A stretch of 64,000 nucleotides of DNA, taken from the NCBI RefSeq assembly GCF_004803915.1, contig NZ_CP039396.1, forward strand, positions 2,480,001-2,544,000. Direction: 5' to 3'. Of the stretch, positions 1 through 64,000 are shown in pieces. The notes under the pieces were generated by a model. The model saw nothing but the letters and a program-made list of their open reading frames with translations, was not told where the DNA came from and did not search any database. The translations under genes and the position numbers were made by a program. Each line of letters opens with the position of its first letter. Position 1 is the first letter of the stretch. Source of the DNA: Duncaniella dubosii. GTDB lineage: Bacteria; Bacteroidota; Bacteroidia; Bacteroidales; Muribaculaceae.

Positions 1-793
1 GCTCATCATATTTTCGATCAGTTGTATTATATGAGCTGACATAGATCTTTATACTGTTGCTGATGTCAGTAATGTGTTCGGTCTTTCTAATGACATCCAG
101 AACTGACTGATAGTAGAACATGCCATTAAATTCCAGTTCATTGGCGAAATCAATCATTGCTTGCTGTAATTCCGTCAATGCCTGGGCTGCCGTCACATAA
201 CTGTCATTATAATAAATGGGATTGTGCTTATCTGCAATAATGGTGATTATGTCACCGGGGGAGCTTTCACAATAGATGTCGGCTCCTATAAATTTGATTT
301 GCTGAACATACATTCTGAAAGCGGTCAGCTCATAATCATTGAGAGGCATATAAGGAATACCATTATTGACTTCATTAGAGTTGTCATTGGCTTTGCATAC
401 TTTCAAAGTGAGCGACATATCATCAGTTTGCCATGCAGCTTTTTCAATAATTCTGTGAGATGTGTCTGGCTGGACGTATTCAATTTTCATTGTGTCTTCA
501 TTGAAACGTAGCTCATCTCCAGTTTCAGTCACACTATTGTATTGGAACTTTTTGGCCATCATTGCATACCAATCTGGAGTGCCATTGATGCGACCTTTGA
601 GAACTTCTGCAATCCTTACTTGAAATAGGTCAAGCACAGCCTCGTAAGTATGTATGCAGACGGCCACAACATAGGTCAGCAAGTTGAACATACTGAGCTT
701 ACTGTTGCTGCGGCCGGTATTGAGTTCTGTCAGCTGGAGATAATTGTTTCGTGTGCTGACAGCTTCGGAATATATTTGACTTACACTTCTCAT
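1..793 (-). CDS. Baseplate-region structural protein, partial (C-terminus off window)
   Basis: The reverse-strand frame is open from an ATG at 793 to the window edge (264 codons, no stop), so the C-terminus lies outside. The ATG overlaps the stop codon of the upstream LysM-like gene as ATGA, which suggests translational coupling. I recognise no catalytic motif. Residues around 35-60 include a hydrophobic helical stretch (LLTYVVAVCIHTYEAVLDL), and the rest is mixed soluble sequence. Its place at the end of the tail and baseplate gene run suggests a baseplate or tail component, by position only. Confidence 0.6.
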   Translation of the reverse strand, partial: MRSVSQIYSEAVSTRNNYLQLTELNTGRSNSKLSMFNLLTYVVAVCIHTYEAVLDLFQVRIAEVLKGRINGTPDWYAMMAKKFQYNSVTETGDELRFNEDTMKIEYVQPDTSHRIIEKAAWQTDDMSLTLKVCKANDNSNEVNNGIPYMPLNDYELTAFRMYVQQIKFIGADIYCESSPGDIITIIADKHNPIYYNDSYVTAAQALTELQQAMIDFANELEFNGMFYYQSVLDVIRKTEHITDISNSIKIYVSSYNTTDRKYDE

Positions 794-1461
794 TGCGTGA
801 TTATCAGTTTATTTAAGTCCTCAATATTTAAGACCGAAAGAAATTCATCGGCATAAATAGTTCCGAGGGGATAATAAATACCATTAAGTTCGCGGAAATC
901 CAATTTTGAACATTCAAAGTCACCATAGAAAGTAATGATATGTTTTCCGGACCCCTTATAGCAGTGTTCGACTTCTTGCTCTTCAGTTCCTTCTACTATT
1001 TGAGGAGCAGAATAATCTCCCCAGTCCACTATAAGGTGAGTGTCGGCTTTTAACCGCATTATCATATCTGTGGTCTGACCTTGCTGATGTATGACAATCC
1101 GGGGAGTATAGAGTGATTCCCAATACATATTCTGCTCATCTGATGACATTTCCGAGAGAGAATTGTATATGGCAGAATGATAGGTTGCAATATGACTCTT
1201 GACCAGTTCCTCTATATCAAGATAATGATAGATATGCTCCCCATTTTTAACCAGCACATTATTGTCCTTTAGCCATATTACAATGCTCTTGTTGATAGCA
1301 AACTCTTCATGATAGTTAAGAACCATACCATAGGATAGTTGGGTTTCCATATTGAGCCATTCATTGCTTATCAACAAATCAAAAATGCCCTCTATACTGC
1401 CATAGAGAGTCAATGCTACATCGTATATATTTTGTCCGCTTCGGACTTTATATTGCGCCAT
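790..1461 (-). CDS. LysM-like baseplate/tail protein
   Basis: 223 residues. The N-terminus (about residues 3-45) has LysM-like character, with YKVRSGQNIYDVALTLYGS followed by a helix, as found in small phage baseplate proteins that bind peptidoglycan or act as structural LysM modules. The remainder has no motif I know. The stop overlaps the next gene's start (ATGA at 790-793), so the two are probably translated together and may act in the same baseplate substructure. The DGR cassette lies upstream, so the cassette sits inside the tail/baseplate operon. LysM assignment is from sequence pattern; the baseplate role is inferred. Confidence 0.65.
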   Translation of the reverse strand: MAQYKVRSGQNIYDVALTLYGSIEGIFDLLISNEWLNMETQLSYGMVLNYHEEFAINKSIVIWLKDNNVLVKNGEHIYHYLDIEELVKSHIATYHSAIYNSLSEMSSDEQNMYWESLYTPRIVIHQQGQTTDMIMRLKADTHLIVDWGDYSAPQIVEGTEEQEVEHCYKGSGKHIITFYGDFECSKLDFRELNGIYYPLGTIYADEFLSVLNIEDLNKLIITQ

Positions 1462-1491
1462 TGATTTTTCAATATTATTTGTTATGGAATA

Positions 1492-1528
1492 AAGCCGTCC
1501 AAGGACATAGTTTATCCAAGGACGGCTT
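1492..1528 (-). terminator. Terminator-like hairpin after the 136-residue gene
   Basis: A perfect 9-bp stem AAGCCGTCC (1492-1500) / GGACGGCTT (1520-1528) with a 19-nt loop lies between the 1544-1954 gene and the LysM-like gene. On the minus strand it is followed by a weakly T-rich TTTATT. The position and G+C-rich stem fit a rho-independent terminator, although the U tract is poor. Confidence 0.55.
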
Positions 1529-1543
1529 CATGCGGGCGGTAAA

Positions 1544-1954
1544 TTAGGCTTCAATGCCCATTACCTCCTTGGCGATGGTCTTGGCGAGATCGCGGTATGC
1601 CTGGTAAGCCTCGTATTCGGCGGCATACTCAGCAGCTTTCTCTTCCGATACTGTGCCGGTGCGGGCAGCCAGGAAGTTGGCTGTGATGGCTTCAGACTGA
1701 TCAGTGTCATACTTGCGCTTGATGAGCGTCGAGAGCAGCTGAGGATAGCTGAACGGCATTTCGAGGGCGACAACCTCTCCGTCGATTGTTACTACAGCGC
1801 AACCGCCGATCTTCTGGACGTGGTTGCCATGAAGATCCATATCCTTCTGTGCTTCCATTTCGGCAAGCATTTCAGGAGATATGACAGACTCTTCGGGAGC
1901 CATAACCTCTTCCTGTTCTACTACAGGTTCATTGTTGTTGTTGATCTGGTCCAT
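1544..1954 (-). CDS. Hypothetical acidic protein downstream of the DGR
   Basis: 136 residues of no recognised family. The N-terminal 35 residues are low-complexity and acidic (N/E/P rich). A short beta-rich segment (GGCAVVTIDGEVVALEMPF) follows, and the C-terminal half is predicted helical and Ala/Glu/Tyr rich. The gene lies between the DGR reverse transcriptase and the LysM-like baseplate gene, is preceded by an ACTATTA-type element (1987-2001), and is followed by a hairpin. It may be a small tail protein or chaperone; this is position-based only. Confidence 0.6.
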   Translation of the reverse strand: MDQINNNNEPVVEQEEVMAPEESVISPEMLAEMEAQKDMDLHGNHVQKIGGCAVVTIDGEVVALEMPFSYPQLLSTLIKRKYDTDQSEAITANFLAARTGTVSEEKAAEYAAEYEAYQAYRDLAKTIAKEVMGIEA

Positions 1955-1986
1955 TGTTCAGATTTTTTTGAAAGTTAAAACTGGTG

Positions 1987-2001
1987 TTTATTATTAATAG
2001 T
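1987..2001 (-). promoter_or_regulatory. ACTATTA-type candidate late promoter
   Basis: Minus-strand ACTATTAATAATAAA matches the recurrent ACTATTAnnnATAAA element found ahead of many virion genes here. It overlaps the stop codon of the DGR reverse transcriptase and precedes the 1954 start by about 33 nt. Confidence 0.45.
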
Positions 2002-3313
2002 CTCGTTGACTTTCAAGTATGGGAATAGGGGGAATATTAATTGAGGTGTATTCAACTAACATTCTGATATATTTATCTTTATCATCTCTTTCCTCAAATT
2101 CTGCAATAGGCTGAGGAAGTGATAATCTATCTTGATAATTATGATTGAGACGGTATCTGATGCGATTCCGAGGATGATATTTCTTTTTCAGTTTGACCAC
2201 TTCCATGTGACCTTTGATATAAACCCACTTGAAAATACGAGGTTCAATTTCCATAAGTCCATTATATCTGATGGCATAACTATCATAATGCCTTAATAAT
2301 CCTAAGTAACTATTGACTGAGGATAAAGCCTTGATGATCTGAGATTTGGTACGACATTGGTTCAGTCTGTGAACACTATGCCGGAAGCTGGTGACTGTAC
2401 GATTTAATGGATAAACTCTTCCCGGTTTAACTACGGCGCCGGTAAAGTCCAATCCTTTGGTATAATGTTGCATATAGAATTTCTTTGGAGATAGTTTTAA
2501 TCCAAGAGATTCTAATTTGACCCTAATTTTTGGAATTGCGTTTAGAATTTGCTCTTTTGTATCGGCCACCAAATAAATGTCATCCACATATCTGCCGTGA
2601 TATTTGATACCAAACTCCTTTTCAATCGCCCAATCCAAAGAGTTCAAAAGGTAGTTGGCAAACATCTGAGATGGAAGATTCCCGATAGGCATACCCAATC
2701 CATTGCCATTTGTAAAGAGTGATTTGCTGGCTGGAAGATTATTCCACATTGCTTCAGATGACTGTCTGATACAATTCTCTTCCGGACAATGACTTAATAC
2801 CACATGACATAGATAAATCAAATCGTCTTTATCCTCGCCGTGATACTTTTCTTCCACCAGTCTGACAACCATATCCTCAACCAGTTTCTTAGGGATAGAC
2901 ATAAAGAAACTATTGATGTCAACGGTGGCTACATAGCAATCCTGAGTGTAGTTATTTGAACACTCGATTATATCTTTCTTCAACTGATCGACACCGGCCA
3001 GAGTGCCTTTGCCATTTCTACAGTTGAAAGTGCGATCATTAAATTCTTGTTCGATTATTGGCTCTAATCGGAGCCTGATGTAATGATGAATGATGCGGTC
3101 TGCAAAATCGGCCGCAAAAACCTCACGATATTTGGGGCGACTAACGACAAAGCAAATGGAACGTTTCGGATAATAGGTTCTATTGTTGATGGCTTGCATC
3201 ATATTATAGAGATTGCCTTCTACATCAAGAGTAAACCTGATGCAGTTGTTTGTCCGCGACTTGTGTACGCGACAATCTAAATAGGCTTCTACTAATCCTT
3301 CATACGTTACCAT
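1994..3313 (-). CDS. DGR reverse transcriptase
   Basis: 439 residues. The protein carries reverse-transcriptase palm motifs: an aspartate-containing VATVDINSFFMSIP segment (about residues 128-141), IGNLPSQMFANYLL (about 211-224) and the catalytic YVDDIYLVA (about 242-250). The IGxxxSQ sequence at motif 4 is characteristic of DGR reverse transcriptases, which copy the template repeat with errors at adenines. No maturase or endonuclease domain is seen. Directly upstream are the template repeat and avd, then the target gene with its variable repeat, which is the usual order of a complete cassette. The protein is expected to work with Avd and the template RNA to rewrite the two variable regions found in this window. 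Confidence 0.95.
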   Translation of the reverse strand: MVTYEGLVEAYLDCRVHKSRTNNCIRFTLDVEGNLYNMMQAINNRTYYPKRSICFVVSRPKYREVFAADFADRIIHHYIRLRLEPIIEQEFNDRTFNCRNGKGTLAGVDQLKKDIIECSNNYTQDCYVATVDINSFFMSIPKKLVEDMVVRLVEEKYHGEDKDDLIYLCHVVLSHCPEENCIRQSSEAMWNNLPASKSLFTNGNGLGMPIGNLPSQMFANYLLNSLDWAIEKEFGIKYHGRYVDDIYLVADTKEQILNAIPKIRVKLESLGLKLSPKKFYMQHYTKGLDFTGAVVKPGRVYPLNRTVTSFRHSVHRLNQCRTKSQIIKALSSVNSYLGLLRHYDSYAIRYNGLMEIEPRIFKWVYIKGHMEVVKLKKKYHPRNRIRYRLNHNYQDRLSLPQPIAEFEERDDKDKYIRMLVEYTSINIPPIPILESQRDY

Positions 3314-3379
3314 ATCAGCACTAAAAGTGATAATGCCATTTATAATTAGTCTTATCTGTTAGCAAAAAATGCGATTTGT

Positions 3380-3492
3380 TGAAATGCTGCCACAGCGCGG
3401 ACGTAGTTGCTGTTCGTGGCCTTAGTGTTCCAGTTGTTGAGGTTGCCGTCGTTCAGGTTCAAGTTCCAAGCGTTCGTCGCCGAGTTCTCAGT
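3380..3492 (-). repeat. DGR template repeat (TR)
   Basis: 113 nt matching the 3' ends of two genes (4263-4375 and 53836-53945). Read on the minus strand, the variable codons are almost all AAC, the usual DGR design that cannot produce a stop by adenine change. Compared with VR1, 14 of 15 substitutions are at TR adenines; compared with VR2, 10 of 10. The last bases of the repeat (GTGGCAGCATTTCA) are invariant and correspond to the initiation-of-mutagenic-homing zone. Downstream sequence differs between TR and VRs, as expected. No protein is needed from this segment. Confidence 0.96.
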
Positions 3493-3607
3493 GTATCGGG
3501 TACGTTTTCTTATTCTTAACTACCTATGGCAGTAGTACCCCCATTTCTCACAGAAGCGCATACTCTATGGTCATCCTTAAATTTCCATACTCTGTGCGTT
3601 GCACCGA

Positions 3608-3991
3608 TCAATCAGTCTCATCCGCAGAAGTGCGTTTGCGATACTTCTTTTTCGATGCGTTCTTCCATGCTGTCACTTGTTTGCCGATAGTCGCCTCCAA
3701 ATACATGAGATTGGATTGTTGCTTCCGGCTTATCCAACGATTATCGCCAGCAAGTCTAACTATCAGTTTGCAGTGTTCAAACTCACAGATGAAGTCGGTC
3801 AAATATGCTTCTCGCTCACTCTTGAACATATTTGCCTTAACAATGAATGTCGGCAATGAGATAGCAATTTTGATCCATTCTTGACCAACGGTGTGTTTTA
3901 CATCCCTTGGAAAATTCTTTTGAGTGTCAATCACTGCTTGAATGTAGTGATAGGTTTCAACATAAACCGGCAATTCGTTAGATAAAGCCAT
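3608..3991 (-). CDS. avd: Avd, DGR accessory variability determinant
   Basis: 127 residues, mostly helical and basic, with a K/R-rich tail, matching the size of Avd four-helix bundle proteins. Recognisable signatures include KNFPRDVKHTVGQEWIKIA near residues 27-45 and IGKQVTAWKNASKKK near the C-terminus. Avd forms a barrel-like oligomer that binds the DGR reverse transcriptase and template RNA and is needed for mutagenic homing. The gene lies between target gene and TR, as in other DGRs. A 17-bp leader motif (4010-4026) lies 18 nt before its start codon, also seen before early genes, so avd may be under a different control from the neighbouring virion genes. Confidence 0.9.
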   Translation of the reverse strand: MALSNELPVYVETYHYIQAVIDTQKNFPRDVKHTVGQEWIKIAISLPTFIVKANMFKSEREAYLTDFICEFEHCKLIVRLAGDNRWISRKQQSNLMYLEATIGKQVTAWKNASKKKYRKRTSADETD

Positions 3992-4009
3992 TGCAACGGA
4001 GTATTAAGA

Positions 4010-4026
4010 AACACTGCTTTCATCAT
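4010..4026 (-). promoter_or_regulatory. Conserved GATGAAAGCAGTGTT leader upstream of avd
   Basis: Minus-strand ATGATGAAAGCAGTGTT, 18 nt before the avd ATG. The same 17-mer (with G in first position) occurs at 38539-38555 and 39153-39169, and with one further change at 36367-36383, each shortly before a start codon. It contains ATG AAA GCA GTG TTY, so it may also begin a leader peptide. Confidence 0.6.
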
Positions 4027-4097
4027 TTTTACAATAACAAACTGATTGCCAGTAGATAATCAGTTTATCCGCATAACATTATAGAAACCCTATAAAG

Positions 4098-4179
4098 CAC
4101 ACATTGCTTACCTCAGAGTACTGGAACTAATCCTGAACCTTCCAAAACGGCGACCGCTCCGAGGTAAGTTGAATGTGTG
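4098..4179. other. Long imperfect stem-loop between avd and the DGR target
   Basis: CACACATT-gc-TTACCTC (4098-4114) pairs with GAGGTAA-gttg-AATGTGTG (4161-4179), giving about 15 bp with a small internal loop and a 46-nt apical region. It lies between avd and the downstream DGR hairpin with no ORF in it. It could be an RNA structure, for example processing of the target/avd transcript, but function is unknown. Confidence 0.5.
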
Positions 4180-4253
4180 TATCTCTTCAACCCTAATGCT
4201 CGCTGCGCTCGCTCGTCGCTAACGCTCCGAAGAGTTGAAGGGTTGAAGAGATA
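4180..4253 (-). other. DGR target-recognition hairpin/cruciform beside VR1
   Basis: A perfect 15-bp inverted repeat, TATCTCTTCAACCCT (4180-4194) and AGGGTTGAAGAGATA (4239-4253), begins 9 nt past the end of VR1. Its loop is G/C-rich with GAGCG/AGCGA repeats similar to the loop beside VR2. Hairpins placed just after the variable repeat are known to promote DGR retrohoming. The stem differs in sequence from that at VR2 but has the same length and the same 9-nt spacing, which argues that structure is what is selected. Confidence 0.85.
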
Positions 4254-4258
4254 AAGGG

Positions 4259-5083
4259 TTAATGAAATGCTGCCACAGCGCGGCCGTAGCCGCTGCCCGT
4301 GGCCTTAGTGCCCCAGTAGTAGAGGCTGCCGTCGTTCAGGTACAAGCGCCAAGCGTTCGTCGCCGAGCCCTCAGTCGAGGACCAATGCCAGGACTCAACA
4401 AGCGGGCTGGCGCCCGAAATGACTGAGAGGCACAGATTGATGGCGTATTTGTGCTTCCAGATGGTGATCAGCTCTGCGATAGAGGGGAGCCACCATTGTC
4501 CAGCGCCGATACCGACTGTTTCGCCATCGTCATTGATGTAGGAGCGATCGTAGGCGTTGCACCATGCAGGCGCAAACTGGGTCCAGGTCTCTTCCTCTTC
4601 ACCGAAGAGTTCGACACCTTTGGCCATGATAGCGGCGGTGCGGGTCTTGCCTGAGTAGTCAACATACGCTTTGTTGTAGTCGCCGCCGGTATCGGCATTG
4701 ACTGCGATAGCGTTTTTCGACCATTTGAGCTGAGTGCCGGTGGGAGAAACGATGATTGGTGCCTGACCGTCAATGAGAACGAGAACACCATCAGCAACTT
4801 CGCCAGCGGCTTCGAGGGCAGCCCACTTCCAGTAGGGAACAGCGAGAGGCCAGTTATCGCTCTTACGGTGGTAGGTCACGAAACAGCCGTCAGTGGCTGC
4901 CTGAAGCTGCGGGTTAGCTTCCAGCTGATTGTTGGAAAGAGTGTCGACCTGATTCTGAAGAGCGACGTCCTTGTCATGCAGAGACTTGATCTGATCTTTC
5001 AAGAATTTCTGGACCTGAGCACCAGTTGCCTGGGCACCCTTTGCACCCCAGTCATCTTCCATTGTTAAAACTTTTTCTGCCAT
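4259..5083 (-). CDS. DGR target protein 1, C-type-lectin-like tail receptor candidate
   Basis: 274 residues. Residues about 20-60 form a helical, coiled-coil-like N-terminal segment. The C-terminal half resembles DUF1566/C-type-lectin-fold DGR targets, with WWLPSIAEL near residue 200, then HWSSTE leading into the variable region. The last 38 residues are encoded by VR1 (4263-4375), where AAC codons of the template have become G, R, Y and S codons. The gene follows the tail-fibre genes in the late operon, so the product is probably displayed on the fibre tip or baseplate and binds changeable host surface ligands. Family is well supported; location on the virion is inferred. Confidence 0.92.
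   Translation of the reverse strand: MAEKVLTMEDDWGAKGAQATGAQVQKFLKDQIKSLHDKDVALQNQVDTLSNNQLEANPQLQAATDGCFVTYHRKSDNWPLAVPYWKWAALEAAGEVADGVLVLIDGQAPIIVSPTGTQLKWSKNAIAVNADTGGDYNKAYVDYSGKTRTAAIMAKGVELFGEEEETWTQFAPAWCNAYDRSYINDDGETVGIGAGQWWLPSIAELITIWKHKYAINLCLSVISGASPLVESWHWSSTEGSATNAWRLYLNDGSLYYWGTKATGSGYGRAVAAFH
4263..4375 (-). repeat. DGR variable repeat 1 (VR1)
   Basis: Aligns without gaps to the template repeat at 3380-3492. Substitutions: 14 at template adenines and one T-to-G (GTC to GGC, Val to Gly) close to the invariant end. The exception could be an old point mutation in either copy. Identity stops sharply at both ends. Confidence 0.95.
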
Positions 5084-5111
5084 GTTGAAAAATTGAATTA
5101 AAAAACTGTTG

Positions 5112-5126
5112 GTTTATATATAATAG
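5112..5126 (-). promoter_or_regulatory. ACTATTA-type candidate late promoter before DGR target 1
   Basis: Minus-strand ACTATTATATATAAA, 28 nt before the start at 5083. It is one of the closest matches to the shared element. Confidence 0.5.
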
Positions 5127-5144
5127 TATCGAGTCATTCAAACT

Positions 5145-5606
5145 CTAAATCCCGTTATCCCACACAGCGTCCTGTTGCCAAGGATACTCATTAATCCATA
5201 ATCCAGTACCTATTACGCCGTAATGGGTGATTATGAATTTTTCTTCCAGATTACTAAGCCGTTTCTCCATCTCAGTGGCGTGGAACCAAGCGATTTTGGT
5301 AGGTATTCCCTGAGCATTGAGAACTACATTCTTAGCAATCGAAAGCCCCCAGCCATCAGAAACTTGATTGTCGGGGTAGATTACACATTGCCCAGCGTGG
5401 AAACCAGCGAGGTTCCCACTTGCCGGGTCTGTATATAGAGTGTCTGTTTCAGTGGGCTGTTGAGTCGCAACGGGAGTGTACTCATCACGACTCAAAAGAG
5501 CAAGCATATAAGTTTTAGTAAGTCCTAACTGCTCCCAGCAAGACTGAATACTAAAATCTTGACCTGCTATTTTGAGTGTTTGGAATTTTTTTGAAGTATC
5601 TGCCAT
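5145..5606 (-). CDS. Tail-fibre-associated protein with W-rich repeat end
   Basis: 153 residues. The N-terminal part is unrecognised. The C-terminus reads GTGLWINEYPWQQDAVWDN, the same Trp-rich unit (GxWxxxxxWxxxxxWdN) that is repeated about eight times in the large fibre encoded at 6544-9260. The two proteins therefore share a structural module and probably assemble together or use the same attachment fold. A short coiled coil (KRLSNLEEKF) precedes the unit. The gene lies between the fibre gene at 5626 and the DGR target, without a recognised terminator. Confidence 0.7.
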   Translation of the reverse strand: MADTSKKFQTLKIAGQDFSIQSCWEQLGLTKTYMLALLSRDEYTPVATQQPTETDTLYTDPASGNLAGFHAGQCVIYPDNQVSDGWGLSIAKNVVLNAQGIPTKIAWFHATEMEKRLSNLEEKFIITHYGVIGTGLWINEYPWQQDAVWDNGI

Positions 5607-5625
5607 TGCGATAAGTTTTTAGAGT

Positions 5626-6483
5626 TTATTCCACTACTGAGAATCCGGAAAGCGTGACGGTCTGAGTGGCAGCGTCATACGCTACAGTGTTTGCGGTGGC
5701 ACCGTCCTGTATTCCGTCAAGTTTGGATTTGAATGCGTTGGTAAAGTCATTCTGAGAAAGACCTTTACCATCCTCTTTGCTGACTTTGCCATTCAGAGCG
5801 GTATCTACCTCAGTCTTGGTATAATAGTTACCAATGTTGAGGTCGTTGATTGCGGCGGCAATAGCGGCCTTGACTGTAGCGGGATCACCTTCACCACCAA
5901 TCCCTGTCAAAAGATTTTCGATGTTGGTAATTGCCGCAGTCATCTGAGCAGCTTCACCACCATGTTCAGCAGCCCAGTCGATGAGTTCTTTGTAGGAGTT
6001 TACTACACCATCATCGGAAACCTTGGTGGCGAAGTCGTTGAAGGCGTCTGTGATCGCCTTGGAAACTGACCCGGATCCAGTGCCGTTAAGGGTGTCGATT
6101 TTGCCACTGAGGGTAGATACCTCAGAAGATTCGGCTTTAGCGTCGATAACCGCCTTCAAAGCTGCGTCCAGCTCATCAGCTGACACATTGGCCTTATAAG
6201 CAAGAGCAGCGAGGCCCCTGATAGGAACATCAGTTCCCTGCACTGAGATGGTGCCGTTGGTCGAACCCGTTGCAATCAGAATATCGACAATTTTGGAAGC
6301 GATACTGAGAGCAACCCCATTAACCTTGACACCTTCCAGTACGTTAGCTTCTGCACCTGCTGAAATGCCGGCAAGTTTGTTGAAATCTTCAGGAGACATC
6401 AAACCTGCCTGGTCAGAAGCAGCTGCTGGGATGACGAAGGATTCTCCACCAATGACAAAGCGTGTAACTTTAAGATCTGCCAT
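5626..6483 (-). CDS. Tail-fibre protein
   Basis: 285 residues. The N-terminal segment VIPAAASDQAGLMSPEDFNKL followed by AGAEANV, and near the C-terminus YYTKTEVDTALNGKVS and KSKLDGIQDGATANTV, are phrases typical of phage fibre stalks in Bacteroidetes elements. Composition is rich in A/S/T/G/D, as in fibrous trimeric proteins. No enzyme motif is seen. Position between the W-rich fibre and the DGR target supports a fibre stalk or adaptor. Confidence 0.78.
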   Translation of the reverse strand: MADLKVTRFVIGGESFVIPAAASDQAGLMSPEDFNKLAGISAGAEANVLEGVKVNGVALSIASKIVDILIATGSTNGTISVQGTDVPIRGLAALAYKANVSADELDAALKAVIDAKAESSEVSTLSGKIDTLNGTGSGSVSKAITDAFNDFATKVSDDGVVNSYKELIDWAAEHGGEAAQMTAAITNIENLLTGIGGEGDPATVKAAIAAAINDLNIGNYYTKTEVDTALNGKVSKEDGKGLSQNDFTNAFKSKLDGIQDGATANTVAYDAATQTVTLSGFSVVE

Positions 6484-6510
6484 TTTGTTATTTATTTGAA
6501 GTATATAAAA

Positions 6511-6534
6511 TTACGAGTCATTACTCCCTCGTAA
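6511..6534 (-). terminator. Terminator-like hairpin after the large fibre
   Basis: TTACGAG (6511-6517) / CTCGTAA (6528-6534) is a 7-bp stem with a 10-nt loop, followed on the minus strand by TTTTATATAC. It lies between the fibre gene end (6544) and the next start (6483). Confidence 0.55.
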
Positions 6535-6543
6535 ATAGAGTTT

Positions 6544-6963
6544 TTAGATTGTGACCGTAGCTGTATCGGGATCGTAAGATTTTACTGTGACAGTCGAAGA
6601 ACCTCCAGTTCCTACAGAAGCTGCGGCTTCAGTAATCAGGGCATTTGACCATTTTGAGGTATTATCCCAAAGCAATAGATTTTGCCATTTTCCGACATTA
6701 AGGACTGTAAAGCAATCCATTAATGTTTCAAGTTGGTTCTGGTGCTGTTCAATAATAGTCTGTTGAGTAGTATATTGCTGAATGAAGAGAGCAAACTGAG
6801 ATTCCAGAGCTGTCAGACGGCTGTTGTGACTGATGATGTCGTTCTCTGCTTCGGAGATACTATTGGGAGAGTTGTACCATATATCCGTATCATTCCAGAA
6901 GAAGGGGTCTGCCCATTCGCCTTTCTCAAAACATCCGTTATAAGCTCGGATGTCATCGAGCAT
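6544..6963 (-). CDS. C-terminal part of the W-rich tail fibre, separated by a frameshift
   Basis: 139 residues from the ATG at 6963, but the same reading frame is open upstream to about 7125 and continues the repeat pattern of the 7068-9260 gene: after the shift it reads DLFIWNNDHLWANGAGVID, exactly the expected continuation of the sixth repeat. The part from the ATG itself carries two more repeats (CFEKGEWADPFFW and VGKWQNLLLW) separated by a coiled coil, then a Gly/Ser/Val-rich end. I read it as the C-terminus of one fibre of roughly 900 residues, cut by a one-base shift in a G run near 7117. It may be expressed only as part of a fusion. Confidence 0.8.
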   Translation of the reverse strand: MLDDIRAYNGCFEKGEWADPFFWNDTDIWYNSPNSISEAENDIISHNSRLTALESQFALFIQQYTTQQTIIEQHQNQLETLMDCFTVLNVGKWQNLLLWDNTSKWSNALITEAAASVGTGGSSTVTVKSYDPDTATVTI

Positions 6964-7067
6964 TTTCTGATATTCAGACTGATGATCTTCGGCTCTCTGA
7001 TTGATGTTATCAATCTCTTCACTGATTACGTCAATCCTTTCATTGGTATCGGCAATAGCCTCATCAA

Positions 7068-9260
7068 TTACTCCGGCGCCATTAGCCCATAGGTGGTCAT
7101 TATTCCAGATAAAAAGATCCCCCAGACACCATCGACAAAACAGCCAAAATGTTCACCTAATTTAGCGATATTATCATCTTGTGCAGTTTGCTCGCGTCCA
7201 ATAGCTCTAAGCTGATAAGCAACTTGACGATGTTCTGTAAGAGCCTCCTTGCGAATTTCATCAGAAGTGTCCTGAAGTTCAGACTGAGTGGCTTCGATAG
7301 CCTCCTTATTGTCTTGAATATCAGAAATGTTTTTCTGAATGAGTTTGTTATTTGCTTGAATGAGAGAGAGGTTGGTCATTATGTCCTCATTTGCTTCATT
7401 CAGCTTATAACGAGTGTCACGAAGGTCATCGCGGAGATCAGAAATTTCACCAGTAATAACCCCAGTTTCATTAGCCCACAGAAGATCATTATCCCAAATG
7501 AAGAGATTTCCCCAGATACCATCTGCATAGCAACTGAAGTGTTCTCCAATCTTGGCAATATTTTCATCCTGAGCGGTTTGCTCACGTCTTATGGCACGAA
7601 GCTGGTAAGCGACATTTCGGTGTTCTGTGACCGCATTTTGCTTAATGATTTCAATTTCATCAGCATTATCAGCAATGGCCGAAGCGTTTACCTCAACATC
7701 AGATATGATAACTTTGATATTATCTTCTGCATCAGATATTCTCTGAGTTGTGGCTTCAAGACCTGCCTGAAGTTCATCCAAACGTTCTTCGGTATCTGTC
7801 GGGCAATGACAAGAACCATTGAAATTTGTGTTGGTCCACTCAGATTCATTTATCCACAAGAGATTATTATCCCATACTCCATTGGTGAGAATGGAAATGC
7901 GATAAAGAAGAGAATCAATTTCATGTTGCTGACCCTCCTGTTTGGTATCAAGCCCATCGAGTCTGCCGGTTATGGCCTGATGTTCTTTTTTGAACTCATC
8001 GTGCTCTTTGGCAAACTCTTTATGCTCTTTGCGGAAATCCTCATGTTCCTTACGGAAATCATCAAAAGTCTTATTGATAACCTTTAATGTATTTTCCTTC
8101 TCAGTATTGATTTTCTGTATCTCTTTGGTCAGATTCTCAATAGATTTCTGATGACCTTCAATTTGAGAATAAATATCCTCAAACGTATTATACATCAGAT
8201 TAGAATTTTCCCACAGAGCGACATTGCTCCATTTCAGGCCATTATCCCAATAGCCATTACTGAAGCAAGCAAGAGTATCAATAAGGTCGATAATCTGCTC
8301 ATCGTGCTCTTTGATAAGATCCTGAAGGTCTTTAATTTCCCTATCATGCTTTTGGAGATGGGTATTAACTAACCCATGCTCTTTAGCATTTTCAAGCATT
8401 GCCTCCTCAAACGCCTTATCGCTTTTTGATAGGTGTTCGTCAAGTTCCTTTATATCAGCAGCAAGAGCATCAGTGATAGCGTATTTGTTGTTATCCCACA
8501 ATGCTTCCTGGCTCCAATGCAAGTCATTTTTCCATACACCGGTGCTGAAACAGCTGAAAGAATTATTCAAATCATACACCTGATCCTGAAGGTACTCATT
8601 GATACCCCTCTGAATCTTCTCTTGGCGTGCGACATGAGCAGCAAGTGCGCTTATTTCTGTGTTATGCTTCTCAGTTAAATCTTCTATGTCTTGACGATGG
8701 TTTTCGTCCAAAACGTTTATCTGATTTTGCAAATCGTCAGTAATGGCGTACTTGTTGTTATCCCAGATTGTTTCATTACTCCACAGAAGAGTATCAATCC
8801 AGATTCCTTCACTGAAACAGCTGATGGTGTCAAAAATTGAATTTAACTCCCGCTGTTGTTCGGTATTGACTTTTTCAATGTCGTTGATATGACCCCATTG
8901 GTCTCGATTGTCCTCCTGAAGTGCCTCGATTTCCTTCTGTTGCTTTTGAAAAGCCTCATCCAGTTTCTTGGCATAATCCAACATTTGCTGTGTAAGTTTG
9001 CGAGTATCAACGACATAATTGTAATAATATGCCATATCAACCAGCACATCCCACACATCAGTATTGGTATAGACAATGTGCCCTTGGTCATCAGTCATCT
9101 TGATTGGGGATTTCCCCTGGGCCTGCAATACTTTACACCTAAAGACGCAGCCACACGCCGTGACCACGTTCTCTTGGTAGTATTTCTTGGTTAAGTCAAA
9201 AGTGTTTCGCCATTTTAAGGCAACACCAATTTTGACTATATTGTCATTATTAATACTCAT
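7068..9260 (-). CDS. Large tail fibre with coiled coils and repeated Trp-rich units (frameshifted at its end)
   Basis: 730 residues. Alternating heptad-type coiled coils (for example EHEDFRKEHKEFAKEHDEF) and six units of about 25 residues with the pattern CFsxGxWxnxLxWsnxxxWdN, at roughly residues 147, 238, 331, 468, 592 and 713. The last unit is interrupted: after CFVDGVWG the frame runs into unrelated GIFLSGIMTTYG and stops. The -1 frame restores the motif. The shift lies in a GGGGG run (near 7117), so either one G is missing from the assembly, the run varies in length in the population (phase variation), or ribosomes slip there. The protein is presumably a long trimeric fibre. Confidence 0.85.
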   Translation of the reverse strand: MSINNDNIVKIGVALKWRNTFDLTKKYYQENVVTACGCVFRCKVLQAQGKSPIKMTDDQGHIVYTNTDVWDVLVDMAYYYNYVVDTRKLTQQMLDYAKKLDEAFQKQQKEIEALQEDNRDQWGHINDIEKVNTEQQRELNSIFDTISCFSEGIWIDTLLWSNETIWDNNKYAITDDLQNQINVLDENHRQDIEDLTEKHNTEISALAAHVARQEKIQRGINEYLQDQVYDLNNSFSCFSTGVWKNDLHWSQEALWDNNKYAITDALAADIKELDEHLSKSDKAFEEAMLENAKEHGLVNTHLQKHDREIKDLQDLIKEHDEQIIDLIDTLACFSNGYWDNGLKWSNVALWENSNLMYNTFEDIYSQIEGHQKSIENLTKEIQKINTEKENTLKVINKTFDDFRKEHEDFRKEHKEFAKEHDEFKKEHQAITGRLDGLDTKQEGQQHEIDSLLYRISILTNGVWDNNLLWINESEWTNTNFNGSCHCPTDTEERLDELQAGLEATTQRISDAEDNIKVIISDVEVNASAIADNADEIEIIKQNAVTEHRNVAYQLRAIRREQTAQDENIAKIGEHFSCYADGIWGNLFIWDNDLLWANETGVITGEISDLRDDLRDTRYKLNEANEDIMTNLSLIQANNKLIQKNISDIQDNKEAIEATQSELQDTSDEIRKEALTEHRQVAYQLRAIGREQTAQDDNIAKLGEHFGCFVDGVWGIFLSGIMTTYGLMAPE

Positions 9261-9261
9261 A

Positions 9262-10677
9262 CTATTGATTTATTTGAGTTGCGTAAATATGCTGAGTGAT
9301 TTCATCCAGTGTCATATCACTGATGTTGGTGCTGTTTGATACGATACCAAGGAGTCGGCCGGTATGAATGTCTTGTACCAGTCCAAGCATATTCTTGATA
9401 TTGGCACTTGTTTGAGGCACCATATACAATCCCTTTCCTGCGTGGAATTGATCTTGGCGAATCATATATTTCACCACTGCCCGGCGCTTTAGGATAAAGC
9501 ACTTGTGGCAAGTTTCAGTGAGCCAGTATGGTTGTTCGACCAATGCGGTATAGAGTCGGGTCTCATCGTTATCATTGATGATGAAAATTGGAGCGTCCTT
9601 TACATTATCCTCGGTCTCATCGTTGAACATAACTATAGTATTCGCCTCTAAGGTAGCAGAAACGATGTAGTATTGATCACTTGGAACAATCTCTCCCACA
9701 CCATTGAATTGACCGGGTTCGACCTTATTGGCTATTCTGGAAACACTGGTTGTATAGTCCGTAAACAGAAGAATATTAAGAACGTAGGGATAGCCATTTA
9801 ACAGCTCCATAAAATCGGTATCTGATAGTTCATTCAGAACTACATTGCGTCGCACATATTCATCGGTAAACAGACTGAAGAATGAGAGATTGAGGTCATC
9901 AATATCATCTAAGCCTATATCTGATTCTTCCTTTTCAGGGCTAAAAAGCACATCGAGCTTACACGTCTCGTTATCAAATTCTGCATCCTGAATGGGTTTC
10001 TTATCGCCGTTAAATTGAGCTTCCAGAACTTTCTGTAAATCAGAATGAGCTACTATACAATTCAAATATTTGGTAATGCCCACGCCAGTTGTCGGATATC
10101 TATAACTTTTTCCGGGAGCACACAATGTCAGGAGCTGCGAAGCCTGATCATCACTGTAATTGATACTGATGTCAGTGCTTTTTGCAGAGTATATGTATGC
10201 CTTATCCAGTACCTCCGACTTGCTGTTTTGCACCATCTTGATCATAAATTCTCCATCAATATCTATGAATGGAAGCATACAAGCCGGTATGGGGGCGGCA
10301 ATATTCTTGCTAAGGACATAGCTATTTACTGGCAAACCAAAATCGCCTCTGATTCTTTCAAAGACATAATACTTGCCATCGCGTAATCCTACAAGTCTGA
10401 TTCTGAAATTGCTGGTATTGGGTATGTATGGAGATTTGAAACGGCAAGTCATTTCGCCATCTTCATATCCTACAATACTCCAGTAGGCTTCGGGAATAAT
10501 AATGTTACAGATAAGAATGTCAAGTTCTTTATCCTCATCGAAGATATTACCCCACAATGAGTCGAACATCGGCACTGACGCATTGGACTTGTCCTCAGTT
10601 AACAAGTCGCGCTCCTTCATATCTATGATTAAGTCTCTTACCATCTTTCTTGACTGCGTTTTATCTATAATAGTCAA
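9262..10677 (-). CDS. Baseplate/tail protein of unknown family
   Basis: 471 residues, soluble, with no motif I can name. It contains FRIRLVGLRDGKYYVFERI and several acidic stretches; the C-terminal third includes KCFILKRRAVVKYMIRQDQF. It lies between the spike-associated 164-residue gene and the large fibre, the place where many contractile phages encode baseplate wedge or fibre-connecting proteins. The first codons contain the ACTATTATAGATAAA element itself, so the true start may instead be the ATG at 10644 (residue 12). Its stop lies only 1 nt from the fibre start, which supports co-translation. Confidence 0.65.
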   Translation of the reverse strand: MTIIDKTQSRKMVRDLIIDMKERDLLTEDKSNASVPMFDSLWGNIFDEDKELDILICNIIIPEAYWSIVGYEDGEMTCRFKSPYIPNTSNFRIRLVGLRDGKYYVFERIRGDFGLPVNSYVLSKNIAAPIPACMLPFIDIDGEFMIKMVQNSKSEVLDKAYIYSAKSTDISINYSDDQASQLLTLCAPGKSYRYPTTGVGITKYLNCIVAHSDLQKVLEAQFNGDKKPIQDAEFDNETCKLDVLFSPEKEESDIGLDDIDDLNLSFFSLFTDEYVRRNVVLNELSDTDFMELLNGYPYVLNILLFTDYTTSVSRIANKVEPGQFNGVGEIVPSDQYYIVSATLEANTIVMFNDETEDNVKDAPIFIINDNDETRLYTALVEQPYWLTETCHKCFILKRRAVVKYMIRQDQFHAGKGLYMVPQTSANIKNMLGLVQDIHTGRLLGIVSNSTNISDMTLDEITQHIYATQINQ

Positions 10678-10687
10678 ATCTGATGGC

Positions 10688-10795
10688 TCAACTTATGGTT
10701 ATTTTGGTTATAGTTGCTGTGCCGGTGGATGATACGGTTGGATGAGTGGCAGCGCCGGGAGTCACATTCATTGCAAGACTGTTGATCCAGTCCAT
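10688..10795 (-). CDS. Probable out-of-frame C-terminus of the 164-residue tail gene
   Basis: A 35-residue frame, overlapping the end of the 10768-11262 gene by 28 nt in the -1 frame. It begins MDWINSLAMNVTPGAATHP and ends in a beta-like TGTATITKITIS, which looks more like a natural protein end than the GELWTGSTVLQ of the in-frame reading. It fills most of the 91-nt gap to the next gene in an otherwise tightly packed operon. Adding one base in the GGGG run near 10805 would fuse the two. It could also be an independent small ORF. Confidence 0.45.
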   Translation of the reverse strand: MDWINSLAMNVTPGAATHPTVSSTGTATITKITIS

Positions 10796-11262
10796 AATTC
10801 CCCACATACCACTTCCCAAACTTTTTGTTGTGGGTCTTTATCTCCTACATCGTGTGTGGCTTTCAGATTGGCTTGAGTTGTTACTATTCCTATCGGCAGA
10901 AATGGCTTTTGTGGGAAAACCAACCCTCCGCTACCCATTGGAGCTAACTGAAATCCGGCAATGATATTAGTTTCAATTTGTTTAATCCAACTATCAAAAC
11001 TATTCGATGGACCAGTGGGAGCGCAACTGCCAACAATCTTAAAAGTGTCGGACACTAATGGGTCTGGGGCAGGTGGAATGCCAGGGATAATACCAACATA
11101 AGCAACTACGACTGTAGTGTTGGCTATCAGATACTCAGTAATTCCAGCTGCTACTGCACTCATAGCGGCAGTGGCACTCCCGGCAGAATAATCTTTGCCA
11201 GAAGTGCCTATTGAACTTTTGAGTTTTGATATGATTGTTTGTGCAAAAGCTGACTTACTCAT
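10768..11262 (-). CDS. Tail protein downstream of the spike
   Basis: 164 residues. The N-terminal region is Ala/Ser-rich helix (SAGSATAAMSAVAAGITEYL), followed by a Pro-rich stretch (GIIPGIPPAPDP). No family is recognised. It is located 2 nt after the spike gene, so it may take part in baseplate hub assembly. The C-terminal end is suspect: a -1 frame ORF at 10688-10795 continues with more plausible sequence, so the true protein may be about 190 residues. Confidence 0.65.
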   Translation of the reverse strand: MSKSAFAQTIISKLKSSIGTSGKDYSAGSATAAMSAVAAGITEYLIANTTVVVAYVGIIPGIPPAPDPLVSDTFKIVGSCAPTGPSNSFDSWIKQIETNIIAGFQLAPMGSGGLVFPQKPFLPIGIVTTQANLKATHDVGDKDPQQKVWEVVCGELWTGSTVLQ

Positions 11263-11264
11263 AA

Positions 11265-12197
11265 TTAAGTTCCACTAACTGATGATCCACAATGAGGGGC
11301 ACCACTGAAAGGACACACTTTAATGGCATTGAACGGTCCATTTAAGTCGGTAGCTGATACTCCTTTGGTTTTGAGAGTGCCACCGGTAATGGTAACTGAA
11401 GTTCCGTCAACTTTTACGTCGGAGCCTTTGATTTCACAACTGCTTGTTTCGATTTTGGCTTTATCGGTTTTGATATTCACTGAGCCATCTTCTTCGGTAA
11501 TGGTTGTGCCTCCGACTTGAAATGAGACCTTGCCACTGGTCTCAATCATTACGTTTTCTCCATCAATGGTGATTTTCGTGTCACCTACTGTGATGATTTT
11601 ATGCTCAACAGTTTTTTCTTCTTTGAACCCCTCTTCATCATCCGGGGAAATAATCTGGTCAGTGATGGTGGTGCAGGTGTATTTTGTATTGGTCTTATTT
11701 TTAGTTGGCTCCAATTCATAATAATCCTTATCCAAACCATCATCAGTCTCGACAAGTTTTTCTGTCTCAGTAACACCAATTTCAATCACGCCATCATCCT
11801 CTCCTTCAAGCGAATGAGCGAGCATTTGAATACGCTTTGCGTGGCTATACATAATCACATATTCCTGGCCGTCTGTGGGGTTCTGAACAATAACAACCTC
11901 TGAATAAAGCATGGGAACAATCAGAACACCATTAGAATTATCCTGAATGGCAGACAGAAGCACTCCCTCGTGATGGCCGGTACCCATAATCGGATATTCA
12001 TCAGGCTCATAGTTAAATTCCTGAACATCTATAGTTCCGGCCAAATCCCCCTCTTCATGGATGGCACATACATACCCTATGATTTTCTTAGTTCCGCGCA
12101 CTGCGCCATCAGGCCCAGTCATACCTTGACGAGCCATTTGGCCTATTGACCGGCGCACATCGCCGGAATATTTATTGATTCCTCCTTTGAGCGACAT
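11265..12197 (-). CDS. Baseplate spike protein with PAAR-like tip
   Basis: 310 residues. The N-terminal ~150 residues contain an OB-type domain as in gpV/gp5 spikes (YVCAIHEEGDLAGTIDVQEF, then GVLIVPMLYSEVVIV). Residues about 195-285 form a repetitive beta-rich stalk of short TITGGT, DVKVDGTSV-like strands, typical of an intertwined beta-helix. The C-terminus CPFSGAPHCGSSVSGT has the Cys/His arrangement expected of a metal-binding tip. Such proteins form the trimeric membrane-piercing needle of contractile tails. The gene lies directly after the hub gene, the usual order. Confidence 0.85.
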   Translation of the reverse strand: MSLKGGINKYSGDVRRSIGQMARQGMTGPDGAVRGTKKIIGYVCAIHEEGDLAGTIDVQEFNYEPDEYPIMGTGHHEGVLLSAIQDNSNGVLIVPMLYSEVVIVQNPTDGQEYVIMYSHAKRIQMLAHSLEGEDDGVIEIGVTETEKLVETDDGLDKDYYELEPTKNKTNTKYTCTTITDQIISPDDEEGFKEEKTVEHKIITVGDTKITIDGENVMIETSGKVSFQVGGTTITEEDGSVNIKTDKAKIETSSCEIKGSDVKVDGTSVTITGGTLKTKGVSATDLNGPFNAIKVCPFSGAPHCGSSVSGT

Positions 12198-12202
12198 AAT
12201 GA

Positions 12203-13846
12203 TTAAATGATTTGAACTGGTTTTGAGAATGTGGCGATCTTAAACGGGATATGAAGTTCTCGGCGATAACCATTCATTCCGAAAGTGGTATTAACGGCTT
12301 CAACATAGTAATACCCATTCTTTTCAGGCTGTCGAACATCTATCAATCCTATAATGTCGGTAGGACGGACAAGAAGATCTCCGAATATTTCAATCGACCC
12401 GGATATGCCATTGGGATTATAGTTTGCCCAATATTGCTTTGCTTCTTCTATCAACTCTTCCTCCGTAATACCAACTTTTGTTGAGATATACTGGATGACG
12501 TGATATTTGTCGAGTTTTGCCGGATCCGTCAAATGTCCTTCAATACGCTTTGTGCTGTAGGTGCCATTGACGAATTTCATCTTCTTTCTATCTTTTACCT
12601 TACGGCGATTGACAACCTGAAACTGGCCATCGCTATCAATTACCCACCCCTCATCATCAGGATTGGGATTTTTACGCAATGTCAGCTTAAAAAACTGATT
12701 ATCCTTTGTCCGCCCCTGAGCTTCAACTGCAAGATATTTTTTATCATTGCGTTTGAGATTGAGCTTGTCATGAGCGACATCCCAGTCAAATTGAATGAGT
12801 TTGACTGAGTTGTTTCCCCCATTGTAGGTGATGTATTTCTTATCATTGTTCGGTAGGCCATCTCCTTTCCCGGCATAATAAGTCAAGCCGACACGGAGTT
12901 GAACAGAGCCGTCTGACTTGGTTTCCATTATGCAGAGGACACCGCTCTTACTCCATTCAGTCAATACATCGGCTATTGTAAGATTGTTACTGATAGAGCC
13001 ACCACTTACTGATATGGTTGAACCTTTGCTGGCAGCGGCCAGAGGTATGCCGGTATCTTGTAAGAGATGATATGTGCCATCATCATCGAGAAAATCCTTA
13101 ACCATTAATGTGGCTTTGGCCGATATGTTGGGAGTACTGACAGAGGCAAGGATATGAGCCATATTGGTACACTCCAATTCCAGAGGTGTATCTACTGAAA
13201 TGGCTGTGATAAAGCCGGTAAATACAACATCCATATTGGGATCACTGTCAGCAGTGTTCATTTTCTTGAACTCAGTCTCTGAATAAGCATATCCCAGTCT
13301 GATTTCAATACGATTTCCAACCGCAACATCGTTGGGGCTTAATAAGGCCGGCTCATTCTTTGTTCTGTTAAAATCTATCAATCCCTTATCATCATAGTTG
13401 GCGGCCATAGACGTGGTGGAAATTCCATCTTCACTAAATAATGCTGTCGGAGAAGTAGTGATATCACCATCATTATTAGCTGTGATAAGAGTGTTTTCTT
13501 TATCAGTTGAGTCTGCTTTATCGCCACTTGTTACATCCTTTTCTTTTCTGCTGGAGAGATTGATTACAGTGCCACGAGGAAATTTAACTACAGCCTTATT
13601 GATAAGGTTTTTTGCTGAGTCTGACACTTCAATGCTTTCACATTCTCTAATGGTGAGGCATTGATTAGCTGAAGGTATGGAAAACCAATCATTACCATTA
13701 GCCTTCCATATCTTGATCTGACAAACGAGTATAGCGAGTTTATCCTCATACGCCTTATGCTGATAGTATTTGGGCGTGAGGGTGTATTCGACCTGCTGAA
13801 CTAAATCAGGTCGCTGAGTTCGGAGTGCTGTTAAATCTGAAGCCAT
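12203..13846 (-). CDS. Baseplate hub protein, gpD-like
   Basis: 547 residues. Located between the tape measure/LysM-less tail gene and the spike, it has features of late-control gpD/gp27-type hubs: beta-rich N-terminal domain with NRIEIRLGYAYSE and FTGFITAISVDTPLELECTN, and a second beta domain in the C-terminal third (GDLLVRPTDIIGLIDVRQ, then GYYYVEAVNTTFG). Hubs form the ring through which the tail tube joins the spike. Its stop is 5 nt from the spike start. Assignment rests on these short patterns together with synteny. Confidence 0.78.
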   Translation of the reverse strand: MASDLTALRTQRPDLVQQVEYTLTPKYYQHKAYEDKLAILVCQIKIWKANGNDWFSIPSANQCLTIRECESIEVSDSAKNLINKAVVKFPRGTVINLSSRKEKDVTSGDKADSTDKENTLITANNDGDITTSPTALFSEDGISTTSMAANYDDKGLIDFNRTKNEPALLSPNDVAVGNRIEIRLGYAYSETEFKKMNTADSDPNMDVVFTGFITAISVDTPLELECTNMAHILASVSTPNISAKATLMVKDFLDDDGTYHLLQDTGIPLAAASKGSTISVSGGSISNNLTIADVLTEWSKSGVLCIMETKSDGSVQLRVGLTYYAGKGDGLPNNDKKYITYNGGNNSVKLIQFDWDVAHDKLNLKRNDKKYLAVEAQGRTKDNQFFKLTLRKNPNPDDEGWVIDSDGQFQVVNRRKVKDRKKMKFVNGTYSTKRIEGHLTDPAKLDKYHVIQYISTKVGITEEELIEEAKQYWANYNPNGISGSIEIFGDLLVRPTDIIGLIDVRQPEKNGYYYVEAVNTTFGMNGYRRELHIPFKIATFSKPVQII

Positions 13847-13848
13847 AA

Positions 13849-14928
13849 TTATAACTCATCTTCCAGCAGACCGGCGGCGAGTCCAATTCCTTGTTTGAGT
13901 GCATCGGCTGCCATAGACTTCAGTCCTTCAAGCTGGTTGTTCAACATCTTCATCCATTCGCTGCCATCATCATCCTTGGCCGATACATTCTTCTGAGGAA
14001 TGATAGAAACCGTATCTTCAGAAATTTCGATTTCATTTTCAGGCTGGAGGCCGATAGCAGAGAATGTGTATTGCTGGAGTGCCTTGTATCCTTGACGCGG
14101 AGAGACACTAAAATTCTCAATAACAATATGGGTAATTCCAAGCTGGTCAAGTACCATATTATTGATTTTGATGATACCCTTGTATTGCATAACCTTATAG
14201 AACTTCTGCATATCTTCTGCCGGATAGATGTCAGGTTTACCACTGGTAATCTGTCCTGAGACTGTGAATTTTATATCGCCATTGGAAACCAGTTCTTTTC
14301 GGCTATAGTCTCGGCCAGTCACACGGGTGGCTATGAGGTTTTTGTCGGAATTGATTGTAATCAATGCGGTAGTGTCATACCAAACCAAGGTTTTTGTAGT
14401 TACGGTATTGCTCACTGTATCAGGCTCTTGCTCCTTATAGATACCTTTCTTTGCATCGACAACTTTGGTACGATATACTGGGAATTTCTGAGTGACAGTA
14501 ATGCTTTGATCAAGTTCAATACCCAACATCAATGCCTCTGGAGCTTTACCACCCCAATCATCCAAGGCGTATATGGTTCCACCATCGACCTGCATCATAC
14601 CGTATTCCTTAGCCTCAACTTCTTGTTTCTTCAGTTCAGACTCTACCCATGCTGCACCGACAGTATCTTTTGTTCGCTTACCATTCAGAAGGGAGTTAAA
14701 AGCATTGACCGCTTCATTTTTCAATTCAGATACAGCTCCCCGGACAACCCCTTTGACTGCTACTTGAAGTAGTGAGCCTCCGGCGCCGTCTTTGTAGTAA
14801 AATTTACAGTTGCTATCTCTACCACCATTGGCAATTTTACTCTGTAAAGTATTGAACAAGGCCCCCATTGTAGAAGCCATTGCACTGCCGGTGGATGTTA
14901 TTGCGAGGTTATTTAGACTTGTACTCAT
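13849..14928 (-). CDS. Tail protein next to the tape measure (DUF6046-like, tentative)
   Basis: 359 residues. The N-terminus is Ser/Thr/Ala-rich; the central part includes ALMLGIELDQSITVTQKFPVYRT and the C-terminal half VIENFSVSPRQGYKALQQYTF. These resemble a family of Bacteroidetes phage proteins that follow the tape measure and may connect it to the baseplate hub. No enzymatic signature. It starts just after a terminator (14961-15002) and an ACTATTA element (14931-14941), so it probably begins a new transcription unit including hub and spike. Confidence 0.65.
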   Translation of the reverse strand: MSTSLNNLAITSTGSAMASTMGALFNTLQSKIANGGRDSNCKFYYKDGAGGSLLQVAVKGVVRGAVSELKNEAVNAFNSLLNGKRTKDTVGAAWVESELKKQEVEAKEYGMMQVDGGTIYALDDWGGKAPEALMLGIELDQSITVTQKFPVYRTKVVDAKKGIYKEQEPDTVSNTVTTKTLVWYDTTALITINSDKNLIATRVTGRDYSRKELVSNGDIKFTVSGQITSGKPDIYPAEDMQKFYKVMQYKGIIKINNMVLDQLGITHIVIENFSVSPRQGYKALQQYTFSAIGLQPENEIEISEDTVSIIPQKNVSAKDDDGSEWMKMLNNQLEGLKSMAADALKQGIGLAAGLLEDEL

Positions 14929-14930
14929 AC

Positions 14931-14941
14931 TCTATAATAGT
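14931..14941 (-). promoter_or_regulatory. ACTATTA-type candidate late promoter before the hub operon
   Basis: Minus-strand ACTATTATAGA directly after the tape-measure terminator and only 2 nt before the start codon at 14928. If it is a promoter, the message would be nearly leaderless. Confidence 0.45.
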
Positions 14942-14960
14942 GTTGTGATGAGAAAATGAA

Positions 14961-15002
14961 AATGCCGCCTTTCCCGACAAATTTTCGGTACTTGGCGGCA
15001 TT
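14961..15002 (-). terminator. Terminator after the tape measure gene
   Basis: AATGCCGCC (14961-14969) pairs perfectly with GGCGGCATT (14994-15002), with a 24-nt loop, followed on the minus strand by TTCATTTTCT. It sits between the tape measure stop (15007) and the next candidate promoter. Confidence 0.8.
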
Positions 15003-15006
15003 ACGA

Positions 15007-18000
15007 TTATGTAAGATCCATTACTCGCTGAGCCTGATTTGAGGCTTCGGCAAACATCTGATAGACAGCTCCCGCTATTCTATCTTCCATTGTCGCAATC
15101 AAATCACGCTCTTCAGCACTGGAGGCCACTGTGGTTCGGTCAAAATTAGCCAGATTGTTAATGTTGAATACAACCTGAGTGGGTCTTGCCGCAGTTCTAT
15201 CATAGTGAGAAGCGTATGCTTGCTGGTCTTTCGCTGGAGCCGGAGTTGGTGTTGAGGTCGGAGTATTCTGAGTGCCAGAATTGTTGTTTCCAAACTGTTT
15301 TGCCTTTTCCGTCAAGTGTTTGTTCTGTTCAATGATGGTATTGGCAGTTTTGCGCGAGATGTTGCTATACATCTGCTGTTGCTCTCCGGAACGTGTCACA
15401 ACACGATTACCAAGATTAATCGTATTGCCGGATCTGCCCATCACAAAGTCCACATACTGCTTTTCAGTGATACCAGCTTTTACCCATTCTGAATTGGAAT
15501 TATTGGCAATCCATTGAGCATAGTATTGTCTGGGAGTTTCATCTCCGTATTTAGCACCATTAAGTTGATGACGGATTTGATTTTTCAGATTATTTGCATC
15601 ACTAATGTCAATGATTCCAGCTTCGGCCATCATCTTATATGCAGTTCCGATAATGTCGGTGAACCCTTGAAGAGTCAGGTTAAAGTTTGTGACCTTGGTC
15701 CGGATTTGATCTAAGATATTCGTGAAGTTCAACTGACCATTCGGAAGAGTGGAAAGCATTAACTCAATATTGGCTTGCTGCTGCCCATCAGCTGAAACGG
15801 CGTTGTATATAACGTGATAATCACCAATGATATTGGAGATTGCGTTATACCATTCATCAGTGTATAACTTGGCGCGATTCTCTGCATCTGACAACCACTG
15901 ATAAGCGTTCATTTTTCCCACCAAGGTACCCATTTGACCATTGATAGTTGCATCAAGAAGGTTTTGCGCACCTAACTGATACTGGTCATAAACACTACGG
16001 TTGCTTGTCTGCTGGAATTGTTCAGGTGTCATTCCGGCAGAAGGCAATTTAGCAGTGAACTGAGACATGAATCTGTCTCTTATGGCAAAGGCTGCCTGCT
16101 GATATTCGATTTCAGATTTATATGTGGTCTCTCCAGCAAGATACTTTTGACGGAGTTCCGCAATCTCTCGTATGGCCTGCTGAGTACGGAGGTCATTTGC
16201 ACCTTCGATCATAAGTGCATCCTGAACCATACCATTGCGTTGATTTATGGCCGTATCTTCATCGGCATGCCACATATTCCACAATGCTATACCAAGATTG
16301 CTTGCATCATTATGAAGGTTGTACTCCATTTGCTTATGCTTCTTAGAGAAGTCATAATTCCGTGCATTACCGATAGCGAGAGAATAAGCTGGATTTGCAG
16401 TTATGACATTCTTCCACTTGGTCGTAACATCATTTATTGACTGCTTACTTGCATCTTTTGAGAAATCATTAAAAATTGTCGCATAAAGTTGATTGAACTT
16501 CTGCTTATCCGCATTATATTTCTCGATTTGAGTAGTGTTAATACTGGATATTACAGGAGCAGCTTCAGGAATATTCTCATTCATCATATCCTGATACCAC
16601 TGACCTTCCTTGGTAAGTTCTCGATGGGTTTGATCAGCAGCTTTGTTGGCCTGTACTCTTGCACGTTGCTGGGCTTCAGAGGTGCCATCTATGCGCTGTT
16701 TGAGCTTATAGAGACCATATCCAAGTCCAGCCACAGCACCAACAGCCAATGTTACAGGGTTTACCAAGAATCCGGCGGCCTTGGCCAATCCAGTAAGTAA
16801 TCCCATAAGCATACTCTTCAGTCCACCAAACATCGGAGCGAATGAAGCCATAGTTGGCACAGCGGTCATGGCAGCTCGGAAAGCACGCCCAGCTCTGGCC
16901 GAGCCATACATTCTCACGGCTCGTTCACGCACTGCTGCATAGTGCTGGCGTGTCTCTTTATTGAGCGCGGCCAATGTAGTTCGCTTGTTCGCTCCACTAA
17001 GAGCTAACTCTCCGGCCAATATAGCGTTTGCCGCCATAGCATTATGCGCTCTGGTAGCGATATTGCCTCGGATAACCTTGTTTGTGCCCCACTTACCAGA
17101 ACCAACTATGAATGGAGCGTTTGTTATAGCAGCGTTTGCCGCACCTCCAGCAACAACCCGACCGGCCACATTGCGTGTCATTGTTGTGCCTCCGGCAGCA
17201 GATATGCCGGCCAAAGCCATGATGGAGCCTTTGAGACGGTCAAATACACCAATCAAAGATATGATAGGAGCAATGAGCGCACCTATCTGGGTAATACTCA
17301 TTTGGAATGTGATCCAGAATTTGATAAGTCCGGGAGCTGCATTGTAGAGAGAGGCCCATATCTTGACAAACCACGCCATAACTTTGCCTATCTCAATGAT
17401 TAAATCGAGAAGGTTCTGCATCATCTGGATTGTTTCGGGTTTAGCAAGGTAGTCTCTTAGTTTTTTCAACATTTCTTCAAATCCACCTTGACGATTTTCA
17501 AACGCCTGAACAATGCCTTCAGTAAATGTTGATGTGACTTGTGCCCACAGACCTGATATGGTGTTCTGTTTCTCTTCTGCAATAGCACCAGAGATATTTC
17601 CATTGACGGAATTACGGTTTGCCAGCATAAGAGATACAAGAGAGCTAAGACCAGCCTTACTACTCATCTTGTTCGACACAGCTTCGATACCAGTCCCAAT
17701 CTCTTCGGCAACCCCTTTATCGCCACCGGCAGCGGCAAGTAAGGTTGCAGCGGCGCCAGGTTGAGCAGTGATTCGGAAAAGATTACCGACAATAGAGGCC
17801 ATTTGATTTTCAGGTATGCGCTGGGCCATTTCGATTAAGATGTCGGACATAGCACGATAACTACCATCTTCTTTGAGGGTAGTGATCCCGTAGCTTTGTT
17901 TCATCATATCCAGAACTGCCTTCTGATTTTTGTTTGGCTTAAAGAGGTTCTGATACATCATACGGAGAGCAGTACCAGCAGATGAAGCCTGAATACCAGC

Positions 18001-21000
18001 ATTACCCATGACACCAAATAATGCCATCGTATCGGCAAAAAGATTGGGGTCATTACGGCCATACATATTTGCCACACCACCACCATATTTTGCTGACTCG
18101 GCCAACATCATAAGGTCGGTATTAGATCGAGTAGCGGTTGTAGCCATAATATTTGCTGCCTCACGCATACGATCAGGAGCAATCTGGAAGGTGGTCATAA
18201 TATTGGTCATCTTATCGGCAGTCTCGCCCAAATCAGAATCTCCGATAAGAGCAAGGTCTGCGATAGGTCGAATCGCTGCATTAATTGCATCTATATCATA
18301 ACCGGCCATAGCAAGAAAACGAGCAGCACTGGCAACTTCAGGAGCAGAGAATTTTGTCTTGACACCAACATTACGCACAGTTGCTTCCATATTCTTGAAT
18401 GAATTTTGACTGTAAGTGTCAGTACCATTCTGAAGTATGGCCTGGGTAGTGCGCATTGTGTTCTGGTACTCCATAGCCTGACTGAATGAGCTTCCGATTG
18501 CTGACATTGCACCACCAATCGCAAACATCACGCCCATACCCTTGGCCATATCCACAGCCATAGGTGTGCGAACACCAAAAGAAGTCTGGCCCGTAAATGG
18601 ATATGCCCACCTACGAGAACGGTCAAAGAATGGTTTTGGCTGCCCAGTTCGCATAGGCACCATACCAGTGCCGCGAGATTGTGTGGGCTGGCCGACACCA
18701 TTGGTCTTAGCTACATCGCCTTCAAGTTTATTGATTTGACTTTGCAACGTCCAAGGCACCGCCACACTTGCTTTCTGCATCTGAGTTGATACTCCTTGCA
18801 GATATTTCAGCATTTGTGGAGCCTCCATTCCCGGAGTGGGCATAATACCAGTGGTCGCTACTGCTTGACGGAAGTAACGACGATGTTTGGTGAGCATATT
18901 CAGTTGCTCTTTGTTTTGGGCAAAGGGCAACATCGCATTTTGAGCCTGAGCTTGTAAACGAGCAGCTTTCTGAATATTAGACTCACTTGGCTTACCCTTG
19001 GGATTTATTTGAGCCAATTTCCAGCCATCTGTATATCTTGATACAGCAGCTCGCGCTGAAGAATGTTGTTGAGTAGCGGCAGAAAGAGCATTACTTGACA
19101 TCGTACCATATCGAGCCATCAATGCTGTTTCATGCTGAATTGCATTAGCGAATGGGGCTTGTGCCTGACGATATTGGTCAATTTGAGATTGTAGTGCGGC
19201 TTGGGAGGATTCTATTCTGGTAATGGCGCTTCTTTGATTTTTATTAGGCTTTTTCAAAGAAAGAAGCGGTTTTTTCATTTCCTCAAGCTGTGCCATCTGT
19301 TTCAAATATGGCTCCATTTGCTTTTGGATAGCTGCATATTGTGTCTTTGCCGCTTCCAGACGAGCATTAGACTTCCCAGTGCTACGAGCAATCTGAGACT
19401 GGATTCGTGCTACGTTTCCTCGCGCATTACTTTCATCTCCCCTGAGTTTTGCCAGGTATTGCTGTTGTTCAGGATTAAGATATGATGTAAGATCGTTAGC
19501 TCTAACCCATTTATATCCATTAGGCGCAGTGTGAGCTGCCGGAGCTGAAGAGCCCCAAGCAACTTTATTTTTACCTGTTCCAGCAGTAGTGGGAGCTAAT
19601 TTTCTTAATCGTTCTTCTTCGGCAAGCTCATAAGGCGTTTTTTGAGCAAAAGCAGCCATTGCATTTCGCTTCATTTGGTCAAGCTGCCACGCCCTTCTTC
19701 GTTGTTGATCTGCAATCTGAGTTGCATAATTTGAAGGAAGTATACCACCCTTGGCTAAATGTGCTCCAAGTTGATCTCTATATTGTCTTGGAGTCAAAGG
19801 TTGATGGCCCGTGTGTCCTGCCTGCTTACCACTCTTTTGAGCAACACCAACACCAGCAGTCTTTGGAGTTGTGCCAGCCTGACCAGCGGCGCCTCCAGCT
19901 ACACCAGAAGCAGTGAGATTGATATTCTGAGGACTGGCAGCCTTAACAGCTGTAATAAATTCCTCCAGTTTTGCGATTGCCGGCGTAATATCCAAATTAA
20001 GTTTGATGGGAGGAATACTGCCGGCCATCTTTTTAATTTGTTCCTGTCGGCCAATAACACCCTTCTCCCACATCAATTTAACCGCAACGGGTATGGTCTG
20101 ACGTGGGATGCTTTTGATTTGACTGATTATGTCTTTGGTATCAATCGTTGCAGTTATAGGAGTTGTAGTGCCTGACTTCTTTCCTTTAACTGGAGTAGAA
20201 ACTGGTGTTTCCTTTGCTGTGGGCGCAACAGTAGTGCCAACCACACTCGTTTTGGGGTGTGGTGTGGTTGAGGTGGCAGCACCAGTGCTTTTTACTGGTT
20301 TGGGGGCAGCCTTTGCTTGTTGTGCGGCTAAGGTTTGTAACTGCTGCTGGGCTTTATCAGTTAATAAGTTTACCCTAACATCCAAAGTTGGTGCAGGAAT
20401 TGATCTTACAGATGCAGCCACCTGATCGGCCATTATTTTTACATTGACCGGGATAGCTTCTGCAACTTTACCTTGGATTTTAGTGATTTCTCCTACAACT
20501 GATATTACCGGGGGTTTGGCTGTAACATTGATTTTTGAGAGATTGCCTACAATATCAAGAGCCAGAGGTTTTACAGTTTTTGTAACTGCTTGTGCCGCTG
20601 CGGTAGATTTTCCCTGAAGAGTTCGGACAATATTCTCTTGTTCTGCTCGATTAGCCTGATATGCCGCAAGCGTTTTAGTATCACGAGTAATTTGCCCTTT
20701 TATCGCGGGAGTACGCTGATCTTCTGGAATGGCTCGATTTGCATCAAGACGAGACTGGATAGGAGCGATTTTATCATTCCAGACCTTAATCTGCTTTTGA
20801 GCATTTGTGAGCTTAGTCTTTTCATCCTTGGTAAGAGCAGAAACAAGACTGGATGATTTACCAGTTTTAGTCTTGTTGTCTTTAGGAGTGAATGGAGCAA
20901 CGACAGCAGCACTTAGGCCGGCAAGACGTGTGAGTTGAGCTTCAGCAGCGGCAAATCCTTCAGTATTCAGTATCGGATTGATATTGAATGTGCCTTGTGA

Positions 21001-21885
21001 TTGTAAAGCCTTTAGTGAAGCCTGGATTTGCTCTATAACGGTCAATGCGCCACCAGCACCAGTGGCATTGCCTCTGATGTTAACTGTAAGAGCCTTACTT
21101 TTTGCATCACCAAATGCTTTCTTCCATTCTCGGATAACGGCTGGAGTGACATTGGTGAGTTTTGCCGGCTGAGATGCGGCAGTTGATTTAGAAGTAGGGG
21201 TAGCTGCAATTTTTGATTGAGCCTTTGCAGCCTTTGCTTGTTGTGCGGCTGTTTCCTTTTCAAGTTTTTCTGCAACAGCAAGTTCAGCTTTACACTGCTG
21301 AATACGCTGCTGATACATTCTTTTTTGAGCCTCTAAGTTTGTAAGTCTCTCTTGGTAAATTGCCTGCTGTTGAGCTGTGGCTTTTGCTAATCCATTTTTG
21401 TTCATCTGGATTAGACCATCACGACCTCTTACAACGCTGCCATTTTTATTTTTTTTAGGTGTACCTAAGAGTTTATCTAACTCTTTGTTATACGCCTCAA
21501 TATCCTTCTTTATGGCTGCAACTGATCTGGTTCCACCAAGAGCAGAACCAATACCTTTTTGAGCTACTTTTGTACCAGCAGTGTTTCCTGAAAGAGCCTG
21601 GAATATTGCTGTGTGCATTTCGGCGGCGGCACTACGGACTTGTGTCACCATAGCTCGCAACTGATTATTAAAAGCACCTACATCAATTTTCGGTGCAAAT
21701 GTCATTTGCGAGTTTTGTTTGAGCTGATATACCGACTGGCTAACCTGAGTTATCGCAGTTTTAAGCGTATTCATTGGGCCTTCAAATTCCTTTGCGATAT
21801 TCGCAATAGATTGAAGCCCCTCGGCCGCCTTGGTTACATCAGCAATAATGTCATACCTGACGATGTAATCTTTGTAATCTGCCAT
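15007..21885 (-). CDS. Tail tape measure protein
   Basis: 2292 residues, by far the largest gene. The N-terminal ~1100 residues are helical and Gln/Lys/Ala-rich with repeated linker-like segments. A TP901-type tape-measure core follows around residues 1125-1480 (for example RNVGVKTKFSAPEVASAARFLAM, cut here: key motif FSAPEVASAARFLAMAGYD). Hydrophobic, membrane-like stretches occur near residues 1500-1570 and 1690-1735. The protein sets tail length and is likely threaded inside the tube, then delivered to the cell envelope. Length predicts a long tail if about 0.15 nm per residue applies (family rule, not measured here). It lies between the sheath paralogue and the hub genes. Confidence 0.93.
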   Translation of the reverse strand: MADYKDYIVRYDIIADVTKAAEGLQSIANIAKEFEGPMNTLKTAITQVSQSVYQLKQNSQMTFAPKIDVGAFNNQLRAMVTQVRSAAAEMHTAIFQALSGNTAGTKVAQKGIGSALGGTRSVAAIKKDIEAYNKELDKLLGTPKKNKNGSVVRGRDGLIQMNKNGLAKATAQQQAIYQERLTNLEAQKRMYQQRIQQCKAELAVAEKLEKETAAQQAKAAKAQSKIAATPTSKSTAASQPAKLTNVTPAVIREWKKAFGDAKSKALTVNIRGNATGAGGALTVIEQIQASLKALQSQGTFNINPILNTEGFAAAEAQLTRLAGLSAAVVAPFTPKDNKTKTGKSSSLVSALTKDEKTKLTNAQKQIKVWNDKIAPIQSRLDANRAIPEDQRTPAIKGQITRDTKTLAAYQANRAEQENIVRTLQGKSTAAAQAVTKTVKPLALDIVGNLSKINVTAKPPVISVVGEITKIQGKVAEAIPVNVKIMADQVAASVRSIPAPTLDVRVNLLTDKAQQQLQTLAAQQAKAAPKPVKSTGAATSTTPHPKTSVVGTTVAPTAKETPVSTPVKGKKSGTTTPITATIDTKDIISQIKSIPRQTIPVAVKLMWEKGVIGRQEQIKKMAGSIPPIKLNLDITPAIAKLEEFITAVKAASPQNINLTASGVAGGAAGQAGTTPKTAGVGVAQKSGKQAGHTGHQPLTPRQYRDQLGAHLAKGGILPSNYATQIADQQRRRAWQLDQMKRNAMAAFAQKTPYELAEEERLRKLAPTTAGTGKNKVAWGSSAPAAHTAPNGYKWVRANDLTSYLNPEQQQYLAKLRGDESNARGNVARIQSQIARSTGKSNARLEAAKTQYAAIQKQMEPYLKQMAQLEEMKKPLLSLKKPNKNQRSAITRIESSQAALQSQIDQYRQAQAPFANAIQHETALMARYGTMSSNALSAATQQHSSARAAVSRYTDGWKLAQINPKGKPSESNIQKAARLQAQAQNAMLPFAQNKEQLNMLTKHRRYFRQAVATTGIMPTPGMEAPQMLKYLQGVSTQMQKASVAVPWTLQSQINKLEGDVAKTNGVGQPTQSRGTGMVPMRTGQPKPFFDRSRRWAYPFTGQTSFGVRTPMAVDMAKGMGVMFAIGGAMSAIGSSFSQAMEYQNTMRTTQAILQNGTDTYSQNSFKNMEATVRNVGVKTKFSAPEVASAARFLAMAGYDIDAINAAIRPIADLALIGDSDLGETADKMTNIMTTFQIAPDRMREAANIMATTATRSNTDLMMLAESAKYGGGVANMYGRNDPNLFADTMALFGVMGNAGIQASSAGTALRMMYQNLFKPNKNQKAVLDMMKQSYGITTLKEDGSYRAMSDILIEMAQRIPENQMASIVGNLFRITAQPGAAATLLAAAGGDKGVAEEIGTGIEAVSNKMSSKAGLSSLVSLMLANRNSVNGNISGAIAEEKQNTISGLWAQVTSTFTEGIVQAFENRQGGFEEMLKKLRDYLAKPETIQMMQNLLDLIIEIGKVMAWFVKIWASLYNAAPGLIKFWITFQMSITQIGALIAPIISLIGVFDRLKGSIMALAGISAAGGTTMTRNVAGRVVAGGAANAAITNAPFIVGSGKWGTNKVIRGNIATRAHNAMAANAILAGELALSGANKRTTLAALNKETRQHYAAVRERAVRMYGSARAGRAFRAAMTAVPTMASFAPMFGGLKSMLMGLLTGLAKAAGFLVNPVTLAVGAVAGLGYGLYKLKQRIDGTSEAQQRARVQANKAADQTHRELTKEGQWYQDMMNENIPEAAPVISSINTTQIEKYNADKQKFNQLYATIFNDFSKDASKQSINDVTTKWKNVITANPAYSLAIGNARNYDFSKKHKQMEYNLHNDASNLGIALWNMWHADEDTAINQRNGMVQDALMIEGANDLRTQQAIREIAELRQKYLAGETTYKSEIEYQQAAFAIRDRFMSQFTAKLPSAGMTPEQFQQTSNRSVYDQYQLGAQNLLDATINGQMGTLVGKMNAYQWLSDAENRAKLYTDEWYNAISNIIGDYHVIYNAVSADGQQQANIELMLSTLPNGQLNFTNILDQIRTKVTNFNLTLQGFTDIIGTAYKMMAEAGIIDISDANNLKNQIRHQLNGAKYGDETPRQYYAQWIANNSNSEWVKAGITEKQYVDFVMGRSGNTINLGNRVVTRSGEQQQMYSNISRKTANTIIEQNKHLTEKAKQFGNNNSGTQNTPTSTPTPAPAKDQQAYASHYDRTAARPTQVVFNINNLANFDRTTVASSAEERDLIATMEDRIAGAVYQMFAEASNQAQRVMDLT

Positions 21886-21910
21886 TGGTAGTAATGCTTA
21901 ATGATTTGCT

Positions 21911-21923
21911 ACCTATTAATAGT
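21911..21923 (-). promoter_or_regulatory. ACTATTA-type candidate late promoter before the tape measure
   Basis: Minus-strand ACTATTAATAGGT, 25 nt before the start at 21885 and immediately after the terminator hairpin 21933-21960. Confidence 0.5.
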
Positions 21924-21932
21924 CAAAGAGAA

Positions 21933-21960
21933 GCCCCAAGCCGTTTTATTGACCTGGGGC
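21933..21960 (-). terminator. Terminator after the second sheath gene
   Basis: GCCCCAa (from 21933) pairs with cTGGGGC (to 21960) around a T/A-rich loop, followed on the minus strand by TTCTCTTTG. Confidence 0.65.
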
Positions 21961-21996
21961 GAGTGGTTTATTTGATACGCTTAAACCTACAATATC

Positions 21997-23280
21997 TTAA
22001 TTTATGTCATGTGAAACTTCTTCTGAAAGGAATCCGCTATAATTGACCGGGCCAATTTCCAGTTTCATAGAGATTGAATCATTTTCCAGAATCTCATCAT
22101 TTTCTAAGAAAGTCACAACACGGCCATTAATCTGATTTTGACCTTGTTTATTTCTCATTACAGAGTCAAGAATGGTATTGATAGAGTCTGTTATGATTGC
22201 GATAGAGGTTGCACTAATATTATGGGTACCTGGAATATAGATGTGATTACTGTTGACATACGGGATAAGTGCCGTACACATTGCTCTACGGCATTTGTGC
22301 ATTACCCGGTTATTGGCGATTGTGCTGAAGTCACCTTCGCATAAGGTTTGGTCACTGCTGAGAAAATATGAAGCCTCCAGCCCCTCATAATCTATTGGGA
22401 TGATGTAGCCTCTGGATGATATGGTATTGGTCCATACTCGGTGTACGCTATCCATAGGAGTGCCGGTGCTACCAACACCCCATTCAGGATTATTAAAACC
22501 CTCGTTTTTGTTCAAATCACATTTTTCAATAGATGCGATACTTTCTTCGGCGCCACATAAAGCAAGACAAGCCATAATCAATCCCAGTGATGAAACTGGA
22601 GCCTGAAGAGGATTGTTACTTTGCATTTGATGGACTTCCTGAGAGCCATTTTGAACAAGAGCGATAGATACTTTAGGACAATTCAATTCAATGGCATTGG
22701 GAAGCTGTTTATAGCGGATTTGATCGCCACCTATATAATTGGTATTGCCACACAACATAATGTGAAGAGGCACCATAGCATGAGTTGAAACACCGATTTT
22801 TCCATTAATCTCATTGGCTTGGGCCTGAAGATCTGTTATCAGTGGTGTAAATCCCATTGTGCCATCAGACTTCTTATTCCATATTGGCTGGGAAGTCCAC
22901 ACTCCAATATGAAATATCCGGCCACTGGTTTGTTGCTGCATATATTGAAGCACATCCCAGTCCTTAGAACAATCGGCTATCGCTATATACACAGCCTGGT
23001 TATCTCCGATAAAATCAAAAAATTGAGCGAGATGATAGTAGAGAAGGTTATTCAGAAAACCATCATTCTTAATGCCTAACAGAAGTGCATCATCCATATT
23101 TTTGATGCACTGTATCTGCCCATCTTTGAAATTATGATATAGTAATGGAAAGCTGTCAAATGGTTTGTCAAAACCACTTGTATCGAACAAGAAGGCTCCC
23201 ACACTTTCATCTGTAGGAATATTGAAAGTTAAGTCTGGAGTCTGCTTGACCCCAGTATTTATATAACTGAGTTGTGCCAT
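21997..23280 (-). CDS. Second tail-sheath paralogue (DUF2586-like)
   Basis: 427 residues. Related to the sheath-like protein at 24640-26010 over most of its length: both contain a GRIFHIGVWTSQPIW / GIIYQIGVWTGKPIA segment, a YEGLE or YDGLE segment, and the block DQTLCEGDFSTIANNRVMHK versus DQTLSTGDYRTLARCRVMHK. A C-terminal beta-rich part (MKLEIGPVNYSGFLSEE) matches the other copy's VPLGVTGEIKVTEG. One copy may form the contractile sheath and the other a specialised ring (tail terminus or baseplate end). It is a separate transcription unit, with promoter element and terminators on both sides. Confidence 0.8.
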   Translation of the reverse strand: MAQLSYINTGVKQTPDLTFNIPTDESVGAFLFDTSGFDKPFDSFPLLYHNFKDGQIQCIKNMDDALLLGIKNDGFLNNLLYYHLAQFFDFIGDNQAVYIAIADCSKDWDVLQYMQQQTSGRIFHIGVWTSQPIWNKKSDGTMGFTPLITDLQAQANEINGKIGVSTHAMVPLHIMLCGNTNYIGGDQIRYKQLPNAIELNCPKVSIALVQNGSQEVHQMQSNNPLQAPVSSLGLIMACLALCGAEESIASIEKCDLNKNEGFNNPEWGVGSTGTPMDSVHRVWTNTISSRGYIIPIDYEGLEASYFLSSDQTLCEGDFSTIANNRVMHKCRRAMCTALIPYVNSNHIYIPGTHNISATSIAIITDSINTILDSVMRNKQGQNQINGRVVTFLENDEILENDSISMKLEIGPVNYSGFLSEEVSHDIN

Positions 23281-23286
23281 ATTGAC

Positions 23287-23301
23287 TTTTTATAATAATA
23301 G
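23287..23301 (-). promoter_or_regulatory. ACTATTA-type candidate late promoter before sheath 2
   Basis: Minus-strand ACTATTATTATAAAA, 6 nt before the start at 23280 and just after the 23310-23340 terminator. Confidence 0.5.
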
Positions 23302-23309
23302 TCCAAAAA

Positions 23310-23340
23310 CAAGAATAGGAGCCGTGAAGCTCCTATCTTG
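23310..23340 (-). terminator. Terminator after the tail assembly chaperone
   Basis: CAAGATAGGAGC and GCTCCTATTCTTG form a 12-bp stem with one bulge and a 6-nt loop, followed by TTTTTGG on the minus strand. It begins right after the end of the frameshifted chaperone extension at 23343, which supports that extension being the real end of the unit. Confidence 0.85.
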
Positions 23341-23342
23341 AT

Positions 23343-23962
23343 TTATTTTGCACCTCCTGTCAACATACCTACTGTATTGGCTTGCTGAACCATGAGCATT
23401 TGAGAATGTACCCAGTAGGCGTTTTCTGACCAAAAGGCAAAATCATCATCTGTCATGTCATTCAAATCCAAATGAGGATAGTAGTATGTCATTAGTGCGA
23501 GGCGTTGTCTATACACATCCTCTTTGCCTATTCGACAACGCTCTATTTTTTTACCATGTCGGCGTTGCGGGAGTCGATGATCTGCGAAAGCTGACCCATA
23601 GTTCCGTAGAGGAAGAGCTCATCATCGTCAACAAGCTCACGGTCGCCGGCGAGGAATACGTTGGTTGCAAGCATCTTATTGGCCTGAACCACGTCCTTCT
23701 GAACGAAGTTCATATACTGGCTGAAGTGCATGAGGCTGGGGCGGCGCAGATAGCCGATATACAGCGGCTTTTCATCGCCTTCTTCGCCTTCGACGATGAC
23801 GATGAAGATCTTGCGGAGCTTGTGTTCGGCCTTCAGAGCTTCGGCCTTCTTGACGATTTCTTCACGGATTTCGAGGGGTACGTTCACGTTACCGACCAGT
23901 TCGATTGCGGGCGCAGCTTGAAACTCAGCTACAGCTTCTGCATTTTTCTTTTCTTTTGCCAT
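23343..23962 (-). CDS. Tail assembly chaperone, -1 frameshift fusion product (G-T type)
   Basis: Inferred translation of the 23543-23962 frame that slips -1 at A AAA AAA (23546-23552), one codon before the TAG stop, and continues for 67 residues to TAA at 23343-23345. The extension reads IERCRIGKEDVYRQRLALMT and later DDFAFWSENAYWVHSQ, clearly protein-like. Making a short and an extended form from one gene ahead of the tape measure is a conserved trick of long-tailed phages; both forms chaperone tape measure assembly. The slippery heptamer lies exactly in the required frame. Coordinates are the outer limits and the reading frame changes inside. Confidence 0.8.
23543..23962 (-). CDS. Tail assembly chaperone, short form
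   Basis: 139 residues, acidic N-terminal half (AKEKKNAEAVAEFQAAPAIE) and a compact alpha/beta region with KIFIVIVEGEEGDEKPLYIG. It lies after the tail tube and before the tape measure (one sheath paralogue between), the expected position of tail assembly chaperones. The stop codon immediately follows seven A residues on the coding strand, matching a programmed -1 frameshift site. The short form is expected to be the abundant product. Confidence 0.8.
   Translation of the reverse strand: MAKEKKNAEAVAEFQAAPAIELVGNVNVPLEIREEIVKKAEALKAEHKLRKIFIVIVEGEEGDEKPLYIGYLRRPSLMHFSQYMNFVQKDVVQANKMLATNVFLAGDRELVDDDELFLYGTMGQLSQIIDSRNADMVKK
23546..23552 (-). promoter_or_regulatory. Slippery heptamer A AAA AAA for -1 frameshifting
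   Basis: Seven A residues (coding strand) placed as GGT A|AA AAA A-type codons GTA AAA AAA followed directly by TAG. The -1 frame is open for 67 codons. No strong downstream pseudoknot was worked out by eye. Confidence 0.75.
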
Positions 23963-24020
23963 TGTGTAGTTTATTTGGTTTTAATGTTAAAAATCAGTTT
24001 GACGTTTTTGGCGTCGTCAA

Positions 24021-24031
24021 TATATAATAGT
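24021..24031 (-). promoter_or_regulatory. ACTATTA-type candidate late promoter before the chaperone gene
   Basis: Minus-strand ACTATTATATA, between the terminator 24050-24079 and the start at 23962 (58 nt leader). Confidence 0.45.
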
Positions 24032-24049
24032 AAACCTTGAAAAAAATAT

Positions 24050-24079
24050 GAGAGAGCGGCCATTTCTGACCACTCTCTC
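24050..24079 (-). terminator. Terminator after the tail tube gene
   Basis: GAGAGAGTGGTC (24068-24079) pairs with GGCCGCTCTCTC (24050-24061) with minor mismatches and a 6-nt loop, followed by ATATTTTTTTC on the minus strand. Confidence 0.85.
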
Positions 24080-24105
24080 CAACTGAAGTATAACAAGAAA
24101 ACCGA

Positions 24106-24606
24106 TTAGGCTCCACCGTAGAGCTCGTGTGACCAGCTCATGTTTGCGTTGCTCTGTACTTTGCCGGTGTAGATACGATGCGGATGGAGATCGAACTCTC
24201 TTGTGATAGAGGTATCGTCCTGATTTGCATCCATACCACCTTCGGCCAGAATACAGCCTGCGAGGGTGACGGTTTCGGTAGTGACGTTTGCGGCTACGTC
24301 GTTTACCCACGAGATGATGAGGTTGAACTCACCAAGACCCAGAAGTGTGCCGTCCGTTGAGCGGTCGCGGAGGTCAACCTGAGTGCCATAAGGCAGTGTG
24401 ATACTTGCCTCATAGGTCACATTACCGAAACCACGTTTACGGGGCTGGCCACCGAGTCCGTAGATAGACTCGATCTTACGTTTAGTGTCCCACTTGATAG
24501 CGGTACAATCAACGAAAATCGGGTTCTGAGCACTCTCGCCATCGAGGTTGGTCTGAAGCTGAATCATCGACCAACTATATGCTACATTATTGATTGTTGC
24601 TGCCAT
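24106..24606 (-). CDS. Tail tube protein
   Basis: 166 residues directly downstream of the sheath gene, the usual sheath-tube order. Composition is beta-rich, with YEASITLPYGTQVDLRDR and NLIISWVNDV segments and the ending NANMSWSHELYGGA, consistent with the tube fold of contractile phages (gp19/Hcp-like). No catalytic residues. It forms the inner tube stacked on the tape measure inside the sheath. Family is assigned from size, order and beta character rather than a strict motif. Confidence 0.7.
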   Translation of the reverse strand: MAATINNVAYSWSMIQLQTNLDGESAQNPIFVDCTAIKWDTKRKIESIYGLGGQPRKRGFGNVTYEASITLPYGTQVDLRDRSTDGTLLGLGEFNLIISWVNDVAANVTTETVTLAGCILAEGGMDANQDDTSITREFDLHPHRIYTGKVQSNANMSWSHELYGGA

Positions 24607-24639
24607 TGTTGTATTATATTATTTGATTAAACATTGGCT

Positions 24640-26010
24640 TTAGATGGAGTTGGAGAAGCCCTCAGTGACCTTGATCTCACCGGTTACACCCAGAGGAACG
24701 AGGCTATAGTGAATATCTATAGCGTCGGTGTCAAGTACGTTCTGATCGGGATCAATCGTGCAAGTGCGTCCACTTACCTGGGGTTTTGCGGTGCCGGGTT
24801 CGACCATGTTCTTATCCAAAGCCTCGATAACAATGTTCTGGAACTCAGCTACGACAGATGCAGAGAGCTTGCCGGAAGTGATGTCGACCTCAACATTGGA
24901 GTTGACGCGGGGAAGAAGTGCTCTACGCACTACACGGCGGCTCTTGTGCATCACTCGACAACGAGCGAGGGTGCGATAGTCGCCGGTGCTGAGAGTCTGG
25001 TCGCTGCTGAAGAATATGCTGTTTTCAAGACCGTCGTAGTTGACAAGGAACACATATCCGTGTTTGTGCAGATATTCGTTGCGCTTTGTATAACCGATGG
25101 TCTTGATGTTTGTGAAGGAGGATTCCGAAGCGTAGGTCTTGTTTTCTGCGTCATCGACGAGATTGCCAAAACCAAGTTCTGCATCCTGCATCACAGCAGC
25201 AAGATTGAAGCTGGCGACATGAGCGATACTCTCATTTGCAGGAGCTACTGCAAGGCAGCCCAGAGCTGCACCCACGCAACCTACGAGGGCATAAGAAGGA
25301 GTGTCGTTCACATGGTTGACCGCATACATGAGCTCGTGAACTGTATCAGTGGGAGCCTGGCCCAGAAGTGCTGTCACCTTCGGCATATTGAGGCCGCTGA
25401 GGTCCGGGAGCTTCTTGATGTCGATGACAGCCTCATTCAGTATAGGAGCTGAAATCAGAATGTTGAGAGGTGCATTACCTTCATAGTTGGTAATGCCAAC
25501 CTTGCCACCGAGAACTTCAGCAACAGCTTCAAGTTTTGCACAGATATTTCCGGTCTCTACCGAATAGGATCCGTCCCTGTTGATCTTGGCAATAGGCTTG
25601 CCAGTCCATACACCGATCTGATAGATGATACCGCCGGATGCAAGCTGCATCTGCTCGACAGCCTCAAAATCAGGATCCTCGTCGCTGTTCATGAACGAAA
25701 CGAAAATACGCTGAGTGCCACCGGCCAGACTGAAGAAACTGTCAAGATGATATTTTGCAATACCAGCAAGAACAGTATCGTCGATACCGACCTCAGCTAC
25801 ATCTTTTGTGGTATTAAGTTCCACAACATTGCCCTTGGCAAAAGTCATAGCAGCGAGAGTATCTTCTCCCAGAGCCTTGTCAAGACCACCTACGATACTG
25901 GTATCGAAGATAAGACCTACGACATTCTCAGTGCTGAGGAACACGTTGCTATTGCGCTTGCCGTCAATGTCGGTGGTAAAAACTCCACCTAAGTTTGTAT
26001 TTGTAGGCAT
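24640..26010 (-). CDS. Tail sheath protein (DUF2586-like)
   Basis: 456 residues. N-terminal GGVFTTDIDGKRNSNVFLS and later GIIYQIGVWTGKPIAKI, NYDGLENSIFFSSDQTL and RVMHKSRRVVRRALLPRVNS match the sheath-type family common in Bacteroidetes Mu-like elements. The C-terminal DAIDIHYSLVPLGVTGEIK strand region is where sheath subunits usually interlock. Sheath subunits contract to drive the tube through the envelope. It is followed by the tube gene. A shorter paralogue is encoded at 21997-23280. Confidence 0.87.
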   Translation of the reverse strand: MPTNTNLGGVFTTDIDGKRNSNVFLSTENVVGLIFDTSIVGGLDKALGEDTLAAMTFAKGNVVELNTTKDVAEVGIDDTVLAGIAKYHLDSFFSLAGGTQRIFVSFMNSDEDPDFEAVEQMQLASGGIIYQIGVWTGKPIAKINRDGSYSVETGNICAKLEAVAEVLGGKVGITNYEGNAPLNILISAPILNEAVIDIKKLPDLSGLNMPKVTALLGQAPTDTVHELMYAVNHVNDTPSYALVGCVGAALGCLAVAPANESIAHVASFNLAAVMQDAELGFGNLVDDAENKTYASESSFTNIKTIGYTKRNEYLHKHGYVFLVNYDGLENSIFFSSDQTLSTGDYRTLARCRVMHKSRRVVRRALLPRVNSNVEVDITSGKLSASVVAEFQNIVIEALDKNMVEPGTAKPQVSGRTCTIDPDQNVLDTDAIDIHYSLVPLGVTGEIKVTEGFSNSI

Positions 26011-26016
26011 TGTGAA

Positions 26017-26382
26017 TTAGATTTTATTGTTGAAAAATTTATTTTTGAAAAGTTTTGCACCTTTCAGGAGAAACTGGGGTGCGCCTTCAGGATGCACAAA
26101 TCCCTTCGGTGTAATCCATATTTTCTCATACTGAGGATATAGGCGCATAAGCTCCAGATCACGAGGCGAAATATCTTTAACCGGCTCTTTCACTGTAGGG
26201 GCCTTAACTGTTTTTTCAGCTTTTTCGGCCTTGGGTGCTTCTTCGATTTCTTCAATTTCGCTTGACGGCTGTGCTTCCTGTTCTGCGATAGGTTCTGAGG
26301 CTGCAACGCCTTCTTCAACCTGAACATCAACCACAACTGCTTCTTCGGATTTGGCTGTTTCGTTTTTTTTGCTTCTACCCAT
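26017..26382 (-). CDS. Small head-region protein
   Basis: 121 residues from the ATG at 26382; an upstream in-frame ATG (26427) would add a hydrophobic leader but lies inside the terminator hairpin, so I prefer the shorter start. Residues about 1-75 are a low-complexity acidic linker (E/A/V/P/K), then a compact C-terminal region with YPQYEKIWITPKGFVHPEG. No recognised family. Between capsid and sheath genes, such proteins are often head fibres, head-tail adaptors or small tail proteins; this is inference from position. Confidence 0.65.
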   Translation of the reverse strand: MGRSKKNETAKSEEAVVVDVQVEEGVAASEPIAEQEAQPSSEIEEIEEAPKAEKAEKTVKAPTVKEPVKDISPRDLELMRLYPQYEKIWITPKGFVHPEGAPQFLLKGAKLFKNKFFNNKI

Positions 26383-26399
26383 AATTGTAAAGAATTTAA

Positions 26400-26425
26400 G
26401 CAAGGCGGCTATTACACCGCCTTGC
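26400..26425 (-). terminator. Terminator after the major capsid gene
   Basis: GCAAGGCGG (26400-26408) pairs perfectly with CCGCCTTGC (26417-26425), with an 8-nt loop, followed by TTAAATTC on the minus strand. Confidence 0.8.
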
Positions 26426-26439
26426 AAAGTTGTGATTGA

Positions 26440-27498
26440 TTACGCAGCGGTATATTTGAACGGAATATGAGCCGTGATTTCCGACGGGCGAACGATATTG
26501 ACGTCCATTTTGAGAAGAGCTTTGAAGAAGTAAAGCTCAGAATTGTTCTGGAGCTTATCGACCTGAAGGACATTCTCATCGTTGACGTAATCAACACCCA
26601 TCCAGAGGTTCGAGTCAACGCCGGTGGTGAATACGCCCATGAAGATTGTATCGTTGGGAAGAGCAACCATAGGAATGATGCGCTTGCCCTGGAAACGATG
26701 CTCGTTCTCCTTGCGGTTGTCGTTGTATTTCATGGTTTTTGCCGAGAGATACTTGTTATAAGCGTCCCAAGACTTGTAGTCCATGAGGATGACGAGACCG
26801 GCCTTCTTGCGGATCTTGGGTGCAGTGGCTTCCCACATTGCGTAGAGTTCATTCTCTACAGCTTCACCATCAGCAAATGTGCCGGTACCGGCGATGTTGA
26901 CCTGACCGCACTTTGCATCTTCAGAAGTAGTGGAGGCTGCGGCGTTCATGAGTACACGGGCGATAGCTCCGTTAAAATACTTCATGGGGCCAGCCTCTGC
27001 ATCACCACCGATTTCGGTTGCACCGGCTGCAACAGAGCCGTCGCTGCTTGAAATCTTTGCGTGCTCTGTGGGAGTAGCCGAACACCAGATTGCCTGGTTG
27101 ATATATTCCTGCTCCTGCTCCATAAGCAGACGAATCATAGTCGCCTGAACCTTGGGATCGAGTTCGCGGAACACCAGATTGCCGGTGGGCTGGAACGGTT
27201 TGTAATACTGCTCGAAGTCGCGGGGGTTGAACTCCAGATAGATCATAAAATCTTCCGGTGTCAGATAGCGCTCTGCAAATTCGTATTCGCCCACACTTGA
27301 AACAGGTGTTGCGACGTGATCCTGGATAATCTTCCCGAGGCGAACATGCGGAAGAGCATACTTTTTCTGAATACCCGACTTGACATGAATAAGACCCTCC
27401 TTGTAGGTCTCATTCTCCTGGGCGACAAGGGTCAGAAGATCACCAAGGACTTCACCAGTATAGTTACTCTGACCCGCGTTAAAGTTAAATGCTGCCAT
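26440..27498 (-). CDS. Major capsid protein
   Basis: 352 residues, following directly after the protease/scaffold gene, which is the standard capsid order. It includes MIYLEFNPRDFEQYYKPFQ, then FRELDPKVQATMIRLLMEQE and VILMDYKSWDAYNKYL, typical of Bacteroidetes Mu-like capsids; the C-terminus PSEITAHIPFKYTA is beta-rich. An HK97-like fold is expected but not provable by eye. The product forms the icosahedral shell and is followed by a strong terminator, which suggests high, separately controlled expression. Confidence 0.88.
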   Translation of the reverse strand: MAAFNFNAGQSNYTGEVLGDLLTLVAQENETYKEGLIHVKSGIQKKYALPHVRLGKIIQDHVATPVSSVGEYEFAERYLTPEDFMIYLEFNPRDFEQYYKPFQPTGNLVFRELDPKVQATMIRLLMEQEQEYINQAIWCSATPTEHAKISSSDGSVAAGATEIGGDAEAGPMKYFNGAIARVLMNAAASTTSEDAKCGQVNIAGTGTFADGEAVENELYAMWEATAPKIRKKAGLVILMDYKSWDAYNKYLSAKTMKYNDNRKENEHRFQGKRIIPMVALPNDTIFMGVFTTGVDSNLWMGVDYVNDENVLQVDKLQNNSELYFFKALLKMDVNIVRPSEITAHIPFKYTAA

Positions 27499-27540
27499 TG
27501 TTAATTGTGAATTAAATATTAATGATTGATTTGCTGGCGA

Positions 27541-28089
27541 TTAGTCGAGGGTCTTGAACTTGAAGTCTTTTCCCACAACATCTTCGACCTTGGCCTGAAC
27601 TTTCTGCTCTTCAGTCTGGAGGCCGTCTTTGGCGGTGTCCTGATTGGCCCGAGAGATGATCTGACCGAGATTGTCACGAGCCGGAATTTTGGCGAGGATG
27701 CGTTCTGCAAGTGCAAAATCGCTCTGAGCCATCTTGACGTAATCTTCGCGGTCATCCTTGCTGATTTTGCAATCCTTGATTGCCTTGTCAACGAGGGCGT
27801 TGATCTTGTTCTCCTGAGCCTTGGCCTCAGCTTCCTGATAGACCTTCAGAGCGTCCTTCGCCTTTGTGAGATCGGCGGTCAGATTGCTGATTGAAGTCTT
27901 GGCGCCGGTAAGCTCTGCATTTGCAGTAGCCAACTGTGCTGTTTTCTCATCAAGAGCTTTCTGGATAGCTTCGGTCTTATCAGCTTTAGCTTTGAGCTCA
28001 TTGATCTTCGCCGAAATACTCTCGACGGTAGCCTTCTCTCCAGTCAGTCCGAAAAGAGCGGCAAATACTGTGATTTCAGTTTTATCCAT
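27541..28089 (-). CDS. Scaffold protein from internal start (nested in protease gene)
   Basis: Same frame as the protease, starting at the ATG at 28089; 182 residues, almost entirely coiled coil. An ACTATTAACGA element lies at 28120-28128, about 30 nt before this ATG, inside the protease coding sequence, the same element seen before many virion genes. Nested scaffold starts are known in lambda-like and Mu-like phages. I infer independent expression; no direct proof. Confidence 0.6.
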   Translation of the reverse strand: MDKTEITVFAALFGLTGEKATVESISAKINELKAKADKTEAIQKALDEKTAQLATANAELTGAKTSISNLTADLTKAKDALKVYQEAEAKAQENKINALVDKAIKDCKISKDDREDYVKMAQSDFALAERILAKIPARDNLGQIISRANQDTAKDGLQTEEQKVQAKVEDVVGKDFKFKTLD

Positions 28090-28788
28090 TGTATTTGAAT
28101 TTGATGTGATATTCTGTTCGTTAATAGTCGTTGAAGGAAGTGTAGGTGCCACCAATCCGTAAATCGCCTTGATTTGTCCGATGTCTTTGGTGTTTTTCAA
28201 AGCTGCCTGAATCTGATCCTTGACAGCTTTAGGAGTTTCAATGATGTGTTCTGCATCGACAAAGCCTTTTTCAAGAGCCTGAGCAGCTGTGAGGAATGTT
28301 CCATCTTCCCCCTCTTTGCCATTCATTATGTTTTCAACCTCTTCTTCGGAAAGGCCAAAACGCTTGACATAGATGGTTTTAAGCTGCTGAGTGAAGGCTT
28401 CGGTGGCTTGGTTGTATTGCTTCTCTCCGTTTGCATCACAGAATGGATTGTGAATCATCAGAAGAGCATAATCTTTCATAAAAAGCTCATCGCCGGCGGC
28501 CCAGATGATAGATCCCATTGAAGCTGCCAGAGCGTCGTTGATACACTCTGTGCGAATTTTACAATCCATGATTTTTGAGAATACGCTCATCCCCTCGATG
28601 ACACTGCCACCGACAGAGTTGATATGGATGCGTATTACGCTGGGATTTACATAATTGACGAGATAATCAAATTCCCAGAGAAATTCTTGAACACTCCAGT
28701 AATCGACATCAGTGTAGTAGCAAATATCGGCAGGAGCACCAGCGCAATAAGCTCCTTTGATAAACTTAAATTCTTTATTTTTTGCCAT
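27541..28788 (-). CDS. ClpP-type prohead protease fused to scaffold protein
   Basis: 415 residues. Residues 1-190 form a ClpP/S14 protease: IRIHINSVGGSVIEGMSVF, the catalytic Ser in ALAASMGSIIWAAG (about 89-102) and His in ALLMIHNPF (about 113). Residues about 235-415 are a long coiled-coil scaffold (KTSISNLTADLTKAKDALKV). An internal in-frame ATG at 28089 (MDKTEITVFAALFG), preceded by an ACTATTA element, would yield the scaffold alone (182 residues). Thus one gene supplies both protease and scaffold for head assembly, as in lambda C/Nu3. It is the first gene after a terminator and promoter pair. Confidence 0.92.
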   Translation of the reverse strand: MAKNKEFKFIKGAYCAGAPADICYYTDVDYWSVQEFLWEFDYLVNYVNPSVIRIHINSVGGSVIEGMSVFSKIMDCKIRTECINDALAASMGSIIWAAGDELFMKDYALLMIHNPFCDANGEKQYNQATEAFTQQLKTIYVKRFGLSEEEVENIMNGKEGEDGTFLTAAQALEKGFVDAEHIIETPKAVKDQIQAALKNTKDIGQIKAIYGLVAPTLPSTTINEQNITSNSNTMDKTEITVFAALFGLTGEKATVESISAKINELKAKADKTEAIQKALDEKTAQLATANAELTGAKTSISNLTADLTKAKDALKVYQEAEAKAQENKINALVDKAIKDCKISKDDREDYVKMAQSDFALAERILAKIPARDNLGQIISRANQDTAKDGLQTEEQKVQAKVEDVVGKDFKFKTLD

Positions 28789-28800
28789 TGTTGCTCGATT

Positions 28801-28812
28801 TTCTTAGTAATA
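28801..28812 (-). promoter_or_regulatory. ACTATTA-type candidate late promoter before the head operon
   Basis: Minus-strand ACTATTACTAAGAAA between the terminator 28827-28849 and the start at 28788. Confidence 0.5.
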
Positions 28813-28826
28813 GTGAGCAACAAAAA

Positions 28827-28849
28827 AGCCCCTGCGGTTAACAGGGGCT
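28827..28849 (-). terminator. Terminator after the portal/MuF unit
   Basis: AGCCCCTG (28827-28834) / CAGGGGCT (28842-28849), 8-bp stem with a 7-nt loop followed by TTTTTTG on the minus strand: a textbook rho-independent terminator. Confidence 0.9.
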
Positions 28850-28870
28850 AAAATTCAATATTACAGTATT

Positions 28871-29629
28871 TTATGTTTCATTTTGGTGAGGTATGTAATC
28901 AGTGGCTTCATCATAAGTTCTGGGATGATCCAAATTGTTATGCCCATCGGGATTAACACCTTCGATAGTTGGGTCTTGGTCAGCATGATTGGTAAATGGA
29001 GGGCAAACAAATTTTTTATAAATCTTGTTACGAGTAGCCCAAATATTCCTTTGCTTAAACCATATTTCATAGGTCATCCAGCAAGGTTGTAATCCGTGAT
29101 CGAAACTCTCCATTGGATCTACATATTCCAACTGACAGCGTTCTTGCAGACATTCGTACTTGCTAATACTTTCCTGAATAGTCTGATGAATACGCTCTGC
29201 CACATAATACACTCCCATATCATGCCCATCCTCATGGACGTTCAAGCTGTTCAGGATGAAACGTATTCTTAACTCTGCTCGCCCTTCATTAATGCGAGAT
29301 TGCTGAACCAAGTATCTCCAGTTAATGAAATGAACAAATGCAGCAGGGAATCCCAATGTCTCTTCTTTATTGCCACTGGGAGAAATGATGCGCTCGTATT
29401 GACCATCATCTATTTGAACCGTTCTGAATATTTTAGGACTATTTGGAACTCCGTATTCCAAGGTTACTGAGCGAAGAATCTCTTTCATAGCCTTCAATAC
29501 GTCCATAGGCCCATTGGATTCAACCTGAAGAGGCTTTTCTTGCGGCTCTTGGGGTTTATCTATGGGCGGTGCAACGGAACTAGTTTTATTGCCACTTATG
29601 ACTTTATTATTTTTCTTATCTATGATCAT
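28871..29629 (-). CDS. Head-tail connector or tail-terminator candidate
   Basis: 252 residues. The first ~45 residues are a low-complexity linker (K/N/P/Q/E). The rest includes FPAAFVHFINWRYLVQQSRI, FILNSLNVHEDGHDMGVYYV and CWMTYEIWFKQRNIW. I do not assign a family with certainty; the size, position after the virion morphogenesis gene and mixed alpha/beta content resemble tail terminator or neck proteins. A terminator follows, so this ends the portal transcription unit. Confidence 0.6.
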   Translation of the reverse strand: MIIDKKNNKVISGNKTSSVAPPIDKPQEPQEKPLQVESNGPMDVLKAMKEILRSVTLEYGVPNSPKIFRTVQIDDGQYERIISPSGNKEETLGFPAAFVHFINWRYLVQQSRINEGRAELRIRFILNSLNVHEDGHDMGVYYVAERIHQTIQESISKYECLQERCQLEYVDPMESFDHGLQPCWMTYEIWFKQRNIWATRNKIYKKFVCPPFTNHADQDPTIEGVNPDGHNNLDHPRTYDEATDYIPHQNET

Positions 29630-29653
29630 CGTTCAGTCTTTATTGATAATAGC

Positions 29654-30577
29654 TTAGGTTTTCTTGACAAGGAACACACTATCAAAGAGGTATAATTTCA
29701 TCATCTTCCTCATAAAGCTGTCAGTAAATGGATTCAAGTAAGAAGAATGACCCATAAACTGTCTCTTAATATATGATTTTGGCTTATGGCCATTCCACGC
29801 ACTTCCATATGTACCCTTTCCCTCATTATGATATCCGGCATAGCATATACTATGTTTTTTATGATGAGCAGAGTTGGCCGGTACGACATCAGTATATATT
29901 CTTGTTTTGGCCATTCCAGCATTTTCATCCATTTTGAGAGAGTTGTATAAATCACCATACTCTTTCAAAATTCGATTACCAGTACCTCTACTGGCACGTT
30001 TCTTTAGCGTATATGCTGATAATGGAGTCCATCTACGAGAACGGTTGCTATAAAATTGTTGATATTTGAAAGAGTTTTGAAACACCTTCATCGCTCTTCG
30101 ACCAACTACTACACGGAAATTTTCTGACTGAACACGAAGTGCATAGAGGCTTATCTGAATTTGATGGATCCATTGTTTTGTGCCGTGAAGTATTGTAACG
30201 GAGCTTCCAGAGCCCCTTTTGCCTTGGCTTATATCAGAACCCCAACGTTCACTGGATGAGCCTTTGCGCACAATTCCTTTAGAGTCAAGATAGCTGGCAC
30301 GACCCCAGTTATAGTTTGGATTGGAGCCACCTTTAAGTGACATAGGTTTGGCCCAGTAAGCCAAATGTCCTTGCCGAGTGGTAAACTTTGTTCCGGAACT
30401 GAAATATTTGCTGTATTGTTTGGGGAAAGCGGCACGCCCTTTTGCAGTACCACCATTTTGGCTACGAAGCCATTGTTGATACTGTCGCTCTCTATGAGAG
30501 CCAAGACGTTGCCCTTCATAGAAATGTTTGCCAAATTGGGTTTTGACTTTACTGGGGTCAAACTTCTGCCGAGACAT
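29654..30577 (-). CDS. Phage virion morphogenesis (gpG-like tail completion) protein
   Basis: 307 residues. The C-terminal two-thirds contain a recognisable virion-morphogenesis pattern: helical region around VVVGRRAMKVFQNSFKYQQF, then RRWTPLSAYTLKKRASRG and GDLYNSLKM. The N-terminal ~110 residues are basic, rich in aromatic, Gly and Ser residues (GSHRERQYQQWLRSQNGG) and unlike the family core. The protein probably completes tail attachment or the neck. The start overlaps the MuF-like gene by 20 nt, supporting co-translation. Confidence 0.75.
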   Translation of the reverse strand: MSRQKFDPSKVKTQFGKHFYEGQRLGSHRERQYQQWLRSQNGGTAKGRAAFPKQYSKYFSSGTKFTTRQGHLAYWAKPMSLKGGSNPNYNWGRASYLDSKGIVRKGSSSERWGSDISQGKRGSGSSVTILHGTKQWIHQIQISLYALRVQSENFRVVVGRRAMKVFQNSFKYQQFYSNRSRRWTPLSAYTLKKRASRGTGNRILKEYGDLYNSLKMDENAGMAKTRIYTDVVPANSAHHKKHSICYAGYHNEGKGTYGSAWNGHKPKSYIKRQFMGHSSYLNPFTDSFMRKMMKLYLFDSVFLVKKT

Positions 30578-31412
30578 AATATTTCTCTCTTAATCTGGAA
30601 ACAAAGCCCATAAGCATTCCCGTATCTTCTTCTTTTACTGAGAAATAACTATGAGTTGATCCAAAAATTCTACCACATTTAGCCAAAGATTCGCTATATA
30701 CGCTATTCAGCTGTTTGGGTTTTACAAGATCTTTAGCAGAACCTTTGATTTGGCTTAGTTTAGCGTCTGCACGAGGTACTTCCAATATCTCCAAGAAACA
30801 ACGACAGTTATACTCAATGGGTGGAATCATCCAGGATGGGAACTCATCTCTGGGAGCTGCATATCCTTGTAATGCCATGTGCCAGGGTCTAACTTTTGTA
30901 TCGTTTTGAGTCCAATACACAGCATAGTCCGTAGCAGACATTTTCATCCACATTGCCGCTACAATTCCAGCATATTCAATATCAGAATTTTCAATAGCAG
31001 AATACTGATCATTATACTTTTTACACACAGCAAGCAATTCATCATATTCATCAGAATTGAAGTCAATATCAGTATCTCCAACCATATCCAACACTTCATC
31101 ATAAAGCTGGTATTCCTCACAAACGGAAAAATCAATCAGATTAAGAATCGCAGCAGTAAGACGGTCTATGAGGTCTTTCTCTTGTTGGGTAAGATTTTCA
31201 TCTTCAGAGTTTTTCAGAAGTTGAATTGCATTATCCACTTCTATACCCAACCCCTTGACAACGTGCTTAAAAGCTATTTCAGTTCTTAATTCTGAAAGAG
31301 CGTAAAGAGCCTCATCCTTATTTTCATTGCGTAAGGATTTGAGTAACTGAATAAATAAGGCTACCAAAGACTGATAATCGCTGTCATGTTCGGCTTGTTG
31401 CTCTTCAGTCAT
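30558..31412 (-). CDS. MuF-like minor head protein
   Basis: 284 residues. The C-terminal part carries the MuF/SPP1 gp7-like signature: YWTQNDTKVRPWHMALQGY followed by FPSWMIPPIEYNCRCFLEI, with the conserved His and Cys-x-Cys. The N-terminal ~150 residues are helical and acidic. MuF-like proteins enter the head with the portal and may aid ejection or carry fused toxins; here no extra enzyme domain is seen at the C-terminus. The gene follows the portal by about 45 nt. Confidence 0.85.
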   Translation of the reverse strand: MTEEQQAEHDSDYQSLVALFIQLLKSLRNENKDEALYALSELRTEIAFKHVVKGLGIEVDNAIQLLKNSEDENLTQQEKDLIDRLTAAILNLIDFSVCEEYQLYDEVLDMVGDTDIDFNSDEYDELLAVCKKYNDQYSAIENSDIEYAGIVAAMWMKMSATDYAVYWTQNDTKVRPWHMALQGYAAPRDEFPSWMIPPIEYNCRCFLEILEVPRADAKLSQIKGSAKDLVKPKQLNSVYSESLAKCGRIFGSTHSYFSVKEEDTGMLMGFVSRLREKYYVSAEV

Positions 31413-31456
31413 GGCAGCCTTAGTCTTTTTTGCAAGGTCAGAGGTGCATCCGCCTT

Positions 31457-32818
31457 TTAATGCACCCCTGACAGAAAATTTATACGATTTCGATTATGAC
31501 CGTAACGTTTATAATATTCTTCATCACTCATTCGATGACCATCGTTATCACCATCGCCATCCCAGTCACCAAGGCCGCCTCCACCGGTACCAGCTTCAAA
31601 ATTGCGCTGCTGGCCGACTTCAACGCCCCATTCCTTGTTGATTTCTTCGGGATCAATCTCATATTTGTCTGTGAGCATATCATAGAGCTTGATTTTATTC
31701 TCATCAGACATTTCAACTTTGTTCATGTACTTGAAGTACACATCATCAGAGATTATACCCCAGTATCTAAGGACTGGAACCACTTGCTCATTCATTACGT
31801 TCTCAATGCGAGTACGATATGAATTAATACGAGCACGATATATATTTTCGTGAGCTTTGGTAGATCCGACATAAGCCTGAGTAGCACCGGCCATAGATTC
31901 TGAACCAAGTATCAGGCTGTCATTCTCTTTATTGGTGAACTCCGCAAGTGTCTGGTAAATTTTTTCAGAGTTGGACGCTGCAAAGGCTTTAATATCAATC
32001 TCATCCCCCTTACCAGTTACCAGCACTTTATTCTGAGCTGCCGAACCAATTTTCCGAGCCAGTCTTTGACGCGATTCATTGTCTTCAGCTTCGGTTTTGC
32101 CGTGAATGATAGGCTGCCCATAAGTGTGACTGAAGTTTACCCAGTTGCTAACCGTATATTTCTGGGCGAGAATATTGGGCGTGGTTGCAGCAAAAACACC
32201 AAACCCACCAGTATTGATAAGAATATAGTTATGTTTATATTGCTCATCGTCTAAATCCCAGCCCGGACTCCATTGACACCAGTGTTGAACAACACGGCGT
32301 TGATCTGGAAGAACACAACGGCGTTCAATATTGTTTACTTCCTTCAGCAATCCAGTTTCAGGGTCAAGTTCCGGCATAATTTCAAGAAGAGTATAACCAT
32401 ATAACTCTGCTTCAATTATGCCCTTGATAATCTTTTCAAACTGTGAGCCTTGGCATATTTTTGACTGCTTGGGGTCACGAACCCACTTGCCATCCTCACC
32501 TTCACGGGCAAACATATATCGTTTTCCCACTAACTGAGAAAACAGAGTAAGAATTGTGCCTTGAAGATGTGCATTTTGGATATAGCAGGCTTCATATAGA
32601 TCTATGAGTCTGGAACGGTCATCCATTATGGTGCCGTTCTCAACTTGACTTACGACACTTTTGTATCTGCATCGACGTGTCAGTTCTTCGGTATATTCAG
32701 TAATGGTCTTTTTGACAAGGTTATAATGTGCAACCAAAGCCTCGTCAGTAAAGAAATTACCGTTTGAATTATTTTCAGTGCGTTTACGCATAATCTTGAT
32801 TTTATTGGTAATAGTCAC
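31457..32818 (-). CDS. Portal protein, DUF935/Mu gp29-like
   Basis: 453 residues. Motifs typical of Mu-type portals: LYGYTLLEIMPELDPETG, YILINTGGFGVFAATTP, NWVNFSHTYGQPIIHGK and DSLILGSESMAGATQAYVGS. The Gly/Asp-rich C-terminus (GTGGGGLGDWDGDGDND) is low complexity. It forms the dodecameric DNA entry ring. The first codons contain the ACTATTACCAATAAA element (minus strand), so the true start may be the ATG at 32791. The terminase genes normally found upstream are not in this window, unlike most Mu-like modules. Confidence 0.9.
   Translation of the reverse strand: MTITNKIKIMRKRTENNSNGNFFTDEALVAHYNLVKKTITEYTEELTRRCRYKSVVSQVENGTIMDDRSRLIDLYEACYIQNAHLQGTILTLFSQLVGKRYMFAREGEDGKWVRDPKQSKICQGSQFEKIIKGIIEAELYGYTLLEIMPELDPETGLLKEVNNIERRCVLPDQRRVVQHWCQWSPGWDLDDEQYKHNYILINTGGFGVFAATTPNILAQKYTVSNWVNFSHTYGQPIIHGKTEAEDNESRQRLARKIGSAAQNKVLVTGKGDEIDIKAFAASNSEKIYQTLAEFTNKENDSLILGSESMAGATQAYVGSTKAHENIYRARINSYRTRIENVMNEQVVPVLRYWGIISDDVYFKYMNKVEMSDENKIKLYDMLTDKYEIDPEEINKEWGVEVGQQRNFEAGTGGGGLGDWDGDGDNDGHRMSDEEYYKRYGHNRNRINFLSGVH
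32802..32815 (-). promoter_or_regulatory. ACTATTA-type candidate late promoter at the portal gene
   Basis: Minus-strand ACTATTACCAATAAA overlaps the first annotated codons of the portal gene; initiation at 32791 would place it upstream. Confidence 0.45.
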
Positions 32819-33013
32819 TCTGTATAGTTGGCCGGAGAATACCTGAATACCATAAAATCATTCAGTACACAGTCAAAATAAAAAAATTCAATTTTTTTAT
32901 CACAGAATATCAGATAGTTATAGAGACGGCGGTTTCACTTTGCCCAATCTCACTATACACCCAATACTATTATATATAGGAGTACATCAAAACCTCCCTT
33001 AAATTGCAGTCAA
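32819..33013. promoter_or_regulatory. Divergent control region between late (minus) and early (plus) genes
   Basis: 195 bp without an ORF, AT-rich. It contains GTTTCACTT (32932-32940), a half-site of the inverted repeats seen near the recombinase and at 41.4 kb, and on the plus strand ACTATTATATATAGGAG (32965-32982), 32 nt before the first plus-strand gene. It probably carries promoters for both directions. Confidence 0.6.
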
Positions 33014-33214
33014 ATGACGAATTGGAAAAACTTAAAGAGTAATCCTCCGACAGAGAGTTGTAACATCTGCTTGAAGATTGGCACTTCCTATGATACCTAT
33101 TTCTTTAAGAGATATACCAGTTATAGTTGGGAGTTAACTAAATTTCCACAGGTTATAAGCCCGGAGAAAGTGCCTGACCACGCCCTTTACATCAATCTGG
33201 ATGAGGTAAAATGA
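33014..33214 (+). CDS. Small protein of unknown function
   Basis: 66 residues, with one Cys pair (ESCNICLKIG) and a following aromatic segment (YFFKRYTSYSWEL). First gene of the plus-strand early region, 32 nt after an ACTATTATATATA element. No family recognised. Confidence 0.6.
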   Translation: MTNWKNLKSNPPTESCNICLKIGTSYDTYFFKRYTSYSWELTKFPQVISPEKVPDHALYINLDEVK

Positions 33215-33229
33215 TGAATAGCAGTTGTT
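33211..33229 (+). promoter_or_regulatory. Degenerate copy of the GATGAAAGCAGTGTT leader
   Basis: ATGATGAATAGCAGTTGTT, 18 nt before the ATG at 33248; it includes a mini-ORF MNSSC. Same spacing as the better copies. Confidence 0.35.
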
Positions 33230-33247
33230 AATTCTAAATCACATTAT

Positions 33248-33667
33248 ATGAGAGCTTTTATTGAAGCAAAAGTAAAGTTCAAAAAGCAGATGCAGAATGG
33301 AAAGATTAAGGAGGTAAGCGAACCTTACCTTGTGAAAGCCTTATCTTTTACTGAAGCTGAAGCTCGCGTTACTGAAGAGGTGCGCCCCTATATTTCAGGA
33401 GAATTTTCAGTATCTGCCGTAACAAAGTCTAATGTCATTGAAGTCTTTTACGACCCTGAAGGCGACTTCTGGTATAAAGTTAAGGCCAATTTCATAAGCC
33501 TTAATGAAAAGACCAATACGGAGAAACTGACTTCTTCCTACTACTTGGTTCAGGCGCACGATTTTCGCAGTGCGTATGACAATTTCCTGAAAGGGATGAA
33601 AGATACAATGGCAGATTTCACAATCGCCAGTATCACGGAAACCAAGATTATGGATGTGTTTGAGTAA
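33248..33667 (+). CDS. DUF4494 family protein
   Basis: 139 residues. RAFIEAKVKFKKQ at the N-terminus, then EPYLVKALSFTEAEARVTEE and WYKVKANFISLNEKTNTEK, match the DUF4494 family, which is nearly restricted to Bacteroidetes and their phages and plasmids. Function is unknown. It is one of the better host-range clues in the window. Confidence 0.85.
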   Translation: MRAFIEAKVKFKKQMQNGKIKEVSEPYLVKALSFTEAEARVTEEVRPYISGEFSVSAVTKSNVIEVFYDPEGDFWYKVKANFISLNEKTNTEKLTSSYYLVQAHDFRSAYDNFLKGMKDTMADFTIASITETKIMDVFE

Positions 33668-33671
33668 GACT

Positions 33672-34142
33672 ATGGACTACAAGACTACAATCCTTAAAAA
33701 AGAAATCCAGACGGATGAAACTTTATTGCCGGAAATAGCGGGATTGCATTTTGGTTTCTTAGAGGAAAACAGAGCCGTATTCGACTATACAGCATATATC
33801 GAAGAAAACAAACTGATTCCTATTGATTTCAAGGTATTCATGAGAGCTAATAAGCATTTCATAGAAACATTGGCAAAATCCAACGATAAGAAAACTTCAG
33901 AATTGTTTTTTCAAAATACCAATGGTCACATATTGGTATCAGCAGAATTGGTCTTCATTTTCTTAGCGTTTGTGAACCCTGAAATGTTCCTTTATTTCAA
34001 CAGCCTCTTGACTGATGTCATAACAGATGGTGTTGCATATAGCAATGGGTTTGTGTATAGTATGGCCGCTAATAGGATTCCGTCAGATGTTCTAAGTGAT
34101 TTAATCAAAGAAAGAGAGAATGACGCAGCCGGAAGTAAATAA
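33672..34142 (+). CDS. Hypothetical protein
   Basis: 156 residues from the ATG at 33672, 5 nt after the DUF4494 stop (an upstream in-frame ATG at 33654 overlaps that gene). Mixed alpha/beta, with a hydrophobic stretch SAELVFIFLAFVNPEMFLYF near residues 90-110 that could be a buried helix. No family recognised. Confidence 0.6.
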   Translation: MDYKTTILKKEIQTDETLLPEIAGLHFGFLEENRAVFDYTAYIEENKLIPIDFKVFMRANKHFIETLAKSNDKKTSELFFQNTNGHILVSAELVFIFLAFVNPEMFLYFNSLLTDVITDGVAYSNGFVYSMAANRIPSDVLSDLIKERENDAAGSK

Positions 34143-34473
34143 TAAACCGACCACCATTGTGGCTTTTGATTCGTCTTACGTATTAGTGGCGATATTCAAA
34201 TCCATCAGTGAGGCCGCTACTTTGACCAATACTGTGCGCCAGTCCTTAATCAAAGCAGCCTATGGAGATATAATCTCTGTCAATAAAAGATACTGGAGAG
34301 CGGTGCCCACCGATTTTCAGATTGAGCCAGACGATGTGGGTAAACTGACATTATTTGAATTTGATGCGGCTGTTGGAGAAGATCGAAAGATTTATTCAAC
34401 CCGAAAAATGCTCAAAAATTCAGTAATGCTGGAAAGTGAGTACATCGCTCTTCAAGCAGCCCAAGGAAGATAA
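34120..34473 (+). CDS. Hypothetical protein with NUMOD-like helix-turn-helix
   Basis: 117 residues. Residues 10-65 (IVAFDSSYVLVAIFKSISEA and a following RQSLIKAAYGDIISVNKRYW) resemble NUMOD-type DNA-binding repeats found with homing endonucleases and in phage regulators. No nuclease domain is attached. Overlaps the previous gene by 23 nt. Confidence 0.6.
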   Translation: MTQPEVNNKPTTIVAFDSSYVLVAIFKSISEAATLTNTVRQSLIKAAYGDIISVNKRYWRAVPTDFQIEPDDVGKLTLFEFDAAVGEDRKIYSTRKMLKNSVMLESEYIALQAAQGR

Positions 34474-34498
34474 TATTAAACATTACTATAATACAAAA

Positions 34499-34960
34499 AT
34501 GAAAGTAGTTCTTTTATCACCGGGTGCTAAGGTGCCCAAAAGAGTAAATGATTATGCCGCCGGCTATGATCTCTTTGCTCCCAAAGACTCAGTTGTTAAA
34601 CCGGGTCGTAACCTAATTCCTATTGACATTTCCATTGAACTGGATCCGCATACTGAAGGTGAGGTAAGACCTTGCAGCGGATATTCCATCAACGGAATGA
34701 AAGGGTTTTCTCTTAACGATCTCAAAACAGAAAAGAGATTTGATGCAGATGTGATCATCGGGACGGTTGACGAAGATTATCGTGGCGTGGTCGGTGCGAT
34801 CATCAAAAGCTATGAGGACAAGCCTTTTGTTATCAAGCAAGGTGCAAAAATCGCCCAGCTCGTAGTCAAAAATTATATCGGCAAACCCTTCGAGATTGCT
34901 TCAGAGCTTTCCAAAACAGAAAGAGGAAGCAAGGGTTTTGGAGAACTGGAACACAAGTGA
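34499..34960 (+). CDS. dut: dUTPase (deoxyuridine 5'-triphosphate nucleotidohydrolase)
   Basis: 153 residues from ATG at 34499 (an upstream in-frame ATG at 34436 lies inside the preceding gene). Trimeric dUTPase motifs are clear: YAAGYDLFAP (motif 1), RPCSGYSINGMKGF (motif 2, normally PRSG-like), GTVDEDYRGVVGAII (motif 3, catalytic Asp/Tyr), KQGAKIAQLVV (motif 4) and RGSKGFGELEHK (motif 5). It hydrolyses dUTP to dUMP, limiting uracil in phage DNA and supplying dTMP synthesis. A strong terminator follows. Confidence 0.93.
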   Translation: MKVVLLSPGAKVPKRVNDYAAGYDLFAPKDSVVKPGRNLIPIDISIELDPHTEGEVRPCSGYSINGMKGFSLNDLKTEKRFDADVIIGTVDEDYRGVVGAIIKSYEDKPFVIKQGAKIAQLVVKNYIGKPFEIASELSKTERGSKGFGELEHK

Positions 34961-34994
34961 CCCCATTCTTAACTACCTGATAGGGCAGTAGCCC

Positions 34995-35030
34995 AAGGAG
35001 CGTGATGTGTCATACATACGCTCCTTTTTT
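34995..35030 (+). terminator. Terminator after dut
   Basis: AAGGAGCG (34995-35002) / CGCTCCTT (35019-35026) followed by TTTT. The preceding 27 nt (34965-34991) share a hairpin-like element with the DGR region at 3512-3535. Confidence 0.9.
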
Positions 35031-35126
35031 CTATATAATTAAGGTGTGCCTTTGGTAAAAGTGAAACTTCTTAAAAATGTAACATATTCTAAACCAGCAA
35101 TAAAACATAAGTTTAACATTTTTTAG

Positions 35127-35165
35127 AAAGTGAAACTGCAAAAATATTTGGAGGTTTCACTTTTT
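35127..35165. promoter_or_regulatory. Inverted-repeat operator candidate at the recombinase promoter
   Basis: AAAGTGAAAC (35127-35136) and GTTTCACTTT (35154-35163) are inverted repeats 17 nt apart; a further AAAAGTGAAAC is at 35057. The right half lies between the -33-like TTTG (35147) and the -7-like TAATTTTG (35171), so a bound protein would block transcription. Related inverted repeats occur at 41354-41378 and 41487-41514. Confidence 0.6.
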
Positions 35166-35178
35166 AAGATTAATTTTG
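35147..35178 (+). promoter_or_regulatory. Bacteroidales-type promoter for the recombinase
   Basis: TTTG at 35147-35150 and TAATTTTG at 35171-35178 with 20-nt spacing fit the -33 TTTG / -7 TAnnTTTG pattern. The recombinase ATG is at 35200. Confidence 0.6.
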
Positions 35179-35199
35179 CGAAACCAAATTCCAAATTGT

Positions 35200-35793
35200 A
35201 TGAGTAAAAAAGGAAGTGTCACGACGGCTGACTACTTGCCGTATGCAGATTATCAGAAGCTTGTTCAAACTCTGATAGACGAAAAGAAATATTGGTGGGC
35301 CTGCTACTGCATCTTGTCATTTTGTACTGGATTGCGGTTTTCCGATGTATGTAAATTAAGGTGGTCTGATGTTCTTGATCAGAGAAAGATTGTCATCACA
35401 GCCAAGAAAACCAACAAGACCCACGTTATTCCTATTGGGCAAAATGCTTCTGACCATTTTACTTCTCTTTATAAATTGATGGGTAAACCCTCTAAAAGAG
35501 ACCTTATCCTTGTCGGTCAAAAAGGAGAAGGAAGCAAGCCGGTATCTATTCAATATATCAATCGTGCATTAAAGAAATGGGCAGTCAAGTATGACTTGGA
35601 TATTGACAACTTCAGCACTCATACATTTAGAAAGACTTTTGGAAGATACGTCTATGACAAAGGCGGTAGGGATGAAAAGACACTGATGTATTTGAACAGA
35701 ATCTTCAAACACACCAGCTTAGATACTACTATGATATATCTCGGAATTAGAGATGAAGAAATCTCCAATATCTTCGATTCTATAAAAATATAG
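35200..35793 (+). CDS. Tyrosine recombinase, catalytic domain only
   Basis: 197 residues. It carries the catalytic set of tyrosine recombinases: Arg in FCTGLRFSDVCKLRW (about residue 50), His-x-x-Arg in STHTFRKTFGRYVY (about 148-151) and the nucleophilic Tyr in DTTMIYLGI (about 184). The usual N-terminal arm/core-binding domain is missing, so it is shorter than phage integrases (300-400 residues). It could act in DNA inversion, resolution of multimers or integration with help from another protein. Its promoter overlaps an inverted-repeat operator, suggesting tight control. Confidence 0.87.
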   Translation: MSKKGSVTTADYLPYADYQKLVQTLIDEKKYWWACYCILSFCTGLRFSDVCKLRWSDVLDQRKIVITAKKTNKTHVIPIGQNASDHFTSLYKLMGKPSKRDLILVGQKGEGSKPVSIQYINRALKKWAVKYDLDIDNFSTHTFRKTFGRYVYDKGGRDEKTLMYLNRIFKHTSLDTTMIYLGIRDEEISNIFDSIKI

Positions 35794-35795
35794 GT

Positions 35796-36419
35796 ATGAA
35801 TACTGGGAGTAGAATATTGAGCAAGCTCACATATTGTAAACTCTGCGGAAGTAAAATATGGATGCAGGGCTACAATATCCAAAGCCACATTACCCACATT
35901 ATGAAAAAAAATAATGTGTGCTATGAATGTGCCTTCTGGGAAGAATTGATTGCTTATCCCCCGGAATATATGGAGGTGATCAATCAACAGTGTTTACGCC
36001 TACACCCAGTTGCTAATAAGAAGGACAAAACCCTAATCCTCGGAGGTAAGGGGAAAATGAGATATTTTATGCGTACAGATGGCTCTTTAATTCAATCCAA
36101 TGATATATGGACTATCGGCACAATACCAGAACGCTTCATATCCCAGTTACCGACAACGGCGGTAGAAATAACCTTAAAGGCATATCGCCAGTTGAAGAAA
36201 AGCAGTAAGAAATGTTATGCTCGTGGTTGTATGGACCGATACGATTGTTTCAGATATGATCGAGCATTGGAGAATGATGAAAAAGGATCATTCAATGCTA
36301 TTCCACCTAAATGGAATGTTGGTGATGAGCATTGTGGTTTCTTCATCAATATCCAGGACATAAAAAGTGATGAGAGCAGTGTTATCAGTAAACCAAATTC
36401 CAATGAAGCAGAAAACTGA
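35796..36419 (+). CDS. Cys-rich hypothetical protein
   Basis: 207 residues, starting 2 nt after the recombinase stop, so probably co-transcribed. Two CxxC pairs (YCKLCGSK near residue 14, VCYECAFW near 42) suggest a zinc-binding N-terminal module. A second Cys cluster (KKCYARGCMDRYDCFRYD, about 148-165) lies toward the C-terminus. No family recognised. Confidence 0.65.
   Translation: MNTGSRILSKLTYCKLCGSKIWMQGYNIQSHITHIMKKNNVCYECAFWEELIAYPPEYMEVINQQCLRLHPVANKKDKTLILGGKGKMRYFMRTDGSLIQSNDIWTIGTIPERFISQLPTTAVEITLKAYRQLKKSSKKCYARGCMDRYDCFRYDRALENDEKGSFNAIPPKWNVGDEHCGFFINIQDIKSDESSVISKPNSNEAEN
36367..36383 (+). promoter_or_regulatory. GATGAGAGCAGTGTT leader copy
   Basis: GTGATGAGAGCAGTGTT, one base different from the 38539 and 39153 copies. 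It lies inside the end of the preceding gene. Its ATG (36370) could itself be the start of the following gene; the other possible ATG is at 36403, 19 nt after the motif. Confidence 0.5.
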
Positions 36420-36696
36420 AGAGTTGCTTAAAAAAGCACAGGAAATCATGGGTGATGAATCAGACTTCCTCATCATTGCCCATAAGGAAGGACAATGTGG
36501 CGCCGTAGCACATGGCGATTCAGACACAGTTGCCCAGGCAATATTCTCGTGTATGCACCAGCCGGGTAATCCTATCGGCCAAACACTGTATCGTATCATC
36601 AAACTCAATGTGATGAATATGCTGCGCAATCCATCTATCTATGCAAAGGATATGCTTGACTCTATCGACTTAATAATTCCCGACAATGAGCAGTAA
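36370..36696 (+). CDS. Hypothetical protein, small helical
   Basis: 108 residues if started at the ATG within the leader motif (MRAVLSVNQIPMKQKTEE...), or 97 residues from the ATG at 36403. It contains FLIIAHKEGQCGAVAHGDSD and helical flanks; this pattern occurs in small Bacteroidetes phage proteins of unknown role. The start is the main uncertainty; the end overlaps the next gene by 11 nt. Confidence 0.65.
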   Translation: MRAVLSVNQIPMKQKTEELLKKAQEIMGDESDFLIIAHKEGQCGAVAHGDSDTVAQAIFSCMHQPGNPIGQTLYRIIKLNVMNMLRNPSIYAKDMLDSIDLIIPDNEQ

Positions 36697-37522
36697 ATAT
36701 CTTCCATACGACGTGTCGGATATAGACACGCTCTTGAATGAGCCTTGGGAAATCAGTGACCAGCCATTCATGCTTCACGCTGCCTATGCTCTGAATTGTC
36801 TTTATGACATCGTGGCTCCGGAAGATGATGAGGAGTTCACTCCAGATGATATGTGGGGTAATAAAATTGAGAAAAAGATCCTGGATAGGATGGTTCTTGA
36901 CATAGAGGCTGACTTCAACGATGCGGCCTCTAATCGTAAACCCGTCCGAATATGGGATAAAAGTTATTCAATCAGAAAGGTCAATGCCTATGACCATTCA
37001 CGCCTTCACTTGATATTCAATTTCCCATTAGAGAATGGGGAGTACACAATCACTAAAGAGGGCGTGTTGAACTTGACTGGCGTTTCTGACCCAATACTTA
37101 AACCCTATGAGATTTCTAAGGAGCAAGCTCAAATCAATCGCACCTATCTCAGACAGATTATTATGCTGGCTGAAGATGATGAGAACGATGGATGGGATCA
37201 ACTGACCGATATGGAGATTGTCGTTTATTGTTGGGCGCTCTTTTACAACAAGCACCAGTTTGACAATTTTATTCAGTTTAAGAAAGAGTATCAGGATTAT
37301 CTCTATGTCACTGAAAAGGAGATACTCAGTTGCTTGAATGAGAAGTCCACTCTCAGGCAGAAACCAGTTGGAATGTATGCGTTCTCACATGACAAGATCC
37401 AGAAATGGAACCAAGACAACTATCAGGAATCTGCCGCCATCAAAATTCCAGCTTCCAAAGCAGAAGATTACTGGTATGATATCGCGCTGAAAAAGACTTT
37501 CAAACCGATAGACCAACGATAA
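36686..37522 (+). CDS. Hypothetical protein
   Basis: 278 residues, acidic N-terminal half with PEDDEEFTPDDMWG, then a beta-containing middle region (SRLHLIFNFPLENGEYTI) and a helical C-terminus. No motif recognised. It ends at a bidirectional terminator facing the minus-strand gene at 37539. Confidence 0.65.
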   Translation: MSSKYLPYDVSDIDTLLNEPWEISDQPFMLHAAYALNCLYDIVAPEDDEEFTPDDMWGNKIEKKILDRMVLDIEADFNDAASNRKPVRIWDKSYSIRKVNAYDHSRLHLIFNFPLENGEYTITKEGVLNLTGVSDPILKPYEISKEQAQINRTYLRQIIMLAEDDENDGWDQLTDMEIVVYCWALFYNKHQFDNFIQFKKEYQDYLYVTEKEILSCLNEKSTLRQKPVGMYAFSHDKIQKWNQDNYQESAAIKIPASKAEDYWYDIALKKTFKPIDQR

Positions 37523-37563
37523 GATGTGGGGGATGGCATTACGCCTTCCCCCTCATCTTTTTT
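37521..37563. terminator. Bidirectional terminator between convergent genes
   Basis: AAGATGTGGGGGA (37521-37533) pairs with TCCCCCTCATCTT (37547-37559) with one central mismatch. It is followed by T6 on the plus strand; the minus-strand gene ends within it. Confidence 0.85.
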
Positions 37564-38402
37564 ACTTCTTTCATAAAGAGTAGTCCTTCAGTAAAATCCA
37601 AGATGTAGTTACCGGCATCCCATCTTTCCTGATGTTTCTTTGCTCCGTTGTCTCGGTCCATTACCAATTCAAAGCGGTCATTCAAGTACCAGTACACATT
37701 ATTCTTACCTTTTTGGGGCGTTTTGATAAACTGATGGGCACGCTCATTAAATGACAAGCCATTCTTAGAAGTTGCAGCGTGAAGCCTTTTAATATCGGCT
37801 TCTGTCGCTTGTCTTAATGGTGTATAGTTTGAATCAATCCAACAATCCATCTGCAACTTATTTCCATAGAGATAAGCGAGAAAATGATGTTTGGAATTGT
37901 CTGATTCTAAGTACATTCCCACACCTACCTCATCACTGTTGGGGTATTCTATAGTGGCATAAAAATATTTTTGAGGGGTGTATATCTTGTTAAACTTTCC
38001 AGTGCGCACTTGAAAATCCAATCTCTTCTCAAAAACGAGTTTTCTTAACTCAGTGATACGAGACTCTTCCAAAGTCTGTAACCTTTGAGGCTCCAGAACT
38101 TCCATATCATTGACAATAAGATTGCCTTCATAATCACAATAAGCAGCCAAGACGATACTGGCCGGAGTGCTGCTACTCACTATCCCCATTGTATTTCCGT
38201 AGCTGACCATATCCCCTGCACCGAACCCTGTCTCAATCCATTTTCTGAATTGCCTGTATGTTGAATCCGCCTTGGGATATAATGCTTTATGGATTTTTCC
38301 TCCCTTAAATCGCTTACGACAATATTCGAGAACTCTTTGCCAGTCCTCATCTGAGAAATGGCAATCAGCAGTGTAACGATATATCTGATTCAGAGTTTTC
38401 AT
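37539..38402 (-). CDS. Hypothetical protein on the minus strand within the early region
   Basis: 287 residues from ATG at 38402 (a longer start at 38429 is possible). N-terminal helical region with FSDEDWQRVLEYCRKRF, a short beta segment GDMVSYGNTMGIVSSS that resembles an SH3-like or KOW-like turn, and a C-terminal NNVYWYLNDRFELVMDRD stretch. It is the only minus-strand gene between 33 and 63 kb and has its own divergent promoter region, so it may be a regulator or be expressed under different conditions (lysogeny?). No family assigned. Confidence 0.65.
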   Translation of the reverse strand: MKTLNQIYRYTADCHFSDEDWQRVLEYCRKRFKGGKIHKALYPKADSTYRQFRKWIETGFGAGDMVSYGNTMGIVSSSTPASIVLAAYCDYEGNLIVNDMEVLEPQRLQTLEESRITELRKLVFEKRLDFQVRTGKFNKIYTPQKYFYATIEYPNSDEVGVGMYLESDNSKHHFLAYLYGNKLQMDCWIDSNYTPLRQATEADIKRLHAATSKNGLSFNERAHQFIKTPQKGKNNVYWYLNDRFELVMDRDNGAKKHQERWDAGNYILDFTEGLLFMKEVKKMRGKA

Positions 38403-38474
38403 GTGGTATATTCCAGTTTTAACTTGCAAAGTTACTATTAAAAATTAAAACCAGGCGAAATAATTGCCTATTAT

Positions 38475-38505
38475 TTTGACCAAACTTAAATTTTTAATAA
38501 TTTTG
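38475..38505 (+). promoter_or_regulatory. Bacteroidales-type promoter for the winged-helix gene
   Basis: TTTG (38475-38478) and TAATTTTG (38498-38505), 19-nt gap, in the divergent region between 38402 and 38572. Confidence 0.5.
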
Positions 38506-38538
38506 CAATCTGCAAATGAGGATATTACCTATCCCAAC

Positions 38539-38555
38539 GTGATGAAAGCAGTGTT
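38539..38555 (+). promoter_or_regulatory. GTGATGAAAGCAGTGTT leader
   Basis: Perfect copy of the 17-mer, 16 nt before the ATG at 38572. It opens a mini-ORF MKAVL with TGA stop at 38557-38559. Confidence 0.6.
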
Positions 38556-38571
38556 ATGAATAGTTCATAAC

Positions 38572-38964
38572 ATGAAGCGAATACCCAATAGGGCTATGCT
38601 GCCGCCACCAGAGCCGATTGTGATTAAGCTCGATCCTAAACAGCTCAGGGGCGGAATAGTCCTTCCCAAAGTCAAGTATCAGGTACTTGCAACAGTTGAA
38701 ACCGAAGAGGTTTTTAACGGAATGGTTATACCCATGCCTAAAGTCCTGATATACTTCCTGAACAAGAACGAGCTGATGGTGGTCTCGACAATCATGGAAG
38801 AGGCTAATGAAAACGGGGATTGTGCATTGTCGGTCAAAGAACTGGCAATCAAGATGAAATTATCTATCCCCACTGTCAGTGACAGTCTCTATTCTCTACG
38901 GCATATCGGATTATTACTGGAAACCCCAATGGGAAAAGAGGGGGTGGAAGAATCCGTCAGCTAA
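38572..38964 (+). CDS. Winged helix-turn-helix protein, probably frameshifted in the wing
   Basis: 130 residues in the annotated frame. Residues about 72-120 give a winged HTH: NKNELMVVSTIMEEANENGD, then LSVKELAIKMKLSIPTVSDS and LYSLRHIGLL. The expected wing (GK-rich beta hairpin) is replaced here by GKEGVEESVS and a stop, but the -1 frame gives GKRGGGRIRQLNYKAI and 60 further residues to 39152. Either a G is missing from the GAGGGGGT run, or ribosomes slip at GGGAAAA (G GGA AAA, in frame) just before it. Probably a transcriptional regulator of early genes. Confidence 0.75.
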   Translation: MKRIPNRAMLPPPEPIVIKLDPKQLRGGIVLPKVKYQVLATVETEEVFNGMVIPMPKVLIYFLNKNELMVVSTIMEEANENGDCALSVKELAIKMKLSIPTVSDSLYSLRHIGLLLETPMGKEGVEESVS

Positions 38965-39152
38965 ATTACAAAGCAATCCAACATTTGAATGACCTTGTGG
39001 AAAATGAAGATCCAGGCATATACGCTCGGATCCGAACTGCCACGCGCAAAATCAATATCCTCAATCTGACAAAGGATGATGTGAAAAGCGCATACGACAC
39101 TCATGTGCTGGAACCGGGCCATGATTCGGCAGAGGAAGAAGAATATGATTAA
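38925..39152 (+). other. Open -1 frame extending the winged-helix protein
   Basis: From the slippery-like GGGAAAA or the adjacent G5 run, the -1 frame is open to TAA at 39150-39152 and encodes a helical segment (IRQLNYKAIQHLNDLVENED) followed by an acidic tail. The next gene starts only 38 nt later and carries its own leader, so the gap is otherwise empty, which supports the extension being real. Confidence 0.6.
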
Positions 39153-39169
39153 GTGATGAAAGCAGTGTT
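39153..39169 (+). promoter_or_regulatory. GTGATGAAAGCAGTGTT leader
   Basis: Perfect copy of the 17-mer, 20 nt before the ATG at 39190, with a mini-ORF MKAVFLKN. Confidence 0.6.
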
Positions 39170-39189
39170 CCTCAAAAATTGAAAAGATA

Positions 39190-39492
39190 ATGAGCAGACC
39201 AATTCATTTTGAGTATCAGCAATTCGGAAACATCACTGTCGTAGCTCTGGATTCAAAACTGAAGGACTATGATTTCAAGCCGGTCAATGTCGGCGGTAAA
39301 ATGATGGTTCAACTTCCTGAGAAAACCGTAAAAGACTGCCGCAACATAGATGGCTGTATTTATTTCCACCTCGGAAGAGTAAGTGATAGCGTTATGGTTG
39401 ACCTTATCGAGAATTTCCAGAAATTGAAAATGGAGAAAGGCTGGAAGCCCGGAAAGGGTTTGGTAATTCCTGACAACAAATTCAAGTTCTGA
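39190..39492 (+). CDS. Hypothetical protein
   Basis: 100 residues. Alpha/beta character; HFEYQQFGNITVVALDSKLK and GCIYFHLGRVSDSVMVDLIE. No recognised family. It is preceded by the conserved leader and followed after 1 nt by the next gene. Confidence 0.65.
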   Translation: MSRPIHFEYQQFGNITVVALDSKLKDYDFKPVNVGGKMMVQLPEKTVKDCRNIDGCIYFHLGRVSDSVMVDLIENFQKLKMEKGWKPGKGLVIPDNKFKF

Positions 39493-39493
39493 T

Positions 39494-39745
39494 ATGAGCT
39501 TCAAAGATTACTTGCAATCATTACGCTGGAACAGTTTTGCAAAATATCCGACTCAAGGCTCTGATGTTTACATTCACTGTTTCGCTGGTGACATCCATAA
39601 GTTTGTCAAAGTAAGACAATTCAACGCTGTCTGCTTTGACTTTCAGAAAATCGTAAATAACTTTCCACAAAATCATCAATGGCAGTTCTCGTGGCTGCCA
39701 GCAGCAAAAACCGAAGAAGATTATGATAACTCAACTTCTCATTAG
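39494..39745 (+). CDS. Hypothetical protein
   Basis: 83 residues, aromatic-rich (WNSFAKYP, WQFSWLP). No family recognised. Its end overlaps a further small ORF at 39723. Confidence 0.55.
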   Translation: MSFKDYLQSLRWNSFAKYPTQGSDVYIHCFAGDIHKFVKVRQFNAVCFDFQKIVNNFPQNHQWQFSWLPAAKTEEDYDNSTSH

Positions 39746-39887
39746 TGCGGTAATGGCTATATCGCCATTTACTCCAAAGACTCCGGTGTCTGATGTGCCT
39801 AAGCAATACGCCATCTTAAACGCCGATGAAGAGCGTAAGCCGACAAACAGACGCGATCGTAGAGCAAACAAGCGCCGTCAGAAATGA
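39723..39887 (+). CDS. Small protein with hydrophobic start and basic tail
   Basis: 54 residues, overlapping the previous gene's 3' end by 23 nt in another frame. N-terminal MITQLLISAVMAISPFTP is hydrophobic and could be a short signal or membrane anchor; the C-terminus RRDRRANKRRQK is very basic. Supported by position in a tight operon rather than family. Confidence 0.45.
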   Translation: MITQLLISAVMAISPFTPKTPVSDVPKQYAILNADEERKPTNRRDRRANKRRQK

Positions 39888-39917
39888 TAATAACAGTGAG
39901 ATACAAAAATCGTCAAG

Positions 39918-40208
39918 ATGAAAAGAGCTTATATTTCAATCCCGATATCCGGGGAAGATTATAACAGCCAACGTGACCACGCCACCGCCATAGCCTCCAA
40001 ACTGAAGAAACAAGGTTATGATGTTGTAACGCCATTTGACATCGTAAAGTCTGTGACCACTCCCTACAATGAAGCGATGGGAAAATGTGTGGCCGGACTT
40101 CTGGAGTGTGAGATGATCTATCTCTGCAAAGGCTGGCGGAACTCCAAGGGATGTTCCGCTGAACTTCAGGTGGCCTTGGTGTATGGGCTGGAAGTGATGA
40201 TTGAATAA
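39918..40208 (+). CDS. DUF4406 protein, nucleoside 2-deoxyribosyltransferase-like
   Basis: 96 residues. RAYISIPISGEDYNSQRDHA at the N-terminus, VTPFDIV in the middle and LLECEMIYLCKGWRNSKGCS then AELQVALVYGLEV match the DUF4406 family, which shares the nucleoside deoxyribosyltransferase fold. The conserved Glu of ELQVA sits where the family has its catalytic residue. Probably acts in nucleotide salvage or modification for phage DNA, together with dUTPase. Confidence 0.82.
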   Translation: MKRAYISIPISGEDYNSQRDHATAIASKLKKQGYDVVTPFDIVKSVTTPYNEAMGKCVAGLLECEMIYLCKGWRNSKGCSAELQVALVYGLEVMIE

Positions 40209-41353
40209 TATTGGCCAAAGACTATTATCAATCAGACAAGAAAAGTTTTTGTCTCATACAAGAATTTGGTTTTTTCGTGCGCTGGGCTGGGAAGCTCGGC
40301 GCATTGTATTTTCAGGGCGCACGTTCTATCCGAAAGAAAGAACCAAAAAGAAAAACAAAAAACAGAAAAAAGAAAAAGGGTCAGAAAAAGAAAAAAGAAA
40401 AATAAATAAAAAGAAAAAATAAGAAAGAAAGTGGTTCACTCTCCCTCATTCCTTTTCTCCTAAAGTCGAAAAGGAAATTCGGTCGAGTGACCCGCGCACA
40501 CGCGAGCGCGAACCCAAGGCAAAGAACTTCATAGTATAGCTCCCTATTCCAGTAAACTTAACAAAGTCTGTTCCCCACATTCCAGCAAACTTTTGAAAAG
40601 ACTGTTTAGAGTTTTCTGTTTAGAGCTTAGTTCCATTCCCAGTAATTTTATAAAAACTGTTTTGTGATTTTTTGAGAAAGTGTTGAAGGAGTTTTAGGGA
40701 GTGGAAGGATTTTTAAGGGGGTATGTTTTGGGAATTTTTCAAAACAATCCACAAATAAGACCGCCGCCCGCCGCCGATCGTGCTGCGCCCTGCACCGGCC
40801 CCAAAAACCGACTTGAAAAATAACCCCCGGAAAATTTGGGGCAAGTGATTTGAGAGTTTTCTGGTGTGTCAAAAACCGAAAAATAATATGGTTGCCAAAA
40901 GTGTTTATGTACGATGATAGGAAAATGCCCAAATTTAGGCCATAGGAAGCCCTACAAGTGATTTTGTTGGCAAAGATGTGTAGTTATTCATCCGAGGGTG
41001 AGAAGCGCGAAATTTGGGGCATTCTAGACGGTTTTGAGATTTGGGCGAGATGTGGCGTGTGGTGGCTGAGGTCTGGTAAAAATGTGACTGGGATGATAAC
41101 TGATGAAATATCAGCAGTTTATGAGTAAAAAAGGCTGGAATGAGGGGTTTTGAGGCAAAAATCAGGTTAAAAATTGGATGATACTGGAGTGTTTTGTGGG
41201 GCTGAGATGTTTCTGACCCCCTCAGTACAACAACTACTAAAACGAGATTTGAAATTTGAGAAAAATTTACATCTGCCTTCAAGAGCAAGGGAGACACCCA
41301 CTCCAGTTTTTTATTTATTTTCAGATAGTTAGCTACATTTTCGGCTTATTTTG

Positions 41354-41378
41354 GTTTCACTTTTGCAATAAGTGAAAC
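41354..41378. repeat. GTTTCACTT inverted repeat
   Basis: GTTTCACTT and AAGTGAAAC flank TTGCAAT. Matches half-sites at the recombinase promoter. Confidence 0.7.
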
Positions 41379-41486
41379 ATACATTTTTTGCTTGAAAATC
41401 GAAGTCTAAATGTTAAAAAGTGTTTAATCTTTGCTTATTGTGTATAAATTGTTGTTTTTCAACTGTTTGGGTAAATTTGATAATTT

Positions 41487-41514
41487 GGTTTCACTTATTT
41501 TTGAAAGTGAAACC
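41487..41514. repeat. GGTTTCACTT inverted repeat
   Basis: GGTTTCACTT and AAGTGAAACC with an 8-nt spacer; a further GGTGAAAC half-site at 41528. Confidence 0.7.
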
Positions 41515-42455
41515 TCTTTTATATATAGGTGAAACTCCACTTTTTAACATTTATTTAACACTCCAAAATACCCTTATCCATTTTTGGGACTATCTCAAAC
41601 ATAAAATTTTCCCTTTTCTCAAAAAAATTTCAAGAAAATAAAGATTTTTACATTACTGATTATCAGTCAATTACACCCTTACAAACAGCCTTACACCTTA
41701 ATAGATATAAAAGAATGGGTTTATGAAAAAATTTTTGCCGATAGTGTTGTAACCGTCCACAGACCACTGCAATATTGTGGTGTAAGATTTGAGAAACGGA
41801 TTAGCTCCCGAACTTCTCAAAAACTTGCAAGAGAACTTTGACATATTGGTGCTTAGTTGCTTTTGGCAATAAGTGTGAAAAGTGAAATCCCTGACTCCAT
41901 GAGTGAGGAAAATTTAGCAAATTTTCGCTTTATCCTTTGCAAGTCCATGACCTGCGTATATAGGTAAAAAGTGTGTAAAGTAGCGAAGTAACATACTGTT
42001 ATCAAAGATTATGCAACAAAATTGTATCGTGTGGGTAAAAACCGCAATAGTGCGGGCGTGTAAAGCGATGCAGCCCCTGCGCACGGGGGAAGAATGGGAG
42101 TAATGCGTCCATTCGGGGGAAACCTTTGTCCGACTTGTAGGGTGAAACGACTCAATCGGATAGCATAGAGCGCAAAAAAGTCCAAAATGTGCAAAAACGG
42201 TTGCGCACGAATGCGGTAAAGGCATACCATGCAAGCGCACTGACCGTACCCCTTAGTGGGCGTGTTTGGGCGACGTAAAAGCCAAATTACGTCACGTTCT
42301 GGAAAATAATGTATCCAATCAACACTTTATAGGGTGAGTCCGTAAAAGCGGCACTGGGAGTGTGGCATATTATGCCCTTGCAATGTACTCCCCACCCACT
42401 ATTCATTAACCTCAAAGCAGTTGTGACCGCTCTTGTGTGGGGTCACTATATCATC

Positions 42456-43070
42456 ATGGCTACAAATGTAACCCTCAACGCAAAGCAAATCAACGGTGGC
42501 ACACGCGAAATCATCTCCAAGACCTCGCAACTCACGCAGGTACTCCGTACCTTTGAGACCCTTTACACCCAAAAACTGCCCTCGTGCGACGGCATGACTG
42601 TGGAGGGCTTCATGAGCGCAATGGGCGTGGAGCGTTTCACGACTACCAACAAGTTGGGCAAGGTGACGAAAAAGGGCTACACCCCCGGAACTATCCGCAA
42701 GGGTTGGAATGACTCTATGCAGACCGAAGAGGGCAAAATGTGCGTGTTCAAAAACGTGCCGGCGAAGTACAAGGATGAGGACGGCACGGTCTATCGTGTG
42801 TTCACACCCGAAGAGGCTGAAAAGATTGACGGCAAGTGCGTTTCACGCTTTATGCTGTCGGAAATCGCCGACGACAAGTGGACTGTCGCAATCATTCTGC
42901 GCGGTCTGAAACAGGGTCGTGACTTCAAAAAGTACAATGACCGCTCTGTGGAGTCCGAAATGGCGTGGGAAGAGGTGGAAAATCTCTGCATCATCCGTGT
43001 GGTGGAGGATGAAAACGGCAAGGAAGTCCGCGAAATCGTAGAAATCGAAAAGGATGAGGTGTATTTCTGA
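42456..43070 (+). CDS. Hypothetical protein
   Basis: 204 residues from ATG at 42456 (an upstream in-frame ATG at 42360 would add unlikely sequence). The N-terminal third is helical (KQINGGTREIISKTSQLTQV), with CDGMTVEGFMSAMGVERF and later KKGYTPGTIRKGWNDSM; the C-terminus is acidic. Bases are more G+C-rich than in the preceding region. No family recognised. First gene of a run of co-oriented small genes. Confidence 0.7.
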   Translation: MATNVTLNAKQINGGTREIISKTSQLTQVLRTFETLYTQKLPSCDGMTVEGFMSAMGVERFTTTNKLGKVTKKGYTPGTIRKGWNDSMQTEEGKMCVFKNVPAKYKDEDGTVYRVFTPEEAEKIDGKCVSRFMLSEIADDKWTVAIILRGLKQGRDFKKYNDRSVESEMAWEEVENLCIIRVVEDENGKEVREIVEIEKDEVYF

Positions 43071-43102
43071 GCCTCAACTATCGGGTGAACTTTAGCGACA
43101 TT

Positions 43103-43129
43103 GGGGGTGCGAGTCCCCCACACTCACCA
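43103..43129 (+). other. tRNA 3'-half-like sequence (T-arm, acceptor, CCA)
   Basis: GGGGG-TGCGAGT-CCCCC forms a perfect T-arm-like hairpin followed by ACACTCACCA. No matching anticodon arm or clean 5' acceptor is present upstream (only 13 nt separate a D-arm-like segment from it), so it is not a complete tRNA. It could be a remnant of a tRNA 3' end, for instance an attachment-site core, or a chance hairpin. Confidence 0.35.
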
Positions 43130-43143
43130 AAAATTTCAATGCA

Positions 43144-43638
43144 ATGGCAACAAAAACATTCAAAGGGGTATCTATGCCCAAATCTGAGCTCAACGCCTAC
43201 GGTGTTGGGCTTTTACGTTTGAGTGAGGCACATATAAATGCCGAAAATTTCAAGCGTGAGGAGATAGAGTATATCGGCAAATGCAGCATCCGCCGGCGCA
43301 AGGTGGTACTGGGTCGTATCGGCAACATGTGGGGAATTTGTGGGCGAATGGCTGAACAACGCCGCCAAGTGACCGCACAATTCCAAGCAAACTTGCGGTT
43401 CCGGGCGCACTATGTCATCGAGGGAAAGCGTGTGACGGTTCTTCACGCTTCCCGGAATGTGAGAGCGGAAAAGGCTATGTCCGATTATGAGTGCCGCGAT
43501 ACTTCCAAGCCCGTCTGGGAAATGAGCGCGAGGGAGATATTTCGTGTCGCCAAAGGTGCAAGACCATCACGCAAACACGCTCCCAAAATGGGTCTTTCAA
43601 CTCGCATTGCCAACGCTGCCCGTATGGAGAAACTTTAA
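43144..43638 (+). CDS. Hypothetical basic protein
   Basis: 164 residues, rich in Arg/Lys (SIRRRKVVLGRIGNMWG; KGARPSRKHAPKMGLS), consistent with nucleic-acid binding. No family recognised. Confidence 0.65.
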   Translation: MATKTFKGVSMPKSELNAYGVGLLRLSEAHINAENFKREEIEYIGKCSIRRRKVVLGRIGNMWGICGRMAEQRRQVTAQFQANLRFRAHYVIEGKRVTVLHASRNVRAEKAMSDYECRDTSKPVWEMSAREIFRVAKGARPSRKHAPKMGLSTRIANAARMEKL

Positions 43639-43663
43639 TAACAACCAAATAAAATTTATCAAA

Positions 43664-43780
43664 ATGATTAGAACAGTTTATTACATCTGCGGTCGCCCTC
43701 GTGTGGCTGTGAGAGTCGCCTCCTGCTCTGGTGGCAAGTACATCAATTACGCTAACCCTTCAAAATCCAACAGAAAATGA
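43664..43780 (+). CDS. Very small basic protein
   Basis: 38 residues, MIRTVYYICGRPRVAVRVAS then a short tail. Its stop overlaps the next start (ATGA at 43777-43780), which supports it being translated. Unknown function. Confidence 0.5.
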   Translation: MIRTVYYICGRPRVAVRVASCSGGKYINYANPSKSNRK

Positions 43781-44196
43781 AATCGTTTTTCAAAATCGCT
43801 GCGGCTGGCTGTCTCGCCGCTGTTCTTGGTGTCGGCTGTGCCGTCGCCGCTTCTTTCGTGAAGTATCAGGACGAAATCACTGCATCACTTGCGGAATATC
43901 TGTCCGAAAACCGCCCCGTGAGCGGAATGTTCTTCTCCACTGAATATGTGGTGGAAGAATATGAGTATGACGATGCTTATTGCCTGCTCTATGACGATGC
44001 CGACGCAAATCTCTTCGAGTGTGAAATCGTGGTGGACCTCGAAACCTATCAACTGGTGCAGTACCACATCGAGAATGACAAGAAACTTGTCGGCTCTCTT
44101 GTGCTGAATGACGATTATAGTTTTGACGGTGTGGAAGTGTTCACCTTTATGCCCGAACCTGAGTTTGAAATGGCGGATGCAAGTGCTAATCTCTAA
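43777..44196 (+). CDS. Exported or membrane-anchored acidic protein
   Basis: 139 residues. N-terminal signal-like segment: basic start MKSFFK, then hydrophobic IAAAGCLAAVLGVGCAVAA. The mature part is strongly acidic (EEYEYDDAYCLLYDDADANL). Probably membrane-anchored or exported to the periplasm. Possibly acts in superinfection exclusion, which is speculation from topology only. Confidence 0.65.
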   Translation: MKSFFKIAAAGCLAAVLGVGCAVAASFVKYQDEITASLAEYLSENRPVSGMFFSTEYVVEEYEYDDAYCLLYDDADANLFECEIVVDLETYQLVQYHIENDKKLVGSLVLNDDYSFDGVEVFTFMPEPEFEMADASANL

Positions 44197-44208
44197 AATT
44201 TCCAACCA

Positions 44209-44514
44209 ATGAAGAAAATCATTCTCACTATGTTTCTGGCGATCGCCGCGATGTCTGCCTGCGCCGCCAATAAAGTCAAGAACGACACTATCCCTGTAAA
44301 CAATTCGGAGATTGTCAAAATCGTGGAAGATGAAAGCGTCAATTCCAAAGGTAACAAAGTCACCAAGTTCTACTTCCTGTATGACGGTGAACTGATACCG
44401 GCTTCCCGTCACGTCGTGGAGTCATACAACCTCTGCAAGAAACACGAGGCAAAATGCCGCCTTGCTGTGGTCGTAAACAAGAAAAACAACCGCAAACGTA
44501 TAATTCTAAACTAA
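44209..44514 (+). CDS. Exported small protein, possible lipoprotein
   Basis: 101 residues with signal-like MKKIILTMFLAIAAMSACAA; the Cys after SA could be lipidated. The remainder is soluble with VVESYNLCKKHEAKCRLAVV. Follows the other exported protein by 12 nt, so they may act together at the envelope. Confidence 0.65.
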   Translation: MKKIILTMFLAIAAMSACAANKVKNDTIPVNNSEIVKIVEDESVNSKGNKVTKFYFLYDGELIPASRHVVESYNLCKKHEAKCRLAVVVNKKNNRKRIILN

Positions 44515-44520
44515 CAGCTA

Positions 44521-44688
44521 TGGCAAATTATGACAAAATGTCTGTTTCCGAACTGGAAATGGAGCGCGACCGCCTCACTGAGAAAATGATGGCGTCAAAC
44601 GACACCGCCGAAATCGAATTGCTCAGTCAGAATATTGAGGGTATCGAGGATATTCTCAATGAGCGTGACCCGATGGCAGAGGATTAAA
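44521..44688 (+). CDS. Small acidic helical protein
   Basis: 55 residues from ATG at 44521, helical and Glu-rich (MSVSELEMERDRLTEKMMAS; QNIEGIEDILNERD). Short coiled coil. A terminator follows. Unknown function. Confidence 0.6.
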
Positions 44689-44708
44689 CTGCCGAAAATC
44701 AAAACTCT

Positions 44709-44741
44709 GGTCGGCACTTCATTTGAGGTGCCGACCTTTTT
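44709..44741 (+). terminator. Terminator
   Basis: GGTCGGCAC / GTGCCGACC 9-bp stem, 10-nt loop, then TTTTT. Confidence 0.9.
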
Positions 44742-44767
44742 CTTTCACTCCTAAAAACAAAATAAAA

Positions 44768-45295
44768 ATGATACAAATCAACTTTTCAAGCGTACTCACA
44801 AGCGTATTCTCTGAGTACACCTCAACTGAAGAACTGAAGTCTGCCGCCAATGCCATCTGCGCTCAGGTAAATGACGCATACAAGGCACGTTTTACTGAAA
44901 TCACCAACAAGACCAAAACTGCATCAAAGCCTGCGACCGCCCCGGCTGCTCCCGCCAAGCCTGAAGCCAAAGCAAAGAAAGAAAAGACCGCCAAGACCAA
45001 ACCAGCTGAGGCTCTCAAAACCGAAACCAAGGCCAAGACCGCCGGCGACACTGACACTCTCGTGGCTATCACTGACCTCGCTGCTATCAAAAAACTCGGT
45101 CTTTCTTTCGTGAAGTACAACGACCGTTGCTGGGTTCTTCGTGGTGAAACCAAACCTCTCCGCAAAATTCTCAAAGAGCAGTTCAAAGGCGTATTCAACA
45201 GCCATTTGTCCGGCGGCGAGGGCTGGGTTATCAAGACCGTCAATGTGGATGAATGTGCCAAGGCTCTCGGTATCAAACTTCCCAAAGTCGCTTAA
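44768..45295 (+). CDS. Hypothetical protein with K/A-rich linker and C-terminal fold
   Basis: 175 residues from ATG at 44768. An N-terminal helical domain (residues 1-48) is joined by a Lys/Ala/Pro-rich linker (about 49-95) to a C-terminal domain with FVKYNDRCWVLRGETKPLRK and GGEGWVIKTVN, a pattern seen in small domains of Bacteroidetes mobile elements that resemble the beta-rich 'GGRFN...GAGW' modules. Role unknown, possibly DNA-binding. Confidence 0.65.
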   Translation: MIQINFSSVLTSVFSEYTSTEELKSAANAICAQVNDAYKARFTEITNKTKTASKPATAPAAPAKPEAKAKKEKTAKTKPAEALKTETKAKTAGDTDTLVAITDLAAIKKLGLSFVKYNDRCWVLRGETKPLRKILKEQFKGVFNSHLSGGEGWVIKTVNVDECAKALGIKLPKVA

Positions 45296-45417
45296 TGCAG
45301 AATCGGACGAGCATAAAGGGCAGTGTTTGCCCAGAGCATTGTCCTTTATCAATTATTAACATCCATTAATAAAATTCTGAGCCAACAATCTTCTAATAAC
45401 AAAAAACGGACTCACAA

Positions 45418-45657
45418 ATGAAACAGACATCAATCGAAATCCTCAATGCCGTACTGACCATTCTTGTCGGTATTCTCTCGCTCGTCATTCTTTTTTGCCG
45501 CAAGATGTGGCTAAAAGTGAGCCGAAATATCCTCAAACCTCATTTTGGCATTGAGACCAAGGCTTATCGGAAGTGGCACGACAAACGCTCCGCCCACATC
45601 CAGAAGCTGCTTGACAAAGAACACAAAGAGAACCCCAACATAATTTCATTCGTATGA
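45418..45657 (+). CDS. Single-pass membrane protein
   Basis: 79 residues. Hydrophobic residues 9-30 (LNAVLTILVGILSLVILFC) form one transmembrane helix, followed by a basic, helical cytoplasmic part (AYRKWHDKRSAHIQKLLDKE). Stop overlaps the next start. Similar small membrane proteins are often holin-like or exclusion proteins, but nothing specific is seen. Confidence 0.65.
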   Translation: MKQTSIEILNAVLTILVGILSLVILFCRKMWLKVSRNILKPHFGIETKAYRKWHDKRSAHIQKLLDKEHKENPNIISFV

Positions 45658-46376
45658 CACCGAATATCACCAAAATAATTCAGACCATGAGTAATATCGT
45701 GGCTGATGTCATGACTTCCTTTCAGTCAGATTTTGAGAATTTCGATCGCCCATATATCGAGAATGCCGACAATTCTAAGTTTCCGATGATTTGGATTGTC
45801 GGGAAATCTCATACTCATCTTTTGAATTTGGGTGAATATGAAGAGCACTTCAGTAAAAATGAGGTGGCACGATACGCTTACGTTCAGGGTGGAAATCCAT
45901 TTTTCTCTTTTCTCGACGCTCTTGGTGGCGACCATCTTTTCCTGATTGAGCCGGATGGCGTTCGAGAAATCACTGAAAAGCAAGCGCGTGAAGTTTGCCG
46001 TGACATAGTGACTCCAGTTACTGAGAAGTGGATGAAAGAAAATGGCCCGCTTCCCACAAGAGTTCAAGTACCGGTCAAGTTCTTCAACATCACTCTATCA
46101 AAGGTCAAAGAACTGATCCGCGAATGTGAGGCTCACAACGACAATTCTCTCATTGAGATTTTTCGTCGCTTTCACAACTATCGCCGTGTCGCAACAGACC
46201 AATACATTCAGATTTCCTATAATCCTGGATATAACGAGTTTACTTTCTGCGAATACACCAACGGCAAGCAAGGTCTGGTCGGAGGTATTATCTTTCATGG
46301 CTGGCCCGAAACAGGCTATATGGTAAACGGCTCGTATCAAATGGGACCAACATACGGTTGGTCATCACACACTTAA
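45654..46376 (+). CDS. Hypothetical protein
   Basis: 240 residues, mixed alpha/beta, with IENADNSKFPMIWIVGKSHT and a C-terminal YMVNGSYQMGPTYGWSSH. No family recognised. Overlaps the previous gene by 4 nt. Confidence 0.65.
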   Translation: MTPNITKIIQTMSNIVADVMTSFQSDFENFDRPYIENADNSKFPMIWIVGKSHTHLLNLGEYEEHFSKNEVARYAYVQGGNPFFSFLDALGGDHLFLIEPDGVREITEKQAREVCRDIVTPVTEKWMKENGPLPTRVQVPVKFFNITLSKVKELIRECEAHNDNSLIEIFRRFHNYRRVATDQYIQISYNPGYNEFTFCEYTNGKQGLVGGIIFHGWPETGYMVNGSYQMGPTYGWSSHT

Positions 46377-46387
46377 CTTTTACAACT

Positions 46388-47365
46388 ATGTGCAATGAAA
46401 TGAAACCCTGGGAGCCTTATTTTCCAGAGCACGTTTGCCTTTACTATGTGGATTGCAATAGTAACCTCGATGGCGATACAAAACAACTTCAGAAGTGTAT
46501 TGAGGACAACAATCTTTATCCCATATCAGAATCCATAAATGAATGGTGGGATTTTCCTGAAGGTCAGTATCTCGAAGATATGCAGAGGGCTATGGAGAAC
46601 GACGATATAGAATGGGATGATGACTGGAGAGATGAAATCATCGAAGCCTTACGCGAAAAAGATGAGAGCGACCCAATTAAAGACCTAATTCGCAACACCT
46701 CTGACCTTCACTGCTATTTTGACCTCGGATATGATGTCGATGAGCCATTTGGAGCCGATGAAGAAGAACAGGAAGAAGAGATTGACGGTATCTGCAAGGT
46801 ACTGAAAATCGCCAAGGATTCTCCAATGCGTGAAAAGATTGCCGGAATATACTATAACGCTTCTTATGGTGGTAGCCTTCGCATTTATTTCCCGGCTGGT
46901 CTGATGACATTATTGACCGGCAATGGTTGGGATAGTGCTAATGAGGACTTCAAAACCATCAAGTTCAAAGGTAAATTCCGTGTAGTTATCATCGACACCG
47001 TGAATGGTAGTGGCGATTTCGAGGATGACGTTGAACTCGATGTGGAATATGATTTTGACCGCGCCTTATTAGGCATGTCAGATGAGGATCACTACGGATT
47101 TGAAGAAATTTTCGGCGATGATTGTGGTATCTCGCATTGTGAAACCCCGACATTTGAGAAAGCCTCCAAATCCGACAGTATTCATGTGGATAGCGAACCT
47201 CTTCGTCAGGAACGTGAAAAACAACAGAAGTATAATGAAACATTCCAAGCAGGAAAATGCACTTACGGTGATACGGATATGAACCGACACCGTGATATCA
47301 AATACTCCAATAGCTATCCATGTGGCTGGAGCTGTCCTCACTGTGGAATGTTCTGGACTGATTGA
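46388..47365 (+). CDS. Large acidic hypothetical protein with C-terminal Cys pairs
   Basis: 325 residues from ATG at 46388. Very acidic central part (FGADEEEQEEEIDGICKVLK). C-terminal CGWSCPHCGMFW has CxxxC and CxxC-like pairs that could bind zinc. No family recognised. It begins a run of around 15 small, acidic proteins sharing a similar composition, some probably related by duplication. Confidence 0.65.
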   Translation: MCNEMKPWEPYFPEHVCLYYVDCNSNLDGDTKQLQKCIEDNNLYPISESINEWWDFPEGQYLEDMQRAMENDDIEWDDDWRDEIIEALREKDESDPIKDLIRNTSDLHCYFDLGYDVDEPFGADEEEQEEEIDGICKVLKIAKDSPMREKIAGIYYNASYGGSLRIYFPAGLMTLLTGNGWDSANEDFKTIKFKGKFRVVIIDTVNGSGDFEDDVELDVEYDFDRALLGMSDEDHYGFEEIFGDDCGISHCETPTFEKASKSDSIHVDSEPLRQEREKQQKYNETFQAGKCTYGDTDMNRHRDIKYSNSYPCGWSCPHCGMFWTD

Positions 47366-47368
47366 CCT

Positions 47369-47647
47369 ATGCGATATTCAACTCCAATCTATTCAAACAG
47401 CTTGAAAAAGAAAATCAAGCAAATAAACAAAACACAAGCTCGCAAACGATATGATGCAGGGGAGACAGTTTATCTGCTCCCTTGCCTCTGCAATGTCGAT
47501 GGAGTTTGGGTTACTCCTTATCCGCTCAATAAAGAAAACGCCGTATGGTGGGGAGATTCATTTGACAGTGATGTTCTCAGCTTCACCAATTATAATTGCT
47601 GCTCTGAATTGGGCAAGTATCCAATTTTCTTTATTGAAACGCCATGA
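47369..47647 (+). CDS. Hypothetical protein
   Basis: 92 residues, N-terminal Lys-rich (SLKKKIKQINKTQARKRYDA), C-terminal aromatic region. Overlaps the next gene by 4 nt. Unknown. Confidence 0.55.
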   Translation: MRYSTPIYSNSLKKKIKQINKTQARKRYDAGETVYLLPCLCNVDGVWVTPYPLNKENAVWWGDSFDSDVLSFTNYNCCSELGKYPIFFIETP

Positions 47648-48111
47648 ACTTTAATATCGAAATCGTACAACGACCTAAAACTTATGTGACAGGTTTTTGT
47701 GTTGGGCGAAGTCAAGATGACTTGAAAGCTGCAATCCTTCGCAACAAAAAGGTCACACTCGACATCAGCTTCTACACAAAGACATCTCTGAATGTATCTT
47801 TCAATATCGAGGATATTTCATTCAGATGCAGTTACGTTCCCGCCGGCTGTGAAAATCTAAAGTTTCATACAACAGCCGGACACAATATGTGGACCAGTGG
47901 CAACTATGAAGCCAATTATTTCAAAATCCTGAAGAAACAAGGATGGAATGAATTGAAACACTATGGTATGGCGCTTGTTGATTCACTCCGTTTGCATACT
48001 ACCGAAACAATCACACTTTGCTTCCTTTTTGATGAGGAAATCATGGAAAAGCTGGGAATTGTTGAGGGCAAGCAATCAGGATGTTTCTTTCATCATTTCA
48101 AAAACGAATAG
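47644..48111 (+). CDS. Hypothetical protein
   Basis: 155 residues, beta-rich middle (LNVSFNIEDISFRCSYVPAG). No recognised family. Operon member by ATGA overlap. Confidence 0.6.
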   Translation: MNFNIEIVQRPKTYVTGFCVGRSQDDLKAAILRNKKVTLDISFYTKTSLNVSFNIEDISFRCSYVPAGCENLKFHTTAGHNMWTSGNYEANYFKILKKQGWNELKHYGMALVDSLRLHTTETITLCFLFDEEIMEKLGIVEGKQSGCFFHHFKNE

Positions 48112-48127
48112 GAATCACACATAGATT

Positions 48128-48394
48128 ATGATTCGCAACAACAAATTATATCAGCATCTTTCCAAAGAAGCTCAAAAAGTAGCGGAACACATCTGCGACA
48201 TTTATCACAATGATGATGTCTGTATCGGAGACCTCTTGGGGGCGCTAACCACCGCAGACATTCCGGATAGCGATTCTCTAACCATTGAGGACTGGCATTA
48301 TGTCTATATGACACTGATGAGCCATATTGAGGGAGACCACTTCTTCCGCTCTATTAATGATGATGAGCCGCAAGATTATGAAAACGAAAAATAA
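48128..48394 (+). CDS. Hypothetical protein
   Basis: 88 residues, helical, acidic C-terminus (NDDEPQDYENEK). Unknown. Confidence 0.55.
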   Translation: MIRNNKLYQHLSKEAQKVAEHICDIYHNDDVCIGDLLGALTTADIPDSDSLTIEDWHYVYMTLMSHIEGDHFFRSINDDEPQDYENEK

Positions 48395-48400
48395 ACAGAC

Positions 48401-49042
48401 ATGAAAATATATGACTTTGAGCAATATGTAATTGCTTGGTGGCAGGATTTCTTGTCCTCTCACTCTATCAAATCCACCATTCTTGCAGATGCAAATAATG
48501 GAGATGTGATTTATGAAGCCGTTTTTAACAACCCTCCAGTTGTTATGCCTTCTGAGTTGCGTGAAGTGCCGTCAAAAATAGAATTTCTCAAAAATTTCTT
48601 ATCACAATTCAAGACACGTTATAGTGTTTCTGAATGTCGAGATGGGGAATTTTACAATGAGATTAAAGAGTGTAGTTATGGGGAACTCTTTATCGAAAAG
48701 ATGGCAGAAGATGCAGCAGAATATGACCATCCTCAGCAATATTTTCAAGATATATGGTTTGGAGGCGTTGTGAGTGGGGTGGTTCCATTCCTTATCTATC
48801 ATTCAGATTGTGAGAAAATTTATAACATTCATAAGAGAGACTTGCTAATGAGTCATGATGGTATCTATGTAGGTGACAAGTACATGCCGGTTGCAACTCA
48901 ATATTGTTGGTCGGTATTTGAAGAACTTGCCATTAATATCTTTCATAAAGCATTTGTCAAGAGAAACGCCTTGATTGATACGCAGACCATTATGTGTCGT
49001 AATAGAAGGGTTATGGAATATCGTGAATCTAAAAAATCATAA
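48401..49042 (+). CDS. Hypothetical protein
   Basis: 213 residues, mixed, with GVVSGVVPFLIYHSDCEKIY around residue 125. No family recognised. Confidence 0.6.
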   Translation: MKIYDFEQYVIAWWQDFLSSHSIKSTILADANNGDVIYEAVFNNPPVVMPSELREVPSKIEFLKNFLSQFKTRYSVSECRDGEFYNEIKECSYGELFIEKMAEDAAEYDHPQQYFQDIWFGGVVSGVVPFLIYHSDCEKIYNIHKRDLLMSHDGIYVGDKYMPVATQYCWSVFEELAINIFHKAFVKRNALIDTQTIMCRNRRVMEYRESKKS

Positions 49043-49044
49043 TC

Positions 49045-49653
49045 ATGAAATATACGGTAGAAGAAAGCCTCCGCAACTTCAAATTTTGGAGTGGGGGCAA
49101 AGATCGCGCAGATAATTGTTCTCCTGAAGAACTTGATAGCATTGAGGAGTTTCTTGAGGAAATCGAGCCTTCAGAGGGCTGGACTGATGGCGCAATCAAT
49201 GATATGTTCTGGTTCGATTTTGACACACTTGCTCAACATCTTGGCTACAAGGATGAGGAAGATTTTGATCGTCAGCATGACCCAGATTATCTCGATGATG
49301 ACCAACTTGAAGAATACATCAAAGACTGGTTCATTAACTTCATTCAGAAAGTCAAAGCTGATGAGGGTTATAATGGCATAATCTATCTCTATGAGAATTG
49401 CTTCGATGGTGATTATCGTGATTTTGTTGACACAGATAAAGAAGCGGAAGAGATTACTGAGGCTTATGATTATCCCGAATGGCTTGGAGAACGATGCTAT
49501 AATCATCTTTTTTCAGTTGAGGCACCAGAATTAATGGAAGTGCTCTTTGAAGATGATAATGGTCACGAAAATCTTGAGAATTTTCCAACTAAAGAGCAGT
49601 TCCGTGATGAGATGATGCTCATTCATAAAAAACAAAAAACTGAAGAACAATGA
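49045..49653 (+). CDS. Acidic hypothetical protein
   Basis: 202 residues, 25% or more Asp/Glu by eye; helical segments PEELDSIEEFLEEIEPSEG and QHDPDYLDDDQLEEYIKD. Unknown. Overlaps the next start by 4 nt. Confidence 0.6.
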   Translation: MKYTVEESLRNFKFWSGGKDRADNCSPEELDSIEEFLEEIEPSEGWTDGAINDMFWFDFDTLAQHLGYKDEEDFDRQHDPDYLDDDQLEEYIKDWFINFIQKVKADEGYNGIIYLYENCFDGDYRDFVDTDKEAEEITEAYDYPEWLGERCYNHLFSVEAPELMEVLFEDDNGHENLENFPTKEQFRDEMMLIHKKQKTEEQ

Positions 49654-50108
49654 AAACACTCTATCACACCAATTTTGCTGTTGCGGTAAATTGGTGTAAC
49701 AATGCACTGGTTCTGTGCAATAATATTCCACAGATAGATGATTCTATTTGGGACAACTTTGAACCCATTGTAGATTTGGGCTATGAACCTGAATACGATG
49801 AGGAAGGCGACGAAATCAAACCTAAGTGTCCGGAATGTGGTGCAGAACTGGAACAAGTCGGACCCAATATGGTGTGTCCGGAATGTGGTGATGGTGAAGA
49901 TCAGATTGAGATATACCAGTGGTTCATTACCGATTGCTCCAAATGGGATGTGGAATATCTCACTCAACATTTCGGTCTCATTTTCACTTACAGTGATTTG
50001 CTTGATTGCTACATTCTATGTGTTACTCACTGCGGGACTGGTTGGGGTTATGTTGATTGGCAAACAACTAACCCCAATGCTGAACGTAAACTTGGTGAAA
50101 AGAAATAA
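49650..50108 (+). CDS. Zinc-ribbon protein
   Basis: 152 residues. Residues about 60-80 hold two CPEC-type knuckles (CPECGAELEQ and CPECGDGEDQ), a rubredoxin-like zinc ribbon. The flanking parts are mixed and have no known motif. Zinc ribbons often mediate nucleic-acid or protein contacts. Confidence 0.7.
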   Translation: MKTLYHTNFAVAVNWCNNALVLCNNIPQIDDSIWDNFEPIVDLGYEPEYDEEGDEIKPKCPECGAELEQVGPNMVCPECGDGEDQIEIYQWFITDCSKWDVEYLTQHFGLIFTYSDLLDCYILCVTHCGTGWGYVDWQTTNPNAERKLGEKK

Positions 50109-50119
50109 ATTTTCTCACG

Positions 50120-50440
50120 ATGGAACGTAAGCTTTACTCTAAAGTCAGATTCGTACAGGATTGCGATGATGACTACAATCGTATAGATGTAGTGTTCAGC
50201 GGTTTGCGAGATGGCTATTGCGAAGCCAATTCGCAACCGGTTATCGACTATCTCAGTGAATGGGATGGTGATGAAAATGAACTTACTGAAGAGAAACCTC
50301 GCATAGCCAATTATGACACATCCTATGCTGATCAGAATGGCGTGTACACTCTGCTTTACAACTCATCAGTCGGTGGATGCTTCCTGCTTTATCGGGAGGC
50401 GTCCGAAGATGAAAAAGAATGGTGGAACGATAAACGATAA
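50120..50440 (+). CDS. Hypothetical protein
   Basis: 106 residues, mixed alpha/beta; VVFSGLRDGYCEANSQPVID and GCFLLYREASEDEKEWW. Unknown. Confidence 0.55.
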   Translation: MERKLYSKVRFVQDCDDDYNRIDVVFSGLRDGYCEANSQPVIDYLSEWDGDENELTEEKPRIANYDTSYADQNGVYTLLYNSSVGGCFLLYREASEDEKEWWNDKR

Positions 50441-50447
50441 TTACAAC

Positions 50448-50738
50448 ATGGATGAGAGATTATTGAAACTCAAGAAAATGTCGAGACAATATCGTTTTGA
50501 CGATGGTTCCGATGGCATAGCTAAAGTCTGGAACCGTGGCATGGGGCGTTTGACCTTTGTCATGCTTCTTGAAGAAGAGAAGAAGGTGTTGGTAAACTCC
50601 ACAATAGCCCGCAATAAAGACTATGAAAGGGTTGCCGAAGTGTTCCCGGAGTTTGAAATAGTCAAAGTCGCCTATGGCTATCCTCTGTTTTACAATCACT
50701 CTATGCTTTGGGCATACAGACATGGCTGTGCAGTATGA
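50448..50738 (+). CDS. Hypothetical protein
   Basis: 96 residues from ATG at 50448. Beta-rich YRFDDGSDGIAKVWNRGMG, then a helical KKVLVNSTIARNKDYERVAE. Stop overlaps the next ATG. Confidence 0.55.
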   Translation: MDERLLKLKKMSRQYRFDDGSDGIAKVWNRGMGRLTFVMLLEEEKKVLVNSTIARNKDYERVAEVFPEFEIVKVAYGYPLFYNHSMLWAYRHGCAV

Positions 50739-50986
50739 AAGTCGTATTCAGAATATTCTCGGATGGTCAGGTAATCGCCCTCTTTCCTGAAGAAAGTGAT
50801 AGACGGACTGGTGAAACAATGTCATATATGCACATCGGTCAGCATGGAGGCACAGATTATCATGGTGTAATCCGCAAAACTAAACCGGCAACCGAAAATC
50901 AGTATCAACCATTGTTGAATGAACTAAAGAGCATTGGTTATGATAATCTGGAAGTTCGTCAAAAATCTCAAATCAAATGGCAGTAA
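50735..50986 (+). CDS. Hypothetical protein
   Basis: 83 residues from ATG at 50735 (4-nt overlap). Sequence starts MKVVFRIFSDGQVIALFPEE and contains GQHGGTDYHGVI, a pattern found in small conserved proteins on Bacteroidetes plasmids and phages, of unknown role. Confidence 0.6.
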   Translation: MKVVFRIFSDGQVIALFPEESDRRTGETMSYMHIGQHGGTDYHGVIRKTKPATENQYQPLLNELKSIGYDNLEVRQKSQIKWQ

Positions 50987-51273
50987 AAAAGAACAAGGTT
51001 TCAGATGCTGAGACACAAATGATTGTGGCAATGAGGCATTATGCCAAAAGTCATCAGATGGTAGTCTTAGCATTTAGAAAAGATGCCGGCGGCGAAATAT
51101 TCGGAGTGACTATACGAGAAAGCCCTTGCAATAATGGAGTATCGCTCTATTCATTTGGCAGACTGTATCATATCTTCGATAATAATTTTGCCTTTGACCA
51201 GTGTGGCAGCTATTCCTCAACTGACGAAAAGGAAGTTCGCCTGAGAGCCTATTCATTCTTTGGAATAAAGTAA
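50977..51273 (+). CDS. Hypothetical protein
   Basis: 98 residues; KDAGGEIFGVTIRESPCNNG and a C-terminal Arg/aromatic region. Overlaps the preceding gene by 10 nt. Confidence 0.55.
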   Translation: MAVKKNKVSDAETQMIVAMRHYAKSHQMVVLAFRKDAGGEIFGVTIRESPCNNGVSLYSFGRLYHIFDNNFAFDQCGSYSSTDEKEVRLRAYSFFGIK

Positions 51274-51278
51274 TAGCT

Positions 51279-51875
51279 ATGATAAAAGAAATAACAAAAG
51301 AACTGGTGGAAAAGCAAATGAATATGACACTTAGCTATTTCCCTTGGGGCGGCAAAGTCATTGCTGTACGCCAGAATGAATGGGGTGAATGGATTGTTGA
51401 CTGCAAGATTCCCGGTCATTACAGTAGAGAATGTGATGGGTATGGTGGTCACTACTACCGTATGGAAGATGCTGATTGCCCCATACGTCAATTTATGGTT
51501 GTCTTAGAATATCAAGAATCCAGATTTGGTATGGAGGCTTGGTGGTTGACAAGATATTATGAAGCAGAAAATAACAAACGTCTTCTTACATTTTCCGAAG
51601 AAGGTGGTTTTTTCGATCCTAATGCTCCCAGAAGCCCTTATATATTGGCAAAAATAAAAGCCAGTATAGAAAAACATCCTTGTCTATTTGAACTTCAAGA
51701 GATGTGGGATAAGTTTTCCGATACCCCAATCAATTCGGATGATGAAATAGAGCAACCATTCTACTTCTGGGAAGCCGGCACATCACGCTTCGATATATGG
51801 CATTGGTTCGATGAACTTTGTCCTAACGGTCTTGCAGTAGATTTAATGGGCGAAACTCCTAAAACAGTTTTTTAA
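51279..51875 (+). CDS. Hypothetical protein
   Basis: 198 residues, with YFPWGGKVIAVRQNEWGEWI, CPIRQFMVVLEYQESRFGME and FRFDIWHWFD-like C-terminal part. No family recognised. Confidence 0.6.
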   Translation: MIKEITKELVEKQMNMTLSYFPWGGKVIAVRQNEWGEWIVDCKIPGHYSRECDGYGGHYYRMEDADCPIRQFMVVLEYQESRFGMEAWWLTRYYEAENNKRLLTFSEEGGFFDPNAPRSPYILAKIKASIEKHPCLFELQEMWDKFSDTPINSDDEIEQPFYFWEAGTSRFDIWHWFDELCPNGLAVDLMGETPKTVF

Positions 51876-51878
51876 GTT

Positions 51879-52109
51879 ATGACAGTCTGTATTCAGGAAT
51901 TGGAAAACGGAAAGGTTGTTGGTGAGTGGATGGCAGTCAGTTCAGTTTGTGCCGCTCGTAACCAGTTATATGCTATAAAGAACACTAAAACCGCAACAAG
52001 TCCAGGTGTAATAATTGAAGAATCCCGCAACTTCATTGCTCTTCATTATTCTGATGGCTCAATAAGAAAGTATCAAATCGTCAAATACTTTACTAAAGAA
52101 CCGATATGA
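51879..52109 (+). CDS. Small hypothetical protein
   Basis: 76 residues; beta-rich, QELENGKVVGEWMAVSSV and IRKYQIVKYF. Unknown. Confidence 0.5.
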   Translation: MTVCIQELENGKVVGEWMAVSSVCAARNQLYAIKNTKTATSPGVIIEESRNFIALHYSDGSIRKYQIVKYFTKEPI

Positions 52110-52603
52110 AAAAATTAACCGATAAAGAATGGTTGAGGGTATTTAATCAATTCTTTGATCAATGTTTCAACATCGAATTGAAAAACGGTCTTTCAACTAA
52201 AGAAGCTATGGAATTGGCTTTTCAAAAGACTGTAGATCTTGAATACCATCCATATTTCCCAGTTTCGCTTTCAGTCAATCAAAGAGTGCTGAGTGAATGG
52301 GGAGAAAAATATCAAAATATGTTAGCTGACAACATTCATATAGCCATAATCAACAGCGCACCTCAAAGTACAGAAGTCGGCATCATTAAAGTAAAGCGTG
52401 AATGGTTACGTTGCGATTTTCCTCAGTGGCTGATCGACAATGGGCATTATGACTACTTTTATGAAATCCCAGATGACGAAACGGAATTGATTGAGTTATT
52501 CCTTTTTTTTTACTGCGATTACAGCCAAAACAATCTACTTTGGCAATGTGTGCCGGCAGATATTCAGCTTAAACGTAAGACTATTAAAGACTACCAAAAA
52601 TGA
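52106..52603 (+). CDS. Hypothetical protein
   Basis: 165 residues; helical N-terminus (DKEWLRVFNQFFDQCFN), then an acidic ELIELFLFFYCDYSQNNLLW segment. Unknown. Overlaps neighbours by 4 nt each side. Confidence 0.6.
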   Translation: MKKLTDKEWLRVFNQFFDQCFNIELKNGLSTKEAMELAFQKTVDLEYHPYFPVSLSVNQRVLSEWGEKYQNMLADNIHIAIINSAPQSTEVGIIKVKREWLRCDFPQWLIDNGHYDYFYEIPDDETELIELFLFFYCDYSQNNLLWQCVPADIQLKRKTIKDYQK

Positions 52604-52977
52604 AGCATACTGATTTCTACGCTCTTCACAAAAAATTAGATGAGCAAGCACGCAATGAGCTAATGGCTGCTATCAAAGCTCACGGTGATGAATATATATT
52701 TATCCATGAAGATGAGGATGGTGATTACAACAATGAAGAAAAGAACAATGCTCCTGTAATTGCTGCTTCTACTCGATATATGGATGGGTATGAGGACTTT
52801 TATGTTGTTCGTGTGGCTCTTGAAGATAATTGGTTGCAAATTTATGGGTTCCCTAAAGATGGCTGGGATTCTGAAGATGAATTGACCAGCGTAGCACATG
52901 GTCATTTGGAATATATTATTGACCTGATTCCGGAAACTGAAGATGTGCAGGACGTAACCATTGCACCCAAATCCTAA
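52600..52977 (+). CDS. Acidic hypothetical protein
   Basis: 125 residues; acidic EDEDGDYNNEEKNNAPVIAA, beta region FYVVRVALEDNWLQIYGFP. Unknown. Confidence 0.6.
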   Translation: MKHTDFYALHKKLDEQARNELMAAIKAHGDEYIFIHEDEDGDYNNEEKNNAPVIAASTRYMDGYEDFYVVRVALEDNWLQIYGFPKDGWDSEDELTSVAHGHLEYIIDLIPETEDVQDVTIAPKS

Positions 52978-53050
52978 AAACTCTTAAAAATCGAGGTGAC
53001 ATTCTAAGAAACCTCATTTCTGCGACTATTCAACAATAAACAATATCAAC

Positions 53051-53217
53051 ATGACAGTACAAGCTATGAACTGCCTTGAGTTATATCGAGGCGGCAACCC
53101 TCTACAATCAAACAGTTGCTCAAAAACCAGAAAGCATCGGTAGTAGCAGAACTGAAAAATCACTTTGGCACTGACGACCTTGACAAGTTGGCAGTGTGTC
53201 TCAGCAAAGGCAAATAA
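53051..53217 (+). pseudogene. Small ORF split by an apparent single-base loss
   Basis: The ATG at 53051 reads MTVQAMNCLELYRGGNP and then runs into unrelated sequence and TAG. The -1 frame from the CCC run at about 53097 continues STIKQLLKNQKASVVAELKN then HFGTDDLDKLAVCLSKGK with TAA at 53215-53217. The two parts join into one convincing 54-residue protein (a helical small protein). Either one C is missing here or the gene is truly broken. Confidence 0.6.
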
Positions 53218-53238
53218 CATCATCAAAATACAAATAAT

Positions 53239-53949
53239 ATGATCTCAGACGAAATCGTAAAAGCCATTTATGCTTCTCTTCCAGCAGACGAGAAGCTGAA
53301 ACTCGCTCTCTACAGTGACTTCGGTGAAGAAGCGCCGACAGTGTATGACTTCATCAAATCTCCCGCTAAAGAAAGCGAGGAAGTCAATGTAACCGTCCAG
53401 CCTGTTCACATTCCCGGCGAAGTTCTCACTACTGATGGGGTGTATTATCTCTATGAGGATGGCACCTCGGAAATGTTCGACTACAAAAAGCGTAACGCTC
53501 CGACAAAGGCTGTCAAGCGTATCGGCGTAGTAATGGGAAGTCATGCTCTCGCCGTCAATCTGGAGGATTACCCGGAACAGCCTCTCACCAGTCAGAAAGA
53601 TACCACCGGCTACACCGGCTACATCTCAGAATATGTCGATGCAGTTGCTGACTGGAACGGCAAAGCCAACACTGAACACATCAAGTCTATCGGCACCGGC
53701 ATAGAGCTGAAGGATGGCGAGTGGATTCCGTCAGTCGCCGAACTCTATCTCATTTATCTCAATAAGCGGTCAATCGATGCCGCCATCGAACTTAGCGGCG
53801 GTAGCCGCATAAAAGATGGTTGGTACTGGACCAGCACTGAGCGCTCGGCGACGAACGCTTGGTACTTGTCCCTGAACGACGGCCTCTACAACTGGAACCC
53901 TAAGGCCACGGGCAGCTACTACGTCCGCGCTGTGGCAGCATTTCATTAA
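53239..53949 (+). CDS. DGR target protein 2 (remote)
   Basis: 236 residues. The N-terminal ~75 residues carry an acidic helical part; the middle has LTTDGVYYLYEDGTSEMFDY; the C-terminal region reads DGEWIPSVAELYLIYL and DGWYWTSTE, as in target 1 (DUF1566/C-type-lectin-fold type). The last 37 residues come from VR2 and differ from the template at adenine positions. It lies on the opposite strand about 49 kb away from the retroelement and not next to tail genes, so it may be a separately expressed receptor-type protein: a second fibre tip, or a protein shown on the host cell. Confidence 0.9.
   Translation: MISDEIVKAIYASLPADEKLKLALYSDFGEEAPTVYDFIKSPAKESEEVNVTVQPVHIPGEVLTTDGVYYLYEDGTSEMFDYKKRNAPTKAVKRIGVVMGSHALAVNLEDYPEQPLTSQKDTTGYTGYISEYVDAVADWNGKANTEHIKSIGTGIELKDGEWIPSVAELYLIYLNKRSIDAAIELSGGSRIKDGWYWTSTERSATNAWYLSLNDGLYNWNPKATGSYYVRAVAAFH
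53836..53945 (+). repeat. DGR variable repeat 2 (VR2)
   Basis: 110 nt matching the template repeat, with one in-frame AAC codon absent (after GACGGC) and 10 substitutions, all at template adenines (including ACT to CCT). The invariant end GTGGCAGCATTTCA is intact. Confidence 0.95.
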
Positions 53950-53954
53950 CCCTT

Positions 53955-54023
53955 AACCCCTTTATCCCTTTAACCCTTGGAGCGAAGCGACCGCGAGCGA
54001 AGCGAGTTAGGGATAAAGGGGTT
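53955..54023 (+). other. DGR target-recognition hairpin beside VR2
   Basis: AACCCCTTTATCCCT (53955-53969) / AGGGATAAAGGGGTT (54009-54023), a perfect 15-bp inverted repeat starting 9 nt after VR2. The loop contains GGAGCGAAGCGAC and GCGAGCGAAGCGAG, similar to the VR1 loop. Same size and spacing as at VR1 with a different stem sequence. Confidence 0.85.
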
Positions 54024-54037
54024 CAATTTCTACTTTT

Positions 54038-54502
54038 ATGAAACGCCCCGACCTTGATAATGTTCGTGAATTATTACGAGCAAAAAATTATGAGGCAGTT
54101 GCAGAAATAGAACCTCAAATTATTGAATACTGTAAACAAAAATTAAATAATTGCATTAATTCCATAGAATTGATGCAGACTCTTTTACTTACACTTGAAT
54201 CGCAATATAGTGAAAAGGAGAAAGACTCAACAAATCCATTACCGGATTATTTATTGGGTCTGACAAACAGATTGATAAGTGAATATGAATTGCTTAGAAT
54301 AGATGACTATCAATCGCTTCAAGCTAATGATGTTACCTTATATTACTGGAAACACAAGAAAAAATTGAATGTCAATCCAGTGATAATCAATAAGGTAATT
54401 GAGGGTCTAAAGTGCATATCCGATATACCCATCACGAACCTCCAAATGGTTTTGAACACACTTTCAAAGCCAACAATTTCAAATTCGCAATCAGGCAGTT
54501 AG
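54038..54502 (+). CDS. Hypothetical helical protein
   Basis: 154 residues, helical with Leu/Glu/Lys content (RPDLDNVRELLRAKNYEAVA; IELMQTLLLTLESQYSEKEK). Starts 14 nt after the VR2 hairpin. No family. The C-terminal 35 residues are doubtful, because an overlapping -1 frame (54412-54561) looks more protein-like. Confidence 0.55.
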   Translation: MKRPDLDNVRELLRAKNYEAVAEIEPQIIEYCKQKLNNCINSIELMQTLLLTLESQYSEKEKDSTNPLPDYLLGLTNRLISEYELLRIDDYQSLQANDVTLYYWKHKKKLNVNPVIINKVIEGLKCISDIPITNLQMVLNTLSKPTISNSQSGS

Positions 54503-54561
54503 CTTCCTCCGCAAAAGTGGAAGTAAACACAAAATATACATTCTTTTTCTTTAACTCATAA
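54412..54561 (+). CDS. Overlapping small ORF or out-of-frame end of the 54038 gene
   Basis: Open frame from a GTG at 54412 to TAA at 54559-54561 (49 residues): VHIRYTHHEPPNGFEHTFKA and NNFKFAIRQLASSAKVEVNT, mixed alpha/beta with good protein character. In -1 relative to the 154-residue gene, it would fuse to it if one base were missing near 54400-54411. An independent small gene is the alternative. Confidence 0.4.
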   Translation: MHIRYTHHEPPNGFEHTFKANNFKFAIRQLASSAKVEVNTKYTFFFFNS

Positions 54562-54573
54562 ATATCTTTCAAT

Positions 54574-54978
54574 ATGGAATTTACCCCTTTTGAAACAGCA
54601 ATCAAGAAATATCTTGACAAGCGCGCCGAAGAAGATCCTCAGTTCGCAGCATCATACACTAAACCAAATAAAAGTATCGAAGAGTGCTGCAAGTACATCT
54701 TTCAAGAGGTTGAAAAGGGCAAAAAGAAAGGTGAACGCTGCGTAGGTGTTTCAGACGATGAAGTCTTTGGTTTGGCAATTCACTACTATGATGAGGATGA
54801 CATTGTAGTTGATGGCCCTAAGAACAAGGTGGCGGTTACACAGAGCGCATCGGTCAATGAAGAAACTTCGTCAGAAGAGACTGCTACCGAAGCTAAGCGT
54901 AAGACTCGCAAACCCAGAAAACCCAAAGCTGAGGTTGACCCCAACATCCCGGAGCCACTGGATATTCCGATTTTCTAA
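54574..54978 (+). CDS. PcfK-like protein
   Basis: 134 residues. N-terminal domain with FETAIKKYLDKRAEEDPQFA, KSIEECCKYIFQEVEKGKKK and CVGVSDDEVFGLAIHYYDED matches the PcfK-like family; the C-terminal ~45 residues are a basic Lys/Arg/Pro-rich tail (RKTRKPRKPKAEV). PcfK-like proteins are typically encoded with PcfJ on conjugative plasmids and phages; function is unknown. Here the PcfJ gene follows 18 nt downstream. Confidence 0.85.
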   Translation: MEFTPFETAIKKYLDKRAEEDPQFAASYTKPNKSIEECCKYIFQEVEKGKKKGERCVGVSDDEVFGLAIHYYDEDDIVVDGPKNKVAVTQSASVNEETSSEETATEAKRKTRKPRKPKAEVDPNIPEPLDIPIF

Positions 54979-54996
54979 TCATCATTCCGACATCAA

Positions 54997-56292
54997 ATGA
55001 AACCAAGAAATAAACTTCAGAGAAAGATTTTGAAACTATCTCAGGGTCTTTCTCCGCTTACCAAATACCAGTATAAGGAGGCTGTAAGAAAAGTTGGTCT
55101 GCATATTGCGAAATACAGCTCCAAACGAGGATATGAGTGTTTGGATTGCGGTCATACTTGGACTGGAGCTGAAGCAAAGCGAGTAGTTTGTCCTCATTGT
55201 GGTGCAAAACTTAATGTTGATGCTACACGAAAGAGAAATTTCTGTGAGAAAGACTATTTTGCAGTAGTTACAAAATGTCAGGGTTTCCAAGTTGTTCGGA
55301 TGTTCTTTATGCAGACCAATTTAAGGAAAGGCAGCAAGCCTACTTATTGGATTTGCGAGGCATTTCAACGCTGGCTTACTCCAGATGGAAAGCTCACAAT
55401 AGTTGGTCGGTCCCGACATTGGATTTCTTATTATTGTGATTGCTGGAATTGGGATAGTGATATGGAAATAAGGAGTGAAGGTCCAGGACACATGGTAACA
55501 CCTTGGAAAGTTGTCGGCCAATCATCTGTAATTCCTGAAATAAAACGAAATGGATATGCCGGAGATTTTCATCATTGTTCGCCATACACCCTTTTCAAAA
55601 GACTCCTTACCGATAACAAGACTGAAACGGCGTGGAAACTTGGTCAATATAATATGGTCGCTTATTCAATGGCTAAATCTTATGAGTTTGAGAAATATTG
55701 GCCATCCGCAAAAGTTGCTTTCCGTCACAAATACCATATTTCAAATGCCTCAATTTGGTATGATTTGCTGGATGCTTTAGATTATTGTGGGAAGGATTTG
55801 AGAAATCCTAAATTCATCTGTCCCGACAATCTTAAAGAGGCTCATGATTTTTGGATTGCTAAAAAGCGAGCTAAGATAGATGAAGAGAATAGACGAAGAG
55901 AGCGTGAAAGACGGATGACACCAGAACAACGCTATCAAGCCAATAGCAAGCATGATGAGGCTCAATATAAGCAAGACAAATCCAAATTCTTAAATTTGGA
56001 ATTTGTCGATCAGGAAATTGTTGTTAAGCCTCTTCAATCTGTAAGGGAATTTTTGGATGAAGGTGAGTATATGCACCATTGCGTATTCACTAACAAATAT
56101 TATTCCAAGAATAATGTGCTTATACTTCACGCTTTGGTTGAGGGCGTATCAATCGCAACTATAGAGTTTTCATTAGAAAATTTCTCAATCGTACAATGTC
56201 GAGGAAAGTATAATAAAACCCCAATGAGTTATGAACGAATAACATCACTGGTCAATTCCAATATACCGAAAATAATTTCAAAAACCGCATAA
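54997..56292 (+). CDS. PcfJ-like protein
   Basis: 431 residues. N-terminal zinc ribbon (YECLDCGHTWTG ... VVCPHCGAKL, about residues 46-70), a middle region with aromatic repeats, a charged helix (EENRRRERERRMTPEQRYQA), and a C-terminal PcfJ domain with SVREFLDEGEYMHHCVFTNK followed by YSKNNVLILHALVEGVS. PcfJ is a plasmid/phage accessory protein of unknown activity, near universal partner of PcfK. It precedes the RT2 locus by two small genes. Confidence 0.87.
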   Translation: MKPRNKLQRKILKLSQGLSPLTKYQYKEAVRKVGLHIAKYSSKRGYECLDCGHTWTGAEAKRVVCPHCGAKLNVDATRKRNFCEKDYFAVVTKCQGFQVVRMFFMQTNLRKGSKPTYWICEAFQRWLTPDGKLTIVGRSRHWISYYCDCWNWDSDMEIRSEGPGHMVTPWKVVGQSSVIPEIKRNGYAGDFHHCSPYTLFKRLLTDNKTETAWKLGQYNMVAYSMAKSYEFEKYWPSAKVAFRHKYHISNASIWYDLLDALDYCGKDLRNPKFICPDNLKEAHDFWIAKKRAKIDEENRRRERERRMTPEQRYQANSKHDEAQYKQDKSKFLNLEFVDQEIVVKPLQSVREFLDEGEYMHHCVFTNKYYSKNNVLILHALVEGVSIATIEFSLENFSIVQCRGKYNKTPMSYERITSLVNSNIPKIISKTA

Positions 56293-56297
56293 CTGCT

Positions 56298-56612
56298 ATG
56301 ACTGAAGAACTAAAAATCGCTATGATAGCCATCAATAAGTGGATGTTTCATGGCTGGAACTACGAGTCAGTTCCATTGACAATCAAGACCCCTTATGGCA
56401 CAATCGACACCGTGAATGTGCCACAATTCATTAAAGAGATCAAGTGGACTTGCAACACCAGTCACATGCTGGAAAAATGGCACAAGGCAACTCGTACCCA
56501 AGACCCAGATACATATATGACAAAGTTCTATGCGGAGCTTGATAATAACAACCGTCGGCTCTTACTGGAGTGGGTTATCCAAAACTACAATGGTGAAAGA
56601 TCTTTATTCTAA
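56298..56612 (+). CDS. Hypothetical protein
   Basis: 104 residues, WNYESVPLTIKTPYGTIDTV then a helical C-terminus. Gene between PcfJ and RT2, unknown. Confidence 0.6.
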   Translation: MTEELKIAMIAINKWMFHGWNYESVPLTIKTPYGTIDTVNVPQFIKEIKWTCNTSHMLEKWHKATRTQDPDTYMTKFYAELDNNNRRLLLEWVIQNYNGERSLF

Positions 56613-56617
56613 CGAAT

Positions 56618-56869
56618 ATGGAAGTATATAGCGTACAAGTTGAGTATGCAGGTGAACGACCGGGCGAAGACTGGCATGGTCACACACTGTGGTCAACACT
56701 TGAAGGTGCAAGGCGTGGCCTGAAAAGCGAGCGTGATAGTATTCTTCATAAAAATACTTGGCTCAACAATGAAAACTGTATAGAAATTGATAAGGAGGAT
56801 CATTTCTTGGCAGGCGATGACCAGGAGTCCTACGACATTACAATCAGCAAAGAAAAAGTCCATGAATGA
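56618..56869 (+). CDS. Small hypothetical protein upstream of RT2
   Basis: 83 residues; SVQVEYAGERPGEDWHGHTL and acidic C-terminus. Its end overlaps the RT2 start by 8 nt, so it may be co-translated with RT2 and could be a partner. Confidence 0.6.
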   Translation: MEVYSVQVEYAGERPGEDWHGHTLWSTLEGARRGLKSERDSILHKNTWLNNENCIEIDKEDHFLAGDDQESYDITISKEKVHE

Positions 56870-58133
56870 CAAAATATTAGAGATGTTTTTCGACATCAAA
56901 CGATGGACGTATGCCATTGATAAAGGTGTTGGAAAACATATCAACAAAGCTCATCTCTACCAGCTCACCAAACCTGAGACCAGAGCAGCGATGTATGCCG
57001 CAATCAGGGATGGGAAATATGAAATAGCTCCACCTCATACGGCACAGATACCAAAGGACAACGGAGATTTTCGCACAGTCTATATCAACGAGCCCGTTGA
57101 CCGTGTATTCCTTAGCATTGCCAACGACCTCTTGTTTGAACTTATGCCTGAGATGATTCATCCAGCTTGCCAGTCCTACCAAAAAGGGATAGGATGTGGT
57201 AAGATCGTGAAAGAAATATCTTGGAAAATATGCGAGACCAAGGGCGATGTCATTGGATGGAAATCTGATTTCAGCAAGTATTTCGATTCCGTTCCCATTC
57301 GGTTTATTGACGAAGCCTTTGATAAGGTGGAAGCCAAATACGGTCATTCAGCTATCATAGATGTGCTCCGTAAGTATTATCACTCCGACTGGTATTTTGA
57401 TGCAGACGGCAATCTCCAGAAATCCTATCAATCACTCAAACAAGGCTGTTCGGTAGCCTCTTGGTTAGCCAATGTGGTTATGTTTAGTCTTGATGAACGA
57501 TTGAGCAAGCTGGATGGCGAATATGTCCGCTATTCTGATGACGCTCTATTTGTCGGTCCTGATTATATGAGAGCAATGGAGATTATGTCTGAAGAAGTTG
57601 CTATGCGAGAAATGACACTCAATCCCAAAAAGATAGAGTATCTGACCCACACTCGATGGTTTAAGTTTCTTGGCTTTTCCATTATGGGCGCTTCCATCTC
57701 ACTCAGCTCAACACGAATTAAGTCCTTTCAGAAAGAGATTGAGGCACGAACAATCCGTGCTAAGAATCTGAGCTTCAATAAAGCCATAAATCAGGTTAAT
57801 AACTATCTTTATTTCGGGAATGGCGAATATAGCTGGGCCACCCAGGTTCTTCCGGTTATCAATGTGCAAAAGGACGTTCAAATACTTTCCGTGTTTGTAG
57901 CGGATTGCTTGCGAGCAGTGATTACCGGCAAAACAAAAGTAGGCGGCCTGGGTTATGTAGCCAACAATCCTGATGGCTGTATTCAACGAGGTATTGGCCG
58001 AAACGTGAAAGCTAACCGTATCAAAACCGATAAGACACTACCCGGCTACTACACTCTGGGATGTATGCAAAATGCACTCCGTACCAGTAAAGAGGTTTAC
58101 AAGACCTTGGTAGCTAATCTTAATCGGAAATAA
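56862..58133 (+). CDS. Second reverse transcriptase (RT2), adjacent to the RNA module array
   Basis: 423 residues from ATG at 56862 (the longer upstream start overlaps the previous gene and has unlikely sequence). Reverse-transcriptase motifs: RTVYINEPVDRVFLSIANDL, aspartate motif DVIGWKSDFSKYFDSVP (about residues 128-144), KQGCSVASWLANVVMFSLDE (about 201-220), catalytic YSDDALFVGPD (about 226-236), then LNPKKIEYL and a thumb-like C-terminal third. It lacks the DGR IGxxxSQ motif, the retron VTG/NAxxH signature and group II maturase or endonuclease domains. The non-coding array of five structured modules starts within about 40 nt downstream on the same strand. I consider it the enzyme of that array. 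Confidence 0.93.
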   Translation: MNDKILEMFFDIKRWTYAIDKGVGKHINKAHLYQLTKPETRAAMYAAIRDGKYEIAPPHTAQIPKDNGDFRTVYINEPVDRVFLSIANDLLFELMPEMIHPACQSYQKGIGCGKIVKEISWKICETKGDVIGWKSDFSKYFDSVPIRFIDEAFDKVEAKYGHSAIIDVLRKYYHSDWYFDADGNLQKSYQSLKQGCSVASWLANVVMFSLDERLSKLDGEYVRYSDDALFVGPDYMRAMEIMSEEVAMREMTLNPKKIEYLTHTRWFKFLGFSIMGASISLSSTRIKSFQKEIEARTIRAKNLSFNKAINQVNNYLYFGNGEYSWATQVLPVINVQKDVQILSVFVADCLRAVITGKTKVGGLGYVANNPDGCIQRGIGRNVKANRIKTDKTLPGYYTLGCMQNALRTSKEVYKTLVANLNRK

Positions 58134-58170
58134 GAAATAGATTGAGTGTGCAATGACTGATAGAACGACA

Positions 58171-58282
58171 ATACTTTTAGTGAAGGATCAACAACCCTAC
58201 TGTGGGCCAGGAGCTATCGCTTTCCGTGGCCAACAGTATGGCAGGATCCTTCTGACATCGAATATCTAAAGTAACACACGAT
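58171..58282 (+). ncRNA. RNA module 1
   Basis: 5' box ATACTTTTAG (58171-58180). Outer stem GAAGGATC (58182-58189) / GATCCTTC (58245-58252). Inner ACTGTGGGCCA (58199-58209) / TGGCCAACAGT (58227-58237) with one G.A mismatch, and an apical GGAGC-TATC-GCTTTCC hairpin. Spacer TGACATCGAATATC, then TAAAGTAACACACGAT from 58267. Confidence 0.75.
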
Positions 58283-58333
58283 ATTGTCTGACTATCAATT
58301 ACCGAATATGCGGTCTTATCTGAAGGGTCAATC

Positions 58334-58451
58334 ATTTAATTATACAGAAGATGCCAAGATGGACCAAGTTTCATCATCTCTTGTCAGAGATGCTTTCACT
58401 GGTCCATCTGGGATATTCTGTAGAATATCAAACCAATAAAGCAACATATCA
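58334..58451 (+). ncRNA. RNA module 2
   Basis: 5' box ATTTAATTA (58334-58342). Outer stem TACAGAA (58343-58349) / TTCTGTA (58416-58422). Middle stem AGATGGACCA (58357-58366) / TGGTCCATCT (58400-58409), 10 bp perfect. Inner CATCTCT (58375-58381) / AGAGATG (58386-58392) closing tetraloop TGTC. Spacer then TAAAGCAACATATCA (58437-58451). Confidence 0.8.
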
Positions 58452-58504
58452 CTGACATGACAGATAGTATAAGCCAAGTATATGGCAGCGACCTGAGAGA
58501 TGAT

Positions 58505-58608
58505 AAATTTAGCTGGGCTTCATTAAGCTGCCGCTGTAGGCCATACCTACCCTCCAGCGGCAGCCATAAAGCCCTTGCATCGAATGATTAAAGATATATA
58601 CCATATCA
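58505..58608 (+). ncRNA. RNA module 3
   Basis: 5' box AAATTTAG (58505-58512). Outer stem GGGCTT (58515-58520) / AAGCCC (58569-58574). Inner GCTGCCGCTG (58527-58536) / CAGCGGCAGC (58555-58564), and apical GTAGG / CCTAC. Spacer TTGCATCGAATGAT, then TAAAG at 58589 with a longer, AU-rich tail ending CATATCA at 58608. Confidence 0.8.
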
Positions 58609-58651
58609 TCTTCAGCAGCTTAGTAATGCGACATTATGGTTCAAGAAAACA

Positions 58652-58778
58652 AAATTTAGTCATCCAGATTGTAATATGACTCAGGTTGCACCGGCGTTTC
58701 ATTCCTTATCAGTCAATTACGCCGGTTTCACCTGAGTCATCCGTCTGGATTTCATCAGCACAATAAAGAAACGCATCA
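58652..58778 (+). ncRNA. RNA module 4
   Basis: 5' box AAATTTAG (58652-58659). Stems ATCCAGA / TCTGGAT (58662-58668 / 58744-58750), ATGACTCAGGT / ACCTGAGTCAT (58676-58686 / 58730-58740), ACCGGCGT / ACGCCGGT (58690-58697 / 58719-58726). The loop and stem edge contain TTATCAGTCAATTAC, an exact 15-nt match to 41660-41674. 3' box TAAAGAAACGCATCA (58764-58778). Confidence 0.82.
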
Positions 58779-58831
58779 CTGTTTTTGAGAGCCAGACCAC
58801 CTTAGCACAAAGGAATTTTATCAAGATTGGC

Positions 58832-58954
58832 AAATTTAATAGAGCTGGATTTAATCCTGGATCTGAATCAACACCACCAGGTTAGCTACCTGGCTCAGTC
58901 GATTCCGATCCAGTCTATCCAGCTCCTTAATCGATCCGATAAAGAAATGTGTCA
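58832..58954 (+). ncRNA. RNA module 5
   Basis: 5' box AAATTTAAT (58832-58840). Stems GAGCTGGAT / ATCCAGCTC (58842-58850 / 58917-58925), CTGGATC / GATCCAG (58857-58863 / 58907-58913), GAATC / GATTC (58865-58869 / 58901-58905), CCAGGT / ACCTGG (58877-58882 / 58888-58893). 3' box TAAAGAAATGTGTCA (58940-58954). Confidence 0.8.
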
Positions 58955-58991
58955 AGCCAATGAGATTATAATTTTTTAACTAAAAAATCAA

Positions 58992-59453
58992 ATGCAAAAC
59001 ATCTATTATGAAGTGATAGAGAAAGTTCAGAATGGAGCCAAATTCCAAGTTGACTTTCAGCAACGGAGTCTAAAAATTGATGGCAAATATATCATCAAGA
59101 ACGGCGAGTATGAGGGTGAATTAGGAATTGAGGTATCTGATACTCCACTTCTAACCATCGCTCAATTATTTCTCCGCTATCAGCATAGTTTGCCTTCGGA
59201 AAGAAGTGACAACAAAAGATATAGATACTTCAATCCACTTCCGGAGCATGAGCTTTCTGATAACGACATGCTTTATGGCGAACCACGAGAAACCGCTCAA
59301 ATCAAATTGGAGCTTTATGTTCTGATAATGATTTTGAATGGCTCTCTTAAATGGGATGTATTTGCCAAGGACAAATGGTTCTGGCAATGCCCATCAGCAA
59401 AAGAACTCATTATTCTCAAAGAATGGGTTGAACCTAAAAAAGAAAATAAATAA
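58992..59453 (+). CDS. Hypothetical protein after the RNA array
   Basis: 153 residues; beta-rich start (FQVDFQQRSLKIDGKYIIKN) and helical end with LELYVLIMILNGSLKWDVFA. No family recognised. Start lies 37 nt after the last RNA box. Confidence 0.6.
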   Translation: MQNIYYEVIEKVQNGAKFQVDFQQRSLKIDGKYIIKNGEYEGELGIEVSDTPLLTIAQLFLRYQHSLPSERSDNKRYRYFNPLPEHELSDNDMLYGEPRETAQIKLELYVLIMILNGSLKWDVFAKDKWFWQCPSAKELIILKEWVEPKKENK

Positions 59454-59474
59454 CAAACACAAATATAAATCATT

Positions 59475-60509
59475 ATGGCAAAAATTAACGTACAGTGCCC
59501 TAAGTGTGGCGCAAACATCAAAATCAATGCACCCGAAGTCGTAGCAGTAGTTGCTCCCATCTCAGCAATCCCAGTAGTCGCTGCTTTCCCTGCTAAGAAA
59601 CTTAATGCCGCAGAAGCCAAAATCGAAGCTCTCCGCAGTGCCGGTGTCAACGTCGAAAACCTCTTCTCTATTCGTGGCACAAACGGTGCTTATGAGGTCG
59701 GCCGCCTCAATGATGGTCAGTTCTCAGTAGTTTCTGATGATGATCCCATCTTCGCAGCCATCAAAGCCAGTCGTACTATTCCTGACCGCCGTTTGTTCCG
59801 TCGCTGGATTATGGCCCAGGTCTTTCACATGCTGTCCGAAAAGGACTGTAAGACCGGCAATCCCATCGGTTTCACTGCTGCTCTTCGCCGCAAGGGTTAC
59901 AAGTATCAGTGGAAAATGGTAGTTGAAGAACTCCGCGTTCAGGCTAAGCTCTTCAACGATGACCCTGAGAACTATGCAGAGCGCAATCGCTGGTTCAACA
60001 GAAGCGTGGTTATCCAGATGGCTAACGACTACATCAAGCTCGTCAAGAACATCGTAGGCACTATCCGTATTCGCCACTGCAAAGGCGTTCCTTATGTTCG
60101 TCTTGACGGCACTGACATCTTTGTTGATGACCTTCAGACAAGGGTGTATGCTTCGCTTGAAAAGCTGGTGAAATCAATAAAGAATACCCGCAATCCCGGC
60201 GCACTTCATAAAGCCACCGTAAACTTCTATCAGGCTGTAAAAAACACCTGTCTGTTCTTTGATATGGAACAGTCCAAGGCTTTCAAAGACGCTTATAAGG
60301 GTGCCGGCGCTTTCTTCACATTGAAGAACCTCATTCTCTTCCATGATTGTGTGTTCCCCAAAATGGATCAGGAGGCTTCAATCGCTTATCTCAACTATCT
60401 GGTAAATGACAAGGATTTTGAGGGCTACAAGCTCTTCGGAGTTCTGAAAGACTTTCTGATCACCAATCATATCGACATCGAGGCCAAGCAGAGAGAATGG
60501 CAAAAATAA
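59475..60509 (+). CDS. Zinc-ribbon protein of a Bacteroidetes mobile-element family
   Basis: 344 residues. N-terminal zinc knuckle VQCPKCGANIKINAPE, Ala/Val-rich linker, then a large helical domain with FRRWIMAQVFHMLSEKDCKT, KGYKYQWKMVVEELRVQAKL and HCKGVPYVRLDGTDIFVDDL. This architecture recurs in plasmids and phages of Bacteroidetes with unknown function. Base composition is more G+C-rich and codon usage smoother than in the surrounding small genes, suggesting high expression. Confidence 0.75.
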   Translation: MAKINVQCPKCGANIKINAPEVVAVVAPISAIPVVAAFPAKKLNAAEAKIEALRSAGVNVENLFSIRGTNGAYEVGRLNDGQFSVVSDDDPIFAAIKASRTIPDRRLFRRWIMAQVFHMLSEKDCKTGNPIGFTAALRRKGYKYQWKMVVEELRVQAKLFNDDPENYAERNRWFNRSVVIQMANDYIKLVKNIVGTIRIRHCKGVPYVRLDGTDIFVDDLQTRVYASLEKLVKSIKNTRNPGALHKATVNFYQAVKNTCLFFDMEQSKAFKDAYKGAGAFFTLKNLILFHDCVFPKMDQEASIAYLNYLVNDKDFEGYKLFGVLKDFLITNHIDIEAKQREWQK

Positions 60510-60528
60510 AACTTCAAACACCAAAAAG

Positions 60529-60777
60529 ATGGAAAGCGATTTTATATTAAAGGCTACTGATAAGGAAGCTAAAGCCTTATTTGATAGCCAACTCGCAACT
60601 GTCAAACTGATGTCATTTATGGGCGACAAAGAATTATATCCAACTATGGATTATAATAGCAATGTCGTTCATAAATGGGAAGTTAAACTCCGTCATCGAG
60701 AAGATATTGGAGAACTCAGAGGCACTTATTCTTACGCAAAGTTAATGAATATTCTAAAATCAAATCCCAATGGATGA
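60529..60777 (+). CDS. Small hypothetical protein
   Basis: 82 residues; helical N-terminus TDKEAKALFDSQLATVKLM. Overlaps the next start by 8 nt. Confidence 0.55.
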   Translation: MESDFILKATDKEAKALFDSQLATVKLMSFMGDKELYPTMDYNSNVVHKWEVKLRHREDIGELRGTYSYAKLMNILKSNPNG

Positions 60778-61018
60778 ATATACACGAAAACGTGTGATCC
60801 GAAAAATCCGTGAAGCCCACAATCTCTGCAAAATCCAGTCCATCACTTTCTTTCGTGATGGGTCTGGAGTAGAGTTTATTTATACCGACCCAGTTGGCGA
60901 TCATGGTCTGCCTTGTTTAATGTCATCTTCACTCAATATTGAAGATGCAATGGAGGCTATATCTGGTATGCGCCTCAAAATAGGTGATATTCCAACCACC
61001 TTAAAAATTGAAAAATAA
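60770..61018 (+). CDS. Small hypothetical protein
   Basis: 82 residues; basic helical start YTRKRVIRKIREAHNLCKIQ then FRDGSGVEFIYTDPVGDHG. Unknown. Confidence 0.55.
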   Translation: MDEYTRKRVIRKIREAHNLCKIQSITFFRDGSGVEFIYTDPVGDHGLPCLMSSSLNIEDAMEAISGMRLKIGDIPTTLKIEK

Positions 61019-61332
61019 TGGATAAGATTTTCAAAATCATCAGAATATCTGAGGATGGCATTCAGACTATGATACCGAAGTATTTTCAAAACTCTTATGG
61101 TGTATTAGAAAATGCTGTAACATTCAATATGCAGTTGCATCGAATTTCAAACATTTTAGATCCTATGCTAAGATTGCAGTATCGAAATGGGATAGCCATA
61201 CCTGTTGGTCTTAATCCAAGAGAAAGAGCCTATGTTTCTTTTGGAACCGACATCTACTGTATTTCTGAAGTTTTTGAAAATGAAAAACCAAATTTTTCAT
61301 TACTCTTTCAAGCAGCAAGTTTAGTAAACTAA
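61018..61332 (+). CDS. Hypothetical protein
   Basis: 104 residues, mixed; RIGNAIAIPVGLNPRERAYV-like central part (actual: GIAIPVGLNPRERAYVSFG). Start overlaps the preceding stop by 1 nt. Unknown. Confidence 0.5.
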   Translation: MDKIFKIIRISEDGIQTMIPKYFQNSYGVLENAVTFNMQLHRISNILDPMLRLQYRNGIAIPVGLNPRERAYVSFGTDIYCISEVFENEKPNFSLLFQAASLVN

Positions 61333-61347
61333 AATAATAAATAAACA

Positions 61348-62286
61348 ATGAGCGACAACACAAATACCCTTTTTAACGGGAAAGAGGTCTGGTGGTCAGA
61401 TCCCGAAAACAAGACTTCAGGTGCTTACAAAGTGCTTGAAATCAAAAGAAATCCTGATGACCCGGATGAAGGTCTCTATGATGACACCATCGTTCTCATC
61501 AGCAATGGCGTTTCCGAAGCAGAGGTTGAAGCCTGGGAGCTTCAAGACCTCGGACTCCGTAGAAAGCGCATTGAGGAATTTGTCAATCGTATCACAGCAA
61601 TAGCCGAAGATGATGACTGGAGTGTTCACAATCACAGTGAGAACTACGATAAGGTAGATCTCTATCTTTCCAAGTATTCCAATGCCGACCAGGATTTCGG
61701 TTTCTATGTCGAATGTGAGACAGGAGATGCAGATGAGTTTATCAATGCCGTTGAAGGGTACTATAACAGTTATGATCCCTATGAAGAAGCGGCTCTGTGG
61801 ATAGACCCGGACGGTCATGGTAAAAACGGCGCACCTGATGACCTGAAAGACCTCATAGCCGACATGGAGGAATGTAAGGGCAATGTTAAGGGCCTGATTG
61901 ACCTCCTGAGACAAGAACTGAAGGGAATAAAAATAGTTAAGCAGACCTATCATTCCCAGTATTCAGAGCGTGTGTATAATATTCGCACTGAGGTCATCGA
62001 AAGCATTTTCTATACTATCAAAGACATCTGTGAACAAACCCAAACTTGTTCAATTCTTTGGGATGACATCACTGGTCACGAAAACCCCGACATCTGTTAT
62101 GAGAAAGACTCCGGCCCATCATCAGTATTGCCGGACACCATAGGTCTGACTGATGATGACAAGGGGTTCTACATCACTTTCGCTTCATACTGCGATGCAC
62201 CATCATCAAATGACGGAGAAAACATCTATACAGAGACTCTGATTGATATTTTGGAGTATCTGGAAAATTATCGTTCCACTCTTTAA
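61348..62286 (+). CDS. Acidic hypothetical protein
   Basis: 312 residues. N-terminal part resembles a small domain with GKEVWWSDPENKTSGAYKVL (a binding-like WW segment). Rest is acidic, with FINAVEGYYNSYDPYEEAAL. Same general style as the 45-53 kb acidic proteins. Unknown. Confidence 0.65.
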   Translation: MSDNTNTLFNGKEVWWSDPENKTSGAYKVLEIKRNPDDPDEGLYDDTIVLISNGVSEAEVEAWELQDLGLRRKRIEEFVNRITAIAEDDDWSVHNHSENYDKVDLYLSKYSNADQDFGFYVECETGDADEFINAVEGYYNSYDPYEEAALWIDPDGHGKNGAPDDLKDLIADMEECKGNVKGLIDLLRQELKGIKIVKQTYHSQYSERVYNIRTEVIESIFYTIKDICEQTQTCSILWDDITGHENPDICYEKDSGPSSVLPDTIGLTDDDKGFYITFASYCDAPSSNDGENIYTETLIDILEYLENYRSTL

Positions 62287-62297
62287 CTAAATTCGAC

Positions 62298-62480
62298 ATG
62301 GCAGCTAAAAAGGACACTACCAAATCAACTTCTGAAACCCGTCCTGAAAATTACATACCACAGAAAGGCAATAAAGCCACTCTCACTCTCGCCGACTTCT
62401 CAGATGACAACCTTTTTGGAGAACTGAGACGGCGTGGTTATCATGGCACGTTGCAATATTCTAAAACCATAAATGTATGA
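62298..62480 (+). CDS. Small hypothetical protein
   Basis: 60 residues; ends LFGELRRRGYHGTLQYSKTI, a phrase like those in small plasmid/phage proteins. Overlaps the next gene by 4 nt. Confidence 0.55.
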   Translation: MAAKKDTTKSTSETRPENYIPQKGNKATLTLADFSDDNLFGELRRRGYHGTLQYSKTINV

Positions 62481-62749
62481 ACCAAAGTAGCGCTGGAGAG
62501 GCGTATCATGAGAATCTGACAATTCGACTGAAAGAATGTTGTAAGGAGTGCCCTTTTACTACAAGCAATCGCCCTTGCAAAAAGTCTAAGACCAACTGTT
62601 GTTTCTACAATATGACAATAGCAGAATATGTAGTAACGACATATTCTGAGAAAGTGCTTGAAACGATCCCAGTCGAAAGTTTTGTTCGAGGACTCCGTGC
62701 TCATCGGTATTCAGGAGTAATAAAGCAAACAACTGATATACAAATATGA
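62477..62749 (+). CDS. Cys-rich small protein
   Basis: 90 residues; Cys-rich CCKECPFTTSNRPCKKSKTN then CCFYNM may bind metal. Overlaps both neighbours by 4 nt. Unknown. Confidence 0.55.
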   Translation: MNQSSAGEAYHENLTIRLKECCKECPFTTSNRPCKKSKTNCCFYNMTIAEYVVTTYSEKVLETIPVESFVRGLRAHRYSGVIKQTTDIQI

Positions 62750-63165
62750 AAAAGATTAAGCTCACAGCTGAACAGCAAAAACTGTTCAATACCAACTTCA
62801 ATCGAAAGGCTTATGAAGAGGCGAAAAAGCCTATTCAGGAAGCCATCTCAGGCTCTAAATCCTTTGATGAGTTATGGAGTAAACTTCATAACCATGAATG
62901 TGATGTGGAATATGAAGATGACTGCACTATTATATCTTGTGAGGTCGAACTTGACAGAAGTCACATGGAAACTGAAGGTGATTATGTCGGAGTTTGTTTC
63001 TATATCAAATGGTATGATGAAGCTGATTCCGGCACGATAAGCAAGGTGGAACTCTATTCTTCAGAAACATCAGGTAACTACCTCGCCGACCACCTTTGCA
63101 ACATACACCCTGAGACTTGTGAAATCACAGAGTGGGTTTATGATGATATTGATGACAAGCAGTGA
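62746..63165 (+). CDS. Acidic hypothetical protein
   Basis: 139 residues; FNRKAYEEAKKPIQEAISGS, HECDVEYEDDCTIISCEVEL. Last gene before the insertion sequence; looks intact. Unknown. Confidence 0.6.
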   Translation: MKKIKLTAEQQKLFNTNFNRKAYEEAKKPIQEAISGSKSFDELWSKLHNHECDVEYEDDCTIISCEVELDRSHMETEGDYVGVCFYIKWYDEADSGTISKVELYSSETSGNYLADHLCNIHPETCEITEWVYDDIDDKQ

Positions 63166-63192
63166 TTATCGTCAATAACCAATAATGAAAAA

Positions 63193-64000
63193 TTAAGTAC
63201 ATGACAAAAATTTGAAAACATCGAATTTAGTAGTATAAGCCGGACGCAGAAGTATGGTCGCAATCTCCTCCAAACCATACTTGACAAGCGACTTTGCCTT
63301 TCTTCCATGTTTCAGAATCCTTATCGGTTTAATATTTATATCTTTATGTTCACCAACGAGATACGCCCATACAAGAGCCATGCAGACCATCGCCGTAAGA
63401 CGAGCGATGCGGTTGATGTCGCGCAGGTGGGTGTCCTCGATGTTGAAGCCGGAGGATTTCATAGCTCTGAAGCATGTCTCAATCTGCCATCGTTGTTTGT
63501 AAGTGGCAACGGCCTCTTCGGGGCGGTTATAACAAATCAGAATTTGCAGTTCAGGCACGCCATCGGAGTTTTTCAGCAAGGCTCCGGAAATATAGACATA
63601 TTCCCCTTTGAGGAGAAACAGCTTGTCGTAGACACGTTCCTGGCCGAGCTTAAGACCGTGAAACAGATGCCACGCCCTGACATCCTGGCAGGATTTGGGA
63701 TTGCGCAACCAAAAATTCTGTTTAATCCGCAGATAGTATCGGATGCGTCTGTTGTTGAGATATTCGACCCATTCCTTGCCGACAAACTCGCGGTCGGCAA
63801 CAAGAGAGTCGATACACTCGGCTCCGAACAATCGTATAAATCTATCAATCAGCCACGTCCGTTCTTTCCAATTGGAATTGCCGCGTTTGTCGAGCATGGT
63901 AAAGAGCAGAGGAAAGGCAACACCCTTGTAAGTGACACCAAGCATAAGGATATTGATGTTGACCTCACCGAATTTCCAGTTGGTGCGGTCAAGGCTCAGG
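63193..64000 (-). mobile_element. IS4-type transposase gene, 5' end off window
   Basis: The minus-strand frame runs from the window edge to 63193 (at least 269 codons; a start-like ATG at 63945 is internal). DDE motifs: Asp in LSLDRTNWKFG just before position 63945, Asp in LVADREFVGKEW, and the IS4 Y-R-E-K signature in YKQRWQIETCFRAMKSSGF. The C-terminus is complete. Codon usage is more G+C-rich than the neighbouring phage genes, suggesting recent acquisition. The left end of the IS should lie in 63166-63192, but I could not define its inverted repeat without the other end. Confidence 0.88.

What the first reader, a model, noticed from the sequence alone, without database searches (positions are those of the whole stretch)
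56862..58991. Reverse transcriptase followed by a tandem array of five structured RNA modules
Seen: downstream of RT2, five units share a 5' box (AAATTTA type) 0-2 nt before an outer stem, and a 3' box TAAAGNAAYRYRTCA set 14, 14, 14, 13 and 14 nt after the stem. The stems (60-89 nt) have unrelated sequence but long perfect complementarity, up to 11 bp in one run. Such constancy of geometry with divergent helices is hard to get by chance or by simple repeat decay. Known: retrons and other RT systems usually pair an RT with one RNA. Inference: RT2 recognises the shared boxes and reverse-transcribes or primes from each module, making a set of different hairpin cDNAs or RNAs for phage replication, anti-defence, or diversification. 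I know no described system of this form.
Basis: partly seen in the sequence, partly recalled or inferred. Interest (0 to 1): 0.97.

Follow-up and report, generated by a model that had tools for sequence, protein, structure and literature searches.

The report
Reverse transcriptase with hairpin RNA array
A gut-bacterial prophage carries a reverse transcriptase followed by five small folded RNAs that share one docking structure but hold different long hairpins, and relatives in many phages carry the same kind of array, which suggests one enzyme serving a whole set of RNA templates.

Summary
The RT (56862-58133) is a UG27-type reverse transcriptase, followed by five RNA modules (58141-58967) and two conserved partner genes, RTas346 and RTas337. 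Each module is a mini-hairpin P0, a closing stem P1, a long variable hairpin P2 and a 3' box TAAAGNNA-YRYRY-C. The P0 loop (A-RYRYR) pairs with the YRYRY of its own box: a pseudoknot, complementary in 5 of 5 window modules and covarying in homologues (75/132 fully paired; 27 expected by shuffling). P1 covaries too (-15.0 kcal/mol with own partner, -7.2 swapped). A descriptor finds modules in 96 of 102 non-identical loci, 1-11 each, none on 1.17 Mb of opposite strand. No Rfam family matches, and my paper searches found no description. P2 hairpins avoid G-U pairs (1.8% versus 6.0% in P1), as expected if they also act as DNA. Best reading: an RT-ncRNA system whose ncRNA was multiplied into a repertoire, each P2 copied into a distinct hairpin cDNA. 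Templating and role (phage competition or defence) are inferred, not shown. Main rival: P2 is only an RNA arm.

The parts
56862..58133 (+). UG27-type reverse transcriptase (RT2), 423 aa, catalytic YSDD
   Evidence: PADLOC RT_UG27 E 4.9e-230 over 1-420 of 420; RVT_1 E 7.7e-19; Y-x-DD motif in 79 of 79 non-identical homologues, YSDD in 75
58141..58298 (+). RNA module 1: P0 58141-58154 (loop GTGTG), P1 58157-58174/58281-58298, P2 58182-58252, 3' box 58267 with CACAC
58301..58468 (+). RNA module 2: P0 58301-58314 (loop ATATG), P1 58315-58331/58452-58468, P2 58339-58426, 3' box 58437 with CATAT
   Evidence: CM R1 59.3 bits, E 1.2e-6 in the whole genome (module is in the training set)
58473..58621 (+). 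RNA module 3: P0 58473-58486 (loop GTATA), P1 58487-58506/58603-58621, P2 58512-58578, 3' box 58589 with TATAC
   Evidence: CM R1 60 bits, E 8.9e-7 (module is in the training set)
58623..58795 (+). RNA module 4: P0 58623-58632 (weak 2-bp stem, loop ATGCG), P1 58636-58652/58779-58795, P2 58659-58753, 3' box 58764 with CGCAT
   Evidence: CM R1 40 bits, E 0.0024 (not in the training set)
58800..58967 (+). RNA module 5: P0 58800-58813 (loop GCACA), P1 58819-58832/58955-58967, P2 58842-58925, 3' box 58940 with TGTGT
   Evidence: CM R1 47.4 bits, E 1.3e-4 (not in the training set)
58992..59453 (+). RTas346 partner protein, 153 aa, fold not recognised
   Evidence: PADLOC RTas346 E 9.7e-68; model pLDDT 91, no PDB match at E <= 0.001; its C-terminal part is fused to the RT in 11 homologous loci
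59475..60509 (+). RTas337 partner protein, 344 aa, N-terminal CPxCG (zinc-ribbon-like) motif plus helical body
   Evidence: PADLOC RTas337 E 1.9e-136; found in 106 of 109 rows including the window; model pLDDT 86, no PDB or BFVD match at E <= 0.001

Best explanation
The window holds a UG27 reverse-transcriptase system: RT, an array of cis-encoded structured RNAs, and two accessory proteins. Shown by computation: the modules share one scaffold (P0 hairpin, closing stem P1, 3' single-stranded box, P0-loop/box pseudoknot) and differ in a long hairpin P2; the scaffold covaries; the array tracks the RT. Inferred: the RT binds each module through the scaffold, starts in or next to the 3' box, which lies just 3' of P2, and copies P2 into a hairpin cDNA, so that one enzyme yields a set of different DNA hairpins. 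RTas346 acts with the RT (fused to it in some phages) and RTas337 is a further, apparently obligate, partner. Inferred with least certainty: the products serve defence or phage-phage competition in the way of other RT-ncRNA immune systems, with the repertoire expanded in phages.
For: RT, as346 and as337 together in 106 of 109 rows (in L091 in another order). Modules in 96 of 102 non-identical rows, 451 in all, no hits on control strands. RT-independent box pattern over IMG/VR: the 10 stretches with two or more modules, 9 of them on contigs already found with the RT, carry the RT in the stretch (9) or on the same contig (1). CM hits in 4 of 149 family genomes, these being the four with a UG27 RT at 74% identity or more. 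Pseudoknot covariation 75/132 versus 26.8 mean, 38 maximum, in 1000 shuffles; P1 own -15.0 versus swapped -7.2 kcal/mol, p 7e-61. P2 G-U 40/2270 versus P1 60/1005, p 8e-10; G-U to A-C ratio in P2 25:18 (one per family: 46:30 with RNA, 34:24 with DNA parameters) versus P1 22:2; one-sided changes in P2 WC to G-U 17, WC to A-C 20, and 33 double compensatory changes. The layout (5' handle, least conserved middle, 3' pseudoknot) resembles the DRT2 ncRNA as described in passages of PMC12039810.
Against: No transcript or cDNA was observed. The Class 2 UG systems DRT3a, DRT9 and DRT10 use short confined templates (passages of PMC13174585, PMC12483538, PMC12632851), and in two homologues of about 50% identity P2 shrinks to 19-27 nt (by eye), so a long P2 is not essential. 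The G-U statistics rest on predicted folds; P2 has more G-C pairs than P1 (53% versus 39%); with DNA parameters the mismatch strand bias weakens (CU+CC versus GA+GG 75:56, p 0.12). In one search, 45 one-sided changes broke a pair in other ways, and pairs were defined by one member's fold, so 18 changes from G-U to WC could be counted but none from A-C. No priming residue was identified: the conserved C-terminal tyrosine is Phe in 4 of 79.
Confidence: 0.55

Rival explanations
1. RNA-arm model: each module is an RT-bound ncRNA as in DRT3a/DRT9/DRT10; a short stretch of the single-stranded 3' box region is the template for simple repetitive DNA, and P2 is only a structural or regulatory RNA arm, free to drift in sequence.
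For: Known Class 2 UG systems use short confined templates (passages). The 3' box is strongly conserved. Homologues L312 and L313 keep the scaffold with P2 of only 19-27 nt (by eye).
Against: P2 sequence is not free: slots are collinear among relatives and some P2 families recur across phages, though 136 of 228 families are singletons. G-U pairs, which RNA would tolerate, are avoided. It does not explain why a phage keeps up to 11 modules.
Confidence: 0.27
2. The modules are operon-mRNA elements (processing or attenuation signals) that do not work with the RT.
For: They sit inside the operon, between co-directional genes.
Against: Position moves (RT-as346 gap, as346-as337 gap, downstream of as337) while the link with the RT stays; the RT-independent searches, which use one narrow pattern and one model, find no array without the RT; a covarying pseudoknot is unusual for simple processing hairpins (inference).
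Confidence: 0.08
3. DNA-level elements: folded single-stranded DNA sites for recombination (attC-like) or replication.
For: Hairpins with variable middles and conserved ends, and DNA-like mismatch tolerance.
Against: P0, P1 and the pseudoknot show G-U pairs at 4.7-9% (wobble was allowed when modules were picked); modules follow one another without genes of note in between (by eye); no recombinase was among the neighbours profiled.
Confidence: 0.05
4. Restriction-enzyme or DNA-binding-protein decoys, or a repetitive toxic gene as in DRT2.
For: P2 stems are long and double-stranded; DRT2 makes such a gene (passages of PMC12039810).
Against: 6-nt palindromes are depleted in P2 arms (79 versus 111 +- 9); P2 length modulo 3 is even (39/38/34 of 111) and endless concatemer frames are at the shuffled rate (31/111 versus 148/555).
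Confidence: 0.05

Closest known systems
DRT2 (UG2) defence system
   Same: UG RT with a neighbouring pseudoknotted ncRNA whose middle, the template, is the least conserved part (passages of PMC12039810)
   Different: One 280-nt ncRNA with a 120-nt template giving a repetitive gene; here several modules of about 150-180 nt, no neo-type reading frames, two extra proteins
DRT9 (UG28), DRT10 (UG17), DRT3a (UG3)
   Same: PADLOC profiles scoring next after UG27 itself include UG26, Drt9, UG17, UG4, Drt2; cis-encoded structured ncRNA
   Different: Short confined template, tandem-repeat or homopolymer product, one ncRNA in the systems described in the passages seen; partners differ (SLATT protein for DRT10, passages of PMC12632851)
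Retrons
   Same: RT next to a structured ncRNA with a variable long hairpin; best reading gives hairpin cDNA (retron features recalled, not from a call)
   Different: RT scores as UG27; the one retron profile among the 25 of 57 shown has 33 bits versus 762; one msr-msd per RT is usual (recalled); no Rfam match
PADLOC/UG27 locus (RT_UG27 + RTas346 + RTas337)
   Same: Same three proteins
   Different: The library holds proteins only; my paper searches turned up no description of an ncRNA or array for UG27

Membership tests
UG27 reverse transcriptases | Full-length match to the RT_UG27 profile | tested here: met
   E 4.9e-230, 1-420 of 420
UG27 reverse transcriptases | Associated genes RTas346 and RTas337 | tested here: met
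   E 9.7e-68 and 1.9e-136; found in 107 and 106 of 109 rows
Class 2 UG/DRT systems | cis-encoded conserved structured ncRNA | tested here: met
   Conserved covarying structure beside the RT; that it is transcribed was not tested
Class 2 UG/DRT systems | RT groups with Class 2 UGs | tested here: inconclusive
   Profile ranking UG26, Drt9, UG17, UG4, Drt2; no tree was built against the reference UG set
Class 2 UG/DRT systems | ncRNA-templated cDNA | not testable with these tools
   needs cDNA sequencing
Defence system (DRT) | Protection against phage | not testable with these tools
   PADLOC label only; no assay
Retron | Retron-type RT | tested here: not met
   Retron profile 33.4 bits versus UG27 761.6 (25 of 57 families shown); NCBIfam retron_St85 43.5 bits, cut-off 235
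Diversity-generating retroelement | TR/VR pair with adenine-specific substitutions tied to this RT | tested here: not met
   The TR (3380-3493) lies beside the other RT, RT1 at 1994-3313, 53 kb away
Known RNA families (Rfam 15) | Match at gathering score | tested here: not met
   0 in the window; permissive scan of 58100-59000 gives only sub-threshold matches

The most novel reading that the evidence does not exclude
One phage-encoded reverse transcriptase serves a heritable repertoire of up to about eleven different RNA templates, each held in the same pseudoknotted cradle with its own loop-box pairing, and turns them into a set of distinct hairpin DNAs: a multiplexed, retron-like DNA-writing system whose products are kept slot by slot among relatives and expanded in phages from a two-module ancestor.
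Probability: 0.45. Interest if true: 0.95.

Novelty: new variant of a known kind. Interest (0 to 1): 0.86.

Why it matters
The RT-ncRNA systems described in the papers I saw use one RNA per enzyme. An enzyme with a diversified set of natural templates would show how such systems evolve specificity, would give a ready question (what does each hairpin do?), and would supply natural multiplex DNA-writing scaffolds. The computed scaffold, the isolated phage BS-TP1 and the two-module cassette make it directly testable.

Tried and rejected

Weak points of my own tests. The rows are non-identical stretches, but many are close relatives. Five loci (L011, L012, L023, L024, L025) and the loci were not in the counts; one search kept the best 80 of 99 relatives. 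The descriptor's box matrix was trained on 120 modules of the same loci, so the control strands, not the 96 of 102, speak for its specificity. The 154 modules (120 after de-duplication) were picked for loop-box complementarity, and so were the 30 rows of alignment A6 (28 of the 30 short-P2 modules plus two from the window; L075, whose loop word does not alternate, and L131 were left out by me without a test). The 100% pairing of the pseudoknot is therefore by selection; one search is the test without that choice, and many of its 57 non-matching pairs look by eye like wrongly picked loops. In one search loops of other modules of the same locus also fit in 80 of 314 cases, because few loop words are in use. 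In A6 the P1 columns are misaligned for part of the rows (P1 pairs 61% and 72%). Model R1 has only 5 base pairs, and only 20 candidates per genome were scored under strict filters, so misses there mean little. The descriptor undercounts: phage BS-TP1 gives 3 modules by descriptor and about 8 by eye. The six rows without descriptor modules are L053, L054, L091, L098, L124 and L133: L054 is a 25%-identical RT (not profiled), L098 a truncated contig, and the other four show divergent hairpin modules by eye. Single descriptor hits without an RT: L200 and L222, not followed.

My first box pattern had a wrong spacing (38 stretches, none with a descriptor module); it served as a chance control for (45 stretches).

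Full report
What is there. The window lies in a 3.69-Mb genome; a tape-measure tail gene and near-identical viral contigs mark it as a prophage region. The RT at 56862-58133 matches PADLOC's RT_UG27 profile end to end. Downstream are RTas346 (58992-59453) and RTas337 (59475-60509), also DRT-associated profiles. The 858 bases between the RT and RTas346 hold five modules and no open reading frame of 90 aa or more. No tRNA and no Rfam family at gathering score is in the window.

Anatomy of a module. From 5' to 3': mini-hairpin P0 with a 6-nt loop A-RYRYR; the 5' strand of closing stem P1 (two helices around an AAG/(U)GA-type internal loop); a 5' box such as AATTTA or ATTCAA; the long hairpin P2; about 10-15 nt with ATCAA or a variant; the box TAAAGNNA-YRYRY-C; the 3' strand of P1. 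The RYRYR of the P0 loop pairs with the YRYRY of the same module's box, across P1, which makes a pseudoknot. In the window this holds for 5 of 5 modules, with five different loop words.

Is it real. Scans of public collections with the RT gave 25 viral loci and, with an RT alignment, 28 genome loci and the best 80 of 99 viral loci. On the window plus the last 108 loci, RTas346 was found in 107 of 109 rows and RTas337 in 106 of 109 (misses are L054, a 25% relative, L111, cut by its contig end, and for RTas337 also L098). A descriptor of 3' box plus adjacent hairpin, its box matrix trained on 120 modules of these loci, finds 451 modules in 96 of 102 non-identical rows, 1 to 11 per locus, and none on the opposite strands of 97 loci (1.17 Mb) or elsewhere in the window. 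Loops chosen without regard to their sequence are fully complementary to the box in 75 of 132 distinct cases; 1000 shuffles gave a mean of 26.8 and a maximum of 38; 28 word pairs occur. P1 strands pair at -15.0 kcal/mol on average with their own partner and -7.2 with partners swapped among 120 modules; 118 of 120 own pairs reach -7, 1110 of 2376 swapped ones. On a 30-row alignment, whose rows had been picked for loop-box pairing, the named structure has 78.5% of cells paired and a covariation score of 0.607, against 0.320 in shuffles (0 of 500 as high) and at most 0.232 when slid.

Link with the RT. A box pattern that ignores the RT, run over IMG/VR, gave 45 stretches; the ten with two or more modules carry the RT in the stretch (nine) or on the same contig (one, L187). 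Nine of the ten contigs were already known from the RT scans; L219 is new. A covariance model found modules in 4 of 149 genomes of the window's family (20 candidates scored per genome); these are the four with an RT at 74% identity or more. Two further genomes with a relative of about 50% (51%; 50.5 and 48.7%) were not reached by the model but show compact modules by eye. UG27 is rare and patchy: 3 of 393 sampled genomes of the order and 1 of 395 of the phylum, the window's own included.

Evolution. The two divergent loci L312 and L313 carry RT, two compact modules with P2 of about 19-27 nt (by eye), as346 and as337 (as337 of L313 by tblastn only). In the 12 kb of L312 examined, the cassette lies between a SusC/SusD pair and an endonuclease/exonuclease/phosphatase gene followed by a polyvalent-protein gene; no phage structural gene was among the four flanking genes profiled, but the polyvalent protein may mean another mobile element. 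L313 is a 3.9-kb contig and says nothing on context. In phages the array is larger. P2 families (228, of which 136 singletons) are collinear among relatives, for example 2-5-0-7-1 with a further module after as337, and one family sits in the RT-as346 gap of one phage and after as337 in another. In 11 loci, not all independent, the RT is fused to the C-terminal part of RTas346; their modules, where found, lie after it, with one more hit upstream of the RT in L104 and in L107. Divergent modules are visible by eye in a Bacilli genome bin, L053, whose three proteins match the UG27 set. The isolated phage BS-TP1 of Bacteroides salyersiae carries the system, its RT annotated as tail protein.

Why P2 may be a template. 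P2 lies between a 5' handle and a 3' pseudoknot, as the DRT2 template does (passages of PMC12039810). G-U pairs make up 40 of 2270 interior pairs in P2 but 60 of 1005 in P1. A G-U pair in RNA becomes an A-C mismatch in the cDNA, and an A-C mismatch becomes a G-T wobble. In P1 the ratio of G-U pairs to A-C mismatches is 22:2; in P2 it is 25:18, and 46:30 or 34:24 with one module per family under RNA or DNA parameters. Between orthologous P2s of 42 families, one-sided changes of Watson-Crick pairs went to G-U 17 times, to A-C 20 times and to other mismatches 45 times, with 33 two-sided compensations; 18 changes went from G-U to Watson-Crick, for which the A-C counterpart could not be counted. 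Pyrimidine mismatches exceed purine ones in RNA-parameter folds (CU+CC 93, GA+GG 48) but much less so with DNA parameters (75 and 56, p 0.12). This is indirect evidence that P2 is selected as DNA; it is not proof of reverse transcription.

Function. By kinship (PADLOC 'DRT'; next profiles UG26, Drt9, UG17, UG4, Drt2), by the cassette in L312 and by patchy spread, I think defence or phage-phage competition most likely, but nothing here tests it.

Literature. Searches of the held PubMed Central library listed no paper on UG27 RNAs or on an RT with an RNA array, as far as titles, starts of abstracts and term counts show. I saw passages only of PMC12632851, PMC12483538, PMC13174585 and PMC12039810. 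The main UG survey (recalled, DOI 10.1093/nar/gkac467) is not held, so an earlier mention there or in other papers not held cannot be excluded.

Noticed in passing
window 1994-3313 (-), 3380-3493, 4254-4375, 53835-53945: A separate diversity-generating retroelement: RT1, a template repeat and two variable repeats; 10 of 10 and 14 of 15 substitutions fall on template adenines. The second variable repeat lies in the Lcl_C/DUF1566-like gene 53239-53949, about 3 kb upstream of the UG27 RT and 50 kb from its template.
   Followed up: partly
window 53239-53949 and homologues: An Lcl_C/DUF1566-like gene lies within 4.5 kb upstream of the UG27 RT in 26 of 108 rows, and a DUF1566 gene is annotated just upstream of it in phage BS-TP1; whether it belongs to the system is unknown.
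   Followed up: no
L046, L049, L093, L098, L099, L100, L101, L104, L105, L106, L107: RT and the C-terminal part of RTas346 form one open reading frame.
   Followed up: partly
L135 12001-13263 (PQ571274.1): The UG27 RT of the isolated phage BS-TP1 is annotated as 'tail protein'.
   Followed up: yes
pseudoknot words: In 26 of the 28 fully complementary word pairs (73 of 75 cases) purines and pyrimidines alternate (RYRYR/YRYRY), while positions switch between A-U and G-C; the reason for the alternation is unexplained.
   Followed up: no
[not shown]
   Followed up: partly
L200, L222: Single descriptor hits on viral contig stretches without a UG27 RT.
   Followed up: no
window 54997-56292: PcfJ-like protein with a zinc-ribbon-like stretch upstream of the RT, also found in some relatives.
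   Followed up: no
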